A DNA stretch of 64,000 nucleotides from Eremomyces bilateralis CBS 781.70 (Eukaryota; Ascomycota; Dothideomycetes; Eremomycetales; Eremomycetaceae), in the NCBI RefSeq assembly GCF_010015585.1, contig NW_022985074.1:248001-312000 (forward strand), in the 5' to 3' direction. The position numbers and the translations under genes were made by a program. The notes under the pieces are model-generated. The model made no database searches. It was not told the DNA's origin and saw only the letters and a program-made list of their open reading frames with translations. Positions 1 through 64,000 of the stretch are shown in pieces. Positions within the stretch are counted from its first letter, which is position 1. Every line of letters starts with the position of its first letter.

Positions 1-1504
1 TGCTATTCGTCCGGCTGTGTGCCCGGCTGTGTGCCCGGCTGTGCGAGCGCGACCCTGCATTCTGCCGCGCCTCGTCCATCTCCAGGGCCAGTCGGTCCGG
101 GTCAGGCGTGACGGCCGGCTGCAGGAACTCGCCGGAGGGGTTCTTCATGACCTCGTCGCCGGCGAGGATCGGGTGGATATCATCGTCGCCGGTGACGCTT
201 TCGGGGCGGATACCGATGGCGTCGGGCGACGGCTCATACGCGGTGCCGCACATGTAGCTGCCACGCCGGGAGTCGCGGACGTGGATGACATCCTCGTCGT
301 GGTCTTCGTGATCGGAGTCGATGGCGTGGTCGTGCTTGAGGCGGGAGACGGGGTCGGTATCGCTGGCGGGAAAGCTCATTTGGTGGAGGGGGGACTCGAC
401 GTGCACGTCTTGGCCGCTGCTGGAGCGGGGTTTGCCGCCTGCTGAGGGAGGGCGGGGGGACGCGATGCGGGACGCATACTCCTCGGCGGCGCGGTTTCCG
501 ATTTCTTCGTCGGGGGTGCCGACGGGCCCGGAACCTGAATGAGCATCGGTTAGAAAAGTTGGGTAGGAGTAACCGTAAGACTCACCACTTCCGACCGCCC
601 GCTTCGCGCTCCCATAGACCAATTCATTCAACTCCGTACTACTCAAATGCCAATCCTTCCGATCCGCCGAAATGGCCGGTCCGTATTCTCCCTCCGTCTC
701 CCTCGCCAACTCCTCCGGATGCTTCTGATACCACTGCTTCTCAATCTTGGTTATCTTCGGCCCAAAGCCGTGTCCATGCATCCCATAACTGCCCGGCGGT
801 CCAGTAAACGGATCCGGAGCGGCGGTCTTGCGCGACAACTGCGGCAAACTCGTCGCCGAGTGATTTGATGGGCCTAGAGTCGGGGTAGGTGCTTGTACGT
901 CGCCAGCATTCTTGTACAGCGGGATTTGAACACCAATTTCGGGAATGCCTTCTTCCGCGTCGTCTTTGTAGATCGACGCCGGGCGACTGCTCTGGCTATG
1001 GGACGACGTGGTCCGCGCCAAAGAAGGTCGTTCAGGAACGGACGGGCGTTCGTCGATGTCACCGACCGCCTTGCCGATGCCCGCCGCCGCCGCTTGTTGG
1101 GAGTCTGTGCGCGTGACGTTCTGGATGCGCGACTTCGCGGTGGACGACGCGAACGACGCTTTCGGGGCGTGAAGCGGGAGGTCCTCGGCGATGTTTTTCG
1201 TCTGCTCGCCGGGCGGCGTCCCGAAGGACATGTTGTCGTACTCTTCGCCTTCGTGGCCGATGGTCGGCAGGTTCACGCTTGGGGGGCGTTGGGGGAATTC
1301 TTGAGAACTCTGTTTTGAGAGGGAGAGTCCGTTTTTGTTGTGGAACGTCGGGTCGTTGAGGGGAGAGCGCGTGTAGGAGCGCTCCTCAGCGACTTCCGTC
1401 GTGCGTTTCGGACGAGCCGGAATGCAAGGGGCGTCGTTGTTGGTGGAATTGCCGGAGGATTGGCCATTTCGAGATGGACGAGGGGGGATGGTAGGAACCG
1501 TCAT
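1..1504 (-). CDS. aim21: Aim21-like protein (C-terminus beyond the window)
   Basis: Exons on the minus strand are 1504-586 and 534-1, with an intron at 535-585 (GTGAGT donor, CTAAC branch point, CAG acceptor, phase 1). The N-terminus begins MTVPTIPPRPSR and is rich in Pro and Ser, with repeated PxRP-type motifs (for example IPARPKR and ERPSVPERPS) of the kind that bind SH3 domains. Further on it carries YGPAISADRKDWH and a conserved stretch reading DDDIHPILAGDEV, typical of fungal 'altered inheritance of mitochondria protein 21'. In yeast Aim21 works at cortical actin patches with Tda2 and regulates actin assembly and mitochondrial inheritance. The frame is open to position 1, so the C-terminal part lies outside the window. 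The start at 1504 is the first ATG in the frame. The assignment rests on remembered family motifs, not on a search. Confidence 0.82.
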   Translation of the reverse strand, partial: MTVPTIPPRPSRNGQSSGNSTNNDAPCIPARPKRTTEVAEERSYTRSPLNDPTFHNKNGLSLSKQSSQEFPQRPPSVNLPTIGHEGEEYDNMSFGTPPGEQTKNIAEDLPLHAPKASFASSTAKSRIQNVTRTDSQQAAAAGIGKAVGDIDERPSVPERPSLARTTSSHSQSSRPASIYKDDAEEGIPEIGVQIPLYKNAGDVQAPTPTLGPSNHSATSLPQLSRKTAAPDPFTGPPGSYGMHGHGFGPKITKIEKQWYQKHPEELARETEGEYGPAISADRKDWHLSSTELNELVYGSAKRAVGSGESYGYSYPTFLTDAHSGSGPVGTPDEEIGNRAAEEYASRIASPRPPSAGGKPRSSSGQDVHVESPLHQMSFPASDTDPVSRLKHDHAIDSDHEDHDEDVIHVRDSRRGSYMCGTAYEPSPDAIGIRPESVTGDDDIHPILAGDEVMKNPSGEFLQPAVTPDPDRLALEMDEARQNAGSRSHSRAHSRAHSRTNS

Positions 1505-4500
1505 TGTATAGATATCGTAGTGGAGTTCGGGATTCGTTTAGAGGGATAATAGTGTTAGGGGAAGATAGATTCGTTGATTAAATGGATGGTAGAAAATGAA
1601 AACGGAACTGGAAAGCGAGTCAGCAGCTTGCCTTGCGTGTCCGAAACGTCAACAGCTGGGAAAAGTGTTGGTATCGTTGCGATCTAGATAAGGCCCTGGT
1701 TGTAGTTGAGCCGCCAATGAGCGCGGTCGAGATGGGGATCACGCTGCAGGCACATGCACCAGGCCTGGCAGACTCGAGAGCATTGATATGGAATCAAAGG
1801 TCGGTGAGAGAGGCATCCTCCTTGCCTTGTCGCGGTTGAGGCATTAAAGTGTCTTAGTTGATTGATTGAAGCTCAACAGAATCTTGCTCGCAATAACTAA
1901 CTCTCAATGCCTCAGTGCTGGAGGTCTCATCCAATGCGACCAGCAATTTGACGCATGACAGCCTGGAGCCAGGTCCAGGTCACGGTCATTGCTGTTTGCC
2001 CCGAGCCTCTTCATCGCGGGGTGCTGCCGATCCGATGGTTCTGGTGGTGACGTAGCACAACATTGGGGTTGACACTCAACTGGCAGGGCAAGGGAAGGAT
2101 ATGCGGTGAAGGTAGAAGATAGCAACACTTACCAAGATTCTCAAAGCAAAAAGGGCTAATTAGGAGTGGTCGTGGAAGTCAATCATCAGAATAATGATGA
2201 TGGTGATGATGATGATGTGGTGATAGAGGATGTAGAAGAAGTGGTGGTGATTAAGAACGATTCAACGACGAAAGGATTCAAGGAGCAAGAAGTCGAGCAA
2301 GTGGGCCTTTGGAGGGACTGAGCTATTTAAGAGACAATTGGATTTTCAATAAGGAAAACTGGATGAATCATTACAGTGAATTGTTGGCAGAGTGGGAAGC
2401 ATCGTGAGTGGCAGGACTGGGGGGTGTGACGATGCAACGCCATGAGAATCACAGCTGGCGTCATTGGTGGCCCACCGACCGAAGATTAGTGCCTAGAGGC
2501 CTAAGGCAGCTCCACCGCCCGCCCCAGACCGTCTGCACATCAAACCAGAAACTGGTGCGTCTAGATTGCACGATACACCCGCTACCACTGAATTGTCCAT
2601 GTGCCTAATGGCCCGAGAGCTGAGAGCTGAGAGATGTGGAAGGGGCATCATGCATGAAATCGCGCATTTTTAATTAAGACATAGATGAGCGATACTGCGT
2701 CAAATCCCTATCTATTAACTATGCCCAAATCCCTCATAGTAACGACACAGGCAGCCGCAATATTTTACCCGTCACCCGTCGCCGCACCAATTTCCATCAA
2801 ATCGCGCATCCATCCAAAACTCACGATAGCCCAACGGGCCCCCCAAAAAGGCAGACTCGGAAAACTCACGGCTTAAAGAAGCCAAAAGATTCCATCGCAT
2901 CACGGGGGCGACGCCTGCCAAGGCGTAGGGGCCATCCGCCCCGCTTCCCGGCTCCACCTGCATCACGATCGTGGCTGATGTGGAAATCTCTGCAAAGTGC
3001 AAACGCGGAAGGGCAGAAGGGCGCATTTGATTCGGTGCGGGAGAGGGCGGTTTGCACGGGATCAGCAGGTTTGGGTGCCGCCTTGCCGGTCGCGTTGGAT
3101 CACTCATAGATGGGGAGGGTGGCCAATTGGATGGAGAGGTTGGGAAGCGATGTTAGATGGATCGTGATGCATGAATGAAATTGGAAAGGTCAGCGGGTTG
3201 GAAGCTGGCTCGCCTGTTTAGGAGTTACAGCTTCTGGGTAGGTGCTCTGTAATGCCTACAAATTGCCGACTGGCGGAGGTACCACAGTGTGACTGGAGAT
3301 ATCGTAAGTAGGTAAGTTATGGAGCTGGTCGGCGAGATTCCTCGATCCGTCCTTTCTCTTCAGATTTCAACGTCCTGTGTTGCTAGCTCAGCTTCTCCGC
3401 AATCCACATCCTCGCGCTGCAGAAATAGTAGCGCCATGCAACGTGAACTTGTGAGGGTAGCGCCATCGAACCACGTGCCCCACAGAACTACCACAAGTGC
3501 ACGAGGAGAGATGCGTCTCCTAGCAAATCCTCACCCGAGCCGCTGTCGGTTGGTTCAGACTGCTGACTGGCATCAGGCTGTCAGCACTTGGCAAGACCGA
3601 AAGTCTGTTGCCGGCGGTCACGCTTGAAGGGACGCCAGCATTGATGGACGAAGTTCGGACTGTCGACCTTGATTTCATGTGAGCTATCTGTGGGTGAAAA
3701 TGTTTGACAGATCTGTGTACTTAAGTCATTGATGACGAAGCATTGAGAAAAACGGGTTTAGGAAATCAGGTATCGCTGGAGAACGCATTGGTTTCGGTCA
3801 ACATTGGTTTCGGTCAACTGGGAAAGCTTTGATGGGATTCAGGCATTCAGCCCAACATGATCGGAGAAAAATTCATCAGAGGTCGGTGTGTGCTTCGCAG
3901 TGGTGTTGGTTTGGACATCGTTCCAAACCCCCCAAAAAACCAAAAAAATTATTCCGTGTCTTCGTCATCCAAGAGCGAACGAGCTTGATAAGACATCTCG
4001 ATTCTCGAGTGGATTGTCGACTGTCGTCACTCGTCCCCATTCATGTTGCAAGCGTCAGCCCCGCATTCTCGGTTTCTCACAGACAGCATGGGATCACTAG
4101 CGCATCGAGGATGTGTCGATCGGATATGCATGCGTACGATATACGATATACGACGGCTGGGGTATTGACCGGTCTGGTATGCCGTACCCTTAGGTTACAG
4201 ATACAATCCAAAGTTGCCGGCCACCATGTCCCATCCCGTCGTTGGGTTCTCGTAAACTTTTTCGTTTTCACCGTTTGATGCAAGTCGCAACGTGGCGCTC
4301 TCGCTGGAGACTAGTATCCTGCATACTTGGAAAGGGGGGAACGAGGTGGTAAAAGGTAGGAATACAGAATGCTAGCTTACGAGGTTGCGGAGGTCTCGAT
4401 GAGGAGGTTGATCAGGTCACTGGTGCCGCCGGTGCCGCTTGGTTCTTAGAAATCAATAAATGCGGATGGGTTCACAGTGAGTTTAGATGTGCATGGCAGA

Positions 4501-6878
4501 GAGTTAGAGCAAGTTCTCAACAAGTCTGCCGTTTCTTTGTTGGAGGATGCAAGGTGAACGTCCACCAATGGCGGACGAGTACATGCCTATGCAGCGATTT
4601 TGTGCTCGGGACCATCTCCCTCGTAGGTTCAGACCGTTACGTTCCTGGTTCGGAATATCCCCTATTATCATGCTGTATCCTTCCATCTAGAGTCGCTTAA
4701 TTTCCTCACCTCTATCCTCCCTTCGATCCAAAATTCGATAACTTTGTTTAGAGACGTTGCACACCATCCACGTGGGGTCCTATCGCCGTGTGGCCCATTC
4801 CGCCACGCAACGATTCCCCTTGAAGCTTCGCGCCAACCGCAATCAAGCTATAACCAAGCGCCTAGCAATGACCATCCATGCGTGTGACAGGCATGGCCGC
4901 TGCCATTATCCAATCAATGTCATTCCTGCCCACATCCGATTATGGGACCCTGGCCGGTGCCTGTTGACGAAACCACGAACATGTGTGGGGTAGTGGGAGA
5001 AAGGAACCATTCAATATTCATGGTTGGGGAAAGGATGTTGCCATACCAGATTAGGAGAGATTATTGGAGGGAGAAGCGCTCCTTGCGTACTGGGGAGGAA
5101 TTCCACTTTCAGCGCTCAATTTACAACATCAGGGTTCTAACGAATATTTGTTTGAGTCGTTGGGCACCGTCATCCCAATTGGCCATACATGTGAAGAGTA
5201 AAAGCTTGAGACACGGGAGGAAAAGGGAGAGAAAACGGATATGGTTTCAGCTCTGTCCTTACTCTCACCGAAGAATATCTGCTCCATCTACAGAATACAG
5301 TAAATGAGCTTCGACGAAGACGCTTTCCTTAGGAACCGCCCTTTGTGCAATATCCTGGGGGCTGGGCCATGTGGAGGAAATAAGGTTGGCTTGGCGAGGC
5401 TTAGCATTTCTTGGCGTATGGATATTGTGATTCTTGAAGTGGGACACTTGACACTTCCCCTGCCGTTCGACCTTCACGTTCCACTGTTCTACGGTCTCGT
5501 TCAACGTCCTTTCCACTACCATTACTTCAATGTATCTCCTAAATTATATCCTCATGGCCGCCATCCCTCCTGGATTGGAATGATGTTATTCTCTACAAGC
5601 CAGTGAGCATTGCTCTCAGTATAGGAACCTCGGTTACCATATGGTTTCATTGGTACAAACTAGAAGCATCGTGGTTCCTTCGCTATCTTAGCTTCGTTCC
5701 CCGGATTTCTTAGTTCTCTCCGCATCTCTGGCTGCATGTCAGCCGATTGGTCCCCGATTGTGTGCTCGTATTCTTGTGCGTTGTGCCTCACATCCATGGT
5801 GCCGGATAGGGGATGGCGGATGACATTCTTTTACCCAGTTCAACCTTCCAATAACCCAGTTCGTGTCAACTGACAGCTACAAAACGTTGAGTTCCGAGCT
5901 GGCATAACCGTACCTAGATCGCGCCATTTGCTGGGTTACCGTGAGAGCCGCGGCCTGCTGTTCTGGGATCAGAGCATTACTGGCGAATAATCAGACTTCC
6001 CTGGCATTTATATCCCGCGACGCCTGCTTTCGCTTACCGGCAATCCGTACCATTCCCTGCGTCACCGACTCGCCTGGTCCCTCCAAAGATGGTGTACGGA
6101 CGTGGGGTACGGCAGATATGGCCTCCAGCCACCAATGACACGCAGCATATCTACATTTTCCCGTCTGGGCGAACAAACCGCGATTCAGGACTCTTTCAGA
6201 CTTTCCATTCTACTTGAAAGAAGTAATCGACTAAACAAGTCATTTTTCCATATTGCCTCGGAGCTTGGCGTTGTTTCGCGTCTGCCATTGGCTCAACACA
6301 CCCCTACCCCTCCATGAGATTTCAGGCGGCCGGCGCTCTTAGCCCAGAAACATAAAAGATGCCAAGCCGTGCACTTTTCGCGTTCGGTTCCGCTGCATAC
6401 GACGACCCTGCGCATGCACCACCGTGGGCTGAGAGATACCCACGCCAGCGACCCCTGTGCCCCATGGGGTAGTGTCAACGGAGTCCACTGACGAACGGGA
6501 ACCAAGTCTTAAAGTCGTTTCTAGAATCGTTCGGGCTAGAGCTGCTTGGCGACGCATTGCATACATGATTCATCTACCAGGAAATCACGGCGGTTGGGTA
6601 CGAGCAGGCGATGTTCTGGACGTCGTCGTGCGCCGCCCAGCCAGCAGAGGATCAAGCCAAGTCTACGAAATGAAACTAAAGGGCCGAGCGGGGTTGTGTG
6701 GCACGGTGGGATAGAGGGTGGATCTCTCCAGGGTCATGGCAACGACCGTAAGTACATTCTCTGTACATTTATAATATTGCTCATGGCCATCTATTTCTCT
6801 GTCTCCTTTACTTCAGGTCGAGTCGTCACTGTCGTTCCTTCCTTGCAGTCCCTTCCGCACTCTATCTGTCTTGCAATC
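1505..6878. other. Long intergenic region, no convincing gene
   Basis: About 5.4 kb between the divergent aim21 and MFS exporter genes. Open frames here are short, start mostly at non-ATG codons and show no recognisable domains. At 2165-2330 there is a purine-rich tract with GATGAT-type simple repeats on the plus strand. On the minus strand a good donor (GTAAGT) near 2130 could belong to a 5'-UTR intron of aim21, but I could not settle its acceptor. A short GC-rich island at 4377-4440 is listed separately. Confidence 0.55.
4377..4440 (-). other. Possible isolated terminal exon
   Basis: In an otherwise gene-poor stretch, the minus strand from about 4440 to 4377 reads GTGGTSDLINLLIETSATS and then TAA, with coding-like base composition. 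I could not find a convincing partner exon upstream, and the plus strand is also open for part of this island. It may be the remnant or last exon of an unrecognised gene, or chance. Confidence 0.2.
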
Positions 6879-8966
6879 ATGGGTCAATCCGACGTGGTAG
6901 ACCATCCGGAGAAGACCGAGACGGTGCAAACGGAGGTTGTCCCTACTCCTACTAGCAATGATGTTAGTTCTACTACATCAGAGACAGCTGGGGGTCCCCC
7001 CGGAATGACCAAGGCGAAGTGGCTCGCCTGTATAGCCTTGGCGCTGGGGTACACGACGACCTTCCAGCAATTTGCATGCACAGGATCTATTGTCAGGCAC
7101 ATCGATCTTGAGCTTGGTCATTCCCCTCAGTACAATTGGATGCTGGCAGTATATACGCTAGGTCTAGCTGTATGCTTGCCCGTTACTGGTAATTTTGCCC
7201 TATTCTATACTTGAGGATTCATAACTAATTGTCCTAGGCGGTCTCTCCGATATCTTTGGACGTCGATGGTTTTTCATGGGTGGCTGCGTTGTATCCTTAA
7301 TTGGAACTATCGTCTCAGTGCGAGCCGACGCCGTAAACATGGTGATTGGAGGTATGGCTCTGAAGGGCATTGGGGCTGCCGCGCAACAACTCGCGTAAGT
7401 CTCGAATTACGGTGCAGAGCCCACTTTCTCTAATGCCTTGCAGGGTGGCCGGTATTGCTGAGATCGTCCCAAATAAGCATCGAGGCACGGCTCAAGCCAT
7501 TCTGGACATTATCACCACCCCCTGGACCATGTTCGGCTCGCTCGCCGGCAATGCCATGGTCAAATACCACCATCTCACGTTCAGGATCAATTGGTATGTT
7601 GGGATTGCGCTGAATATTGTGACCCTGGTCATGGCATTCTTCTTCTACTTTCCGGTAAGTTCAATATGCGCTGGAGTCCCATGGAAATGACTGACATCCA
7701 CCATAGCCGCACCATCCGAACTCGCATGGCAAGTCAAAGCGTCAGCAATTCTACGAAATTGACTGGATCGGTGTTGCTCTTTGGGCCGTAAGTCTTGTCT
7801 CCAACCGACCTCGCTTTGGATGTTAACGGCGACCCTAGTCCGGGCTCACTATGCTTCTCGTCGGTATCTCCTTTGGAGGCGTGTCGTATCCATGGAAATC
7901 TGCTATTGTCCTCTGCCTGATCCTGATTGGTGCCGCTCTTCTCTTCGTTATGGGCATGTGGGAATGGAAATTTGCACCGAACCCCTTCATGGACCGGTCC
8001 CTGTTTTCCCGCGGCCGCACGTTCAGTCTGGTCCTGGTGATCATCTTCGTCGCTGGTATGGGTCTGTATGCCGGCTCTGCATTCTGGCCCCAGCAGATCT
8101 CGTTCATGTACGATGAAGATCCGATCCGCATTGGTGTCCTCACCATCGCAGGTGGTGCCGGTGGTGCTAGTAAGTGCCAAAACACTCCCATCCGCGCATT
8201 CCGTCCCTATTCTAACCTCCCTCCCTCCAGCCGGTGGCTTCGTCAGCGGCATGATCATCGGCAAACACAAGTGGCTCAAAACCCACTGGTGCGTCCTCTT
8301 CGGCGTCTTCCTTAAAGTCGTCGGCCCCGCCGGCCTCACCACCCTCACCCCCGACACCCTCTCCCGCGCCCTCGGCCTCACCTTCCTGTCTGGCTGTGGC
8401 ACCGGCTGGGTCTCCGTCTCCCTGATCGTGTGCATCCAGCTCGCCTGTGACGACCACAACATCGGTCTCGCCTCCATGCTGATCGGCAGCTTCCGCGCGG
8501 CCGGCGGCACCGTCGCGCTGGCGATCTACAGTACCGTGCTCAGCAACAAGGTGCGCCAAGTCATCGGGAAGCATATCGGTGGCGCCGTCATCCCGATGGG
8601 CGTGAAGCGGGAGGATCTGGCGCGGTTCATCACCGCGATCAGCGCGGGGGATATCAAGACCGCGCTGACTATCCCCGGAGCGAACGTCGAGGTGCTATTG
8701 GCGGCCAAGGAGGCCTCCAAGTGGGCCTATGCCGAGGGATTTAAGTACGTCCGATTTTCCGTTGCCGTAATACCCTCTAGTGGGAAACATGACTGACTAA
8801 CCGTCATAGGGCCCTCTACATCACGGCCTTGAGCTTCGCGGCGTTCGCTTTCGTCGTCACGCTCTTCACGAAGGACGTGTCGAAGAACATGACCTCGCAT
8901 GTAGCCGTGCGCCTGGAGAATGAGGCGCCTGTCTCTGATGATGAGAAGGAGAAAGCGTTAGCGTAG
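6879..8966 (+). CDS. MFS exporter, trichothecene/siderophore efflux (TRI12-like) type
   Basis: Seven exons: 6879-7188, 7238-7394, 7444-7654, 7707-7787, 7839-8169, 8231-8744 and 8810-8966, giving 586 residues. All introns are GT-AG and phases agree across every junction. The protein has a charged N-terminus (EKTETVQTE), then about 12-14 hydrophobic segments. The MFS loop 2-3 signature appears as GGLSDIFGRRW, followed by MALKGIGAAAQQLA and EIVPNKHRG, which are typical of the fungal TRI12-like drug:H+ antiporter branch. It should sit in the plasma membrane or a vesicle membrane and export a toxin, siderophore or drug; the substrate cannot be read from sequence. No biosynthetic genes adjoin it. 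An upstream ATG at 6736 followed by a good donor (GTAAGT) could add 16 residues through an acceptor just before 6849, so the exact start is uncertain. Confidence 0.88.
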
Positions 8967-9866
8967 GACAGAAGCGCATGGGTTAGGACGGAGGGAAACG
9001 TCTCGCCTGCACTGGGTCGATGTAGGTCAAAACATTGAATAAAGGAACCAAGGAATCAATATTACTATGGGAACTCTAATACTTTCACGATCATGTCGAA
9101 CCCTTTTTTACATTTCTAAGCCGTCCATAATTTGCTATTGTGACACTCGGTCAATAACACATGTCAGCAGGTGCTTGAATTAGACCATTCTTCGGTTTTC
9201 CGCCAGTCTGCCTTTTTATCCGTTCCGTGATTGGTATTTCATGTCCCAGCACCTCAGTAGGCGGAGTTGTGAAGGAGCCCGAGATCAGCCATCTCGATTC
9301 ACCTCCTCTTCCGAGGGTATTTCGCCAATGGAGCGATCTCACCAGCACCCAGGATGCTAGACCATGCCCTTCATCTAGATCTACGATAATTATATGGCTC
9401 CAATACGAGATGTTCCATCCGCATCTAGACCTTCATCAAGTATATTGCTATTAGCAGCCACAAAGTGAACGCCCTAGCTGTTTCATGTGATCCCGTTGGT
9501 CAGCCATATATGAGCGCATTGAGCGAAAGGGGTCCGGCTATAGCAGCCTTGGGTCGAACGATTGTTTCTGGTGGACGGGATGGCGGATTAAAAAAGGTCG
9601 GATCCTGATAGGCGAGTTGGAGAACAATAGGTCGCTTAGCGGAAATTGGCACGCGGCATTCACAAGCCCCAAGAAAAGCTTACGTCGTCCTCCCCTCTTT
9701 CCACGGTAAAAGAATTTTTCAAAGCTGAACGGCTGAATTGAGGCAGAACAGATGTCATCAAGCGGTAAAGCCCGATGTATCTCCTTAGCCAATAGCTCTC
9801 TCAACATTTCTATATATTGTCACCGATCACCGTGCGAGGAAGATTCTCATTGTTATCCAGAAGCGC
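8967..9866. other. Intergenic region between convergent genes
   Basis: 900 bp between the 3' ends of the MFS exporter and the TFIIF-alpha gene. An 89-codon ATG-started frame on the minus strand (9807-9538) shows no recognisable domain, and I do not call it. Nothing else was seen beyond presumed 3' UTRs. Confidence 0.5.
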
Positions 9867-12014
9867 TCAGGTACGTTTTGCGAACAACGTCTTGGTCTGT
9901 GAATTGAACGACGTCACGCTCTTCACGCGCTTGATGAACTCGCCCGTCTGATCGCTCGAAATGCGGCCACGGAACACTTCCAAGAGCCCCTTAAGCGCGA
10001 TGCCTTCTGCTGGGATGGCGTTGCGGATGTCTTCGACGGTGGGGATTGCTGGGATGTGTGTTAATCATCTACGCGGCTTTCATGAAGTTTATATGGAGCT
10101 TGAGATGAGTGTCGAGAGAGGATGCTGGGTACTTACGTCGCTTCTCGGGACTGGCCGCCCGCGCTGCACCAGGGGCAGGGCTCGCTGCGCGGGAACCAAT
10201 TGGCGTCCCCGTGCGCGATGGACGCTGCATTTTCGAAACTTTCCGGCGTCCACCGTCGGTCGTTTCACTGTCACTTCCAGAGGCGGCGGCACCGGAGAAA
10301 GACCCTTGGCGCGACGCGGCGAGGGAGGTTGGCTTGGGCGAGTGTGGCCGCGACGGGATCCTCGTGACAGGTGGTTGCGCGGGCATGTGGCTCTGCTTGA
10401 GGCGCTTGCGGACGGACTCGCTGTCGCTGGCGTCGGAGAGGTTGGGGGATCCGGGGCGTTTGAGGGATGCGGCGGCGGTGAGGGGCTCGCCGTGTTTTGA
10501 GGCGCGGCCGGAGGGGGTGTTGCTGCCGGTGTTGGCTCCAGAAAGTCGGTCGGTGTCTTTGCCTTTGTCGTCCTCTCCAGCCGCTTTCTTAGCTGCCTCT
10601 TCTTCCGCACGCTTGCGCTCCTCCTCTTCGGAATCGTCGCTGTCGCTCTGGTGGGTTATGTCAATACCAAGAACTTAGGAAACGGGATGAAAAGGGAGCT
10701 GGTTAAAGGAAGTAATGGTGGACTAACAGATGCAAAATAAGGGTTGCCATCCTCATCTTCGAGATAGGCGTTATTTCGTTCCTTCTTCCATAATGACTTT
10801 TTCAACTTCTTCTCCAGCTCCCTCTGTCGCTCCTCTGCCCTTTGTCGATTTTGTTCCTCTCTCTCGACCTCCTGCTCATCCGTCAAGCCGAATACGTTAG
10901 CCTGGCGCTGCTCTTTGAAAATCGCTTCTTCCGCCTCTTTCCGGGTCTCTTCATCTTCGCCAAACAGATCGCCTTCATCATCGTCATCAAAGTCGGCCTT
11001 CATGTCGAAGTCGAAATCGTGATCATTCCCAGCACCCGCCTCCTCTGTAACACGCTGTGTATCGGGCCTGGATACCACAAAACCGCGCCCACGCTCCGAG
11101 TCCTTGCTCCGTTGCTTGGAAGCAGCCATTTGGTCCTCGGCCTCTTGGACGAACCGGGGACCTTTGTACTTCTTCTTCATCTCCGCTTCCGCTTCGTCAT
11201 ATGTCATTGTTTTCATCTTTCCAACCTCACGGAACTTGTAGAATTTCTCGACTGGCATGACTCGGTATTGCCCTTGCTGAGTTGGACCGGGTTCGCGGAC
11301 CATTACGATAAATTGATCCACGAGACCACCTTCATAGGCACCGCGCCACGTATGCTGGTTATCGAAGTCTTCCAGATGCCACGGAATGGATTCTTCGTAC
11401 CGCAATTGACTTCGCTTCTGCTGTTCGGGTGTCTCGTTGAGTTCGTATGCCGACACGGCCGTAGCCTTCCGTCGCGTATTCTGCTGCTTTTGTGTCTTTG
11501 TTGATGGTGCGATCTGGGCTAGATTCTCGTCCCGGATGCGCTTCCTTTCCGCCTTGACCGCCTCAATCCGCTCGCGTTCCTGATCTGCTTCCGCGATCTC
11601 CTTGGTGTCCACATCCATGGTTTCCCCGCCAGGCATAATAGCCTGCAGGTCTCGCCGATGGAGCCGGACTGGTCGGGTCCATTCATCTTGATTCGTAGGG
11701 TCGACCGTCTGATTGCCTTGCAAGCGCATGAGATGATGCCGTAGCCCTTTCAGTATCGCCCGTTTCGTCGTGAAGACAGGAATGTCTCGGAATTTGACGT
11801 CAGGTTCATCCTTGACTCGGGGTTGGGAAGTAGTCGGGCCGTTTGCTGGTGGTGCCGGAGGGGTGCCAGTTTTCGGTCTCGGTCTTGCTGTAGGAGGTCC
11901 TCTCTGGCCAGGCTTTGGGCGGGTAATCAAAGGATTTGCCTTTGGCTTTCGTCGATATACAGGCGCGCCTCCATTGGGGGTAGAGCCGGGAGGGCCTGCT
12001 GGCGAGGCGCTCAT
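9867..12014 (-). CDS. tfg1: Transcription initiation factor IIF, alpha subunit (Rap74/Tfg1)
   Basis: Three minus-strand exons, 12014-10728, 10647-10137 and 10048-9867, encode 659 residues. After a Pro/Arg-rich start comes the conserved Rap74 dimerisation region (about residues 70-290), including FRDIPVFTTKRAILKGLRHH, RYEESIPWHLEDFDNQHTW and the YRVMPVEKFYKF block. The middle is very acidic, then a KKSLWKKERNNAYLEDEDGNPYF motif region leads into a long Ser/Pro/Lys-rich linker. The last exon (IPTVEDIRNAIP to FAKRT) is the small C-terminal winged-helix domain that contacts the CTD phosphatase Fcp1 in other eukaryotes. The protein acts in the nucleus with Tfg2 and RNA polymerase II at promoter opening and early elongation. 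It is an essential, single-copy housekeeping gene. Intron phases match at both junctions. Confidence 0.93.
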
Positions 12015-12240
12015 TGCCTAAGACTGAAGTGTATCGATGGACAGCAAGCAGTTGAAGGGTGTTTGGATATCGTCCTGGAAAAGCAAATATGAGAAAGACC
12101 TGTGGGCCAAGGTGAAATTGTTAAATTGTTTGCAGAAAGGAGGATTCACGTTGGATGTGGAATGTTCATTGATTAACTCCAGGAACGGATTGACATCTGA
12201 GTGCTGAGGTCACTGACTCAGTCACGTGATAATAATATAA

Positions 12241-12480
12241 TGCCTGAGGTAGTAAGGCAGTAATATCGCCTGAGGCAGAGAGCCTCAGAGCCAGAGGGCA
12301 GAGAGGGCGAGGGATAGGGCGAGAGCGGAGATGTCAGGGGGCAGACAGAGGCTGAGAGCCGAGAGAGGGCAGAGAGGGCGGAGAGGCTCAGAGCCGTCAG
12401 AGCCTCAGAGGCTGAGAGCCGTGAGAGCCTGAGAGCCTGAGAGGGCAGGAGGGCTAGAGGGTAGAGGGCCAGAGGGCGGC
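12241..12480. repeat. Purine-rich minisatellite (GAGAGCC / AGAGGGC units)
   Basis: About 240 bp made of imperfect short units such as GAGAGCC, AGAGGGC, GCCTCAGAG and GAGAGGG in varying order on the plus strand. Purine:pyrimidine asymmetry is strong. It lies between the divergent 5' ends of the TFIIF-alpha gene and the DUF6594 gene. The minus-strand open frame across it is low-complexity (Leu/Ser repeats) and is not a gene. Confidence 0.8.
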
Positions 12481-12603
12481 GCACTTATTTTTGTCTGTGG
12501 CACAGATATAAATTGCTAGCGCAGACCGCCTACAGTTTACTATCACTTATGATTTTGCGAACCATCTCATCAAAGAGCATCGTTATGTTTTCACCCGACT
12601 ATT

Positions 12604-13637
12604 ATGGCAGCAGCTTCCTCTCCACAGCATCAGCGCCCTAGAGGCTACCATTTGCTTTCTCGATTAATGGGAAGGTCGGAAGAACTTGCCGTCTTCCGCA
12701 AGTTCAACGATTTAAACGCTATCAGTTTGTTGAGTCTTCAAGCTGAATTGGTCCTGTTGAGAGATGAATATCATAATATTTGTGAAAGTGACGAAAAAGA
12801 CGGAAGACCGTACTCAAGGAACTTCGAGAAACTTTTCCAGTCAAAGGATGATGTTACCAATGATCAATATCTCCAGCTATTGAAAATTAGAGAGAAGATG
12901 AAGGAGTATAGTAAGCAAATGTTCCCGTAATTGGCTGAAATTATTATCACCTTCATCTGACTATTATACAGATGCATTTCTACTTCAAGGTGCGCCGTCA
13001 GTGACTTTGATTTCGACGGAAAGACTCATCTATAGCAGTTGCCTCGATTCGAAACATCCACAAGCCACGAGCGAGTGACCTTGAAAAACTCCAGGAATGG
13101 CTGCGGGATCCTAAGGGGGGCAATAGGTTTCTTGCAGAGAATGAAGCCTTTACTTGGTCTAATGAGTACAAAACAGACTTCGCGACGTTAGCAACCTCAA
13201 CCCCTGATGACGACATCTTTACAAATTGGCTTGTATCTTCACTAGTAAAATTGTACCACAGAGTCTGGGGTCACAGACACCCCCTCCACAGTTCCAAATT
13301 TATTGATGAAGAGAGCGGCTTAATTATGTATCACGATGGAAAGGTCGCTAGGGTCAGCAAAATTATCTCAACCACTTTGGCATCGATATTTCCGGTCATC
13401 GCTGTGCTTGGACTATATTTTGAAAAGGACTTGTTGAAGAGGATATATATCATGATTGGAATTACTGGAGCATTTTCCCTTGTCTTGTCGATTTTTAGCC
13501 AGGCTAGACGCGTGGAAATATTTGCTGTAACTACAGCGTAAGTATTACTACCTTTAGTTGAAATGGCGCTGACCTGGTTCAGGCTAGCAGCTGTGGAAGT
13601 CGTATTCATTGGCAGCACAACATCTCCTGGGGTCTGA
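12604..13637 (+). CDS. DUF6594 domain membrane protein
   Basis: Four exons, 12604-12910, 12972-12989 (an 18-nt microexon), 13036-13537 and 13583-13637, give 293 residues. The order is typical of the fungal DUF6594 family: an FRKFNDLNAISLLSLQAEL helix near the N-terminus (about residues 30-50), an acidic loop, the KEY-NAFLLQ segment, then SDLEKLQEWLRDPKGGNRFL. Three hydrophobic helices close the protein: IISTTLASIFPVIAVLGLYF, a segment around IMIGITGAFSLVLSIF, and FAVTTALAAVEVVFIGS. The function of the family is unknown. It is a common, often lineage-expanded family in Pezizomycotina and some members sit near heterokaryon-incompatibility or NLR-like genes. Here the next gene does have a STAND-type N-terminal domain. 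The microexon is needed to keep the frame and the conserved LLQ region. The third intron has a GTAAGT donor. Confidence 0.8.
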
Positions 13638-14406
13638 GATTTTGGGACCATTCACTCTCACAACTAATACAACTCCTAGAAATTTCCTTGAGAAAATGGA
13701 AATTTTCTACTGCTGAAGGCATTCAACTAAACCTTTTGCTATTTATCGACGAAAGAATACATATTAATAGAAGGCTTTGAACAGGTCACAACGACTTAAG
13801 ATGATCCATCGGTGTATTCCTAACCAGCTTTGGACTCGTCTAAGAGAGAGTGAGCGTGGATCCCAATCCCAATTCTTCTGTTTCCAGCGTAAAAGAGACG
13901 ACGGCAGATTGGCCGCCAGAATGGCAGATTTGCTAACCGTGCACGCTCATTGGTTGATGCCCATTGTCCGAAGATTTCCCGCCTGCTTCGACCTCACATA
14001 TAAATTGCGTATTCCACCATTCCCTCTTCTTCCCCTTCCCTCTACCCCTAAACCCCTCAACTACTGCGGCGACCGAGAATCTACGACCGCTCTTCATTCT
14101 TCGCTTGCTCCCCACCCCCCCTGCGTGTCTAGTTTCGCTACGTTTCCTAGCCGCCGCACTCCCTCCGGATCGCCGTCCTAAGTGTTATACTCTATCTATA
14201 CGGCGCTTCGGTCTCTTCTACTGGGTATTTCATTCTTAAGGAGCTCGTCTATCTGGATTACCAGATACGCCTTGATTCGCACTGGTCTGAGGCCATAAGG
14301 CCAATTCTTCCTGAGGCCGCCAGGCCATAACCAACAGTCTAGGCATACTGCCCAAAACTCTTACAGAGTAAGCAAATCGCCGATATTTAGAAGCTCACCT
14401 CAGGTC
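13638..14406. other. Intergenic region between convergent genes
   Basis: About 770 bp between the 3' ends of the DUF6594 and STAND-domain genes. It has pyrimidine-rich stretches around 14010-14060 and a short inverted repeat of CTGAGGCC/GGCCATAAGG type near 14290-14330. A 134-codon frame at 13777-14181 has no recognisable domain and low-complexity composition, so it is not called. Confidence 0.45.
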
Positions 14407-15715
14407 TTAGGAGCTCCCCTGTGTCTGAGAGGCGCTGGAAGAGCTCACTTGAACTTTCGCATATCTGTTCTTATCTCTTTCAATCTTCTGTGCATCTGCT
14501 TTCTCCTTCTTCCGCTTAGCCGCTTCGATCATCTGGTACTCCTCGTGAATCCTTTCCTGTTCCTTTTCGACTTACTGAAGTCAGAAACAAGAGATCTATT
14601 ATTAGAATTCCAACTCACCTGTAGACTTCTTTCTCATTTGCAATATAAGAGCTCTGCTAGCGGTGTCGCCCCGACCAGAAGTTCGGGAACCGATCCTGAA
14701 ATCCCAGGGGAGTATGATATCAAACTCCGTGTCCGTGTTATCGTCGACAAAGAATTCTGTTCGTAAGGTATTATAGTTTCTGTTCACATACCATGTAAGT
14801 GAGATGCTTTGACTTGGCCTGAATGTTGCACCGCCAATGCCGTTTAAGACCTTATTCTCAACGTTCTGAAATTCAGAGCTGGGTATCTCGTCTCGCTGGA
14901 GAAGGCTTTTCGAAATGAAAAATTCCTCACTTCCAGTGTCTTTGAGAGCTCTTGCCGGGATGTACTTTATTCCGGACCCTGTTTGAAAGGCTATGGTGAC
15001 ATCATATCCATAATGAGACCTTGCCGAAATCGGCCCCAGACCAAGTGTCTTGCTGTCAACAGGCACTTTGACAGTTGAGCTTCTGAAGTCTTCGAGGTGG
15101 ACTCCCGTTTCTTCCTCAAAATCTTCCGGGTTCCAATGCTGTATATCATCGGAGTTCACTTCTGTTTCTAGCTGCTCTGCAACTTCGGTTCTTTAGACCC
15201 ATATTTAGTATCATGCACAATATAAGTAGAGGCAACGTACATGACAGAATTAAGCTGCTGACGAACTTGAATGCTTTGCAAACGTCAAAGAGGTTTGTTT
15301 AGGGTAAGATAAGCTCTTACTGTTGGCTCAAGTCCCGTAGCAAAAGCACAGAATCCCGGAATGCTTCGAAGGCCATTCTTCGTTTGGTTCTTCTCATAGA
15401 CACTGCCGCCATGCGAAACCGTCTTATTTCTGGATGTTTGACCCGATATGCTTTCTGATCGCGTGATATCAAATCATAAAATTCTTCATGGCGCTGGGCG
15501 CAGAGTAACATCGCTCCCTGCATCGATTTTGGAACCTTCTCGTACTTCGATACTCCGTGGAAGGCTTCTTCTGCAACACGAAGAATCACTTCGTACTCGG
15601 AAACCTGTCGATCAAGCTCGGCAATGCCCTTGCGCGCATTTCGGCCTGCACGGATGAATTGATCCAGGAGAGCAATGCTGGAACCCACTAGGGCAAAGAC
15701 TTCAATGCCTGACAT
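14407..15715 (-). CDS. STAND-type N-terminal domain protein with retropepsin-like domain
   Basis: Minus-strand exons are 15715-15321, 15273-15241, 15190-14619 and 14570-14407 (387 residues). Residues 1-130 start MSGIEVFALVGSSIALLDQF and resemble the helical N-terminal domain found on many fungal STAND/NLR-like NTPases. Residues about 190-315 form a small all-beta-looking region with an aspartic-protease motif, LKDTGSEEFFIS (Asp227-Thr-Gly), as in retropepsin-like folds. The last 60 residues are a highly charged coiled coil (EKEQERIHEEYQ, AAKRKKEKADAQ). There is no NACHT or NB-ARC ATPase, so this is a short adaptor-like form rather than a full NLR. To join the frames, all three introns must use AAG as the 3' splice site (see findings), so the exact model is less sure than the domains. 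The protein looks intact. Function is unknown. Confidence 0.62.
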
Positions 15716-16585
15716 AGCTTTTACAAAGACGTAAAAACGTCGGTCTCACGGTCTCATGCTTGATAGGAAGTATGGCAGGAGAAAAAAATAATGGAGCCTG
15801 ACGAGTGACTTGAGCATCAAAGGAAGGGAAGCGTATGTAATGCCCTGATGAGGGAAAAATTCAAAACTCCGGTCAGCTCAAATACTCCGCCCTCTGGTTA
15901 AACGGCTCTCCGCAAATGACAACGCACTAAAGGCTGAATCAAGTCGCTGAGCCAACAAAAAGCATTTAAAGGGAGGGTTAGGCTCGGCATGTTGCCCATT
16001 GATTCGCTCAGAGTAATCCACTGCCACTTCTTCTGCAGCTCATGCACAGACCCCTTCGGCTTCTGTAGATCTAGACTGGGCTATGCTGCTATGTACCTCT
16101 TCTATACAGTCACAGGCACTTTAATTGGCGGCAGAGGCTGAGAGGCTGCAGAGGCAGCGAATCAGGCGCACGGACCAATATGATCCTGATATCTCAACCG
16201 CTGGCGAACGATTCATTCAACTGCACCACCATCTGTTATTGAAGAACAAAGCCATTATGATATTCATTACGTGTGATAAGAGGGCAATTGGGCCAAAATT
16301 ATTGGCTCCCTTGAACGACTGCTTATATGAGATTGCTGACAGTGTTCAAAATCGTCTCTAGAAAGCTCTCATGCGTGTGCCGTTTAGCATCACCCTAAAC
16401 CACCGCATTATCAGAACTGAAAAGTGACTGACACGGCGAGGCTTGAGGCCTTGTACAGATAGCTTACTGTTCCTTTTTATTTCACTTGAGCATTGTCTCT
16501 CAGTCTTTCTCCACGTTCCTTCATTCTCCCTCGCTTTCTTGTCATTATATCCCAACAAAAGGGGTACGGCAATCCACTGGCCTCA
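15716..16585. other. Divergent promoter region
   Basis: 870 bp between the divergent STAND-domain gene and the Cid1-type nucleotidyltransferase gene. A 78-codon plus-strand frame at 16125-16361 has no recognisable domain. The pyrimidine-rich tract at about 16470-16550, just before the nucleotidyltransferase start, is typical of a filamentous-fungal core promoter or 5' UTR. Confidence 0.5.
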
Positions 16586-18709
16586 ATGGATAACTCACAA
16601 GGTGGTCAACTTCCTCGTGGAGGATATCCTCCTCATCCACATCTTCAGCACTCTACTGCTCCGCTTCAACCTCCGGGCTTGCCTATTTTGCCAGCTCAAT
16701 ATGCAGCTGGTTCATTCAACAATGCTCCAAGTCCATCACAGCAAGCGTCAGCCCCTCCTCAACACGCAGTGCAACACCCACATGCAATTGGGTTAGGCCC
16801 GCAATATGATCGGGGTGAACTCAGCATGGAGGCTCCTCCAGTTTCAGATTGGCCATATCTTCAACCGAGAACGCAGCAACAACAACGATTCCCATCCGCT
16901 CCCGCACAACCTTACACAGGTGCCCAGTCGCGATTTCAACGCGCCCCTCTACCTAGTAGCATCCATCAAACTGCACCTCGCATAGCGACTGCAGAAATTA
17001 AACAAATGCCACCTACTCATCCTAATCACTTCACAAACACGTTCTCGCAACCCAACAGAGGATCTCACTTCCACCGGAATCCTCCACGACACCCCCGAAA
17101 CGCGCCGCCCCGAAGAATGGCAGGTGCTGGAGGCTCCAGCTGGGTGCCATGGTATGAACATGCCAGTCCCGTCCTTTATCTGGAGCAGCTCCTTGGAAAT
17201 GTCCTTAAAGAAGTGGACATGCCGCTGGAAGAACGAGATGCAAAGTTGAAATTTGCGGATCGATTGCAGTCGCTGACGCAAAAGGCTATTCTCAAAGAAT
17301 ATCCAAACACTCATACAAATGTTGCCCTTCGCGGCTTCGGAAGCTTTGCGTCCGGGTTCGCCCTCAAGGGTTCAGACATGGACATGGTCCTCATGATTAA
17401 TGGACCTGATAAAGAGAAGCTCAATTTCAAAGACATCGCAAACGCTCTTAAGCAATCGTTTAAAGCGGATGGCCTAGGTGTCTATATCATCTCTAACACA
17501 CGAGTTCCCATCATCAAGATTTGCGAAAAACCGCCGGCGTGGTTCTGGGAAGAGCAGGAGAAGCTCGAAACACAAGCTGCTGTGGAGGCTAGTGCGTTCA
17601 AGGCGGGGGATGGCAAAAATGTCGTTGGCGATGGTGCTAATAACTCTGAAACTTCGCATTCGATGACGAATGCAGGAGTCTCAGGGGAACACAGTAGCGA
17701 ATCGGAAGCTGAAGACGAGGAGGAAAAGGAGGCAAGATTGCGTCGCAAACGGGTGACCGAAATGGCAAATAAGACGAATGCGCCCAAAAACTCCAAAGTG
17801 TGGTACCGTGAACGCAAACTGGGCAAGAGCGATTTCCCGAAATCCGACGCCGGAATCCTCTGCGACATTAACATGGACAATCCCATGGGCCTGGAGAACA
17901 CCCACCTCCTCCGCTGCTATGCGGCCTGCGATGTTCGCGTTCACCCAATGGCCACCTTCGTCAAAGCCTGGGCATCTCGGCGCAAGATCAACAGCTCCCG
18001 CGACGGAACGCTATCATCGTATGGCTACGTCCTCATGGTTATCCACTTTCTCGTGCACATCATCCAGCCTCCCGTCCTCCCGAACCTCCAACATCCACAA
18101 GACTGGCCAGGCCTCCAAGACCTCCTCCACGACGAGCAGAGTCAATTCTTCGCCGACGCCATCAATGGTCACTGGATCCACTACGTCCGCAACGTCGACG
18201 CGCTGAACTATTACGGCAGCAAAAACATCTCCCCGAACACCATGCCCGTCGGCCGCCTCCTCACCGAATTCTTCTCCTACTATGGCGACCCGATCTCCGG
18301 CGGCCATAGCTGGCAAGGCCACGTCATCTCGCTCCGCACACGACACGGCGGGGTGCTCGACAAGGGGGAGATGGGGTGGAACCGGGCGACGTCCGAGATG
18401 GTGAACGGCATCGAGGTCCGGCAGCGGTATCTCCTCGCGATCGAGGACCCGTTCGAGACGAACCATAATGTGGGGCGAACCGTGACGAACGAGGGCGCGG
18501 GGGTGATGCGGAGGGAGTTCAAGCGCGCAGTGTCGATACTGAGGGGGATGATCGGGCGTGGGACGCCGAGGGAGGATTTGATGGAGGAGTGGGTGGATAA
18601 GGTGGTAGTGGATGAGGGGGGGCAGGGTGAGGGGAACGTTGGCAGGGGACCGGTGGCGACGGACGGTCCGCTTAGCATCACGGCGTCGCTGGCGAGGATT
18701 GGGATGTGA
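16586..18709 (+). CDS. Cid1-family RNA terminal nucleotidyltransferase (CutA/CutB-like)
   Basis: Single-exon gene of 707 residues. I chose the ATG at 16586 (MDNSQGG) over one 93 nt upstream because the extra residues look like translated 5' UTR. The first ~200 residues are a disordered Pro/Gln/His-rich tail. The catalytic core follows: GFGSFASGF and KGSDMDMVLMI give the Gly-Ser motif (about residues 252-253) and the first two metal-binding aspartates (Asp264 and Asp266). An acidic insertion (SESEAEDEEEKEAR) interrupts the palm, and the PAP-associated part comes later (SSYGYVLMVIHFLVHIIQPP, VGRLLTEFFSYYG, IEDPFETNHNVGR). Such enzymes add U, C/U or A tails to RNA 3' ends. In Aspergillus nidulans CutA and CutB tag mRNAs this way and trigger decay. 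Which paralogue this is cannot be decided here. Confidence 0.86.
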   Translation: MDNSQGGQLPRGGYPPHPHLQHSTAPLQPPGLPILPAQYAAGSFNNAPSPSQQASAPPQHAVQHPHAIGLGPQYDRGELSMEAPPVSDWPYLQPRTQQQQRFPSAPAQPYTGAQSRFQRAPLPSSIHQTAPRIATAEIKQMPPTHPNHFTNTFSQPNRGSHFHRNPPRHPRNAPPRRMAGAGGSSWVPWYEHASPVLYLEQLLGNVLKEVDMPLEERDAKLKFADRLQSLTQKAILKEYPNTHTNVALRGFGSFASGFALKGSDMDMVLMINGPDKEKLNFKDIANALKQSFKADGLGVYIISNTRVPIIKICEKPPAWFWEEQEKLETQAAVEASAFKAGDGKNVVGDGANNSETSHSMTNAGVSGEHSSESEAEDEEEKEARLRRKRVTEMANKTNAPKNSKVWYRERKLGKSDFPKSDAGILCDINMDNPMGLENTHLLRCYAACDVRVHPMATFVKAWASRRKINSSRDGTLSSYGYVLMVIHFLVHIIQPPVLPNLQHPQDWPGLQDLLHDEQSQFFADAINGHWIHYVRNVDALNYYGSKNISPNTMPVGRLLTEFFSYYGDPISGGHSWQGHVISLRTRHGGVLDKGEMGWNRATSEMVNGIEVRQRYLLAIEDPFETNHNVGRTVTNEGAGVMRREFKRAVSILRGMIGRGTPREDLMEEWVDKVVVDEGGQGEGNVGRGPVATDGPLSITASLARIGM

Positions 18710-19007
18710 TCGGCTGGCGAGGGTGCTGGTGATAAATGCATGGAGGGCGACAAAGACGGACGTGATGAGTCTCGAGCGGTTTATTTGCAGGTCGAGCTAC
18801 TCGACACGTCTAGGGCCGAAGGATATATGCATCGGGAATGAGCATGGAGTGCTAACATAGCTGTACATTACTATTATAACGCTTCCACAAAATCTACGTG
18901 GAAACCCCGAAATCCCCATCTCTCGGCATCATTGCTTCACGTTTCTAACCATCAGACTAACCATTAGGTCCATTAATTACCTCCCCGTCCCAATGTATCT
19001 CCCCACC

Positions 19008-21059
19008 CTAAAAAAACTCCCTCAACTCCCTCCCCCTATCTCCACCCCTCCGACCCACCCCATGCCCCCCACCCCTCAAATTCCACCCACCCGTACACAT
19101 CCCCATCAACACCTCCCGTCCCCCTCCCACCAGCTCCTCCAACCCTACCACCCCCCCATCATCCCCTCCTGCGCCCTCCCCATCCAACACATACTCCACC
19201 CGGCTCCCCACTGTCCCCATGTAATCCCGGAACGTATACACCTTCTCCACCACCCCCCGCTCCGTATCCAGCACCACGACGCGGAACCCCGGCCGTTTTC
19301 TCGCCTGCTCGATGCGCGACTGCGCCGCCTTCCGCGCTGCGATCGGGTCCCGTACGCAGTGCATATCGGCGTCCTCGATGAAGATGCTCGAGCGATCGTT
19401 GCAGGGTGAGGAGGCGTCGGGGATGTCGGCGCGCGGTTTGCAGGCGGCTTGGAGGGTGCCCTGGTAGTCGCAGGGGGCGCAGAGGGAGCGGAGTGAGGGG
19501 AAGGTGGTGGGGGAGGCGATGGCGGAGGCAAGGGCATGGAGGGCGGGGGAAGGGGTTAGGATATCCCAGTGGAGGGAGAAGAGGGAGGAGGAGGAGAAGA
19601 GGGGGGTGAGGAGGGTGGTCCCGTGGGGGAGGGAGGGGGAGCGGTCTTGGATGAGGGTGAAGTAGGTGAGGGTGAGGGTGCGGAGGATGTGGGAGATTAG
19701 GGAGAGGGAGGCGATGTTGAGGTCGATGAGGGAGAGGCGGCGGAGGGGGAGGAGGGACGGGGAAGAGATGAGGCGGAGGAGTCCTTTATCGGTGATGCCG
19801 GGGAGGGATTGGAGGCGGAGGGATCGGAGTGGGGGGAGCGCTTGAAGGGTGCGGTCGGTGAAGGAGGGGGCGGGGAGATGGGCTAGGAGGAGGTGTTGCA
19901 GGGAGGGGAGAGAGCGGAAGGTTCCGACGATGGAGCGGTAGGTCATGGTTGTGGTGGGATTTCCGATGAGGAAGAGGGTGGTGAGGGACGTCCAATTGAT
20001 GTGGTGATTCATGAAGATATCGGTTGAAGGGGAGAGTCGGTCGACTGTATCGGTGGGGGTGGGCTGGGGATCCTCGTCATCCAAATCGGAGTGATCTTCG
20101 ATGTTCATAATCCAAACTTTCTCTTTCAAACGTCTCCTCGTCGATAGCGAAGAAGTGATATGGTCAACCCCCCCAGTATGGGTCAAATGGAGACCCCGTA
20201 ATTTCTCCAGGTATGGACATGCCATCACAATTAATGCAAGCTCGTTCATCAATCTCTCCTGCTCTTTCGTCCCTGAACGTAGCATCAAGTTTTGAATATG
20301 CTCTCCCCGAATTTCCAACACTCTTTTCGCCAGATCTGGGCGTTCCTGTAATGTGCGACGCAAAAGTTTGATACCCGAAAGTGTGTTCGACTTCGACTTT
20401 CTGTACCCATGATCCTCCGGATCAACGAATATACGCAAGGTTCGATATCTATACCATATCAGAACTATGCTTTGGGACCTGTAAGGAAATGGTGCTTACA
20501 GTTGATATTGTGCAATCCGTGCCCATCTGCGACTCGTCCGGGACAGGCTCAGGAGATCTTTCTGGTAGCATCCTGCACAGCTCTCTGACCCAGGCGCAGT
20601 ATGAATCTTTTCCAGTTGCTCTGTAATGCAAGTATACACTCTATCCGGCATATTTCGGAACACACGCTCCGGTAATGTTGGATAGCTGCCCGCCGGTCTC
20701 ACTGACCATCTCTTGGGGCGCTCGAGTTCCCATGGTGTCTGCACGAGCTTCGGAACGGTATCGAACCTTGCGCTCCATGATATCGTCGTCGCGGAGGAGG
20801 CTCCCGAGGAAGGCCGAGACGAGTCACTTGAGGACGTCGATATTATGCTGCTCGTGGAAGCAATTGATGGTGCATACGAGCAAATGCGTTTCAACACGTT
20901 CTTCTGGGTGCGCTGCCAAACCCGAGGCGACTGTTTGCTAATAGAGGCATTTAGCTAGAGTTGAAGGATTTCTTTGCGTAAGACCACCGGCAACGCGTAC
21001 CTAGCGATTGTATCATCCAGAGATATAGAATCATGACTTCGAGATTGATATTCCAGCAT
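19008..21059 (-). CDS. F-box protein with weak leucine-rich repeats
   Basis: Minus-strand exons 21059-21001, 20937-20500 and 20448-19008 give 645 residues. The long second exon has no in-frame ATG. Adding a short first exon (MLEYQSRSHDSIS) through a 63-nt intron with TTAG acceptor solves this and keeps phase. After a Ser-rich region, the F-box reads TLPERVFRNMPDRVYTCI and continues to DLLSLSRTSRRWARIAQ (about residues 120-170). The rest (DRTLQALPPLRSLRLQSLPG, GLLRLISSPSLLPLRRLSLI) is an irregular leucine-rich repeat array. It is probably a substrate adaptor of an SCF ubiquitin ligase with unknown targets. Codons in the C-terminal third produce extreme strand skew: the plus strand at 19400-19980 is nearly all purine. 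Confidence 0.8.
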
Positions 21060-22507
21060 TGTTACTTGGGTTGATGTTGCGGTATGCAACTTGAAGATAT
21101 AGCGGTCAGATAGCAGTCAGATATCGAAGCAATTATGACAAAGCTGAATACAACTGAAACATGTCTTAGAAGAAGGGAAATAGAAGAATACAGAAACTCA
21201 ACAGCCTGGAAATCACGTTGACCCATAGTCCTAGATCGAATCGACGACACTTGACAGGACGACGCAAACAGGCGCTGATCCGATAGAGCAAAGGCACCAA
21301 GCGTTAGAACCATGGCACCGATCTCCCGCCAGTAGGGATGAATTCCAAAAGCCACCCTGCTAATATTATTCGCCAGTCCTCATCGAGAGCCCCTGATAGG
21401 GCAGTTATCTGGCAATAAAGTTTGTGTCGATCGCCTTGCTTGTCCTATCCTAGTCCTAGTACATCGGAATTACGGAGATTCGGCGGGGTTACTCCGGAAT
21501 GGAAACGAAACACCAAAATTTAGGGAGATCACCAACCCCGGCGGGCACGCTTGTGTACTACGTACGTAATAACTAGTAAGGGCTTCTGGCATCGACAGAT
21601 CCCAGTGGTTTGATCGACAGGGACTCTGGTTTGGGCTGGCGTGGAGATGATCGTTGATGCTTCTCCATGCGCTGGGATCGTTGGGATGCCACTGCGGTTG
21701 CAAACGGAGACTAAAATTCTCCAGACTGGTCATCTTTGCGGGAATTTTGGCTGGATCATCCTGGATGAGGTGTTGATGAGAGTCGAGCTCGAGTGAGGAT
21801 GGTGTTCTCCCACAACGGCCGATCTGGGAACGGTGTTCTGTACCTGCCGGATAAGGTATATGTGCAGGCCATGATCCTTATCCAGGCCTGAAGCATTGGT
21901 GCTTAACTCTGATATTATCAGTCAATTCTCAGCTCCCCAACTAGGTTCATACTCCATCGACTCTCTGGACCAATATTACTTCCTTGCTTGGTTATTATTG
22001 TGATGATCGTATTCCGTACCTCGGTGGAAATTCAATAATACAGGTAGGTACCTCCGTACCTAAGTTAGTGCGGTCAGAGGTTAGAAACGCTGCAGGGTTA
22101 TCGATGGCAACTAATTCGAGAGGATATCAAGGCTTAGACAATGGTAGAAATGGTCCTATTGAGATCAAATATATACAGGTATGCTTTCATCCTATCCATG
22201 ATTCGTATTCATTCTCGTAGAATTGTGAAAGTTCGACGATGGGAGGAAAAGGAGAAGTGAAGCAGAATCGAATGGCCGCTTGCTTGAGGCATCGCGGCAA
22301 CAAGGCAACAAGTCATCCACTAATAGGCAGCAACGCCTGGCCATCACTCCTTCCCCAGGATCTAAAATATTATTCAACATATGTAAACAAACTCAATATC
22401 GGAAGTCTTCTACCTTTCTACTTACTTCAAACTGATATCAATTCATTCGGTGAGGATATTCAAACCAACTCCCGTTAGCCAATACTCGCCTTCGCATTCC
22501 TGTCATC
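21060..22507. other. Intergenic / divergent promoter region
   Basis: 1.45 kb between the divergent F-box and Sfh5-like genes. Short frames on the minus strand (for example an ATG-started frame from 21733) lie upstream of the F-box gene and may be leader or uORF sequence. None has a recognisable domain. Confidence 0.45.
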
Positions 22508-23972
22508 ATGTCTACCGACCCAAAGATTGATCTGTCTCAGCAGCCAGCCCTCAGGACGAAGCTGGAGGATCTGAGGCATGAGGACCCTACGACCACCGAA
22601 CCAAAGCCCGATGCTAAGACTACCACCCCCAATGTCACTGCTCCGGAGGCCGAAAAACCGAAGGTTAAAGATCCGGCCCATGATGCCGATCTGATTACTC
22701 CTGTGGTGCCGGCCCAGGGGGCTGCTCCCGTACAGACACCTGCCGCTCCCACGGAGCCCAAATGGCCTGACCTTTCCGAAGACCACCCCATCTCCAAGTT
22801 CCGCCAAGCGCTTCCAGATATCCTGACGAAATCCGGCTACACCGAGGTCTATGGTATCCACCTCTCCGCCGATGATAGCAGCGCAACCACGGTCTTCCAC
22901 ACGAACCTAATCCTTCAGAAGTTCCTGCGAGCCAACGGGAACGACTTGGACAAGGCGAAGGAGCAACTCCTCGACACTTTGAAATGGCGAAAGTCATTCC
23001 AGCCGCATCTACTTGTCAACGTGACGTTCGACGAGGAGAAGTTCGGTGGACTCGGGTATATCGTCCGACTGACTAGTCAGGACACCGGGGACGAGGTGGT
23101 CACGTTCAACGTGTACGGGGCGGTCAAGGACTTCAAGAAGACCTTCGGAGACACGGAAGAGTATGTTCACCGTCTCATCCTTCCACCATCATGATACTAA
23201 CCCGCCCTCCAGATTCATCCGCTGGCGCGTCGCCCTCATGGAGCGCTCCATCGCCGCCCTCCACCTCACGTCCGCCACCGAGCCCATCCCCGACTACGGC
23301 CTCGGCGAAGACCCCTACTGCGGCATCCAGGTGCACGACTATCAGAACGTCTCCTTCCTCCGCCAAGACCCGCACGTCAAGACGGCCTCGCGCAAGATCA
23401 TCGACCTCTTCTCGCGCGTCTACCCGGAGACAATGTCCAAGAAGATATTCGCCAACGTCCCCTTCTACATGGCCTGGATGTTCAACGCCATGCGCTTCCT
23501 GCCTGCCCAGACCTACGCGAAGCTCGAGGCCGTGACGGATGGGAAGACGTTGAAGAAGAGCCTGGGCGGCGACGCGGTGGATGCGCAGATTCCGGCAGCG
23601 TATGGGGGTTCGGCGGCGTCGTTGGAGGAGGTCGCGGAGAAGCCGAAGTTGGAGAAGGAAGGGAGCGACCTCATCATGAAGATTTCATCCGCGGTAATGT
23701 CCGAGCCAGTCGACGGTCCTCCTGTGCATGGCGGCATTGCTGGCCTTGCTGGCACCCCTGCAGCTGACGCTTCGTCCGACACTCCGTCTCCTGTCATCGC
23801 TTCTTCTCCCACTGCTTCTCCCGCCATTGCTTCCTCTGCCAGTGCTCCCCCCGGCCCAGGGGCCACGACAGATGGCGCCACCCCGACCGTGATCGACGCT
23901 GCAGCGAGCGCCCAGGAGACGGAGCCCGCAACCACTCTCGCTGAGCAAGCCGCTCCTCCTCAGAAGGCGTAA
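22508..23972 (+). CDS. sfh5: Phosphatidylinositol transfer protein, Sfh5-like (CRAL-TRIO)
   Basis: Exons 22508-23160 and 23213-23972, 470 residues. The first 100 residues are Pro/Thr/Glu-rich. The CRAL-TRIO N domain includes LQKFLRANGNDLDKAKEQL and LKWRKSFQPHLL. The Sec14 lipid-binding domain follows: FGGLGYIVRLT, then across the intron FIRWRVALMERSIAAL, DYQNVSFLRQDPHVKTASRK, YPETMSKKIFANVPFYMAWMF and SLGGDAVDAQIPAAYGG. The C-terminus is an Ala/Pro/Ser/Thr-rich tail. Sfh5 is a non-classical Sec14-like protein; the yeast protein moves phosphatidylinositol at the ER and plasma membrane and has also been reported to bind haem. The intron (23161-23212) has donor GTATGT, branch ACTAAC and acceptor CAG, with the glutamate codon split in phase 2. 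Confidence 0.85.
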
Positions 23973-25022
23973 CTGGCTTCCTGCTACCACCGCGGTTCAA
24001 TAGGAGCGCCCGGTCCCCTCGCGTCTGGGACAACCGCAGTTTCGGCGGTCGGATGCGGAACCGGATCGAGGAGCTCAGGTGGAAGTTATTTCCTTGGCGT
24101 TGGGCGGGTTAACTATGATGATGTAGCGTACTAAAAATACCCCTTACTGCATTATTTGGTCGTTGACGCGGGTTTCTCTGCTCACTACTTACGACATAGA
24201 TGCCGGTACCTGGTACTCGGTCGCAATACAAGCCGTATTCTCACTCTTCCCGCGTTCTTAATGACAGTTCTGCTTTGTCGTCATCGACATGGTTACTATT
24301 CTTATTTTTACCTACCAGTTTCGGCAAATAGTAAATTGAATACTGACTGTGCCTCCTGTCCCGGAACTGTTTATCCTGTTGCTCTAGTTACCGGTCTAGT
24401 AGCGTAGCCCACTGCCCTCGAATTGCGGGGTACCAACAGATCCCGCATTCCGCTACCCCGCCTTCTTCCCTTTCACTGCTGACTGCTCCCTGTTCCATAC
24501 GGCCTGAATCCTGGTATGTCTCTTTCCTGCCTCCTCGATCTACTACATAGTACGTACATAAGTGGTGGCCTTGCAGTAGATATTACATATTAGCCCCTTC
24601 AGGTCTTATAACTTATATTAAGCCATATTACCACATCAGGGGCCACGCGGTCACCGCCGTATGCCATGGACAATGTATAGCGTCCCATCACGTCGGAACG
24701 GACCTCGTCTTGTCCGACTGGGGGATCCTAAGACTCCCAGATGTGGCGTCTTACCCAGCGGGGTGAATACCGAGCTATCTTCGGCTTCGTGACCTGACCA
24801 CCATTCTAGAACGCGGCCTTTCGGCCGGAGCTGTTCCGTAGGATTCAAAGGCGTCTGGTATATGACAGCCTCGAGTTCCTGCTTGCTTTTTCCAGTCCGT
24901 TCTAGTTCCCCCCTCTCGTTCTTTCGTCCCTTAAGATTCGAAATTCAGCGTGATTGATCGAGTATCTACTACCTTTCGGGTATATATATAGTCAAATCGG
25001 AACCACATAACTGGACGTCACC
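23973..25022. other. Intergenic region
   Basis: About 1.05 kb between sfh5 and the alcohol dehydrogenase, both plus strand. No supported gene. It contains an AT-rich patch at 24550-24640 and a TATATATA stretch at about 24983-24990 upstream of the dehydrogenase start. Confidence 0.5.
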
Positions 25023-26326
25023 ATGGCTACTGAGGCTGCCCCTGCCGCACCGGCTGCGGAACCGCAGTATGACATCCCCAAAGAATGCAAGGCCGCCGTC
25101 ATCCATGATATCGGTCCGAACTTCACGGTGAAGGTGGAGATGGTGCCAGTACCAGAGCCAGGTATGTCATAGAACTCCTACCTACCTCCACCCTCCTGGC
25201 AACCTGTTCAGGATTGCACATGGAGCAATCCATAGGAGTGGTATGAAACACCGAAGCTAACTCCCGGCGTAGGTCCCGGCCAACTCCTCCTCAAACTCAA
25301 CGCAACCGGTATCTGCTACTCCGACGTGCATTTCATGCTGAACGATCTGGGCGCCCCGCCCATGTCCTTCTTCGGCGTCAAGTCGCCAGGACACGAGGGT
25401 GCTGGCATCGTCGTCAAGGTGGGGGAGAACGTCAGCGGCTGGAAACTCGGAGAGCGCGCCGGCATCAAGCCGATGTGGGATACCTGCCAATCCTGTGAGC
25501 TCTGCTGGAACGACAAAGAGACAGTAAGTCCCTCCTAGTCCATAAACCCTACCCCTACCTGCTTCCCCCCCTACCCTCCCTACTAATTCTTCCCCAGTAC
25601 TGCGAGAAAGTCGTCCACACCGGCCTCATGGTCACCGGCTCCTACCAACAATACGTCCTCTCCCCCGCCCGCTACACCACCCGCATCCCCGACGGCATCC
25701 CCGACCACCTCGCCGCCCCCGTCATGTGCTCCGCCTCCACCATGTATCGCTCCCTCGCCGAATCCGGCCTCCGCCCCGGCGACTGGGCCGCCTTCCCCGG
25801 CGGCGGCGGCGGCGTCGGCATCCAGGGCGTTCAGCTCGCCAAGGCCATGGGTTTCCGCCCCATCGTTGTGGACACCGGCGATGCGAAGCAGACGATGGCG
25901 CTGGAGATGGGCGCGGAGGCGTTCGTGGATTTCAAAGCGACTGAGGACGTCGCAAAGGAGGTGGCAAGGATCGCGGATGGGAAGGGTGCGCATGGCGTGT
26001 TCGTGACGGCACCAAATGCGTACGCGAATGCGATTTCGCTAGTGGGCTCGCGGATCGGGGCGAAGGTTATGTGTATCGGGTTGCCGCCACAGGAGGCGAA
26101 CTGTATGTTGCAGATTCCGCCGGGGCAGTTGATCTCGAGGAACTTGACGGTGAAGGGGACGTTGGTGGCGGGGATGGGCGATACGGCGAAGGCGCTGGAA
26201 TTCGCGGCGAGGGGCGCGTTGAAGCAGATTTGTGAGGTGGTGCCGGTGGATCAGTTCCCGGAGGCGATTGCGAAGTTGATGAGAGGCGAGGTTGCGGGGA
26301 GGATGGTGATCGACTTCAATGCTTGA
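25023..26326 (+). CDS. Zinc-dependent alcohol dehydrogenase (medium-chain family)
   Basis: Exons 25023-25161, 25273-25523 and 25598-26326, 372 residues. Catalytic-zinc ligands are visible as TGICYSDVH (Cys), GHEGAG (His plus the conserved Glu) and the later Cys in PVMCSASTMYRSL. The structural-zinc lobe is CQSCELCWNDKETYC, with all four cysteines spaced as usual. The Rossmann nucleotide site is GGGGGVGIQGVQLAKAMG, and the VVDTGDAKQTMALEMGA loop that follows has an Asp at the end of beta-2, which favours NAD over NADP. It resembles cytosolic fungal ADHs that interconvert ethanol or other primary alcohols and aldehydes. The true substrate is not readable from sequence. Intron phases match, and the first intron (111 nt) is longer than most here. 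Confidence 0.92.
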
Positions 26327-27509
26327 GATGATATGCCGTGCCATAAGGCTGTGTTAGTAAATGCATATTTGGCTCTCTCTAGTTTCCATTGCTATTGTGC
26401 TCGGCACAATAGTCGGAACAATATTAGCATCCGTATCCATTGTCCAGCAATATTCGAAATCAGCGACCTGGTATGTCTCCATGGTCGATAGCATCACCAA
26501 CGACAACGGCCAATTCAATTAGATTAGAACCACTATGATACCACTATCGGAGAGGTCGACCTGTCAAGTTTGAATTGGAGGAAGCAAATCCAAAAATCTC
26601 GACCGCTTCACCCACATCGCCTTCTCACCAACTGACTGCTGACAAACGTCACCGCACCTGACTCAGGTACAATATTACTATAGAATCGTCTTCGTCATGA
26701 TTCTATTGAATTAACCACCACCACCAAATAAGAATCTCCAAACCTCTCAACTCTCGAGTCTCCATCCTCGAGGCACAGAGCAGATCCCTGTTCGACTTCC
26801 GTTCCTGAGGTTCCACTGCCGAGTATCAAATCGTTGGTTCACAACCAAACCGAAAGAAAGAAAAGCCGTCGACGGACCTTCCAAGTCGTGAGCATCACGC
26901 ATCCACGTCACACTGTCTCCAACATCCAGCGGGATTAAGCACTGATCGTCGCGGCAGTCCCACCAATCCATCCAGTCCTTTACACAATGTGGCTTTCCTC
27001 TTCTCGTTCGTAGGCTGTCAAGTGTGGTAACTGTGGCAGATATTTCCGCTTCCGTCTTCCCCTCCCACCCCTCCCACTACCCACCCGCTTTGCATCTTGT
27101 CCACCTACCTCTCTCACGCTAGTTGTCCGCAATGGGCAGGTGCCGTTGTCGAAAGCGATCTGCGCATTTGGAAACACGGAAGGTAAATTCGAGAGACGAC
27201 CCACTTCCCGTCTTTGAGTATATTCGCGAGAGATATAGCGGAGAATTATTGAAGAACTTGGAATCTGGCTATCCATTGGTTTTAGATGTCCGAGGGCATC
27301 GTGGTAACCACTCAGGCGAATTGCTATGACGGTTGTGGACGATCGTGCTGAATATATAAAGTAAATTAGGTAGCGGTGCCCTTGGTACTCGGATAGCTGG
27401 TCCTAACATCGTGAACTCAGCAGACGGGAAAGAGGACGCAGAGAAATTGATAATCGAAACAATTTCTTTCATCTCACTTCAGTCGAACATATATCCATTT
27501 GTCAAAGTC
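26327..27509. other. Intergenic region with one small unassigned ORF
   Basis: About 1.2 kb. An ATG-started frame at 27132-27329 would encode 65 residues (MGRCRCRKRSAH through YIRERYSGELLKN). It is not recognised and lies about 180 bp upstream of the phospholipase start, so it may be leader sequence. Nothing else was seen. Confidence 0.4.
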
Positions 27510-28007
27510 ATGATGATGTTCTTCGTCTCCCTCATTACCCTCATCTTGGCCGTATCAGCCATCTCTATCCTGTGCGTCTCACTCTGAACTGGCGCCTATA
27601 AAGCACCAACTAACCACTCCAGTGAACCCCGCCAATCGTGCTCAAAAGCCCTGGCCGACGAATACATCTTCACCCTCACCCTCTCCGCCTTCCTCCTCGT
27701 CCGCGCCTCCCAAACCCCCTCCTGCTTCGACTGGACCTCCAACAACTGCACCGTGGCCCCCGACAACCCGTTCGGCTACCCGTTCAAGCACGCCTGCCAG
27801 CGCCATGACTTCGGATACCGCAACTACAAGAAGCTCGACGTCTTCACGGAGCCGAATCGGCTGAGGCTCGATGACAAGTTCAAGGAGGATTTGTATGATA
27901 TTTGTGGGGACGACGCGGGTTGTACGGGGTTGGCGGACGTCTACTACGGGGCGGTTAGGGTGTGTGGGGATGGGAATTGCTTTGATATAGAAGATGAAGC
28001 GGTATAA
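27510..28007 (+). CDS. Secreted phospholipase A2 (fungal/prokaryotic group XIV type)
   Basis: Exons 27510-27571 and 27623-28007, 148 residues. The first about 21 residues (MMMFFVSLITLILAVSAISI) form a signal peptide, interrupted by a 51-nt intron. The mature part contains the calcium/catalytic region NPFGYPFKHACQRHDFGYRN, whose HACQRHD sequence holds the catalytic His-Asp pair, plus four to six cysteines for disulfides (SCFDW, NNCTV, ICGDDAGC, VCGDGNC). The enzyme should be secreted and hydrolyse the sn-2 ester of phospholipids. Family length is about 120-200 residues, so this looks complete. The Met triplet at the start leaves an ambiguity of one or two codons. Confidence 0.88.
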
Positions 28008-30754
28008 TGAGGCTGCTGCGATTTCATTATCAACCAGAGGATTCATTTTGAAAGATGACGAGCACTACTGTATTAACCAGTCTGCTGAATCTTTTGACTC
28101 CGATGTTTGGCAGATCCCCAAATACTAGGAAGCACGGTCAGTAATCGAAAAGGGGGAGGGGCACGAGAGGCCTATCCACGCACTTAAAGTTGCCTATATT
28201 ATTCAACAGTGTTCCCTAATCTGTGGATCAATGTTGATATTGCCTGCTGAATTGCAAGGGATACTGTCTTGATCCTTGAGTGCCTTGCTGCTTGCCATCA
28301 AGCCAATCACTCACATTATGCCTCGCCGCCTTTGGATATACAGATTATAGGGGCCTCTTGCTAGTCAAATCAGTCGGTAGTTCAAGGGAATCTATATAGT
28401 TCGTATGCTATAGGTCCTCTAGACCACCGCAACTGCCCGGTACAATAATAAGGGATTTTGTCAACAGCACAAATGGGTTTGCCGCCCTTTCGGATCCTAC
28501 TGGTAAAAGGGGAATTGAGGGATTCCGGAATACTTTACCCTCAAGTGTCATCAATATTTTTGATTGATCGTATTGTATGCCGTCTGGTGATGGCTCTGGG
28601 CGGCGGAAGCTCGACATACTGGCACGGGAATAATACAAATGCCACGTTCAATTTTCATAGTTCTTTAGACTACATAACTAATGAGTGTTGATATTCATAA
28701 TTCTATAGGGCAGGCGTCGACAACTGACCGTAGCAAGGTGGATATGCTCTTCACAGTGATAGATAGATTGCCAGTCGAATGGCCAATTGTTGTGGTACAG
28801 GTATGGTAAGCGGGTAGTACTACAGTCGCTAATTGCCCGTTCCAGCAGCAACCTGCTCAGATGTTGTCTCATTTCCTGCCACCATGGACTGTTTCGCCCT
28901 CTCTCTGCGGAGTTTTGCTGAACTTGGCTAGTTCCTTGCGGAACAAGCGAGCAAACTCTGTTCTATTGGACATCTGGGCCTCCTCCATCTGGAATTTCAC
29001 CATGATGTTCTCGCCGGGAAGTTACCTATCTTTTGAATCGATGACAAAGGCCAGTGTTCCTCCAGAATGGCCTGTCAGTTCCTCCCGCCATACAGCGTTG
29101 GCGAGCATGATGTAACTCTGTATTCCGAGATGATGGGCATGCTCCACCTCCGAAAACTAGCTCTATTTGCGCCAATTTGTGGACAGCCATAGCGCCGTAT
29201 ACGGACCAACTGTTCTGGCGATACTGATTACCTTCTTAATCCACAATTCTTTGCCAGAGCGTTGTCGGTCGCAGCGGTTGTGTGCATCAACTCGTGGAGG
29301 AACGCTTGGCCCGTGGTTTGGATCTATTCTATATTGGTTGCCAATTCCTATTTGCCTTAAGATGAACTTTCTCCGTCTCATAGGCTGTATAAGAGTTACC
29401 ACAGTGAAAAGGGGCGGGCACAAGGTAATGTAAGGATTCTATTTGCATTGCCATTAAGGACTTGGTGTAATGGCCGGCAGGGCTTAGGCAGATTCGATGT
29501 TGAGTTTGATTCATTGTCCCTGAAGCTGAATATTTTGTGTTCTTAGCTCGAGCGTATCAGTCTCGGCTTCCGATCCACGCTTGGAATTTCCGGAAAAGCG
29601 GTTCCTAGAGTCCTGCACATCAGCGGTGATGCTATTCATTGTGACAGTGGCCCATGCCAATGGAAGTGTTGATAGTATCCTCACCTGCTAGAGTCGAGGA
29701 CATCTAGTTCCGCGTAGGATATGCTAGCTTGAGGTCAGGAGGTCTATAGTCTGACTTACAGAGAGTTGATGGAGAGGTCCTAACCTTAGGGCTTTCTAGA
29801 CCACTTCTGCAAAACCAGCAGGCCCATTTAACTGCTTGACCTCTCTGGAATCTGTCGCAAATTATAGGAAATTGACTGAACTCATAGCACTGAAACAATC
29901 TAGAAAGGTCCCAGGTTCAGCCCATCTCTGGGTTTAGATTCGATTTCTGGTAGTCGAAGAGACTGGAGTGACGGATATTGATCTAGGTAGTGTAAAAGGA
30001 TATACTAAAGGAACTATGTTCAGGAAGATACTGGGCAACCAGAGATGGACAATATATATTAAGGGATACTGAGAACCAGTTTTCATATATAGAGATTGCT
30101 GAATGTAAGCTATATACCTAGGGGTAGTTAGATCAATATATGAAAGGAATTGAGTTGATGGTGACTCAGTACTTTTGCCTAAATTGGAAACCAGGTGAAT
30201 TTAGGAAAACAATGCCATTAAGGTAGTATTCGCTATATGACTCATTTATGTCAGCCATGATAGGAAGAACACATCACTTTGTCGATGTTTGTTGCCACTG
30301 ACGTTCCTCAACAAGGATTTCCAGCTAAAGGAAGGAGATTGCTTCAAGAAGCTTGCGCTATCTAGGATCTGCCCGGTCCACTAGCACCAACTACATGTAG
30401 AATAATGAAAAAGTGAAGGCGGTTCACAAATGCTGCTATCTGAGGGACAAATATTTACTTAACATCTTAACCTGTCACTTCAGTGCCAGTGCTATAGTAT
30501 CCACTCAACAGATCTCTCCGTTCATGCTGCACACATCTCCCTGCTAACTGAACTTGCTTCTCTCTTTATCCTACACGACGTTGAGATCACCTTGTTGACA
30601 GTTGGCCTTCTTGTGGCGTTCCCTCTCGCTAGTTATAGACTGGTAGATATCCCTTTCGGTGTTGGGTACAGTTTGTCACTAGATTATGGGTTCGTTCCAG
30701 CATTATTCATGTTCGAGATCAACCATCTAACTGCGTTTGATATAGCACCACCAG
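28008..30754. other. AT-rich gene-poor region
   Basis: 2.7 kb with no intact gene. Frames are short and interrupted. One degraded stretch on the minus strand is listed separately (28870-29170). The part from 29900 to 30500 is notably AT-rich and full of stops on both strands. Confidence 0.5.
28870..29170 (-). pseudogene. Remnant of an unrecognised coding sequence
   Basis: The minus strand reads as a protein-like segment (HHLGIQSYIMLANAVWREE, then LTGHSGGTLAFVIDSKD, an in-frame stop, and LPGENIMVKFQMEEAQMS through FARLFRKELAKF). Composition and continuity on both sides of the stop look like a once-functional exon. No family was recognised. Upstream minus-strand sequence to about 29514 is also protein-like but interrupted. 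Confidence 0.4.
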
Positions 30755-31705
30755 CATTTACTTCCCCAATGGCACCACCGTTGATGTCGCCAAGATTGAG
30801 GGTAGTTGGGCATATAAGCTGACAATGTGAGCGGCGGAAGGCGACCCTGAACATTTCCGAGATCCAGTCATGATTCCGGATTTTACGAAGTCCGTTCAGA
30901 ATCCTCTTGCTCCGCAGCTGCTTCGTGGCTTTCCACCCTCATGGGCAAGGAAAGGTAGTGAAGACATGAAGACCGAATCCATCTCTCGGATGTTGAAGAC
31001 ATTACACACTGCCACGGAAACCTTTCTCTACCAGACTGTCACGATCGGATACAGAAGCCTACCGTTCAGAGTCACCGATGAAATCCGGAATATCATGCAA
31101 AACGCAACTACATCTATCCCACTTGAGAATGAAAATAAACGATTCTCAGGCGCCGAACCATGGGACATACGAAATTGGCGAATTCTACAACTATGAAGAG
31201 TTTCCCCAGAACCGGGAACCTGATGACCTCTACCCTCCTGAACAGCTCATCCTTTCAGTCGACTATTCGCGAACAGCGTTGAATGCGTCCCTTAATACCG
31301 AGCAGTACTGTGTCATTGAATCTCACCATGTCCTACACGAAACACATCTCGGTGTCGACGGCCTTCGTGATGGATTAGAAGCTACTCGAACCGACCTGAC
31401 TTTGCACTGCGACAATTTGCTAGGATTCCTTTCATATCGAACGCCTAAATTATTTACAGTCGTAAATTTGAGCAGATTTCCATGCTGATACGGTCGGGTG
31501 AATCAGCCGATGATGAGATGCTCATACTGCTCTCAGAAACATCCTAGGCGAGGAATATGAGAAGATGATTCTAGCCATGAGTAGAAAGATTTCGCGCACA
31601 ATCGATCCTACCTTCGCTGCTGCAAGGCATATATGACACGTATCTGCTGGTTCCGTAGGCATAATCGAGCGAATTAGGCTTGCCAAATTTTTAGGAAACA
31701 ATTGA
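30755..31705 (+). pseudogene. Degraded gene of unknown family
   Basis: Several protein-like segments follow each other on the plus strand in changing frames: NGTTVDVAKIEGSWAY, NPLAPQLLRGFPPSWARKGS with RMLKTLHTATETF, LYPPEQLILSVDYSRTALNA with HHVLHETHLGVDGL, and finally NILGEEYEKMILAMSRKI to FAAARHI and HVSAGSVGIIERIRLAKFLG. Together they look like one gene of roughly 300 codons that has taken several disruptions. The family was not recognised. It lies in the same AT-rich, decaying region as the remnant near 29 kb. Confidence 0.5.
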
Positions 31706-32083
31706 CGGTTGACGCCTTGATTACCATGATATATGGTAGCTAACTGTTGCAGTGCCGGATGAGTAGAGAACCAAGATAGATACGCAGATATAGCGTGGGT
31801 ATCAAACAGCCCAAATTTCAACAAAAAGTAGTAGAGACTCCCCCTGGCCGTCTAACAATCATCAGAAGACATTGCCATGGGTATGACAAATTGAACCTTT
31901 TCCGCATCAACCGGATTTTATCCTTCCAGGCATATCGCCGATTCCCAAACTGAACTCATTTCAGTGATCCTGTGTCGACATCGCTTTGCTCTCCGAAAGA
32001 AGCCCGTAAATGATGGCGCCTGCGCTGAAATCCGATGCTTAAATTCCTTTTGATAGCTCGCCGATAGAACCGCCATCCCTCTC
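31706..32083. other. Short intergenic region
   Basis: About 380 bp between the degraded gene and the 3' end of the NDT80-family gene. Minus-strand open reading here overlaps the pseudogene and is taken as its shadow. Confidence 0.45.
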
Positions 32084-33945
32084 TCAGCTCGCCACATCTT
32101 CCGAAAAATACCTCTTACTTCTCACGCTCCTCCCCACCGTCTTCATCTCGGGCGGTAAGTTCGTGTGATGCACCACATGCGGCCGGTACACCGCGTCCAC
32201 CGGCGGCATCCAATCGTCCAGGCCCAGCGGGAAATACTCGTACAGCAGATCGGCCGACTCGTCCGGCGATGACAGGTGATTCAACGAAAATGACGGGGCG
32301 CGGGCGAGTTTCGGTGGCTTCTGCCCCGATGTGGTGTGGATGTTGGCTTGCATCTGCGCTTGGCTGTGATGTTGGGAATGTAATTGCTGTTTGAGAACTC
32401 CTGAGGATAGGTTTAGTGGGGACTTGATGGAAGTGCTCCGTCCGTCGGTCGCTCCGTCGGCTTCGTCGTCGAGGCTGAGTTTGATCGGAGTATTTAGGTG
32501 TGACATGCCGCGGGGTAGGTTGTAGCGTAGAAGGTCGGGGGATGAGCGTGCGTAGACTGCTTCGGCGTTGTGGTGACAGAAGGCAGGGACGTCAGGAGGG
32601 AGGGCAGTCATGGCGCCACCGCTGGAGGCCAGCATGGTCTTCCATTCGAAAAATTCCGGTGTGATTTGGAGATTGGGGGTACCGTTTGGGTCGTACTGGA
32701 AAGGGAGACTAGGATTTTGATTTTGTGGAAGGGAGAGGTGATTGGGAGGACGAGTGTGGGTCGGTTGATGTTGTTGGGTACTGGTTATACTGCCAGTAGA
32801 TTCAACAGTATCGGCGTGAGAAGGTTGTTGGTGATGACTGCTCGACGCAGCGCCTGCCTGGCTGTGAGCTTTCCGAGCAGCGCTGGCGGCAGCAGAGGTA
32901 CCGATGGGGAAGTCTTTGCGCGATTGAAAGTTTCGCGGTGAGCGGCCGCGGACGATGATGGCGCCAGACCGGACTTCGCAGAGACTGATGCGAGCGCCGG
33001 TGGATAATGTTGCGATGACCTTCAGGTGCACAACAAAGTGTTGCTGAAGTTCTTTCCGTCGACCGTTGTTGGCTGTCGCGATGCGGAATTGGAGACGTTT
33101 CCAGGCGATAGGGAAGGAGACAAAGTCCGCGTCGATTTCTTGGCCTGCCATGAGGTCTAATGGTATTGATTGAGGCTCTTTCTCGGTCTTATCTTCAACA
33201 ACTGAAGGATTGGCGGATGCCGGCGTCTTCCATGGGACGGATATGATCTTGACTGGGTTCCCTTCCACCGACTCGGTTGCGGAAACGGACAACTCCTGCC
33301 CTATAATCTGCACTCGCTCACCCTGCTCCGTGACCGCGTACCGTAGACCCCTCGGAAGCGTAATGCTGCCGGTGATTTGAAATAAATTCCGCCGATAGCA
33401 GGTCAGCTCGGTAGGCTGTGGACCTGCTTCCCCAGGCTGCGCCCACGGAGACTCGGCTAGGAAGAACATTCCATGCAACTGCGCGGACATGTTCATTGTC
33501 ATGCCTCGACACGTATAGTCGAGGACACCGCAGTTGTACGTTGGTAACGAGAAACTTAATAATTTGTGTCCTTGCTCTATGGACGGACTTTCCGGACCGT
33601 TCGCTTGATCTGCTTGAACAGGTGGTTCATACCCACTCATCGCATCCGAGAAAGGATCATCGAACCCGTTTGGAAAGCGTTTGAGCGCGGCATGGCTGCC
33701 CATACTTTGACTGAAGACGCCTTCGTCGCTCCTGTGCGACGGTTAGTCCATGAACGTCCATGAGGCCTTGAACATTGAATGAGCAGATGGACTTGCCCTG
33801 CGAAAGTATCGGCGTCATAGTTCGAATGGTGATCATATTGTTCTAACGGTAATAAAGGAACATGAAGAGGATCGACCGGATTTACATTCGGCATGCTCAT
33901 CGGAGCTGCCAGGTAGGACATCGTGACGGTATCAAAACCGTCCAT
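32084..33945 (-). CDS. ron1: NDT80/PhoG-family transcription factor, RON1-like regulator of GlcNAc catabolism
   Basis: Minus-strand exons 33945-33797 and 33731-32084, 598 residues. The intron has a GC donor (GCAAGT) and CAG acceptor. The p53-like NDT80 DNA-binding fold spans about residues 85-300 and shows ELTCYRRNLFQITGSITLP, SATESVEGNPVKIISVPWK, WKRLQFRIATANNGRRKELQ and GAIIVRGRSPRNFQSRKD. It is not of the XprG/VIB-1 type, whose DNA-binding region reads differently. The N-terminal part (TYNCGVLDYTCRG, MSAQLHGMFFLAESPW) and the His/Gln/Ser-rich C-terminal half fit the RON1/NdtA branch. In Trichoderma reesei the NDT80-like factor RON1 controls a GlcNAc catabolic cluster that also contains a GH3 gene and dac1. 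Those two genes lie just downstream here, which is the main reason for the symbol. A. nidulans literature may use ndtA or ronA. Confidence 0.82.
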
Positions 33946-36900
33946 GCTGGCAGATTTGGTACCTCTACCGGCAAGAGCAGTAGATGAGATAGAAATCGGA
34001 TCGATCGCATGCGACTTGGCTCGAAGAGTAAATCGAGTAACTCGTGAATACGAAAGAGCTTCTATCTTTAGGGATCAATAGTGAGCTTGGGGAATGATCA
34101 GGACGTGTTCGAGTGCGAGAAAGGCGGGGTGGTTCTTGAAGGGGACGAAGTACTGTTGCGGGATGTGCATGCAGTGGCGCGAGGAGTTGTTCGATCAGAC
34201 TTCCAGAAGAGGCCCCATGAATTTGGTCTCATGCTCCGAAGCCGTGCTAGCTGGAGCTTGTCTTGATGCGCAATGCCGTAAGGTGGAAAATTTCCCCCAG
34301 TGACCCTGGTTCCTATTTTCTCCTTCCAGGGAAGAGACTATCGGATGGCGGATGGATGTGGTGATGATGAGAAATCGGTCCACGCTCGCATGCAATCCGC
34401 AGTCAAGGACTTCCTAATATTGCCGGAAGATGAAGGTAATTCAGCACAAGCAGCTGGTCTCGCGTTTGGCTGGTCCCTCTGTCTTGGCCTGGCGTGGAGG
34501 CGATATATAATACGGGTCGAAAGGGGGCATCCGAGTATCAATCGAAGCTGCGAAATATTCAAATCACGCTGAAAGGTGCAGCGGGGGCGTCGGTTCCGCT
34601 GAGGCTAAAGGTTGAAGTTGAGGAGCACAGGGCAGGGCATGCGACTAATAATGGAAATATCGGGGCAGGCTAACGACCAACGCCTGCAAATGGCCCACTG
34701 GGGTAGTCCTTAACCCCGACGTGTTGCACAAACGAGGCGAACAGGAACAAGCAGCACAATTCCAGAAAACCAGCGGGACGAGGCCAACCCTTTGGTGCGT
34801 CACGCAGGTAGGTCGTGTAACTCAGAACGAGGACCAGTTCGGGTCACATATGGATAGGCGAAGATTGGGCAAATCAATCCCTGGCTAAGCCTGATTCTGT
34901 GCTGAGCTTCGGCAAAGCCGCTGATGATAGCATGACGGTTGCGGCCAGGGGAGGATGGGAGGGATGGAGGGTGAGATCAGGGAGGACGTGGCGACGTGGT
35001 CCGCGTTCATACCGGGAGTTGAAACTTGTGGCTAGACGAGGATTGTGGTGGATTATGAATGCGCTGGCCGATTCAGAGTGACCAGACTTCGAACATACAA
35101 TGAAAATATCGTGAAATAGGGTACGACTTGGTGTTGTCCGGTGTTGCGTTCATATCCAGTATAGGCATAGAATAATCGGTACAGTAGTACGGAATACGGA
35201 TAAATTGATACGCTGGATGTAGATAATTCTGCCCTCCCCACAGCAGGATAATCGTTCTTAGCGGATCGATTGGAATCATAACAGAAGACGCGAAATGGCG
35301 GCAACCCGTCACTACTAACGCTTTGTAGTTAAATCCGTTAGTAAGCCCTGCTATGCCCACCAACTTCAATCTGCCCCAAGTGCCGTCATCCGGTCTGGTC
35401 TTGAAATGGGACCCCGACCATGGGAGGGCTCCGCGGGGTAAAGGGTCAGGCACCAGGGATCTACCTATCATCTAACCGTCTTAGAGATCTCTCCATAAAT
35501 AAGAGGGATATTAAAAACTCCAGACAGTCGACAGAGGCAGAGCATGGAGCAAGAAGATAGGCACCTTGCGAAGATACCTTGCGTACGTATCTGTTGGGTG
35601 TTGACAGAGCAATTCCTCCATGATGCCTCCCCAATCTCCTGAACCCTGATGCAAGACACGTATGCGCGAATCTGAAAACGGAAGGTTTCTGGATCATGTA
35701 TGGAAGCTCAAAAGACGCCGCTTCAAAGCGCATATAGCGGTCCTCGCGGCTGTAGTCGGAGTTGCCCGCATCAACTGCAGCCTGTCCATTCGTCCAGCCA
35801 AGTGAGATCCATCACCAACCCTCGAGATCCTTGGAGAATATCTGCATGCGACAGCAAATGACCGCATATACATATCTGTATCTTTGCACGTGAACAGCAG
35901 CAGTCGTTCCCCCCAACCCTCGCTAAAGGCCGCGAAGTTGAGTCGAAAAGATGAGGTATCGCATGGAACTTGCGGTAAACAGGCAGCTCGGTAGATAAGG
36001 ATCTGTGTAGCGAACCGACGATGCCCAGAAATAGGGAATTGACAGTGGTGACGACAAAGTCCCGCATCGAAGATCGCATTCTTGGCTGCATCTCGTCCCC
36101 ACGGCGCGAACTGCAACGGGCAGCTCGAAAGCCACCCCTAGTGACCGCCAAAGTATCGAACATTCTGTTGTAACAAGCGTGTCCAATGAGCAATCCTCTC
36201 CGGATTTCGAGGCTCAGGCAGCATGGGTCCGTGGTCCAATAAATATGAGTGATACCAAAAATACTCGGTTCAATCAAATCGCCGCTACGGTCGGCTTTCT
36301 CATTCTCGTCGAGATGCGAGGCCATCATGTGGTCAATGTGCAGAGAGCTCCGAAGCCCCAAAGCTTCAATTCCCGACACGCTCGGCTGGGTGGTTGGCTG
36401 TACGCTTCACCGCTTTAGAACCATGCATTTGAGGATAGTCGGAAACTGAAGTATTGGCCGGGTATCGGGTGAAGGCAAAAAGAGGAGAGTGCTTTTATTC
36501 CAATAGCGGACGTGGTTGCTTAGATACGAGGACTGAAACAGCACTTCAGATTCATTGAGCGTTTGCGTAGTTCCATTGGTAGACTACAATGTCCGCACGA
36601 CCCACCAGAAGGTTCATGAGTTTGATAAAACATTAAAAAAAAATAACTGCGACCAATACTCCGTGTGGCACGAGGTATACCAGGTGGAGGAATTCCCCCA
36701 TTCTCCCCAACGCCGTTGACGTAATAATGATACCTCTGTCTGACCAAAAGCTTACGAAGCAATGGTAAGGGATATGAGACAAGACGAGGACGATAGTCTA
36801 TCCCCATGGCTTGTTGACTGCCGTCCAAGTCCCGAAATTCGTCCTTGGCATCTGACAGGCAGGTTTGTCCGCAAAGCACGGATATTGGATGACCGAAAGG

Positions 36901-37003
36901 GGGGAAAGCAGAAGAGATGCTCCATAGTTCGACGCCCAACCGAAGAATCGCTCACCCGGAATGGCTCGTTAAGGCTTGTAAATGAAGGAGTATGGCACAG
37001 CCA
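33946..37003. other. Large intergenic region upstream of the RON1-like gene
   Basis: 3.06 kb between the 5' end of the NDT80-family gene and the 3' end of the GH3-GNAT gene. Open frames up to about 200 codons on the minus strand (35771-36379) have mixed, Cys/Arg-rich composition and no recognisable domain. A CACAAA hexamer at 34727-34732 matches the core of the NDT80 middle-sporulation element, but a single hexamer is weak evidence. Confidence 0.45.
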
Positions 37004-40000
37004 TCATAGAGGTGGGACCATCGTCCAAGTCGCCGCATCGCAGGATACTTCCTCGAAAGTATGCATCGGTTCAAAGCCCATAGCCGACAAGCCGTCATCG
37101 TTGCCATCGCTATCGACCTATGGCACAAGTCAGTTATTGGGCAATACCAAATCGAGCAGAACCATCCCAACGGAGTGCCAGATCCCGATCAGCAGCAAAC
37201 TGAACAAACAGAAAAATAGAACTTACAATATCAAGCAAACACGCATTACACCCTTGGCTCCTAAGCTGCTTGATGCCCAGCATAATCAACCCCTGCATCA
37301 ATGTCGAATACTCCGCTGCGCCAGGAAATATCACCGGACTCGAAATGCCGCCCGCAGAGTCGCCAAAGTCTCGCAACGCTGGCACGTACTCTGCTAGTCG
37401 CGAATGCGCATAATACAGCACCACCGTCCCCACGATTGCGTCATCCTCCGGCCTCTTCGCGCGGATGATGCTACACGCCGTCGGATCCGTTAGCGCCAAC
37501 TTATACACCTCTGCCAGCCCTTGGCGGTTGTTCGTCTTGATATGGTCGAGGATCGGCCCGGAGTACTCCCAGCCGTAGACGAGGTCGAAGTCTGCCGGCG
37601 CGGACTTGAGGCTTTTGGCGACGGAATCAGGGGCAGCCCATTCGCGGAGATTGCGCGCCACCATGCTGCACACTGGGCGGGACAGCGCGGTGTTCCAGCC
37701 GAGGTTGGCGAACCAGGTGCGGAGGCGCTTGCGCTCGGCGGAGTGGCCGCTGGGAATGCCGAGGAAGATGTTGGGGATGCGGGTGCCGAGTTGGAAGCGC
37801 TTGATACCGTCGCGCTGGAGGAGGGTGCGGATGGCACGGTTGTGCAGGCTGTGGCCGATGGACAGCTTTCGGCGTCCGGGGTCGACGAAGAGGGAGCCGA
37901 TGGCGCCGGTGCCGGTGCTAGTGAAGAAGTAGGTGGAGCAGAAGCCGTAGAGTGCTTGGGTACTGCTGTTCCGGACGACGAAGTGGGCTTCGATGACATC
38001 GGGGTTTTGTAAGAGGAAAGAATTCGACGTCGCTGATGAGAGTTCGGATCTCTGATTCGGTGGGCCTCCATGGCCTTCCACCACGGTTTTTATAAGGTTG
38101 TCTAACGCGTGAGAGTCCCGCTCTTCGTTGAATGCTTCTACGAGCCAATGATGCTTGCTCTGGTTCAGTTTCTGACTCTTGGAGATCGTTCCTGGTAGTG
38201 CGCCAGTTGGATTCAGTTCGCCATACAGCACTTTGACCAGTGAGTTCAACGCCGTTTCCGTAAAATCATAGGTACAGATGTATGTTCCGATCGTTGGATC
38301 CATAGCGAAGTCATACGGAGAGCTGACGGCGACGACAACAAGCGGCTTCTCGCGCTTCTCGCCGCCCGTGGAGTATTGCATGTTGCAAATCATCGCAACA
38401 TGCTTCGTAAAGCCATGCTGATAGAGGTTGCGATTCGCATCAGCTGTCAGGATAATTATTGCACTCGCTCGATTGATCAAGTTCTCATGGATCGGCCGTA
38501 CACCATTCGCGGTATAAGAAGTGTGTAATATCCGACCACTCCGCTGCCGAGCTAGTGAGCGGCCAAGCTCTCGAAACACTCGCTCGCCGCTCATGACAGA
38601 GCTACTCCTCTCCCAGGACGCTGGCTCTGGCGAACCAGCCACGAGCGTTTCTGATAGAGCTCGAGATGCTGCTGAAGCAGCGAGAGGCTTGACAAGCGGC
38701 GTTAGTAGCAACAGCTCTTCTTCGGCCTCGACAACATTAGAGAGGGGCAGTAGCCGATTCTTGTCTCGGACGACTGTGATGCTAGAGTTGTAAGCCCTCG
38801 TCGATAACGCTGTGTGAGATGGCTGAAGAGTCGACAGATAGCCGATGCCCGGTGGGTTCAACGCCTTTTCCCACGACGTGCATTTAGCCTTCATGTTAAG
38901 AACACGACGCAACGATTGCTTGATCCGTGCCTTGGAGATCATGGAATTTTCAATCCCAAGCTTCAAGCCAGCGATGGCCTCCTGCTGAACGGAAAACGAT
39001 CGGCATAGCAAGACCATATCACATCCCGCATTAACCGCCATGACCGTGCCGCCCTCGACGCCGATATTATGGCTGAGTGCTTCCATCTCCAAGCACTCGG
39101 AGACCACGACGCCATTGAACTTTAGGTCCGTCCGTAGAAGTCCGTCAACGACCTGATCGGACAAACAAGCATGCATGACGTTCAAGCCGGCTGAAGACAT
39201 GGCACATCCACCAACCATCATGGAATCTAGACCTTGAGCGATGGCATTGCGGAAGGGTATCAAAGCACTCAAGCTGAGTTGCTCCAGCGACTCTGTGATC
39301 AAGGGGACATCGAGGGAAGATCCAAGGAACTCAAGGTTGCCATATGAAGGGAAGTGTTTGCCTAAGGTGGCCAGGCCGACATCCTTATATCCCTTCATTG
39401 AGGCAACTCCATAGGATGAAACCTCTTGAGGGTCATCCCCTGCGCTCCTAACCCCCATTAGCTGGTTGCGGGAATTGGTAAGGACATCTAGGCACGGTCC
39501 GAAGATCCAGTTGATGCCACATGACGAAATCTCTTGGGCGGTTGCTTTCGCAACTTCATACGCCAACTCGCTAGACCCGGTGGCCGCAACGCCCATCGCG
39601 CTGGGGTACTGGCGGATATAAATCTCGTCGAAAAGGCTGTTGACGCCTCCATTCTCTTGATCGACCCCGATAGCAAGCGGAACCGGATGGCCTGCATCAT
39701 AGGCGCACTTCTGGAGCTCATACACTAGCTTCGTCGTGTCCTCGGCAGCTGCTGGCAAGTTAATATAGCAAACATGAGTGTCCGGGTGTCCGGGTGCCAG
39801 GGCATATATATGCTTCGGGAAACCGGGATGTAACTCACACTTCAGATTCTTTGCCGTCAATAAAATGGAACCTAAATGATGTTGCTGAATAAGAGTACGG
39901 ATCTGGGGCGTGACAGAGGTTCCATCAAATCCCATCATAAACAATTGGCCCTATACCTATTAGTCTCGCGTTCTGTAACCTCGCGGCGAAACGCTGCAAC

Positions 40001-40086
40001 CTGACATGCCATCACGCGCGTGCGGCAATCTAGGTCGCGATGAAGGAACGTACCAAAGTCCTATAATCGAATTCATCGTAAGTCAT
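37004..40086 (-). CDS. GH3 beta-N-acetylglucosaminidase (NagZ-type) fused to GNAT acetyltransferase domains
   Basis: Minus-strand exons 40086-40054, 39950-39839, 39751-37227 and 37117-37004, 927 residues. The 87-nt intron at 39752-39838 is in frame without stops and could be mistaken for coding. Removing it restores the conserved AKNLKSAAEDTTKLVYELQ. Residues about 1-350 are the GH3 barrel: GQLFMMGFDGTSV, PLAIGVDQENGGVNSLFD, GKHFPSYGNLEFLG, VVVSECLEMEALS. The GH3 C-terminal domain follows (SSITVVRDKNRLLPLSN to GALPGTISKSQ, about 370-580). Two GNAT-like units complete it (about 610-740 with FVDPGRRKLSIGHSL, and 770-927 with GIKQLRSQGCNACLLDI and AMGFEPMHTF). It should release GlcNAc from chito-oligosaccharides, probably inside the cell because no signal peptide is visible. 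It is divergent from the deacetylase gene. Such GH3-GNAT fusions are known in fungi. Confidence 0.9.
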
Positions 40087-41097
40087 CGCGTCAATCCAAT
40101 GCCCAGGATGCTGGAACGCCGACGGTGCAGTGGAAACTGGGAAGAACTCCTGCACGGAGCCAATCCCAAACACCTTGGGCAATGTGCAAGTCATCCAACG
40201 GGAGCAGGAACGGAGTCTTACCGATCCAAATCGTCCCACACGGGATCCATCCGCTCTTCTTTCCCCACCATGGCGCCAGATCAATACGGTAGGCTTGCAT
40301 AGGGGGAGTGCGAGCTCAACGTTGCAGCGAAGAGTGACAGTCTGAACGACAGCGATTTCGGTCGTTCGAGAGGACTAGGGTGGCGCTACGTCGTATCGCA
40401 AACTTGCAACAGCACGAAGGCGGGCGAGAGGGTGAAATGCAGCCCTACCGATATTGGCATGTTGTAGCGCAATCTAGGGCGTATCGACTATCAACCGCGC
40501 GTTCAAGAAAGATGATTTCTGAAAAAGATATCGTAGGTCTATTCAGCGTCTCCAAGCGCCACCGTTTGTTCGGGCTTCAGAATCATGGGGTTGCATTCGC
40601 AGCATTATTCCTATCTGACGCCACGATTTGTTATCGAATCGGCTAGTCCGCTGGTTGGGGTCCAGTTGGGGGCGGGGAAAGCGACAAATGTGGCGTAATT
40701 GAAATTGCGACGAGTCGCAGCAGACCGGGAAGATGTCCTTCGTCCCGATGATAGTACAACCCCGGATTCTTTTCCATCTAAATTCCATGTCACCATAAGA
40801 GATGACGATAGATGAGTGGGGTGTAGATAGATAAGGTACCGGTACTCAAGAATGCGACACCTACAGTTGATATCCACATACAATTGCTCCATCGGTCAGC
40901 AGGCAGTTGGACGTAACATTCGACGTCACCGAGGCGATTTTCTATTGCAACATCGCCATTCTTAGGTAATGGCTATTGGTACGGTATATACTATGCATTT
41001 CCTTCGCTGCGAATTCTTGCTGTTCCTCTTTCGTTCATTCGTGTAGGGTAGAACCTACACGAATCGTTCCTCCAATAGTACTTGTTTGTTCATCGAT
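40087..41097. promoter_or_regulatory. Shared divergent promoter of the GH3-GNAT and GlcNAc-6-P deacetylase genes
   Basis: 1.01 kb separates the two start codons and holds no convincing gene. The arrangement suggests joint control of the two enzymes. A CGCAAA hexamer at 40397-40402 fits the CRCAAA core of the NDT80 element. A short direct/inverted pair of GTGTAGG/CCTACAC lies at about 41041-41060, just before the deacetylase gene. Regulation by the neighbouring NDT80-family factor is inferred from the T. reesei cluster, not shown here. Confidence 0.55.
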
Positions 41098-42631
41098 ATG
41101 CCGGCCCAAGTTCTCCCTTCTGAGTCTTATGCGAAGAATGGCGTCGTAAAACTGACCAACTGCCGCGTTGTTCGTAGCGATCGGCTTGTTGAAGAAGATA
41201 TATGGATGAGCTCACAGACGGGCAAGATCTTGAATGGGCAACGAGAGTTCTTCGACAGTCGAACAGAGCCGGATGAGACGGTTGACTTAGGAGGCCGGAT
41301 CGTCTGTCCTGGCTTCATTGAGACCCAGCTCAACGGTGCATTTGGTTTTGACTTCTCTGTCGTGCCAGAAAATCTGTCAGACTACAGCAAAGGCCTGGCT
41401 CACGTCAACAACCTGCTGGCCAAGACAGGTGTAACATCCTATTTGCCCACAGTGACAAGTCAACCTGCCAGGGTCTACCAAACGGTAAACCGGAATCTAA
41501 GACTCCAAACTATCGAGGCCATATCCTGACTTTATGCAGGTCTTACCTTTCCTCGGACCCAGTGGTGCCCTCCGTTCTCCATCTATTGGTGCCGAATCAC
41601 TTGGAGCTCATTGCGAAGGGCCCTTCATAAGCCCCAAGCGGAACGGCATCCACTTCCTTTCAAACATCCTAGATCCAGCTTCCGGGATCTCCTCCCTTGA
41701 GTCCTGCTATGGAACCGATAATCTCCAGGCCTCCACCACTCCTATCAAGGTCATCACCCTCGCACCTGAACTCCCCAATGCCGTTCCTGTCATCGAAGAA
41801 CTATCTGCGCGTGGAATCATCCCGTCTATTGGGCACACGGATGCCACCTACGAAGAAGCCCTTGCTGGCATAAATGCGGGAGCAAAAACCGTTACTCACC
41901 TATTCAACGCCATGCGACCACTACACCACCGCAATCCAGGTGTCTTCGGTCTACTTGGCACCGCTCCATCTGCACTCGCACACTCGATCGACCTAGGTTC
42001 AGATACTCCCAGCGCTCATCACGACCCACCTGCCCATGAAACGTACACGAAGCCATACTTCGGCATCATCACTGACGGCATCCACGTCCACCCCAGCGTC
42101 GCAACCCTCGCCTACTCCTTTCACCCCGACGGCATGATCATCGTAACCGACGCCATGCCTTTCCAGACCTACCCCGACGGCCTCTACCCCGCCCCCTACG
42201 GCTCCCACATCCGCAAATCCGGGAACGTGCTCACGCTCGAAGAGTCATCCCGCCCCGCGGTTCCGAGTGGCAGCACCTCACCGGAATCGGGAAGCCCGCC
42301 CGCCACGCCGGCGGAGGGGGTTATAGCACCCCGAACCAGCTTCGCGGAGACGCAGGGGCGGCTAGCGGGGTCATCGAGCTCGTTGATTGAGTGTGTGGAG
42401 AATTTCTGGAATTGGGTCGGGCCGGAGGTGTCGTTGGCGAGGGTGTTGGCTACGGTGACGTCGACGCCGGCGAAGATGTTGGGTTGCTATGGGGCGAAGG
42501 GATGTCTTGAGCCGGGCGCGGATGCGGATGTGGTGGTGTTGAAGGGTGGGTTGGAGAGGAGTGGAAGGAAGACGTTGAGGGTGGCTGAAGTATGGAAGTT
42601 TGGCGCGCGGGTGCATAAGGGCGACGTCTAG
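41098..42631 (+). CDS. dac1: N-acetylglucosamine-6-phosphate deacetylase (NagA/Dac1)
   Basis: Exons 41098-41484 and 41540-42631, 492 residues. It belongs to the amidohydrolase superfamily (bacterial NagA). Visible landmarks are GGRIVCPGFIETQLNGAFG (the strand that normally carries the first metal site, here ETQLNG), GAHCEGPFISPKRNGIH (metal-binding Glu), IIPSIGHTDATYEEA (His), VTHLFNAMRPLHHRNPG (His) and the catalytic Asp in IIVTDAMPF. The end, AKMLGCYGAKGCLEPGADADVVVL, is the usual NagA C-terminal beta-sandwich. It removes acetate from GlcNAc-6-phosphate to give glucosamine-6-phosphate, the second step of cytosolic GlcNAc use after phosphorylation. The deaminase and hexokinase that complete the pathway are not in the window. 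A Ser/Pro-rich insertion near residue 400 is typical of fungal forms. Confidence 0.94.
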
Positions 42632-44259
42632 AAGACAAATTCCGACCCAAAGTTTCTCTATGATAGAACCTCATATGGGGTAATGACGTGACTATTTAGA
42701 GAACCTAACTTCCCTGTGCAAAGTAGAATTGGGGAAGCATGCTAATTGCTATCATCATGTATATTGATGTAATCATTGGAGAGCGGGTATGAATTGAACA
42801 ATGGGATTATCAAGCAGGTTCGATAGGTACGGAATGAATGCCCTCTGGACTACCATCCCATCGCCTCCAGCTGGTCCATGGAACCGCAATATCATTTAAG
42901 ATTGGCCATGATCAAGCATCTCGAGGACGATTGGCTTCGACCACCACATTTCCAAGGCTCATCTTACACTCGTCCTCCATGCCCCAAAATAGAGTGCCTC
43001 CGCCTCATGGATACACGTATCGCGGGACGGGCGACAGGGGAAATCCCCAACGTACTCCTAGGTTACCGAGTCCCGACTATCGAACCCCACCTGTGGCATG
43101 GATGGTGAAAATGAAGGGATAGGTTTCATTCCTTCGGGTGTGTTCCGGGAAGAAGGTGAGAGGTACCAGATGAACGGATCTTGGAGAAGTACACCGACGA
43201 TGAATAGGTATCATAGTTGAGAACTACGCAAAAGCAACAAACTATCTTAGGACTTCTCTGATTCCAACATTGGATTTGTGAAATGGTTGCTGCTTGTTTG
43301 AAGAGAGCGGATTTCGCTCAGCGGCCAGACATCTGCCATAGGGTGCCGATGGTACCTCTACCTACAAGCAAGTACAGTACTGACATACAAGAGAGCCCAG
43401 ACCAATCCATGCAGGATATAAACCGCATCCGACTCATAATATCATAGGATCAATCCTCGCAATTGGCCAGCAGATTATGAAGTCCAGCCTACCGGTCTCA
43501 GGTCTCCCACGCCACCATGCTTGCGTGACTTAGACCGCTCGGTCAGCCGATGAACCGCTGCACAGCAACAATGCCAAGATCAGCGCATGCAGATGCATGA
43601 AATTCGATTTATCTGGAAGCGACGAAGTGTATACGAAAATAAGCGGGTATAAAAGCCAACTACAGAGGCTCACTACTACGAAAAAGATGGCTGAACGACC
43701 AATGGACGGTGGGCGTTTATGGAGCGTTCGGATTTACAGGGGGCAGCAATATAAATCTCATTTATGCGATACTCGGCCTCCATGTCACCCCTCAACCTCA
43801 TCTCATTTTCTCCTCACTAAGGGCACAGAACCCATGGTACAGGAACGCCCGTTTCTTCCTCGCTAGCTAATGGCATCGGTCCGGAACCTGGCGGCGTTTT
43901 AAACATATTCGCGCTCGGGTTGAGGGCTCCTTCCAACGTCAGGATTCGGTAGGCATCATGGCGGTCGCATCATGACATGGAGGCGCCAAGTCTGCAGGAA
44001 CGTGAAATCGTCACGCCTGTCAGACAAATCCAAGAGGAAGCTCATTTTAATAGTAGGCAAGGTCATGGTACGACGGCGGCTGTCCCCATGAGGGCTTCAG
44101 GGCGTGGCCAGCAGATAAAGTACAAAGGGCTTCACGAAGGCTCATATCTCTTGAAGTTCCTAGTCTTCACAAGTTCAAGGCATTCTGGTCCTTATCCATT
44201 CCTTCTTTGCGTACGATTTTGCAAGTCAAATTCAATTCAGTCCTTCGTTTCTATTCACC
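42632..44259. other. Intergenic region
   Basis: 1.6 kb between the deacetylase gene and the cutinase gene. No frame has a recognisable domain or codon use like its neighbours. Presumed to hold the deacetylase 3' UTR and the cutinase promoter. Confidence 0.5.
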
Positions 44260-46145
44260 ATGATTGCTAAGCCAATCGTTCTTTCCGCGCTTGCGTGTAG
44301 CGCGGCGGCTGCTCCTACGTTCGGCATGTTAAGCCGCCTCGGTGGTGGAGGTGGTGGAGGTGGTGGAGGTGGTGGGGGTTTTCCCACTGGCGGACATGCT
44401 CACGGCGGCCACGAGGGCTCACCCGCAGGGGGGAGCGGTGGCTTTTCGTTGCCATCAGGTCTGCCCTCTGGAGGCAGTGGTGGATTGGCTGGTCTATTAG
44501 GTGGTGCGGGTGGTGCCTCTGGTGGTGGCCTGCCTTCGTTGCCTTCAGGCACTCCCTCATCCGAAGACTCCGGTAGCGGCTCTGGCAGCCCTGCATCCGG
44601 ACTAGGTGGCCTGAGTGGCGGTTCAGGTGGTCTGTCAGGATTGTCTGGCTTGCTTGGAGGTGGTGCGGGTGGTGGTGGTTTGTCAGGATTGTCTGGCCTT
44701 CTTGGAGGCGGCGCTGGTATGTACACCACTTCCTTGGTCCATCGAATTGGTCTAACAATTCCCAGGTGGCTCCGGCCTTAGCGGTCTCCTTGGTGGCCTT
44801 GGAGGTGCCGGAGGCGCCGGAGGCGCCGGAGGCCTCGCTGGTCTCAGCGGAGCAGGAAGCACTACAGATGCACCCACGACAACCGAAACCAACGAAGCTC
44901 CAGCCTCAGCGGGATCTTCTTCTCCTGCCCCCGCCGGGGAATCATCCGGAGAGTCTAGCGCGCCCGGTGGGCTCAGCGGTGGCGCCGGAGGCTTGAGTGG
45001 ACTTAGTGGTAGGCTTTGATCAAAGTCATATTCTTAGACTCGACTGACTGGGAGTAGGATTACTCGGTGGCGCCTCTGGTGGGTCTGGCGGCCTAGGTGG
45101 ACTTAGTGGTATGCCGATTGAGATTATATAGTTAGACATGACTGACTGTTACAGGATTACTCGGCGGTGGCGCTGGCGGCTCTGGCGGCTCTGGCGGCTC
45201 TGATGGCCTGGGTGCGCTTAGTGGTATGCTGAATGAACTCATTAACCTGGACTCGACTGACTGAGAGTAGGCCTGCTCGGCGGTGGCTCTGGTGGCTCTG
45301 GTGGCTCTGATGGCTCTGGTGGCTCTGGTGGACTTGGCGGTATGCTTGACTGAATCCGGATACTTGGATTTGACTGACAATAACAGGCATGCTTGGTAGC
45401 CTCGGTGGTTCCAGTGCATCCGATATCAAGGAAAACGGCGAATGTAAATCAGTCGCCCTGATCTTCGCTCGTGGAACTGGTGAGCCAGGCAACATGGGCT
45501 TCGTCGTTGGTCCCGGCCTTGGTAGCCAGCTCAAGACGGCTTTGAACAATGATGTCATGCTCCAGGGCGCGGACTATACCAGTGAGTCACATAAAAGCCG
45601 CGATGGTGGAATTATTCTAAGACATATACAGCCGACTTCAGCGGCGGTGGTGCTAAGGATATCATCGCCACTACTCAGCAACTCAAGTCACGATGCCCCG
45701 ATACTAAGGTCGTCCTCGGCGGATACAGCCAAGGTGCCATGCAAGTTCATGACGCTCTGGGCCAGGTCGGTGGTGATGTCGCTGTAAGTGTCCATGGCAG
45801 AGTTCATCCATACTTCGTACTAACGAACATTAGGCCGCGGTTACCTTTGGTGACCCCTATAGCTCAGTGGGCTTCGGTGGTGGTTCCAGCCTCCTCAGCG
45901 GCTTCATGGGTGGCGCCGGATCCGGCGCCGGATCCGGCGGCGGCTCTGGCGGCAGCTTCAACGCCGAGAATGGAAAGGTGTTCTGCTCCACCGGCGACTT
46001 CATCTGTGGACTCATGCCCGGCGGCAGCGGTGGTTCCACCTCGTCTGGCTCTGGCTCTGGTGGCCATCTTTCCTACTCTAGCGATGGCAGTATCCCGGAA
46101 GCAGTGAAATTCATCGTGTCCAAGGTTGGCGGTGGAGCCGCGTAA
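44260..46145 (+). CDS. Cutinase-family esterase with long Gly-rich N-terminal region
   Basis: Eight exons: 44260-44716, 44766-45008, 45058-45108, 45155-45223, 45271-45339, 45387-45581, 45632-45783 and 45834-46145, giving 515 residues. A signal peptide (MIAKPIVLSALACSAAAAP) leads into about 300 residues of Gly/Ser-rich repeats (GGLSGLSGLLGGG), much longer than the short pro-region of usual cutinases. The catalytic domain starts near residue 305 with CKSVALIFARGTGEPGNMG. The nucleophile is Ser394 in GGYSQGAM, the Asp is Asp467 in CSTGDFICG and the His is His489 in GHLSY, so all three triad residues are present. Another Gly-rich insert (GSGAGSGGGSGGS) lies between Ser and Asp. The enzyme should be secreted and hydrolyse cutin or other polyesters. 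The Gly-rich part may act as a spacer, cell-wall anchor or adhesive region. The first six introns are all phase 1. Confidence 0.9.
45058..45386 (+). repeat. Tandem exon-intron duplications inside the cutinase gene
   Basis: Three consecutive units each hold a phase-1 exon of 51, 69 and 69 nt and an intron of 46-47 nt, with starts at 45058, 45155, 45271 and 45387 (periods 97, 116 and 116). Exons begin with a GLLGG-coding start and end in a (L)SG or (L)GG codon. Introns share the donor GTATGC and an internal GACTGACTG-type sequence near the branch point. The intron at 45009-45057 has the same internal sequence. Confidence 0.85.
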
Positions 46146-46537
46146 GCGCTTGACAGATGTTTGCTTCGGTGTCAAAGATAGTGAGGAGGCTGGGTAGAAT
46201 CACTTGTATTTCTAGGCGCTGTGAGCATTCTAAAGTCAATATTAAACTTGCAGTCGACATATATCAATTCTCTTAACTAGGCGTCATCCGGTATTAACAG
46301 GGCATAGCAATAACTTTCGAGATAAACAGGAAGTGGTGAAAGTTGTAGCGAGTGGATCTATTCACCTTCGTACTGGCCTTTGACCTCCCAACAGCAGTAC
46401 CAGTAATATCGGCAGAGTAGTGTACTGTATACCTCATGTATGCCTTATACATATTCCATGGGTAGGTAAGTATCCAACCATGCACTTCGTATAACCGTCC
46501 CCGAAATCGGCGCGATCCACCAGTTTGGGCCTCAATT
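46146..46537. other. Short intergenic region between convergent genes
   Basis: About 390 bp between the 3' ends of the cutinase and P450 genes. The minus-strand frame here is only the read-through of the P450 tail in another frame. Confidence 0.55.
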
Positions 46538-48207
46538 TCAACTTCGGCGCTTGACACGACATGGCCAGCCGTATGGGACGGCAGTGAATTTCGCCTTAAA
46601 TGTCCAGCTCTGCCCTGGGTTCACTTGTTCAATGTCAAAGTCACGAAGCAGAGTCGCTGTGACTTTCGACACCTCCAAATGTGCTAGGTGTCGCCCGGGA
46701 CATTGGTTGTATCCCGCTCCGAACTTTCACACGCTGTCAGACTCCAGTCCTCAGTTTCCAAGACAGGTAGCACTCACTGTCATAAAATATTTGTCCATGG
46801 CCCTCCAGCGTTCTTGATCCAGCCAGCGATCCGGATTAAACTTGTCCGCGTCTTGTCCAAAAATTTCCTTGTTCTTGTGGATCACATGAGAATTTACACT
46901 GAGGATTGTCTATTTGAAATTCATCAGCTCAGCATACAGGTTCCCATGGATGATGGGCGTAATCACTAACCCCTTCAGCAAAATGTCGGCCAGCTATTGT
47001 AACGCCCTCTTTAGGCGCAACTCGAGGCAGGCCAAAAGCCACTGGAGGGAAGTGACGGTATGTCTCTTTGATCTGTCTCCTCGTCAGGTGAAAGTCAAAA
47101 GCTTGGATCGAAAGTACGCACACATGCTTGAAAATATGGCAACTTCTGAGTCTCCGCGTAGCTTGGAACATCTGACAGCTCGCCCATACGAGCGGACGCA
47201 TCGATCTCGGCACGAACTTTAGCCATTGCTTCCGGGTTTCGCAATAGGTGGTAAAAGAAGCTTTGTAACGTCGTGCTTATGGTATCTGCTCCAGCGCCGA
47301 CATTGACCACCGCACCAGCAAGAAGTTCCTTCTCTTCCATCCGATCGGGATGGGTCCGACGCGTCTGGAGCCACTGTTCTATCATGTCTTTGCGGGCATC
47401 GGGGTTCCGTTTCCGAGCATCCACGGCCGCAAGGGCGGTATCGAAGATGTGATTGCTAGGAGCGAGATTGAAATAGTTGATGAGTGGGTTTGCCAACAGG
47501 ATATCGTGGAGCCAGTAGTAATGACCAATTACTGCGATATACAGTGCCAGGAATTGGGTGTTCGCAACTGCGCCTCCGATATCTTTGCCCTGCTCGATGA
47601 AACCGAATGCGCGGGAGAAAGTGACTTCTCCTACCACATCGAAGCCAAAACTATTGAGTTAGTATCGATTCATAACGATAAGGGTGGTATATGCTTACAA
47701 GTTAAACCAGTGGTCGAAATTGATCTCCTTTCCAGCCTTTGTATACGCATCGAATTGGGCTTCCAATTTCCCCACCAACGCATCGATATACGGCTCGGCT
47801 TGAATCACATTGCTGAATGCATACCCTGAAGCGACATTACGCTGTTTTTGTATATGTCGCTTTGGATCCAATTCTCCCATTTGGTTGACATATCTTCTAT
47901 CAGGAAGATTGAAGATCTGGTACCACGTCGCTTTTCGCAACGGGGCAACCAACAGCGCTTTGATTGCCTCCGGATCGCTGACGCTGACTTCACGGTGGCT
48001 AATTCGCACGAATTTGCCATATTTCTCATGTGCCTTGAGTGTTGCTGCCTCTGTATGGCCATCCCACACATGATACAGCTGCCAGAGTTTCGAGAACGAA
48101 GCCAGAAAAGGTCCTGGGATGTCGGAGACGGAGGAGAAATACCGTCTTCGTACACAAACACCGAATACGAAGCAGGTTGCGCACAGCGCGATCCATTGAG
48201 GGATCAT
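46538..48207 (-). CDS. Cytochrome P450 monooxygenase (pisatin demethylase-like)
   Basis: Minus-strand exons 48207-47699, 47650-47122, 47072-46971, 46909-46778 and 46723-46538, 485 residues. An N-terminal membrane anchor (WIALCATCFVFGVCV) is followed by the IPGPFLASFS hinge. The I-helix oxygen motif is GAGADTIST, the ExxR pair is KETYRH (Glu349, Arg352), the PERF-like region is FNPDRWLD and the haem loop is FGAGYNQCPGRH with Cys432. It resembles fungal P450s of the pisatin demethylase/benzoate-hydroxylase-like group, which are ER-bound and use a cytochrome P450 reductase. The substrate is unknown. The last intron needs an AAG acceptor to reach the haem exon in frame. It lies tail to tail with the cutinase gene. 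Confidence 0.9.
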
Positions 48208-50336
48208 TGCAAGCTGACGGGGTGCCGTATCCAGGCAGGATTCTGGATGTTAGATTTTGGACTGCGGAATGCGAAACACCAGCCTGACACGGTTCCACGA
48301 CAGAAGTGAGGACGAGTGAGCCCTGTCAGAAATCAATCCCAACTGAATGGATTACGGAGGGGACTGGGACTCAATTCAGGTTAGCGCACCCAAGTCCGTG
48401 GGGGTTGAGGGTCCGCGTTCCTCGGGCCCCGAGAACCGGTCCCGTGTCCGTCGCCTCGGGTTGCGGCCCGGACCCCTTTACCATATTTCCCCAGCTCGAC
48501 TATGGATATGCAGCCTACCCTTGATGTTCAGCTATTGTGCGTCAGAGAGTTTGAAACTGGTATCGGTCCGCTATCATCTTATTGTGCAACGTTGAAGCAG
48601 AGTTATAGCCCAATGCGAGAATCTTCCTTATCCCTTTGGCGCGAGCAGTAGAGCCAATGAGTCCATTGGCCGTTGAGCCGAGGCGGAGAGCTAGAAATAT
48701 CAAAAAACCGAACTCACCTTTCAGCGATGACGGGAGCCTCAAGGAAAATTGCACCTCTCATGACACGGTCTGGATGCGCAAGATCTGTGGTTACCAAGTT
48801 CCATTAATCTAAACTAAAGAGAGAGAGAGAAGAAATCTCCCGGCACCTTTGTGCGCGAGATAGCGACTCTCCTCTCCAATGCCCTAATGCTGTGTTACCA
48901 TGTTTGTTTGCTTCTCTGATATAATCCACCCACGTCTTCAGCCACAACTAACGGAACAGGCCGCAGGCCTGGGACCATAACATCTCATGCACCTACCGCT
49001 GCTGATTCAAAATACGGAAATACCACACCACAGCTAGCGATGACTTACGGTGCAAAGGTTGTATTTCAAGATTTTCGTTTTTATTGTACAGATGCATATC
49101 TGTCGCCCCTTTCCTTGTCAGTTGTGTCGATTTGAGTTTCAATGAAACCATTCCTCATGTGGCGGGCCATGTTCCAAAGACCTGGACTTTCACAAACCCA
49201 GCAGTCAATCCGGAACGTACATTCATTCCGATATTCTCGAGAGCTATGATGTTTCATTTTGCGGTCAGATTGCGCGACTCTGCCCGTGTGTTGCCTTCAA
49301 TACCTGCATCCACTGCGGATATCTCAAGAGCAATGCTTGCTAACAAGTCATCAGTCATTGAGCGGTCTCCAGTCAAAATTTTCCGCTCCGTCATGTCCAG
49401 ATATAGCTAGCGTACTATCATGACTAGGTGTACAGTATACTTGTCCGATTCTCTCTCCTTGACTACCACAGTTGTGGTCAGCACCCCTGAGACGTCCATA
49501 GCGTTCACACCACAACTTCTTATACGACTGAGATCGCTGTCGTAAGCACGGAGTCTCGAACTGTCACACTCCAACCTCCTGCCAGCCGTGGTCAGTCAAC
49601 GCTACCTACATCTCTCATCGTGGGCTGCGGCGAGGATCTCTTCCGCTTGCTTGGAGATCGCCACGTGGACTGAGGCCGAGCCGGTGCCGACTTCTACTGA
49701 GACGGTCTACACTGTCACCATGCTGTCAGGAGGCTACGAATGCGAAAAGTGCGCTTTGCTATCGCCCGTTAGAGGGGCTCTGATTAGAGACAATCAGAGG
49801 AACACAGTATCGAATGGCAATACCCGAGGCCTTGATTGACAAGTAATATTTATTTTTTGTTCGGAGTAGAAAATTATATCATAAAGTTGAGTCATCATAT
49901 TCTCCTTTCAGATTCAATATTATGTGGTATGCCTTGGTGGAAGGTATGACGTGCAAGGAATGGTGTCGATCTAGGCGAACAATATTACCATACTGTACTA
50001 TGGTATACAATGCTTGAGATTCGAGGTTTACCTATTGTAAACATGACAAGAGGCTGTTACTACGAAATGACCTAATGTCGAGGGCCAAAGGCAAATTTTC
50101 ATAATAATCGGGTTTCCGATGTGGCCACCATACTTAGAAGGTGAAGTCAATACCGTTCTATTTGTTGAGGTATTGATGGCTACTGCATCATCCTGAACGC
50201 CGATGCGCATAACTAAGGCAAGTATTGGGTGCAACCTTAAAGTATCCACGAGGAGCTTGCGAGGTCCAATATCCTTTCTTCAAGCTACCTATCCGCAATT
50301 AATTCAAACCCCAATTGTTGATATTTATTACACGCA
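48208..50336. other. Intergenic region with unassigned protein-like stretches
   Basis: 2.1 kb between the divergent P450 and RTG2-like genes. It contains a GA dinucleotide run at about 48818-48832. On the plus strand between 49440 and 49840 a Thr/Val/Ser-rich reading (TTTVVVSTPETS, STETVYTVTMLSGGYECEK) is interrupted by a stop and has no recognisable domain, so it may be a decayed secreted-protein gene. I cannot support a gene. Confidence 0.4.
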
Positions 50337-52181
50337 ATGGAACCCCAGGCCGGATGCGAGAATGAGGCCGAATACACTGCCGCCCTCAGCAATCAGCGGG
50401 TAAGCTCAATAGAGCGACAGAAGTATTTGCGAGCCGTCGTGGACATGGGAAGGTGAGGCTAAAGACTCCAAACGCTGGAATCTATCGACTAAGATCATGC
50501 TAGTAATGGCATCCGATTTTCGATATCCGACCTCGCTCCACCAACAGCGAGGGTGCTGCCAACGGTCTATTCGAGCAGAGAAGACATTGGGCTGTACGAT
50601 GCTCAATTTGACCCGGACACAGGTGAAAGGATTCCAATCCCAGAATTCGTCATTTGCGCTGTTGTCGTCACGATTCTCCGCTTCCAGGTGGTGTGTGCCG
50701 ATCACGGTGTCCCCAATACTCGAATCCGGATTCTCGCTACGGAAGCCACCCGGACAGCTGTCAACTCCGAGGAGTTCCGGAAATCGATTTACAATGCCAC
50801 GGGACTGAGCACCGAGATGCTTCCGAAAGAAGAGGAGGGCCTCGTGGGCGCTTGGGGCATTGCGAGCGGGTTCTCGGAAGTCGAGGGCATCCTACTCGAC
50901 CTTGGCGGAGGTAGTATCCAGATCTCCTGGATGATATTCCGAGGGGGCGAAATCGAGATGAGCCCGAGAGGACCGTTAAGTTTTCCATATGGCGCAGCGG
51001 CCTTGACCCGGACGCTGAAGGTTCTCGAGGACGGGAAGACCAAAGCCGAAGCCGCGAGAGCGGTGGCGGAGTTTCGACGGGAGGTGAAAGCCAGCTTTTT
51101 GCAAGCATATGGAGAGCTCCAGATCCCGTTCTCGATGTACGACAACGCGCGGATGGAGGGCGGGTTCCCATTGTATCTCTCCGGAGGCGGGTTCAGAGGA
51201 TGGGGCTACTTAATTCTCTCCCGGAATCAGCAGGGTGGGCACCATTACCCAATCTCAATCATCAACGGATACACGGCCGGGAAGGACGAGTTCAGGGATA
51301 CGGAGGCCTTGAAGCATACTGCGAAATCAGCGCAGAAGATCTTCCGAGTCTCTGATCGTCGGAGAGCGCAGGTACCAGCCGTGGCCTTCCTCATCGATGT
51401 CCTAGCCGAATCAATTCCGAATGGAATAAGAAACGTCCACTTCTGCCAGGGCGGGGTTCGCGAAGGCGTTTTGTTCCAAACTCTAAACAATGAGGTCCGA
51501 AAACAGGATCCACTTGAGGTCGCCACAACGGTCTTCGCTCGACCTTCCACAGAAGCGCTGTTTTACCTCCTGAAAACATTCATCCCCGCCTCCACCCAAG
51601 ATTCCCAGCTCATTTTTCCAACGTCAATCAATGACCACCAAATTCGAGCGTTTATCAATGCGTTGTATGTTCACGCTCCAATGGGAAAAGAGTCCGCCTC
51701 AACCTCAGCATTGTACAGCACCAGCACTGGTATTTTGTCTGCAGCACACGGTATCTCGCACAAAGACCGCGCACTCCTAGCGCTCATGCTGGAGGAGAGG
51801 TATGAAGGCGATCTCCCTCCGCGTGAGGTCGAGTTTAAAGAGAGCCTCCGCCGACTCCTGACGCGCGAGGAGATTTGGTGGACACGGTATCTGGGAGCCG
51901 TTGGAGAGCTCATAGCGGCAATATACCCTGCAGGAGTAATTGATATGGCGAAACCACGGATAATCGCCTCCTCGAGGTGGTCGAATTCGATGGGGAAAAA
52001 TAGAAATGAACTGGGGATCAATCTCACGATTACCGTGCCAAAGGATCAAGATCGCCGTATGAGGCTGAAGGATACAGTGCAGCAGTACACGAATGATATC
52101 ATGAGAGTAGGGCGGAAAAAACATTGGATTGGAGAGGAACCTAAATGGGGGATCAAGGTGGACGTGGGAGTCATCGACTGA
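50337..52181 (+). CDS. rtg2: Retrograde regulation protein 2 (Rtg2-like), Ppx/GppA family
   Basis: Exons 50337-50452 and 50504-52181, 597 residues. The actin-like ATPase phosphate-1 motif VVDMGSNGIRFSISDL is split by the 51-nt intron (AG|T serine codon). Further landmarks are YSSREDIGLYD, IRILATEATRTAVNS, the phosphate-2 motif ILLDLGGGSIQISW and FPYGAAALT. The exopolyphosphatase/GppA fold covers about residues 35-340, and the C-terminal half (ALLALMLEERYEGDLP) resembles the HD-like region of Rtg2. In yeast Rtg2 senses mitochondrial state and lets the Rtg1/Rtg3 factors enter the nucleus. Filamentous-fungal homologues are less studied and may simply be polyphosphate or nucleotide phosphatases. 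Confidence 0.87.
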
Positions 52182-52418
52182 TCACGAAATTGTCGATCGA
52201 GACGGATCATGATGAAATAGCTTACTATATTGATATCGGACATCGCCATCAGTGTTCGTGTAGGTGACCGTGAGTAGACGCGCAGATCGATCTGCTCGAG
52301 TGCTAATAAAGCGACAAGGTGTTGGTAGGAAAATGTCGAAATTGTATACCACCGGAAAGGCCAGATACTCTCCTGGACTATTTCTCCTGTTTGTCAAAAG
52401 CCTTCTATGCCATTTAGT

Positions 52419-52760
52419 TCATTCGACCCTGACTTTGTTCAACGACGGCTTCGGATTCAACATTCCAGCAAGACCCAAGCAAAGAAGCCAGAGTGGAATT
52501 GTACCAGAAAAGTAAACTAAAAATGTCCATTTCAATGCCCTAAAGTATCTAGTGACACTAAAGAGGCTGGAAACAAACGAGAGCGGTAAAAGGACGACAG
52601 CGAAAAAGGATAGTTTGGCAACGTAGTGACTCTGATCGAGCTTCTCGTAGTACTCGTCGATCGAAATACTGGCAGTTGCGACTTGTACTATATGTTGGAT
52701 TCTGTTCCAGAGTCCTCCCATGTTACTCCTAAGATTGTCATAATCATCGCTGAGATTCAT
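52419..52760 (-). pseudogene. C-terminal piece of a CorA-like magnesium-transporter-type protein
   Basis: From an ATG at 52760 the minus strand encodes about 113 residues: a helical, acidic start (NLSDDYDNLRSNMGGLW), then YYEKLDQSHYVAKLSFFAV and two hydrophobic helices (VVLLPLSFVSSLFSV and LVYFSGTIPLWLLCLGL). This matches the end of fungal CorA-like proteins, where the second-last helix follows an 'F.PLSFV.SLFG' motif. The usual GMN motif is not present. The N-terminal domain cannot be joined convincingly upstream, so this is either a fragment or a gene whose 5' exons I could not find. Confidence 0.45.
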
Positions 52761-52960
52761 TATCGGATTGTTGACGTGTTGGACATGGGATTTGGAGCAT
52801 CGCTCCCAGGCGGTGTTGGTTTTCAACCGTCTGCAATCTCATTGTATTGTATAGGGGCACCCAACGCCTCATGGGTGGATATTTGGCAATGAATGGTGGA
52901 CTCCATAGTATGCCTCCGCAACTTCGGATGCACTATCTTCTAATTGATATGTAGAGACCC

Positions 52961-53239
52961 CTAACATTGCGCACGGATGATGCTAACAGTCCCAGAAGCC
53001 GGGCCTGAGGAAGGGGCTTTGGCAGATTCGGTTTCGAGTTTCGACAGACCTCTTTGTCCAGAAGACCACTTTGCTCCATGAGTGAGGAACCATAGGGCGA
53101 CGCAGGAGTAACCGAGTGACAAGATCGACGTAGATAAGGAAAAAACGCGGGTTATGATCGAAACGATAAAGGGAAGACTAGACTGGGTATTGACGGTAAC
53201 TTCAAGGGTTGAAAGAAGCGGGCTGAGCAAATATTCGGC
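52961..53239 (-). other. Possible terminal exon of a membrane protein
   Basis: After a TTTAG acceptor-like site the minus strand from 53239 encodes AEYLLSPLLSTLEVTVN, then a hydrophobic helix (SILSLGYSCVALWFLT) and a Ser/Ala-rich tail ending in TGA at 52961. An upstream exon was not identified. It could be the last exon of an unrecognised gene or a remnant. Confidence 0.35.
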
Positions 53240-53709
53240 CTAAAGTCCTCGATTGACTTGGAACGAGAGAGTGGTACAATGTTAGTCGTCGTCGACCTGG
53301 GAGGATGTAGTGGATTTATCCCTATCTGATTGAAACTTAGCATAATGAACGAATTCTGCATCGAGTAGATTGCTTGTTTAATAGTAAATGAAGACCGCTC
53401 CTTTAAACTTCTTTCAAAGCTCGAGGACGGTTGTCGGACAAGTACTCGATATGGAAAAGTACTCGATATGGAAACTGGAGGGAAATGTACTAAAGATCAT
53501 CATCACGTGATGGTGTACAGCATCGCAACATTTTGTCGACAAAAGTTCGAGACAGCCATGCCATCATCAATCAAGACATCAAACCAACCTGAACCTTAGC
53601 AAGTTAACACAATTCCGAAATCCCAAACCATACGACCGACTCCGTGTCTTCATCCTTAATCCAACCGATCATTTCCCTAATTCCCACCACCTTCCCCTAA
53701 ACCGCCGCC

Positions 53710-54266
53710 ATGGTCAAGGTCGAAGAAGTCATCGACGAGGAATTCCTCCGCGCCCAAGAAGGCGACGAAGGCTGGGAAGACGAGATTAGCGATGACGGTA
53801 TGCTCCTCCCCGTCACCCACCCCCCATAATCCCACACACCCATCGCTCCCTTCCATCGCCCATCTAATCCTCTCCCCCCCCGCAGAATCCGACGCCTCCT
53901 CCATCGACGTCCCCGAAGACGAAACCCTCTACGACCGTTTCGTCGCCCTGCGCGACATCATTCCGCCCGTCTATCGCAACCGCGTCGCCTCCGTGGCATC
54001 GGGAACCTCGTCGTTCTTCCGGTCGGGGACATCGTTCACGGCCAAGTCGCTGTACGTCTTGGCGACCACGACGCTGTTCTTGGGCGTGCCGTGGATGATT
54101 GCGTTCAGCGAGGAGCAGCAGTTGGCGGAGATGGAGAAGGAGGAGAGGATGAGGGCATTGGGGGCTGAGGTGAGTTTTACGGTATCTGAGATGGGTGTGG
54201 GGAATACTGACCAGTGTATAGGTCTTGACGCAGGGTGCGCCGGAGGAGGTGAAGCCGGCCTTGTAA
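53710..54266 (+). CDS. tom22: Mitochondrial import receptor subunit Tom22
   Basis: Exons 53710-53797, 53886-54169 and 54222-54266, 138 residues, the usual family length. The cytosolic N-terminus is acidic (VKVEEVIDEEFL, EGWEDEISDDESDA), the part that binds presequences. The conserved YDRFVALRDIIPP precedes a single membrane helix around SLYVLATTTLFLGVPWMIAF (about residues 85-104), and a short intermembrane-space tail follows. Tom22 is the central receptor and organiser of the TOM complex in the outer mitochondrial membrane, linking Tom20/Tom70 to the Tom40 channel. The gene for Tom40 is its convergent neighbour, 580 bp away. The last exon carries only 14 codons plus the stop. Phases agree at both introns. 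Confidence 0.93.
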
Positions 54267-54847
54267 ATTTATCGCAGATCATGTTCGATTGGGGACTGGG
54301 AACTGCGTTCTTATTCAGGGGATCCGGATACCAGGTTTTCTTCTTGTCGGAGGATGTATCACCCATGGCATGTATATGGCGTTGGCAAAATGTAACACTA
54401 CTACTCTTCTCATCCACAACATCCGTGCCCACATTTGAGGTTGCCGGCCACGCAAGCAAAACACCATCTTATATTTCTATTGTAAAACAGCCAAAAACGG
54501 AAAGCGGAGAACATTTCGCCTTTCTTCTTCTATATTTACACACACCTGCCCGCACACAATGTGCACAATGTCGCGGAGAACCCGAGCAAAATCCAAGCAA
54601 AAATGATATCCATCAGAACTTCCCCTGATGCCCGGATGACCGTAGTTCATTAGGACCATTGCGGACCGAAAATGCCATGACGCGCGAGACGAAGGGAATA
54701 TGAAGGGTACGAAGGGACCGGATGGAAGGACTTTTGACTCGTGGAGTTAGGAAGGGCTCCATTAGGCATAGTGGAGGCGGTTGGTGGTAATACAAGGTAG
54801 AAAGGAAGAAAAAGCGTTAGGATGCCCTAGTTACGGGTCCTCGCGCT
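54267..54847. other. Intergenic region between tom22 and tom40 3' ends
   Basis: 580 bp, convergent flanks. No gene seen. Presumed to hold both 3' UTRs. Confidence 0.55.
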
Positions 54848-56103
54848 CTAAAAAGGAATCGACGGCCCCTCAGTCATCGACTGTTGCTGTTCCATTAATT
54901 CCGGGTCCGCGGACTCGATCGACACGGCCAACCCAACCTTCACTTGTTGCTGTTGACGGTTAGCTTGATCATCTGTCCAGTTTCGAAGGGAACCATACCT
55001 TCCACTGGTCCAGCTCTCCGGAAAACGTCACGCGCACCGGCGGAGCGATGGACTTTTCCAACAAGCACCCCATCTTGCCCTGGCTATCGATCTGCGCCCG
55101 ATAGCTGCTCGCGCGGAAATCGTACTTGACGCCGAACGTCGCCACGCCCTCCTTGCCCGGCGCGCCCATCATCGCCGCCTGCGGATTCCCCATGCCCGCG
55201 AAACTCAGGTTCAGATCCGCGCCCGCCTCCACCTTCTCGCTCAGCCGCTTCCAAAAGCTCGCCTGCACGGCGCCTTGTCCCAGGACGCGCGCGGAGGCGA
55301 TCCACTCCCTCGTCTTGTAGCGCCCGACGTAGCTCATCATGACGTCCGGCGGGTGCTGCATGTCGAGGCGCTGCCACATGCCCTCCATGCCGAGGGCGAG
55401 TTTGGGGGTGACGCTCTGCAGGTAGGAGCCGATGACCATGCCGGTCAGGCCACCGTTGAAGATGGAGGGGTTCATGGACTTGACGACGGCGGTGAAGTCG
55501 GCGCCGTTGTAGTCGGCTTCGGCTTGGAGCATGGGTTGCTGCATGGAGTCTTGGGGAAGGTTGACGGAGAATTTGGTGACGAGGGCGTTGGTGATGCGGC
55601 GGTTGAAGCGGCCGTTGACGGCGAGGTCCGAGTCGATGGTGGCTTGGAGGAAGTGCTGCGGGCATCGTATAAGCGACTGTTCGGATTCATCGTGGAGATT
55701 GACTCTATCATTGCACCGTCTCCGATGCGGTCGTGGCAATGCTCGGGAGTCCTAAGGAGAGGTTTTCACATACCTTCGATGAGCCGTACATCGCGTTATA
55801 ACTATACGGCGGCATCCCCTGGGCGCCCATCGCAAAGGCATGCGATAACTGGAACATCGGCGACACGCCGATCACCTTGTTAAACTCCGCCCGGACGCCG
55901 GTGAAGGCCAAGTTGTTGAGGAAGACATCCTGATCGACCTCCTTGGAGATCTTCTCGACGGTCCCCGGATTCGACAGCCCCAAGCTCTCCCGCTTCTCGT
56001 GGAAGGTCCGGTACGTATTGCGCACGCGGTCGAATAGCGGGTTCGATATGACCGGCGATAAGAAGCCGGATGTTGTGCTGGTCGTTGACGATGTGGCCTC
56101 CAT
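54848..56103 (-). CDS. tom40: Mitochondrial import channel Tom40
   Basis: Minus-strand exons 56103-55774, 55655-54999 and 54949-54848, 362 residues. It belongs to the porin_3 (VDAC/Tom40) beta-barrel family. Landmarks are NPLFDRVRNTYRTFHEKRES, NPGTVEKISKEV, FTGVRAEFNKVIG, MPPYSYNAMYGSSKHFLQ, NADYNGADF-like AEADYNGADFTAV, the central HPPDVMMSYVGRYK, and the last strands QWKQQVKVGLAVSIE. It forms the protein-conducting pore of the TOM complex. The short third exon supplies the final beta-strand, without which the barrel would not close, so the donor at 54998 matters for annotation. The start codon lies 540 bp from that of the divergent J-protein gene. Confidence 0.94.
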
Positions 56104-56642
56104 GACGGCGGACGGTTAACTGCTTCCCTGTCCCGGGTGGGACGAGATGGACTCCTTAAATCGGGTAAACGGGGGAAGTGATGGCAAAATCTAAGGAAGA
56201 TGGAAAGGAATGGACGATATAAGGAGAGCAAGAAAGACCTGGGGTTGGGAGCGCAGTGTCTGGTGCCAATGCAAAGGATAATAGTCGTCGATGGGCAACT
56301 TGATGGATCAGAAAAATACCTGAAGCTTCGAATGTCGGAGTGGCTTGGACTTCGGCGGGCGAAAGGAACCATTTGTGCAGAGCGTGGATCATTGAGAATT
56401 TCAGGCGCAAGGTGAGTCGCAATCATTACTGAAGAGCAACACTGGGGGACTCTGCAGTTACGATATTGATTATTTCCTGGGGATATGTTGGGTTCATCTT
56501 TGTTGTTACCCCGATAATCTTTTCACTCTTGTGTTGTCTTAGTCCTTCTTACGACACTCAGTCATTTTCTCTTTATGCTCCCATATTGAAATTCCGAGGA
56601 CCTGAAGTAATTACCAAGCACTGAAACATACTCCTCTCTAGC
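56104..56642. promoter_or_regulatory. Shared divergent promoter of tom40 and the Xdj1-like gene
   Basis: 540 bp between the tom40 start codon and the first base of the split J-protein start codon. No gene inside. The layout would allow co-regulation of import channel and chaperone. The J-protein leader exon ends within the TCTCTAGCA sequence at 56635-56643. Confidence 0.5.
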
Positions 56643-58092
56643 AGTAAGTATGCCATGAATCTGCCTTGTATATAAGATACTGATCTCTACAGTGGACGAC
56701 ATTGACCTTTACGGTATGGATTTTGGAATGTACAGGTGGCATATCACTAACACCGTCTCTAGAGGTCCTCGGCCTAGCTCGGGGTGCCTCCAAGGCTGAA
56801 GTCAAGAAGGCCTACCACAAGGTATCTCCAGAAGCTGTCACTAGGTCGTATTTATCTAACAGCAGCAGGCCGCACTATCCAGCCACCCCGACAAAGTCGC
56901 CGAAGATGACCGCCTGGAAGCCGAAGTCCGCTTCAAAGCCGTCAGCCAAGCCTACGAAATCCTCTATGACGACGACAAGCGCCACGTCTACGACACCCAC
57001 GGTATGTCCGCCTTCGACGGCTCCCGTCCCGGCCCCGGCGGCGACATGGGCATGGAAGACCTCTTCGAGCAGATGTTCGGGATGAACTTCGGCGGCGCCG
57101 GCATGGGCGGGATGCCGGGCGGCCGTCCGCAGTTCGCGAGGGAGCAGCCGCGGAAAGGGCCGGATGAGGAGCAGGAATATCAGGTCACGCTCGAGGAGCT
57201 GTATAAGGGGAAGTCGAGCCGGTTCGCGGTCACGAAGAATGTCATCTGCGGGCACTGCAAAGGGTCCGGGGGGAAGGAGAAGGCGAAACCGCACGACTGC
57301 GCGTCATGCGGCGGACAAGGTTGGTTATGATCTCCGCAGCGCAGGAATCTCATATTGACATCGACAGGAATGACCGAGACGTTCCAACCCGTCGGACCCG
57401 GCCTGGTCACCCGCGCCATGAAAACGTGCGGCACCTGCAACGGCGACGGCAAGGTGTTCAAGGAGAAGGAGAAGTGCCGCAAATGCAAGGGCAAAAAGGT
57501 GGTGGAGGCGCGAAAGACCCTCGAACTCTACATCCCGCCGGGATCGCGCCAAGGCGAGAGCATCCCGCTCAAGGGCGAGGCGGACCAGGTGCCGGGCCAG
57601 GAACCGGGCGACATCATCTTCCACCTCGTCGAGGTCCCGCACGACACCTTCCGCCGCGCCGGCGCCGATCTGGCCGCCGATATTCACATCTCGCTCTCCG
57701 AGGCGTTGACGGGATTCGGGCGCGTGGTGCTGACGCACCTCGATGGGCGGGGGATCCAGATCCAGGTGGATCAGCCGGCAGGCCGGGTGCTGAAACCGGA
57801 TCAGGTACTCAAGGTGAAAGGAGAGGGGATGCCGATTAAGAGGAGTGAGGGCAGGGGAGACCTCTTCCTCGTGTTGAAGATTGACTTCCCCGAGGACGGG
57901 TGGTTGAAAGATGCGGCGGCTATCAGAGCCGTGCGTGATGTGCTGCCCAAACCGAAACCAGCCATGGCGTCAGACAACGTGGATGAGGTCCAATGGGAGG
58001 ATGGGGACATGGACGACTACGGCGCGGGATCTGGCGACCAAGAATGGGAGGACGACGACGAAGAGGGAGGACCCCAATGCGCAACGCAATGA
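56643..58092 (+). CDS. Type I J-domain protein (Xdj1/Ydj1-like DnaJ)
   Basis: Coding parts are 56643 (the A of ATG), 56693-56713, 56763-56821, 56869-57319 and 57368-58092, 418 residues. The start codon is split by a 49-nt intron and only splicing creates the ATG. The J domain begins DDIDLYEVLGLARGASK and has HPD at residues 33-35. The Gly-rich region (GMNFGGAGMGGMPGG) and four zinc-finger repeats follow (CGHCKGSG, CASCGGQG, CGTCNGDG, CRKCKGKK), then the two-part substrate-binding domain. It ends CATQ, a CaaX box expected to be farnesylated, as in Ydj1 and Xdj1. The 'MDDIDLYEVL' start and MSAFDGSRPG favour the Xdj1 subgroup over Mas5/Ydj1. In yeast Xdj1 is recruited to mitochondria by Tom22. 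Confidence 0.87.
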
Positions 58093-58294
58093 GCGTGACG
58101 CCGCCACCATCTTCATTCTTTCTCCCCCTGCATTATTTTTCACATCCCACGTCATAGACCGGCTCCTCGGCGTTTGGAACTCCCCACGCCTTCGCGATAT
58201 CCCGACGATTCGCATGATATAGGATATCCAACCCCTACTCCGGGTGTATAGATAGTATTGATAGCGTCCGTAGCACGCTATGCGACGATCATGA

Positions 58295-59033
58295 TCATGA
58301 CCACTTTGACCGCTCGTTCATCGCGTCAGCCTCCTGCCCCATCCGCGCCATCCACCGGTCTACCAGCTCCTTGTTCTCGTCGCGCAGTTTCTGGGACTTC
58401 GCCTCCGCGACGTTGAGCTGGAGGTTGAGCGAGAGCATCTCGTCTTGCACGTCCTAGACACTATATCAGCATCTCTCCCACTATTTCCCTAAAATAAGAT
58501 AAAGAAGAGGGATATACCTCCACCAGCTTTGCCTTCGCCTTCAACTCCATATTCCGATCCTCCAGCTTCCGCTCCACCACCGCCTTCTCCCGCCCCAGCC
58601 CCTCGATCTTCCTCCGATCCCGCATCCCGGCTGCTTTCAACGCCGCCAGCTCCTTCGTCAGAGGCTCTAGCTTCGCCTGCAATTCCGCCCGGCTCTTCTG
58701 TGTGGTCGCGAGGTCCGCTCGGAGCTGCGTAAGGGCGGCCTCGACGTTGTCAGCGGTGTCTTTGCCGCGGGGTTCTTTACCTGTAGGTTTCGGGGGGCGG
58801 GGAGAGGGCGAAGATGATATGGGTTCTGCTGGGGCGGTGTCTCGTCTCGATGCGTCGGACTGCAACGCCGCTGCGCGATCGGCGAGCTGGGTGTCTAGCA
58901 TGGAGTTGAGTCAACGACGAGTTACCATGGTGGGGTAGAGACGCATACAGTTCTCGATGATAGCAAGTTGGGATTTCTCAGTCGTGTCTCGGGCGGCGAG
59001 AGCGTCCATGTATTCTACCAGCCATGACGCCAT
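58295..59033 (-). CDS. atg16: Autophagy protein 16
   Basis: Minus-strand exons 59033-58949, 58894-58518 and 58453-58295, 206 residues. The N-terminus, with [20 protein letters not shown], is the Atg5-binding helix. A disordered Ser/Pro/Lys segment (about residues 45-75) separates it from a long coiled coil that starts [22 protein letters not shown] and continues to [32 protein letters not shown]. This short form without WD40 repeats is the fungal type. Atg16 dimerises through the coiled coil and carries Atg12-Atg5 to the phagophore, where the complex promotes lipidation of Atg8. The gene is convergent with the J-protein gene, with only 202 bp between their stop codons. Intron phases agree. 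Confidence 0.93.
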
Positions 59034-59709
59034 TTCGCACAGTGGCCTAGGTCGCGCTCCGGTTACCGGTGATGAATCGAATGAGGCATGGGGAGACAGC
59101 AGAGCCTCAACTCTACGGTCGGGAAATGGGTTGTTTAGAAGGGGATAATGGGGATTGGAGATGGCTTCTATCCATGGACAAGCTGTGTACCTAAGGTTGG
59201 TAGGATATCAATACAAGAAACATGGTTGGGAGTGTGTTGTCAGGATGCCCTCCACTGAACTTCAACTGGTGATGTGCCCCACTTCGACAGGCTTCCAGTT
59301 TCCACAAATAGCTCCAACAGTAAACATGAATATATTAGGACTATGCCCCCCGAGTGTATATACCACCGCGACCATGGCTATACAATGAAACTACATGTCG
59401 GTATAGTAATGGTACATTGCAGGGACTTAAATTCAGCGTTGAAGCAAATTAGATTGCCCTCTGATGCTAAAAATGCTACGTCGCTCAGGTATTTGCTAAT
59501 ATGTATAAGATACTCCTATTCTCAAAGAGATCCGATATTGATCTGATACTCCGTAGTCGAACACGCTACTCGGCTTGGGCGATCCGGTTGCCAAAATCTG
59601 CCTTTACTCAAGTCCTATCCTACGCCCGGAAAATCACCGTCTTCCGTCCATAGACCGCATCACGGCACGCTCCCTGGCATCCGATCCTCCATAGCCTGAC
59701 CGACCTCGC
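59034..59709. other. Intergenic region
   Basis: About 680 bp between the atg16 start and the 3' end of the small secreted protein gene. Short frames only; nothing recognised. Confidence 0.5.
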
Positions 59710-60075
59710 CTATCGCCCAAACGAGCCAGATAACCTCGAATCCGCGTCTTTATACTTATCCCCCTTCCCAATCTTCTTGAGCGACGTCGCCCCTTCACCA
59801 ACCTTCTCCGCGCCCACCACGATCTTGTTCAGAATCTGCTGGACAGCCTCCCGGCCACTCGCGCTCATGCCCTTGCTCTGCTGACGGAGATCCGTCACGG
59901 CGTTGTCGATGTTTTGAACGGCGCGCGATATTTGCTGCACAGTGTTTTGATTGATTTCGCGGCGGTAGATTTCTTCGTTGTGGAGGCGGACATCGCGGGT
60001 GTCGGGGGAGTTGGGAGCGGCGTAGGCCGAGAGGGCGAGGAGGGGGAAGATGAAAAGGCTGGAGGTGAAATGCAT
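59710..60075 (-). CDS. Small secreted protein, unknown function
   Basis: Single exon, 121 residues from the ATG at 60075. A clear signal peptide (MHFTSSLFIFPLLALSAYAAP) is followed by a helical, cysteine-free mature part: YRREINQNTVQQISRAVQNI, DNAVTDLRQQSKGMSASG and EAVQQILNKIVVGAEKVGEG. The frame is open further upstream (about 43 codons), but those residues look like translated leader, and the signal peptide fixes the start. The repeated amphipathic helices recall small secreted or surface-binding proteins of filamentous fungi, but no family is recognised. Confidence 0.72.
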   Translation of the reverse strand: MHFTSSLFIFPLLALSAYAAPNSPDTRDVRLHNEEIYRREINQNTVQQISRAVQNIDNAVTDLRQQSKGMSASGREAVQQILNKIVVGAEKVGEGATSLKKIGKGDKYKDADSRLSGSFGR

Positions 60076-61601
60076 GGTGGGTGATGGAAGACTTGGAGAG
60101 GTAGAAAGACTTCTTTCGGGAAAGTTTATCGAATGGAGATGTTTTTGTTGCTTTGGCACTGGACAGACTGTTGAGGTTGAAACGAGTGATGCTGGGAAAA
60201 ACAAACAACTGGACGAAGAACAACGCTTTTATATCTCGATTCTCGACGTGTTGGCCATGAAGCAATGAAACATACTAGCAATGATCGCAAATTTAACAGG
60301 ATGTGGCCGAAGTCACCGAAGCCTGTATCTCTCGTATTCTGATATTGGCCATTGCCGCTCAGGGGAACGCCAGTCTGCGATTCCGGCATTCCGCCACTCC
60401 GGGGGCCAAAGGAGGCACCAATTGCATAACAGCCACCTGCCACCAGGATCGACAGGTGCACAGAGCCTCATGCCTGTCGCCATTGGGATTGTAAGGTTAC
60501 GCGAGCAGCGAGTTTGGCGAGCATAGAAGTGATATGGTCACGAATAGTGGACGAGCAGATGGCGTGTAATCGATTGGTATTTACGTATGCGTGCCTCATT
60601 TCCCAAGACTAATCCTTAAAGAAGAAGAACAATAGGAAAGTGAAGAGTTTGACTTGTGTCTTCTCATAGGGGTGGTCACGCGACCTTTCTCGGAATGTAG
60701 ATTGGTGGCTTGTGGGGAAGGTTTTGTCCCGTGGCGCTAGTGTGTTAGATACACCTTACAAATTAGATTCGGTGTATTATTAGCCCACCATGCCCTATGG
60801 CGGATTGGCGGTGGCTTGGGAGTGGAATGCGCCTCGTCGGGTCTGTGCTCTGGGGTTTCTTGCGCTAGTGCGCTACAGCACTGGTGCGCTAGAGCGCTGG
60901 CTGCTGAGTGCTGAGTGCGCTCAGCGCTAACTGCTCAGCGCTCATGCGCTGGCAACGGTGCTGCGCAAATCCCGTGGGCCATGGCAATTGGCATCTCTGG
61001 ATTCTTGCCTCGGGAAGATCTCGGTCTAATACCCACGGACGGACCGCAGCAGTTTGAATCACTCACTTAACCGGAGTCATCTCCAAAGACATGTCCACTG
61101 TGACGAGTACTTACCTATATCCGACGACAACGGTGAGTCAAAAGCACTTCTGCTATCCTATGAATTATACCATCAAGGCATCAAACACCAATTCCTTAAG
61201 TATTTCGTGACTCATGTAGCGTGATCATCTTCGTTGAACCTCGCTTGCAGATCCACTGCCTCAAGTTCCTGGATTGACCAGTCACCAAGACACTCAGCGC
61301 TATGGACGTATTTACATCCGCCACATCCATCGCTATATCAAGCAGTTGTTCTTCATTTCTGTCATTGTTCTATCGGTCTCGCTGAAGTCATTGCAGTACT
61401 CTTTCCTGGCGGAATCTACAAGTATTTCCAGTCCATATCGGTCTTGGTATTCGGTTTCGAGACTTCAATTGCTGTTTGGCACCATCTATTTTCAGGGCAA
61501 TCCCTAGACTTGGCTCCCTCGTGTTATATTTTATTATCAGAGTTTTCCTATTATTTCAGTCGATTCTATATCAGCCAAAAGGATTTGCATAGTCTCCCAC
61601 C
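60076..61601. other. Intergenic region, divergent flanks
   Basis: 1.5 kb between the small secreted protein gene and the EEP/poly(A)-polymerase fusion gene. It contains the GCGCT-rich array listed separately. A 156-codon plus-strand frame at 61234-61704 overlaps the start of the next gene in another frame and is not supported. Confidence 0.5.
60861..60955. repeat. GCGCT-rich palindromic array
   Basis: Eight copies of GCGCT within 95 bp, several inside the palindrome AGCGCT and others in TGCGCT, mixed with CTGCTGAG and TGCTGAGTG half-repeats. The sequence could fold into nested hairpins. No protein-coding sense on either strand. Confidence 0.7.
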
Positions 61602-64000
61602 ATGGCGAATCCCGGCAACCCGGTTGACGCGATTTCTGCGACGGTCGAGAAGAATAGTTCTCGGGTTATCCCAATCACGGAGGGAGGCGAAGATGTTTCA
61701 GTGAGATTTATGGGTGTAATACTTCGTTTAGCATGAGCTGAATCTGTCTCAAGGCTAGTGATATATCTCAATCAGCACCACCAACAATGTGCCAAGCGCT
61801 GCGATTCTCAACTTCCGAGTTGCGGTGGCTACCAACTGAAGCAAGCGTCTCGCAAGCAGAAATACAGTCAATGCCGAGCCAGTTTTCATACTCGAGCTAT
61901 AACGTTCTGATCGACTCTAACCATGCATCATCGACCGAACGAATTGCACTTCTGGCTGAGGCGATCTTGTCTAATGAAGCGGCTGATGATGTGCTACTTT
62001 TGCAAGAAGTATCCGACGACTTCCTCTCAAAACTCCTAGCACTCGATGCAATTCGCGAGCGTTATCCATATGTTTCACATGGACCTCCTGACCAAGATGA
62101 TATCCCTTCCTTTACCAGCATGCATAGCGCTGTCGCCCTCAGCCGTTGGAATTTCAACTGGTATTCGCTTCCATTCAAGCGACAACACAAAGGAGCTGTC
62201 ATCATCTCTATTCCAGAGATCTATAGGGAGGATGAAGACGAAGCATATCCCCTGGTTATTGCTGGTATCCACTTGGTCTGCGGACTGACTGATGAATCTG
62301 TCGCTGCGAAGAAGTCACAGCTGGCCACTCTGATATCTCATCTTCAAAAGCACCATCCATCGAATCCGTGGATAGTTTCTGGCGGCTTTAATCTCACGAC
62401 CTCTGCATTTACCATTGATCAAGCACTGAAAACCAAGTCCATCTCCTTGCAGGCTGTCTCAACCCTCGCTTCACTCGACCACATGCTCTTCGACGCCTCT
62501 CTTCAGGATGCGTATTTTCTCGCTCCAATCAATTCCACCAGCGTGAGTAAAGTCCGCCTCACCCATGCGGCGATGGAGGAGCTGTACGAAGGCGAACAAG
62601 GCGCAACTTTCGACCCTCTTCATAACCGTATCGCAGCCGACATAGTTGGTACGGGCATGAACCGTCGTCCCCAACGGTATGATCGGATATTGTTCAAAGA
62701 CGCCGACGTTTTGCGTCTCGGCTCGTTCAGTATGTTTGGATTGCCGGAAACCTTACGGGAAGGAACGGTAGGCAACGATACCCCCAAAGGGAAGGAGCAG
62801 TCACCGCAAATCGGCTATGGGAGCGGTCACTGGGGTGTCAGAACAACATTCAATGTTGCATGCAAATCTGATTCTACAGACAGCGCATCGCTATCGCTAA
62901 AGCACCCATCTTTCGTTATGCCTCCGGTACCGGCCACCATTGTTACCCACCCTCTGGATGACTTCAACGCAGTTGTCGAGTGTCTGAGGCAGAATCCTTT
63001 GCATCTCACTACAGAAGACCAGGCCAAACGCACCGAAATCTATGTTCTGCTGAAAATGATCCTGAACCAGACTCTATCAGGAACCCCCAATGCTCAACAA
63101 GGCGCATCATTTGTCAAGTTTAAGATAGAGCTAGTCGGATCTGGGGCGCTAGGTACTGCAGACGCCTTGTCCGATATCGATATCATCTGCCTCGGTGCTG
63201 TCAGCCCACCCATTTTCTTCTCCCTCGCTATTAGTCGATTAAAGAAAGCGAAAGACAATCCCTACAATGTCACGATCCTCAGAAAGGTCGATGCTTCAAG
63301 CGGTACAATGCTTGAACTTCTCGTTCGGGGAATTCGGGTCGATTTGCATTACTGCACCGCAACCAAATTCCTAGAAAGGTACGTATCTCCTGAACAAGCT
63401 GGTCCAGAGTTTTGGTTACTAATACTTGCTTCAGGTGGCCTGAATCGATTTATCTGGCTCACAACAATCTAGCTTATCGCTTGTCGGGCCAGTCCATCGA
63501 CAAGCTTCAACCGTTGCGAGACATCCTCTACCTCAAGCGGACGATCCCGGATATGGCCAAGTTCCGCCTAGCAGTGCTCTTCCTCAAGGCATGGGCGAGG
63601 GGTCGAGGCATCTACAGCACCAGATTCGGATACTTGGGAGGTGTCCACATCACACTCATGCTGTCCTCCATCTACAAATCTCTGCTCCACCAAAGGGGTC
63701 ATGACCTGTCGATTCCGGGATTGATTGGGACGTTCTTCACCTACTACAGCCAATTCGATTGGAATAAATACATGGTGTGTGATCCGCATATGCCATACGA
63801 TGGCCGGTACTTCAGATCAGCTCAGGAACCTATGGTCATCCTGACGATGCACGCGCCAAAGAAGAATGTCGCAAAGTCAGCAACAGTGCCGACCGTGAGG
63901 GCGATCGTCTTTGAACTCTCACGCGCCGCCCACGCAGTAAGAGCGTACACCGACCCCTTGAAGTGGTTCAACTATTGCACTACTAGTTCTGAGCTCCGAG
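61602..64000 (+). CDS. EEP-nuclease-fold / poly(A)-polymerase-like fusion protein (3' end beyond the window)
   Basis: Exons 61602-61713, 61776-63378 and 63435 to the window end, at least 760 residues. Residues about 75-395 look like an endonuclease/exonuclease/phosphatase domain: SYNVLID (Asn80), LLLQEVSDD (Glu115), AGIHLVCG (His), VSGGFNLTT, RYDRILF and GSGHWGV (His389). A nucleotidyltransferase domain follows: LVGSGALGTADALSDIDIICLG with Gly-Ser and Asp504/Asp506, a third Asp in IRVDLHY (Asp560), then the poly(A)-polymerase central helices (DMAKFRLAVLFLKAWARGRG, YLGGVHITLML). The order resembles fungal multidomain proteins proposed as RNA-repair enzymes, which often continue with a 2H phosphoesterase and an MJ1316 domain. 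Those parts would lie beyond the window. The first intron uses GTGTAA as donor, which is less certain than the rest. Confidence 0.8.

Follow-up and report, generated by a model that had tools for sequence, protein, structure and literature searches.

How does a gene come to carry four short introns that resemble one another, each interrupting a repeated protein motif at the same point? The question is raised by a predicted cutinase gene of the fungus Eremomyces bilateralis CBS 781.70, located at 44260..46145 on the forward strand of the window, the whole 64,000-nucleotide stretch of DNA that was analysed. Judging from the nucleotide sequence, we hold with good confidence that the four similar predicted introns probably arose via tandem duplication, inside the cutinase gene, of a unit of about 100 bases consisting of an exon and an intron.

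The predicted cutinase gene and its array

Spliced at seven predicted introns, positions 44260-46145 give a 1548-nt open frame in eight exons, encoding 515 aa. The sole Pfam domain in this protein is Cutinase (PF01083) at residues 316-510, scoring 102.3 bits and so exceeding the cut-off of 25.9. It is encoded by exons 6-8 (45387..46145, forward strand, delimited by the open frame and the Pfam match), a region that holds the predicted introns i6 (45582-45631) and i7 (45784-45833) on the same strand. S394, D467 and H490, presumably the catalytic triad of the predicted cutinase, show no variation in an alignment of six sequences. N-terminal of the domain lies a region of about 300-320 aa, mostly encoded by exons 1 and 2, which are separated by predicted intron i1 (44717..44765, forward strand, 49 nt); exons 3-5 contribute 63 aa of this extension.

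Upstream of the gene, an NDT80/PhoG-type regulator (32084-33703, reverse strand), an open reading frame in which a glycoside hydrolase family 3 domain is fused to an acetyltransferase domain (37134-39944, reverse strand) and an amidohydrolase (41534-42631, forward strand) adjoin one another, a trio spanning 32084-42631 that we take to be reminiscent of the fungal N-acetylglucosamine catabolic cluster. Elsewhere in the window, an open reading frame at 8068-8796 matches the TRI12 efflux-pump family (40.7 bits) and probably represents one exon of a gene for a major-facilitator transporter, and another at 61787-63472 carries an endonuclease/exonuclease/phosphatase domain together with a nucleotidyltransferase-like part that falls below the cut-off (20.4 vs 21 bits).

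The array occupies 45009..45386, as the first-pass annotation had placed it, with all of its parts on the forward strand. It opens with intron i2 (45009..45057, 49 nt, donor GTAGGC), predicted from the open frame and pairwise comparison, and continues with exon 3 (45058..45108, 51 nt), intron i3 (45109..45154, 46 nt), exon 4 (45155..45223, 69 nt), intron i4 (45224..45270, 47 nt), exon 5 (45271..45339, 69 nt) and intron i5 (45340..45386, 47 nt). The spliced open frame bears out three exons of 51, 69 and 69 nt in phase 1 at both ends, and exon plus intron lengths of 97, 116 and 116 nt likewise agree with what had been described. Introns i3, i4 and i5 are all predicted, share the donor GTATGC and were recovered by a genome pattern match. 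The common branch region had been claimed in a form that holds in part: GACTGAC is present in all four predicted introns i2-i5, but the branch region of i5 reads GACTGACAA. GC content is 37-45% in the introns vs 63-70% in exons 3-5.

Likeness of the introns and of their coding flanks

The introns had also been called nearly identical, which they are not: pairwise identity among i2-i5 is just 61-73%, or 59-71% on a MAFFT alignment. Likeness of this degree was compared with a background of 45 intron-like sequences of 45-50 nt, drawn from 264 kb of this genome, made up of twenty 10-kb stretches and of the window after masking of the gene. The mean pair score of i2-i5 was equalled by 10 of 200000 random background quartets, and their minimum by three; the few background pairs with very high scores (42.5 at most) probably stem from candidates that overlap. 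With the donor and the branch-to-acceptor part removed, the score was still equalled by only 19 of 50000 quartets and by none of 20000 shuffles, so that homology extends past the splice signals for the set of four, as in repetitive introns. The i2-i5 set is therefore alike above the background of unrelated introns, a comparison on which the first-pass annotation had staked its reading, and its remark that the intron preceding the units (i2, with a donor of its own) is internally alike to i3-i5 stands as well.

Single pairs are unequal in this respect. Per 5000 shuffles of the inner part, the observed score was equalled once for i4-i5, twice for i2-i4, and 29, 44, 62 and 190 times for i2-i3, i2-i5, i3-i4 and i3-i5. 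When two further bases before the branch were dropped, the counts per 2000 were 3 (i4-i5), 13 (i2-i4), 66 (i2-i3), 77 (i2-i5), 115 (i3-i4) and 250 (i3-i5), and likeness is weak in the single pairs involving i3. In the shuffle comparison neither i1 nor i6 resembles i2-i5, the inner part of i1 scoring no better than shuffles, and i7 is slightly like the array (117, 177, 792 and 176 of 2000 shuffles against i2, i3, i4 and i5).

The coding sequence around the introns is repetitive too. All of i2-i5 split one point of the motif Leu-Ser/Gly-Gly^Leu/Met-Leu, after base 1 of the Gly codon. An expression for this motif, written post hoc when the sites were already known, matches the spliced protein eight times; a predicted intron is present at four of these sites and absent from the other four. 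The intronless copies, whose limits are approximate and which all lie on the forward strand, are an LAGLL at 44482..44508 (corresponding site after base 44491), two LSGLLGG copies at 44634..44709 (sites after 44647 and 44695) that form a 48-nt direct repeat of 81% in exon 1, and a further LSGLLGG at 44770..44797 (site after 44783). Over 27 coding bases of flank, the intron-bearing four have a mean identity of 0.741, which exceeds that of every other quartet among the 70; equal position and phase in each repeat are thus accompanied by alike exon flanks. The residue preceding the site is a serine encoded by AGT in three of the intron-bearing copies and a glycine in the fourth. Among the intronless copies it is alanine in the first, a TCT serine in the two exon-1 LSGLLGG copies and an AGC serine at 44783, the last belonging to the same codon group as the AGT of the intron-bearing sites. 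Given their TCT serines and their lower identity to the intron-bearing sites (0.52-0.59), the exon-1 LSGLLGG copies seem to be a separate expansion.

Origin and age of the array

Copies outside the array were sought in the genome (26.6 Mb, 62 contigs). The pattern GTATGC, 18 to 30 nt, GACTGAC, 4 to 10 nt, AGG had six matches, three of them in the array, against one for a reversed control; the inner parts of the other three are unlike i2-i5 (best 271 of 2000 shuffles). The commoner pair GTATGT and TGCTAAC had ten matches, none near one another. A 138-nt unit query found four places, all within the cutinase locus. Allowing up to three mismatches, the 3' half of i2/i4 had at least two genome matches, both in the array (reversed controls, five), and that of i3 at least one, also in the array (controls, none), these mismatch-pattern counts being possibly lower bounds. 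The search with i2 and its flanks returned only the self-match and missed even the sibling introns i3-i5, and equally diverged copies elsewhere may therefore be overlooked.

These results bear on the main rival, in which a mobile, introner-like intron entered four copies of a pre-existing intronless exonic repeat separately. Intronless motif copies are indeed present in exons 1 and 2, and, as far as the excerpted sources go, introner-like elements are known in Dothideomycete fungi (PMC4457414) and introners in Pezizomycotina (PMC9860276). However, the searches with the unit, with i2 plus flanks and with the 3' halves gave no dispersed copies; copies across different genes, the mark of introners, were not found by these searches of limited sensitivity, and the three other donor-plus-branch matches lack inner likeness. 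The flanks are moreover alike beyond what insertion by itself explains. Within that limited sensitivity we reject insertion as the main account and regard it as unlikely.

The coexistence of intron-bearing and intronless copies in one gene could also reflect an ancestral array with introns in all units, which later disappeared from the copies of exons 1 and 2, for example through recombination with a reverse-transcribed message. However, loss confined to 5' introns would be unusual, and the apparently separate expansion of the exon-1 LSGLLGG copies, with their serine codons and low identity to the intron-bearing sites, speaks against an originally uniform array, which leaves intron loss very improbable to our minds. 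Less probable still is that short introns of separate origin resemble each other by chance or through shared splice signals. In favour of this, introns are commonly constrained to a short length and a CTRAC branch site, i7 bears a slight likeness to i2, GACTGAC recurs in the intron-like sequence of a paralogue (described below) and the inner part of the i3-i5 pair is weak. Against this stand the shuffles of the inner parts taken as a set, the want of such likeness in i1 and i6, and a motif position that is identical four times; for the set i2-i5 chance likeness is rejected on the inner-part shuffles and quartets.

Tandem duplication of the exon-intron unit is thus the best account of the four introns, and it had been proposed as the way in which the Gly-rich region grew; that wording overstates its contribution, exons 3-5 amounting to 63 aa of about 300. 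We suggest that a single ancestral phase-1 intron lay in the linker that adjoins the enzyme domain, and that this intron and its flanks were copied through unequal exchange or replication slippage until there were four. Each further copy would add 17-23 residues to the Gly-rich linker with the frame kept; copying lengthens the linker without a frameshift because the units are in phase 1 at both ends and the exons are multiples of three.

The array had further been described as a minisatellite whose unit carries its own intron. A living minisatellite is not supported because the intron copies have diverged: identities of 61-73% speak against recent homogenising turnover and fall short of the highly alike units of a minisatellite or VNTR. 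Tandem Repeats Finder reported no array of about 100 nt at the locus. Elsewhere in the window, tandem repeats of short units (8-31 nt) occur at 12381-12477, 23780-23853 and 60868-60950. Within the gene, 9-nt repeats in exon 4 (45169-45202) and exon 5 (45282-45331) have 95-96% matches and are likely the youngest length changes. Exon 3 differs from exons 4 and 5 by 18 nt, equal to two 9-nt steps, and together with the close 9-nt repeats this makes it likely that recent length change proceeded by such steps. The duplications themselves would then be old, subsequent change in length being chiefly 9-nt slippage within exons.

As to the order of the duplications, two measures disagree. In their final 22 nt, i2 and i4 agree at 20 positions, the sole close stretch among the introns, and likeness is unevenly distributed along this pair (p 0.005 by Fisher's test for this one pair out of six, without correction). 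The closest coding flanks, in contrast, are those of i2 and i3 (0.89 over 27 nt), so that the closest pair differs by measure. This mosaic of i2/i4 tails and i2/i3 flanks may reflect a step of two units, or else conversion.

The arrangement has predicted consequences for expression. By computation, retention of any one of i2-i5 ends the reading frame ahead of the enzyme domain (at residue 237, 258, 287 or 301), and an active enzyme would therefore need all four to be spliced. Skipping of any of exons 3-5 leaves a frame of 452-515 aa, and all eight skip combinations stay in frame, in agreement with the frame safety claimed at first pass; exon skipping would merely shorten the linker. It is conceivable, if rather doubtful, that the intron acts as a portable, frame-safe spacer, by which the Gly-rich arm of a secreted enzyme is varied through recombination and through exon skipping between near-identical splice sites. 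If this reading were true, one fungal gene could give up to eight in-frame forms, with linkers differing by up to 63 residues.

Relatives, paralogues and known systems

Relatives were collected by two protein searches, the first scoring the 7990 candidates with most words in common and the second using residues 306-424 as query (96 proteins). The closest proteins are cutinases of Venturia, Trichodelitschia and JGI contigs, with 48-56% identity over the part searched, matches that point to a fungus, probably close to these Dothideomycetes. In the six closest (P0001-P0006) the extension before the domain measures 65-148 aa vs about 320 aa here, and the array is absent from their protein records; P0003 was excluded from the alignment of relatives and examined singly. 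Loose copies of the motif occur twice in P0002 and once in P0006; one of those in P0002, GLGALSGLL, stands immediately before the domain and is a plausible seed. A domain anchor was found in 96 of the 100 proteins from both searches. Going by these protein records, 28 of the 96 have a Gly-rich extension (at least 100 residues, at least 25% Gly), and a strict LSGLLGG-type motif in the extension is lacking in 90, occurs once in five and four times in one. This last protein, a cutinase of Cytospora paraplurivora (P0059), carries a repeat of a different kind, its extension being another, GGSGTDTSGLGGLL-like tandem repeat; such cutinase arms therefore seem to expand more than once.

Within the genome, a Pfam search gave 36 exon-level cutinase matches, and the 420 bases upstream of the match were inspected at 12 loci, corresponding to 10 genes. 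Only at one of the 12 (L019, G000:C5:329936-330244) is a Ser/Gly-rich stretch separated from the domain by an intron-like sequence. This paralogue has a Ser/Gly/Thr-rich extension, and its 68-nt intron-like sequence, in phase 1 by eye, holds GACTGAC and is weakly like i2, i3, i4 and i5 (291, 79, 49 and 85 of 2000 shuffles).

If the duplication account holds, the cutinase array is a small, clear case in which intron number rose by copying of whole exon-intron units and not by new insertion. The gene's own intronless siblings of the repeat would serve as an internal control, and the introns, being under little coding constraint, would help to trace the history of a low-complexity repeat that the coding sequence barely resolves.

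Several known systems share parts of this architecture, each compared here on the excerpted text of its source. Tandem duplication is able to build a new intron (PMC4974935), and there too it increases the intron number of a gene; in that case, however, an intron is newly assembled across the duplication, whereas in the cutinase a whole existing intron was seemingly copied. Fungal introner-like elements are likewise alike introns recurring in one fungal genome, but they spread to different genes, whereas the cutinase copies found are confined to a single array and have flanks that are alike (PMC4457414, PMC9860276). The human LPA kringle IV type 2 repeat is also a coding tandem unit bearing its own introns; that unit is 5.6 kb long with a pair of introns, and alleles carry anywhere from 1 to about 40 copies of it, in contrast to the diverged cutinase unit of about 0.1 kb (PMC11462820).

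In the open-licence literature, surveyed by titles and abstract openings, no fungal gene was recognised in which tandem units carry introns. The closest precedent comes from spiders, in the repetitive introns of their MaSp2 and flagelliform silk genes. In Argiope MaSp2 and flagelliform silk, as here, Gly-rich units are bounded by alike introns within one gene (PMC9779670). The silk introns are homogenised, with a mean identity of 97.6% within a MaSp2 gene (94.3-99.7%), unlike those of the cutinase array (61-73%), which comprises only four introns and exons of 51-69 nt in a fungal enzyme gene (PMC9779670). Alternate introns resemble each other in some silk genes (PMC9779670), a pattern that the i2/i4 likeness faintly echoes. 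The cutinase array thus appears to be a fungal example, small and old, of the repetitive-intron architecture of spider silk genes.
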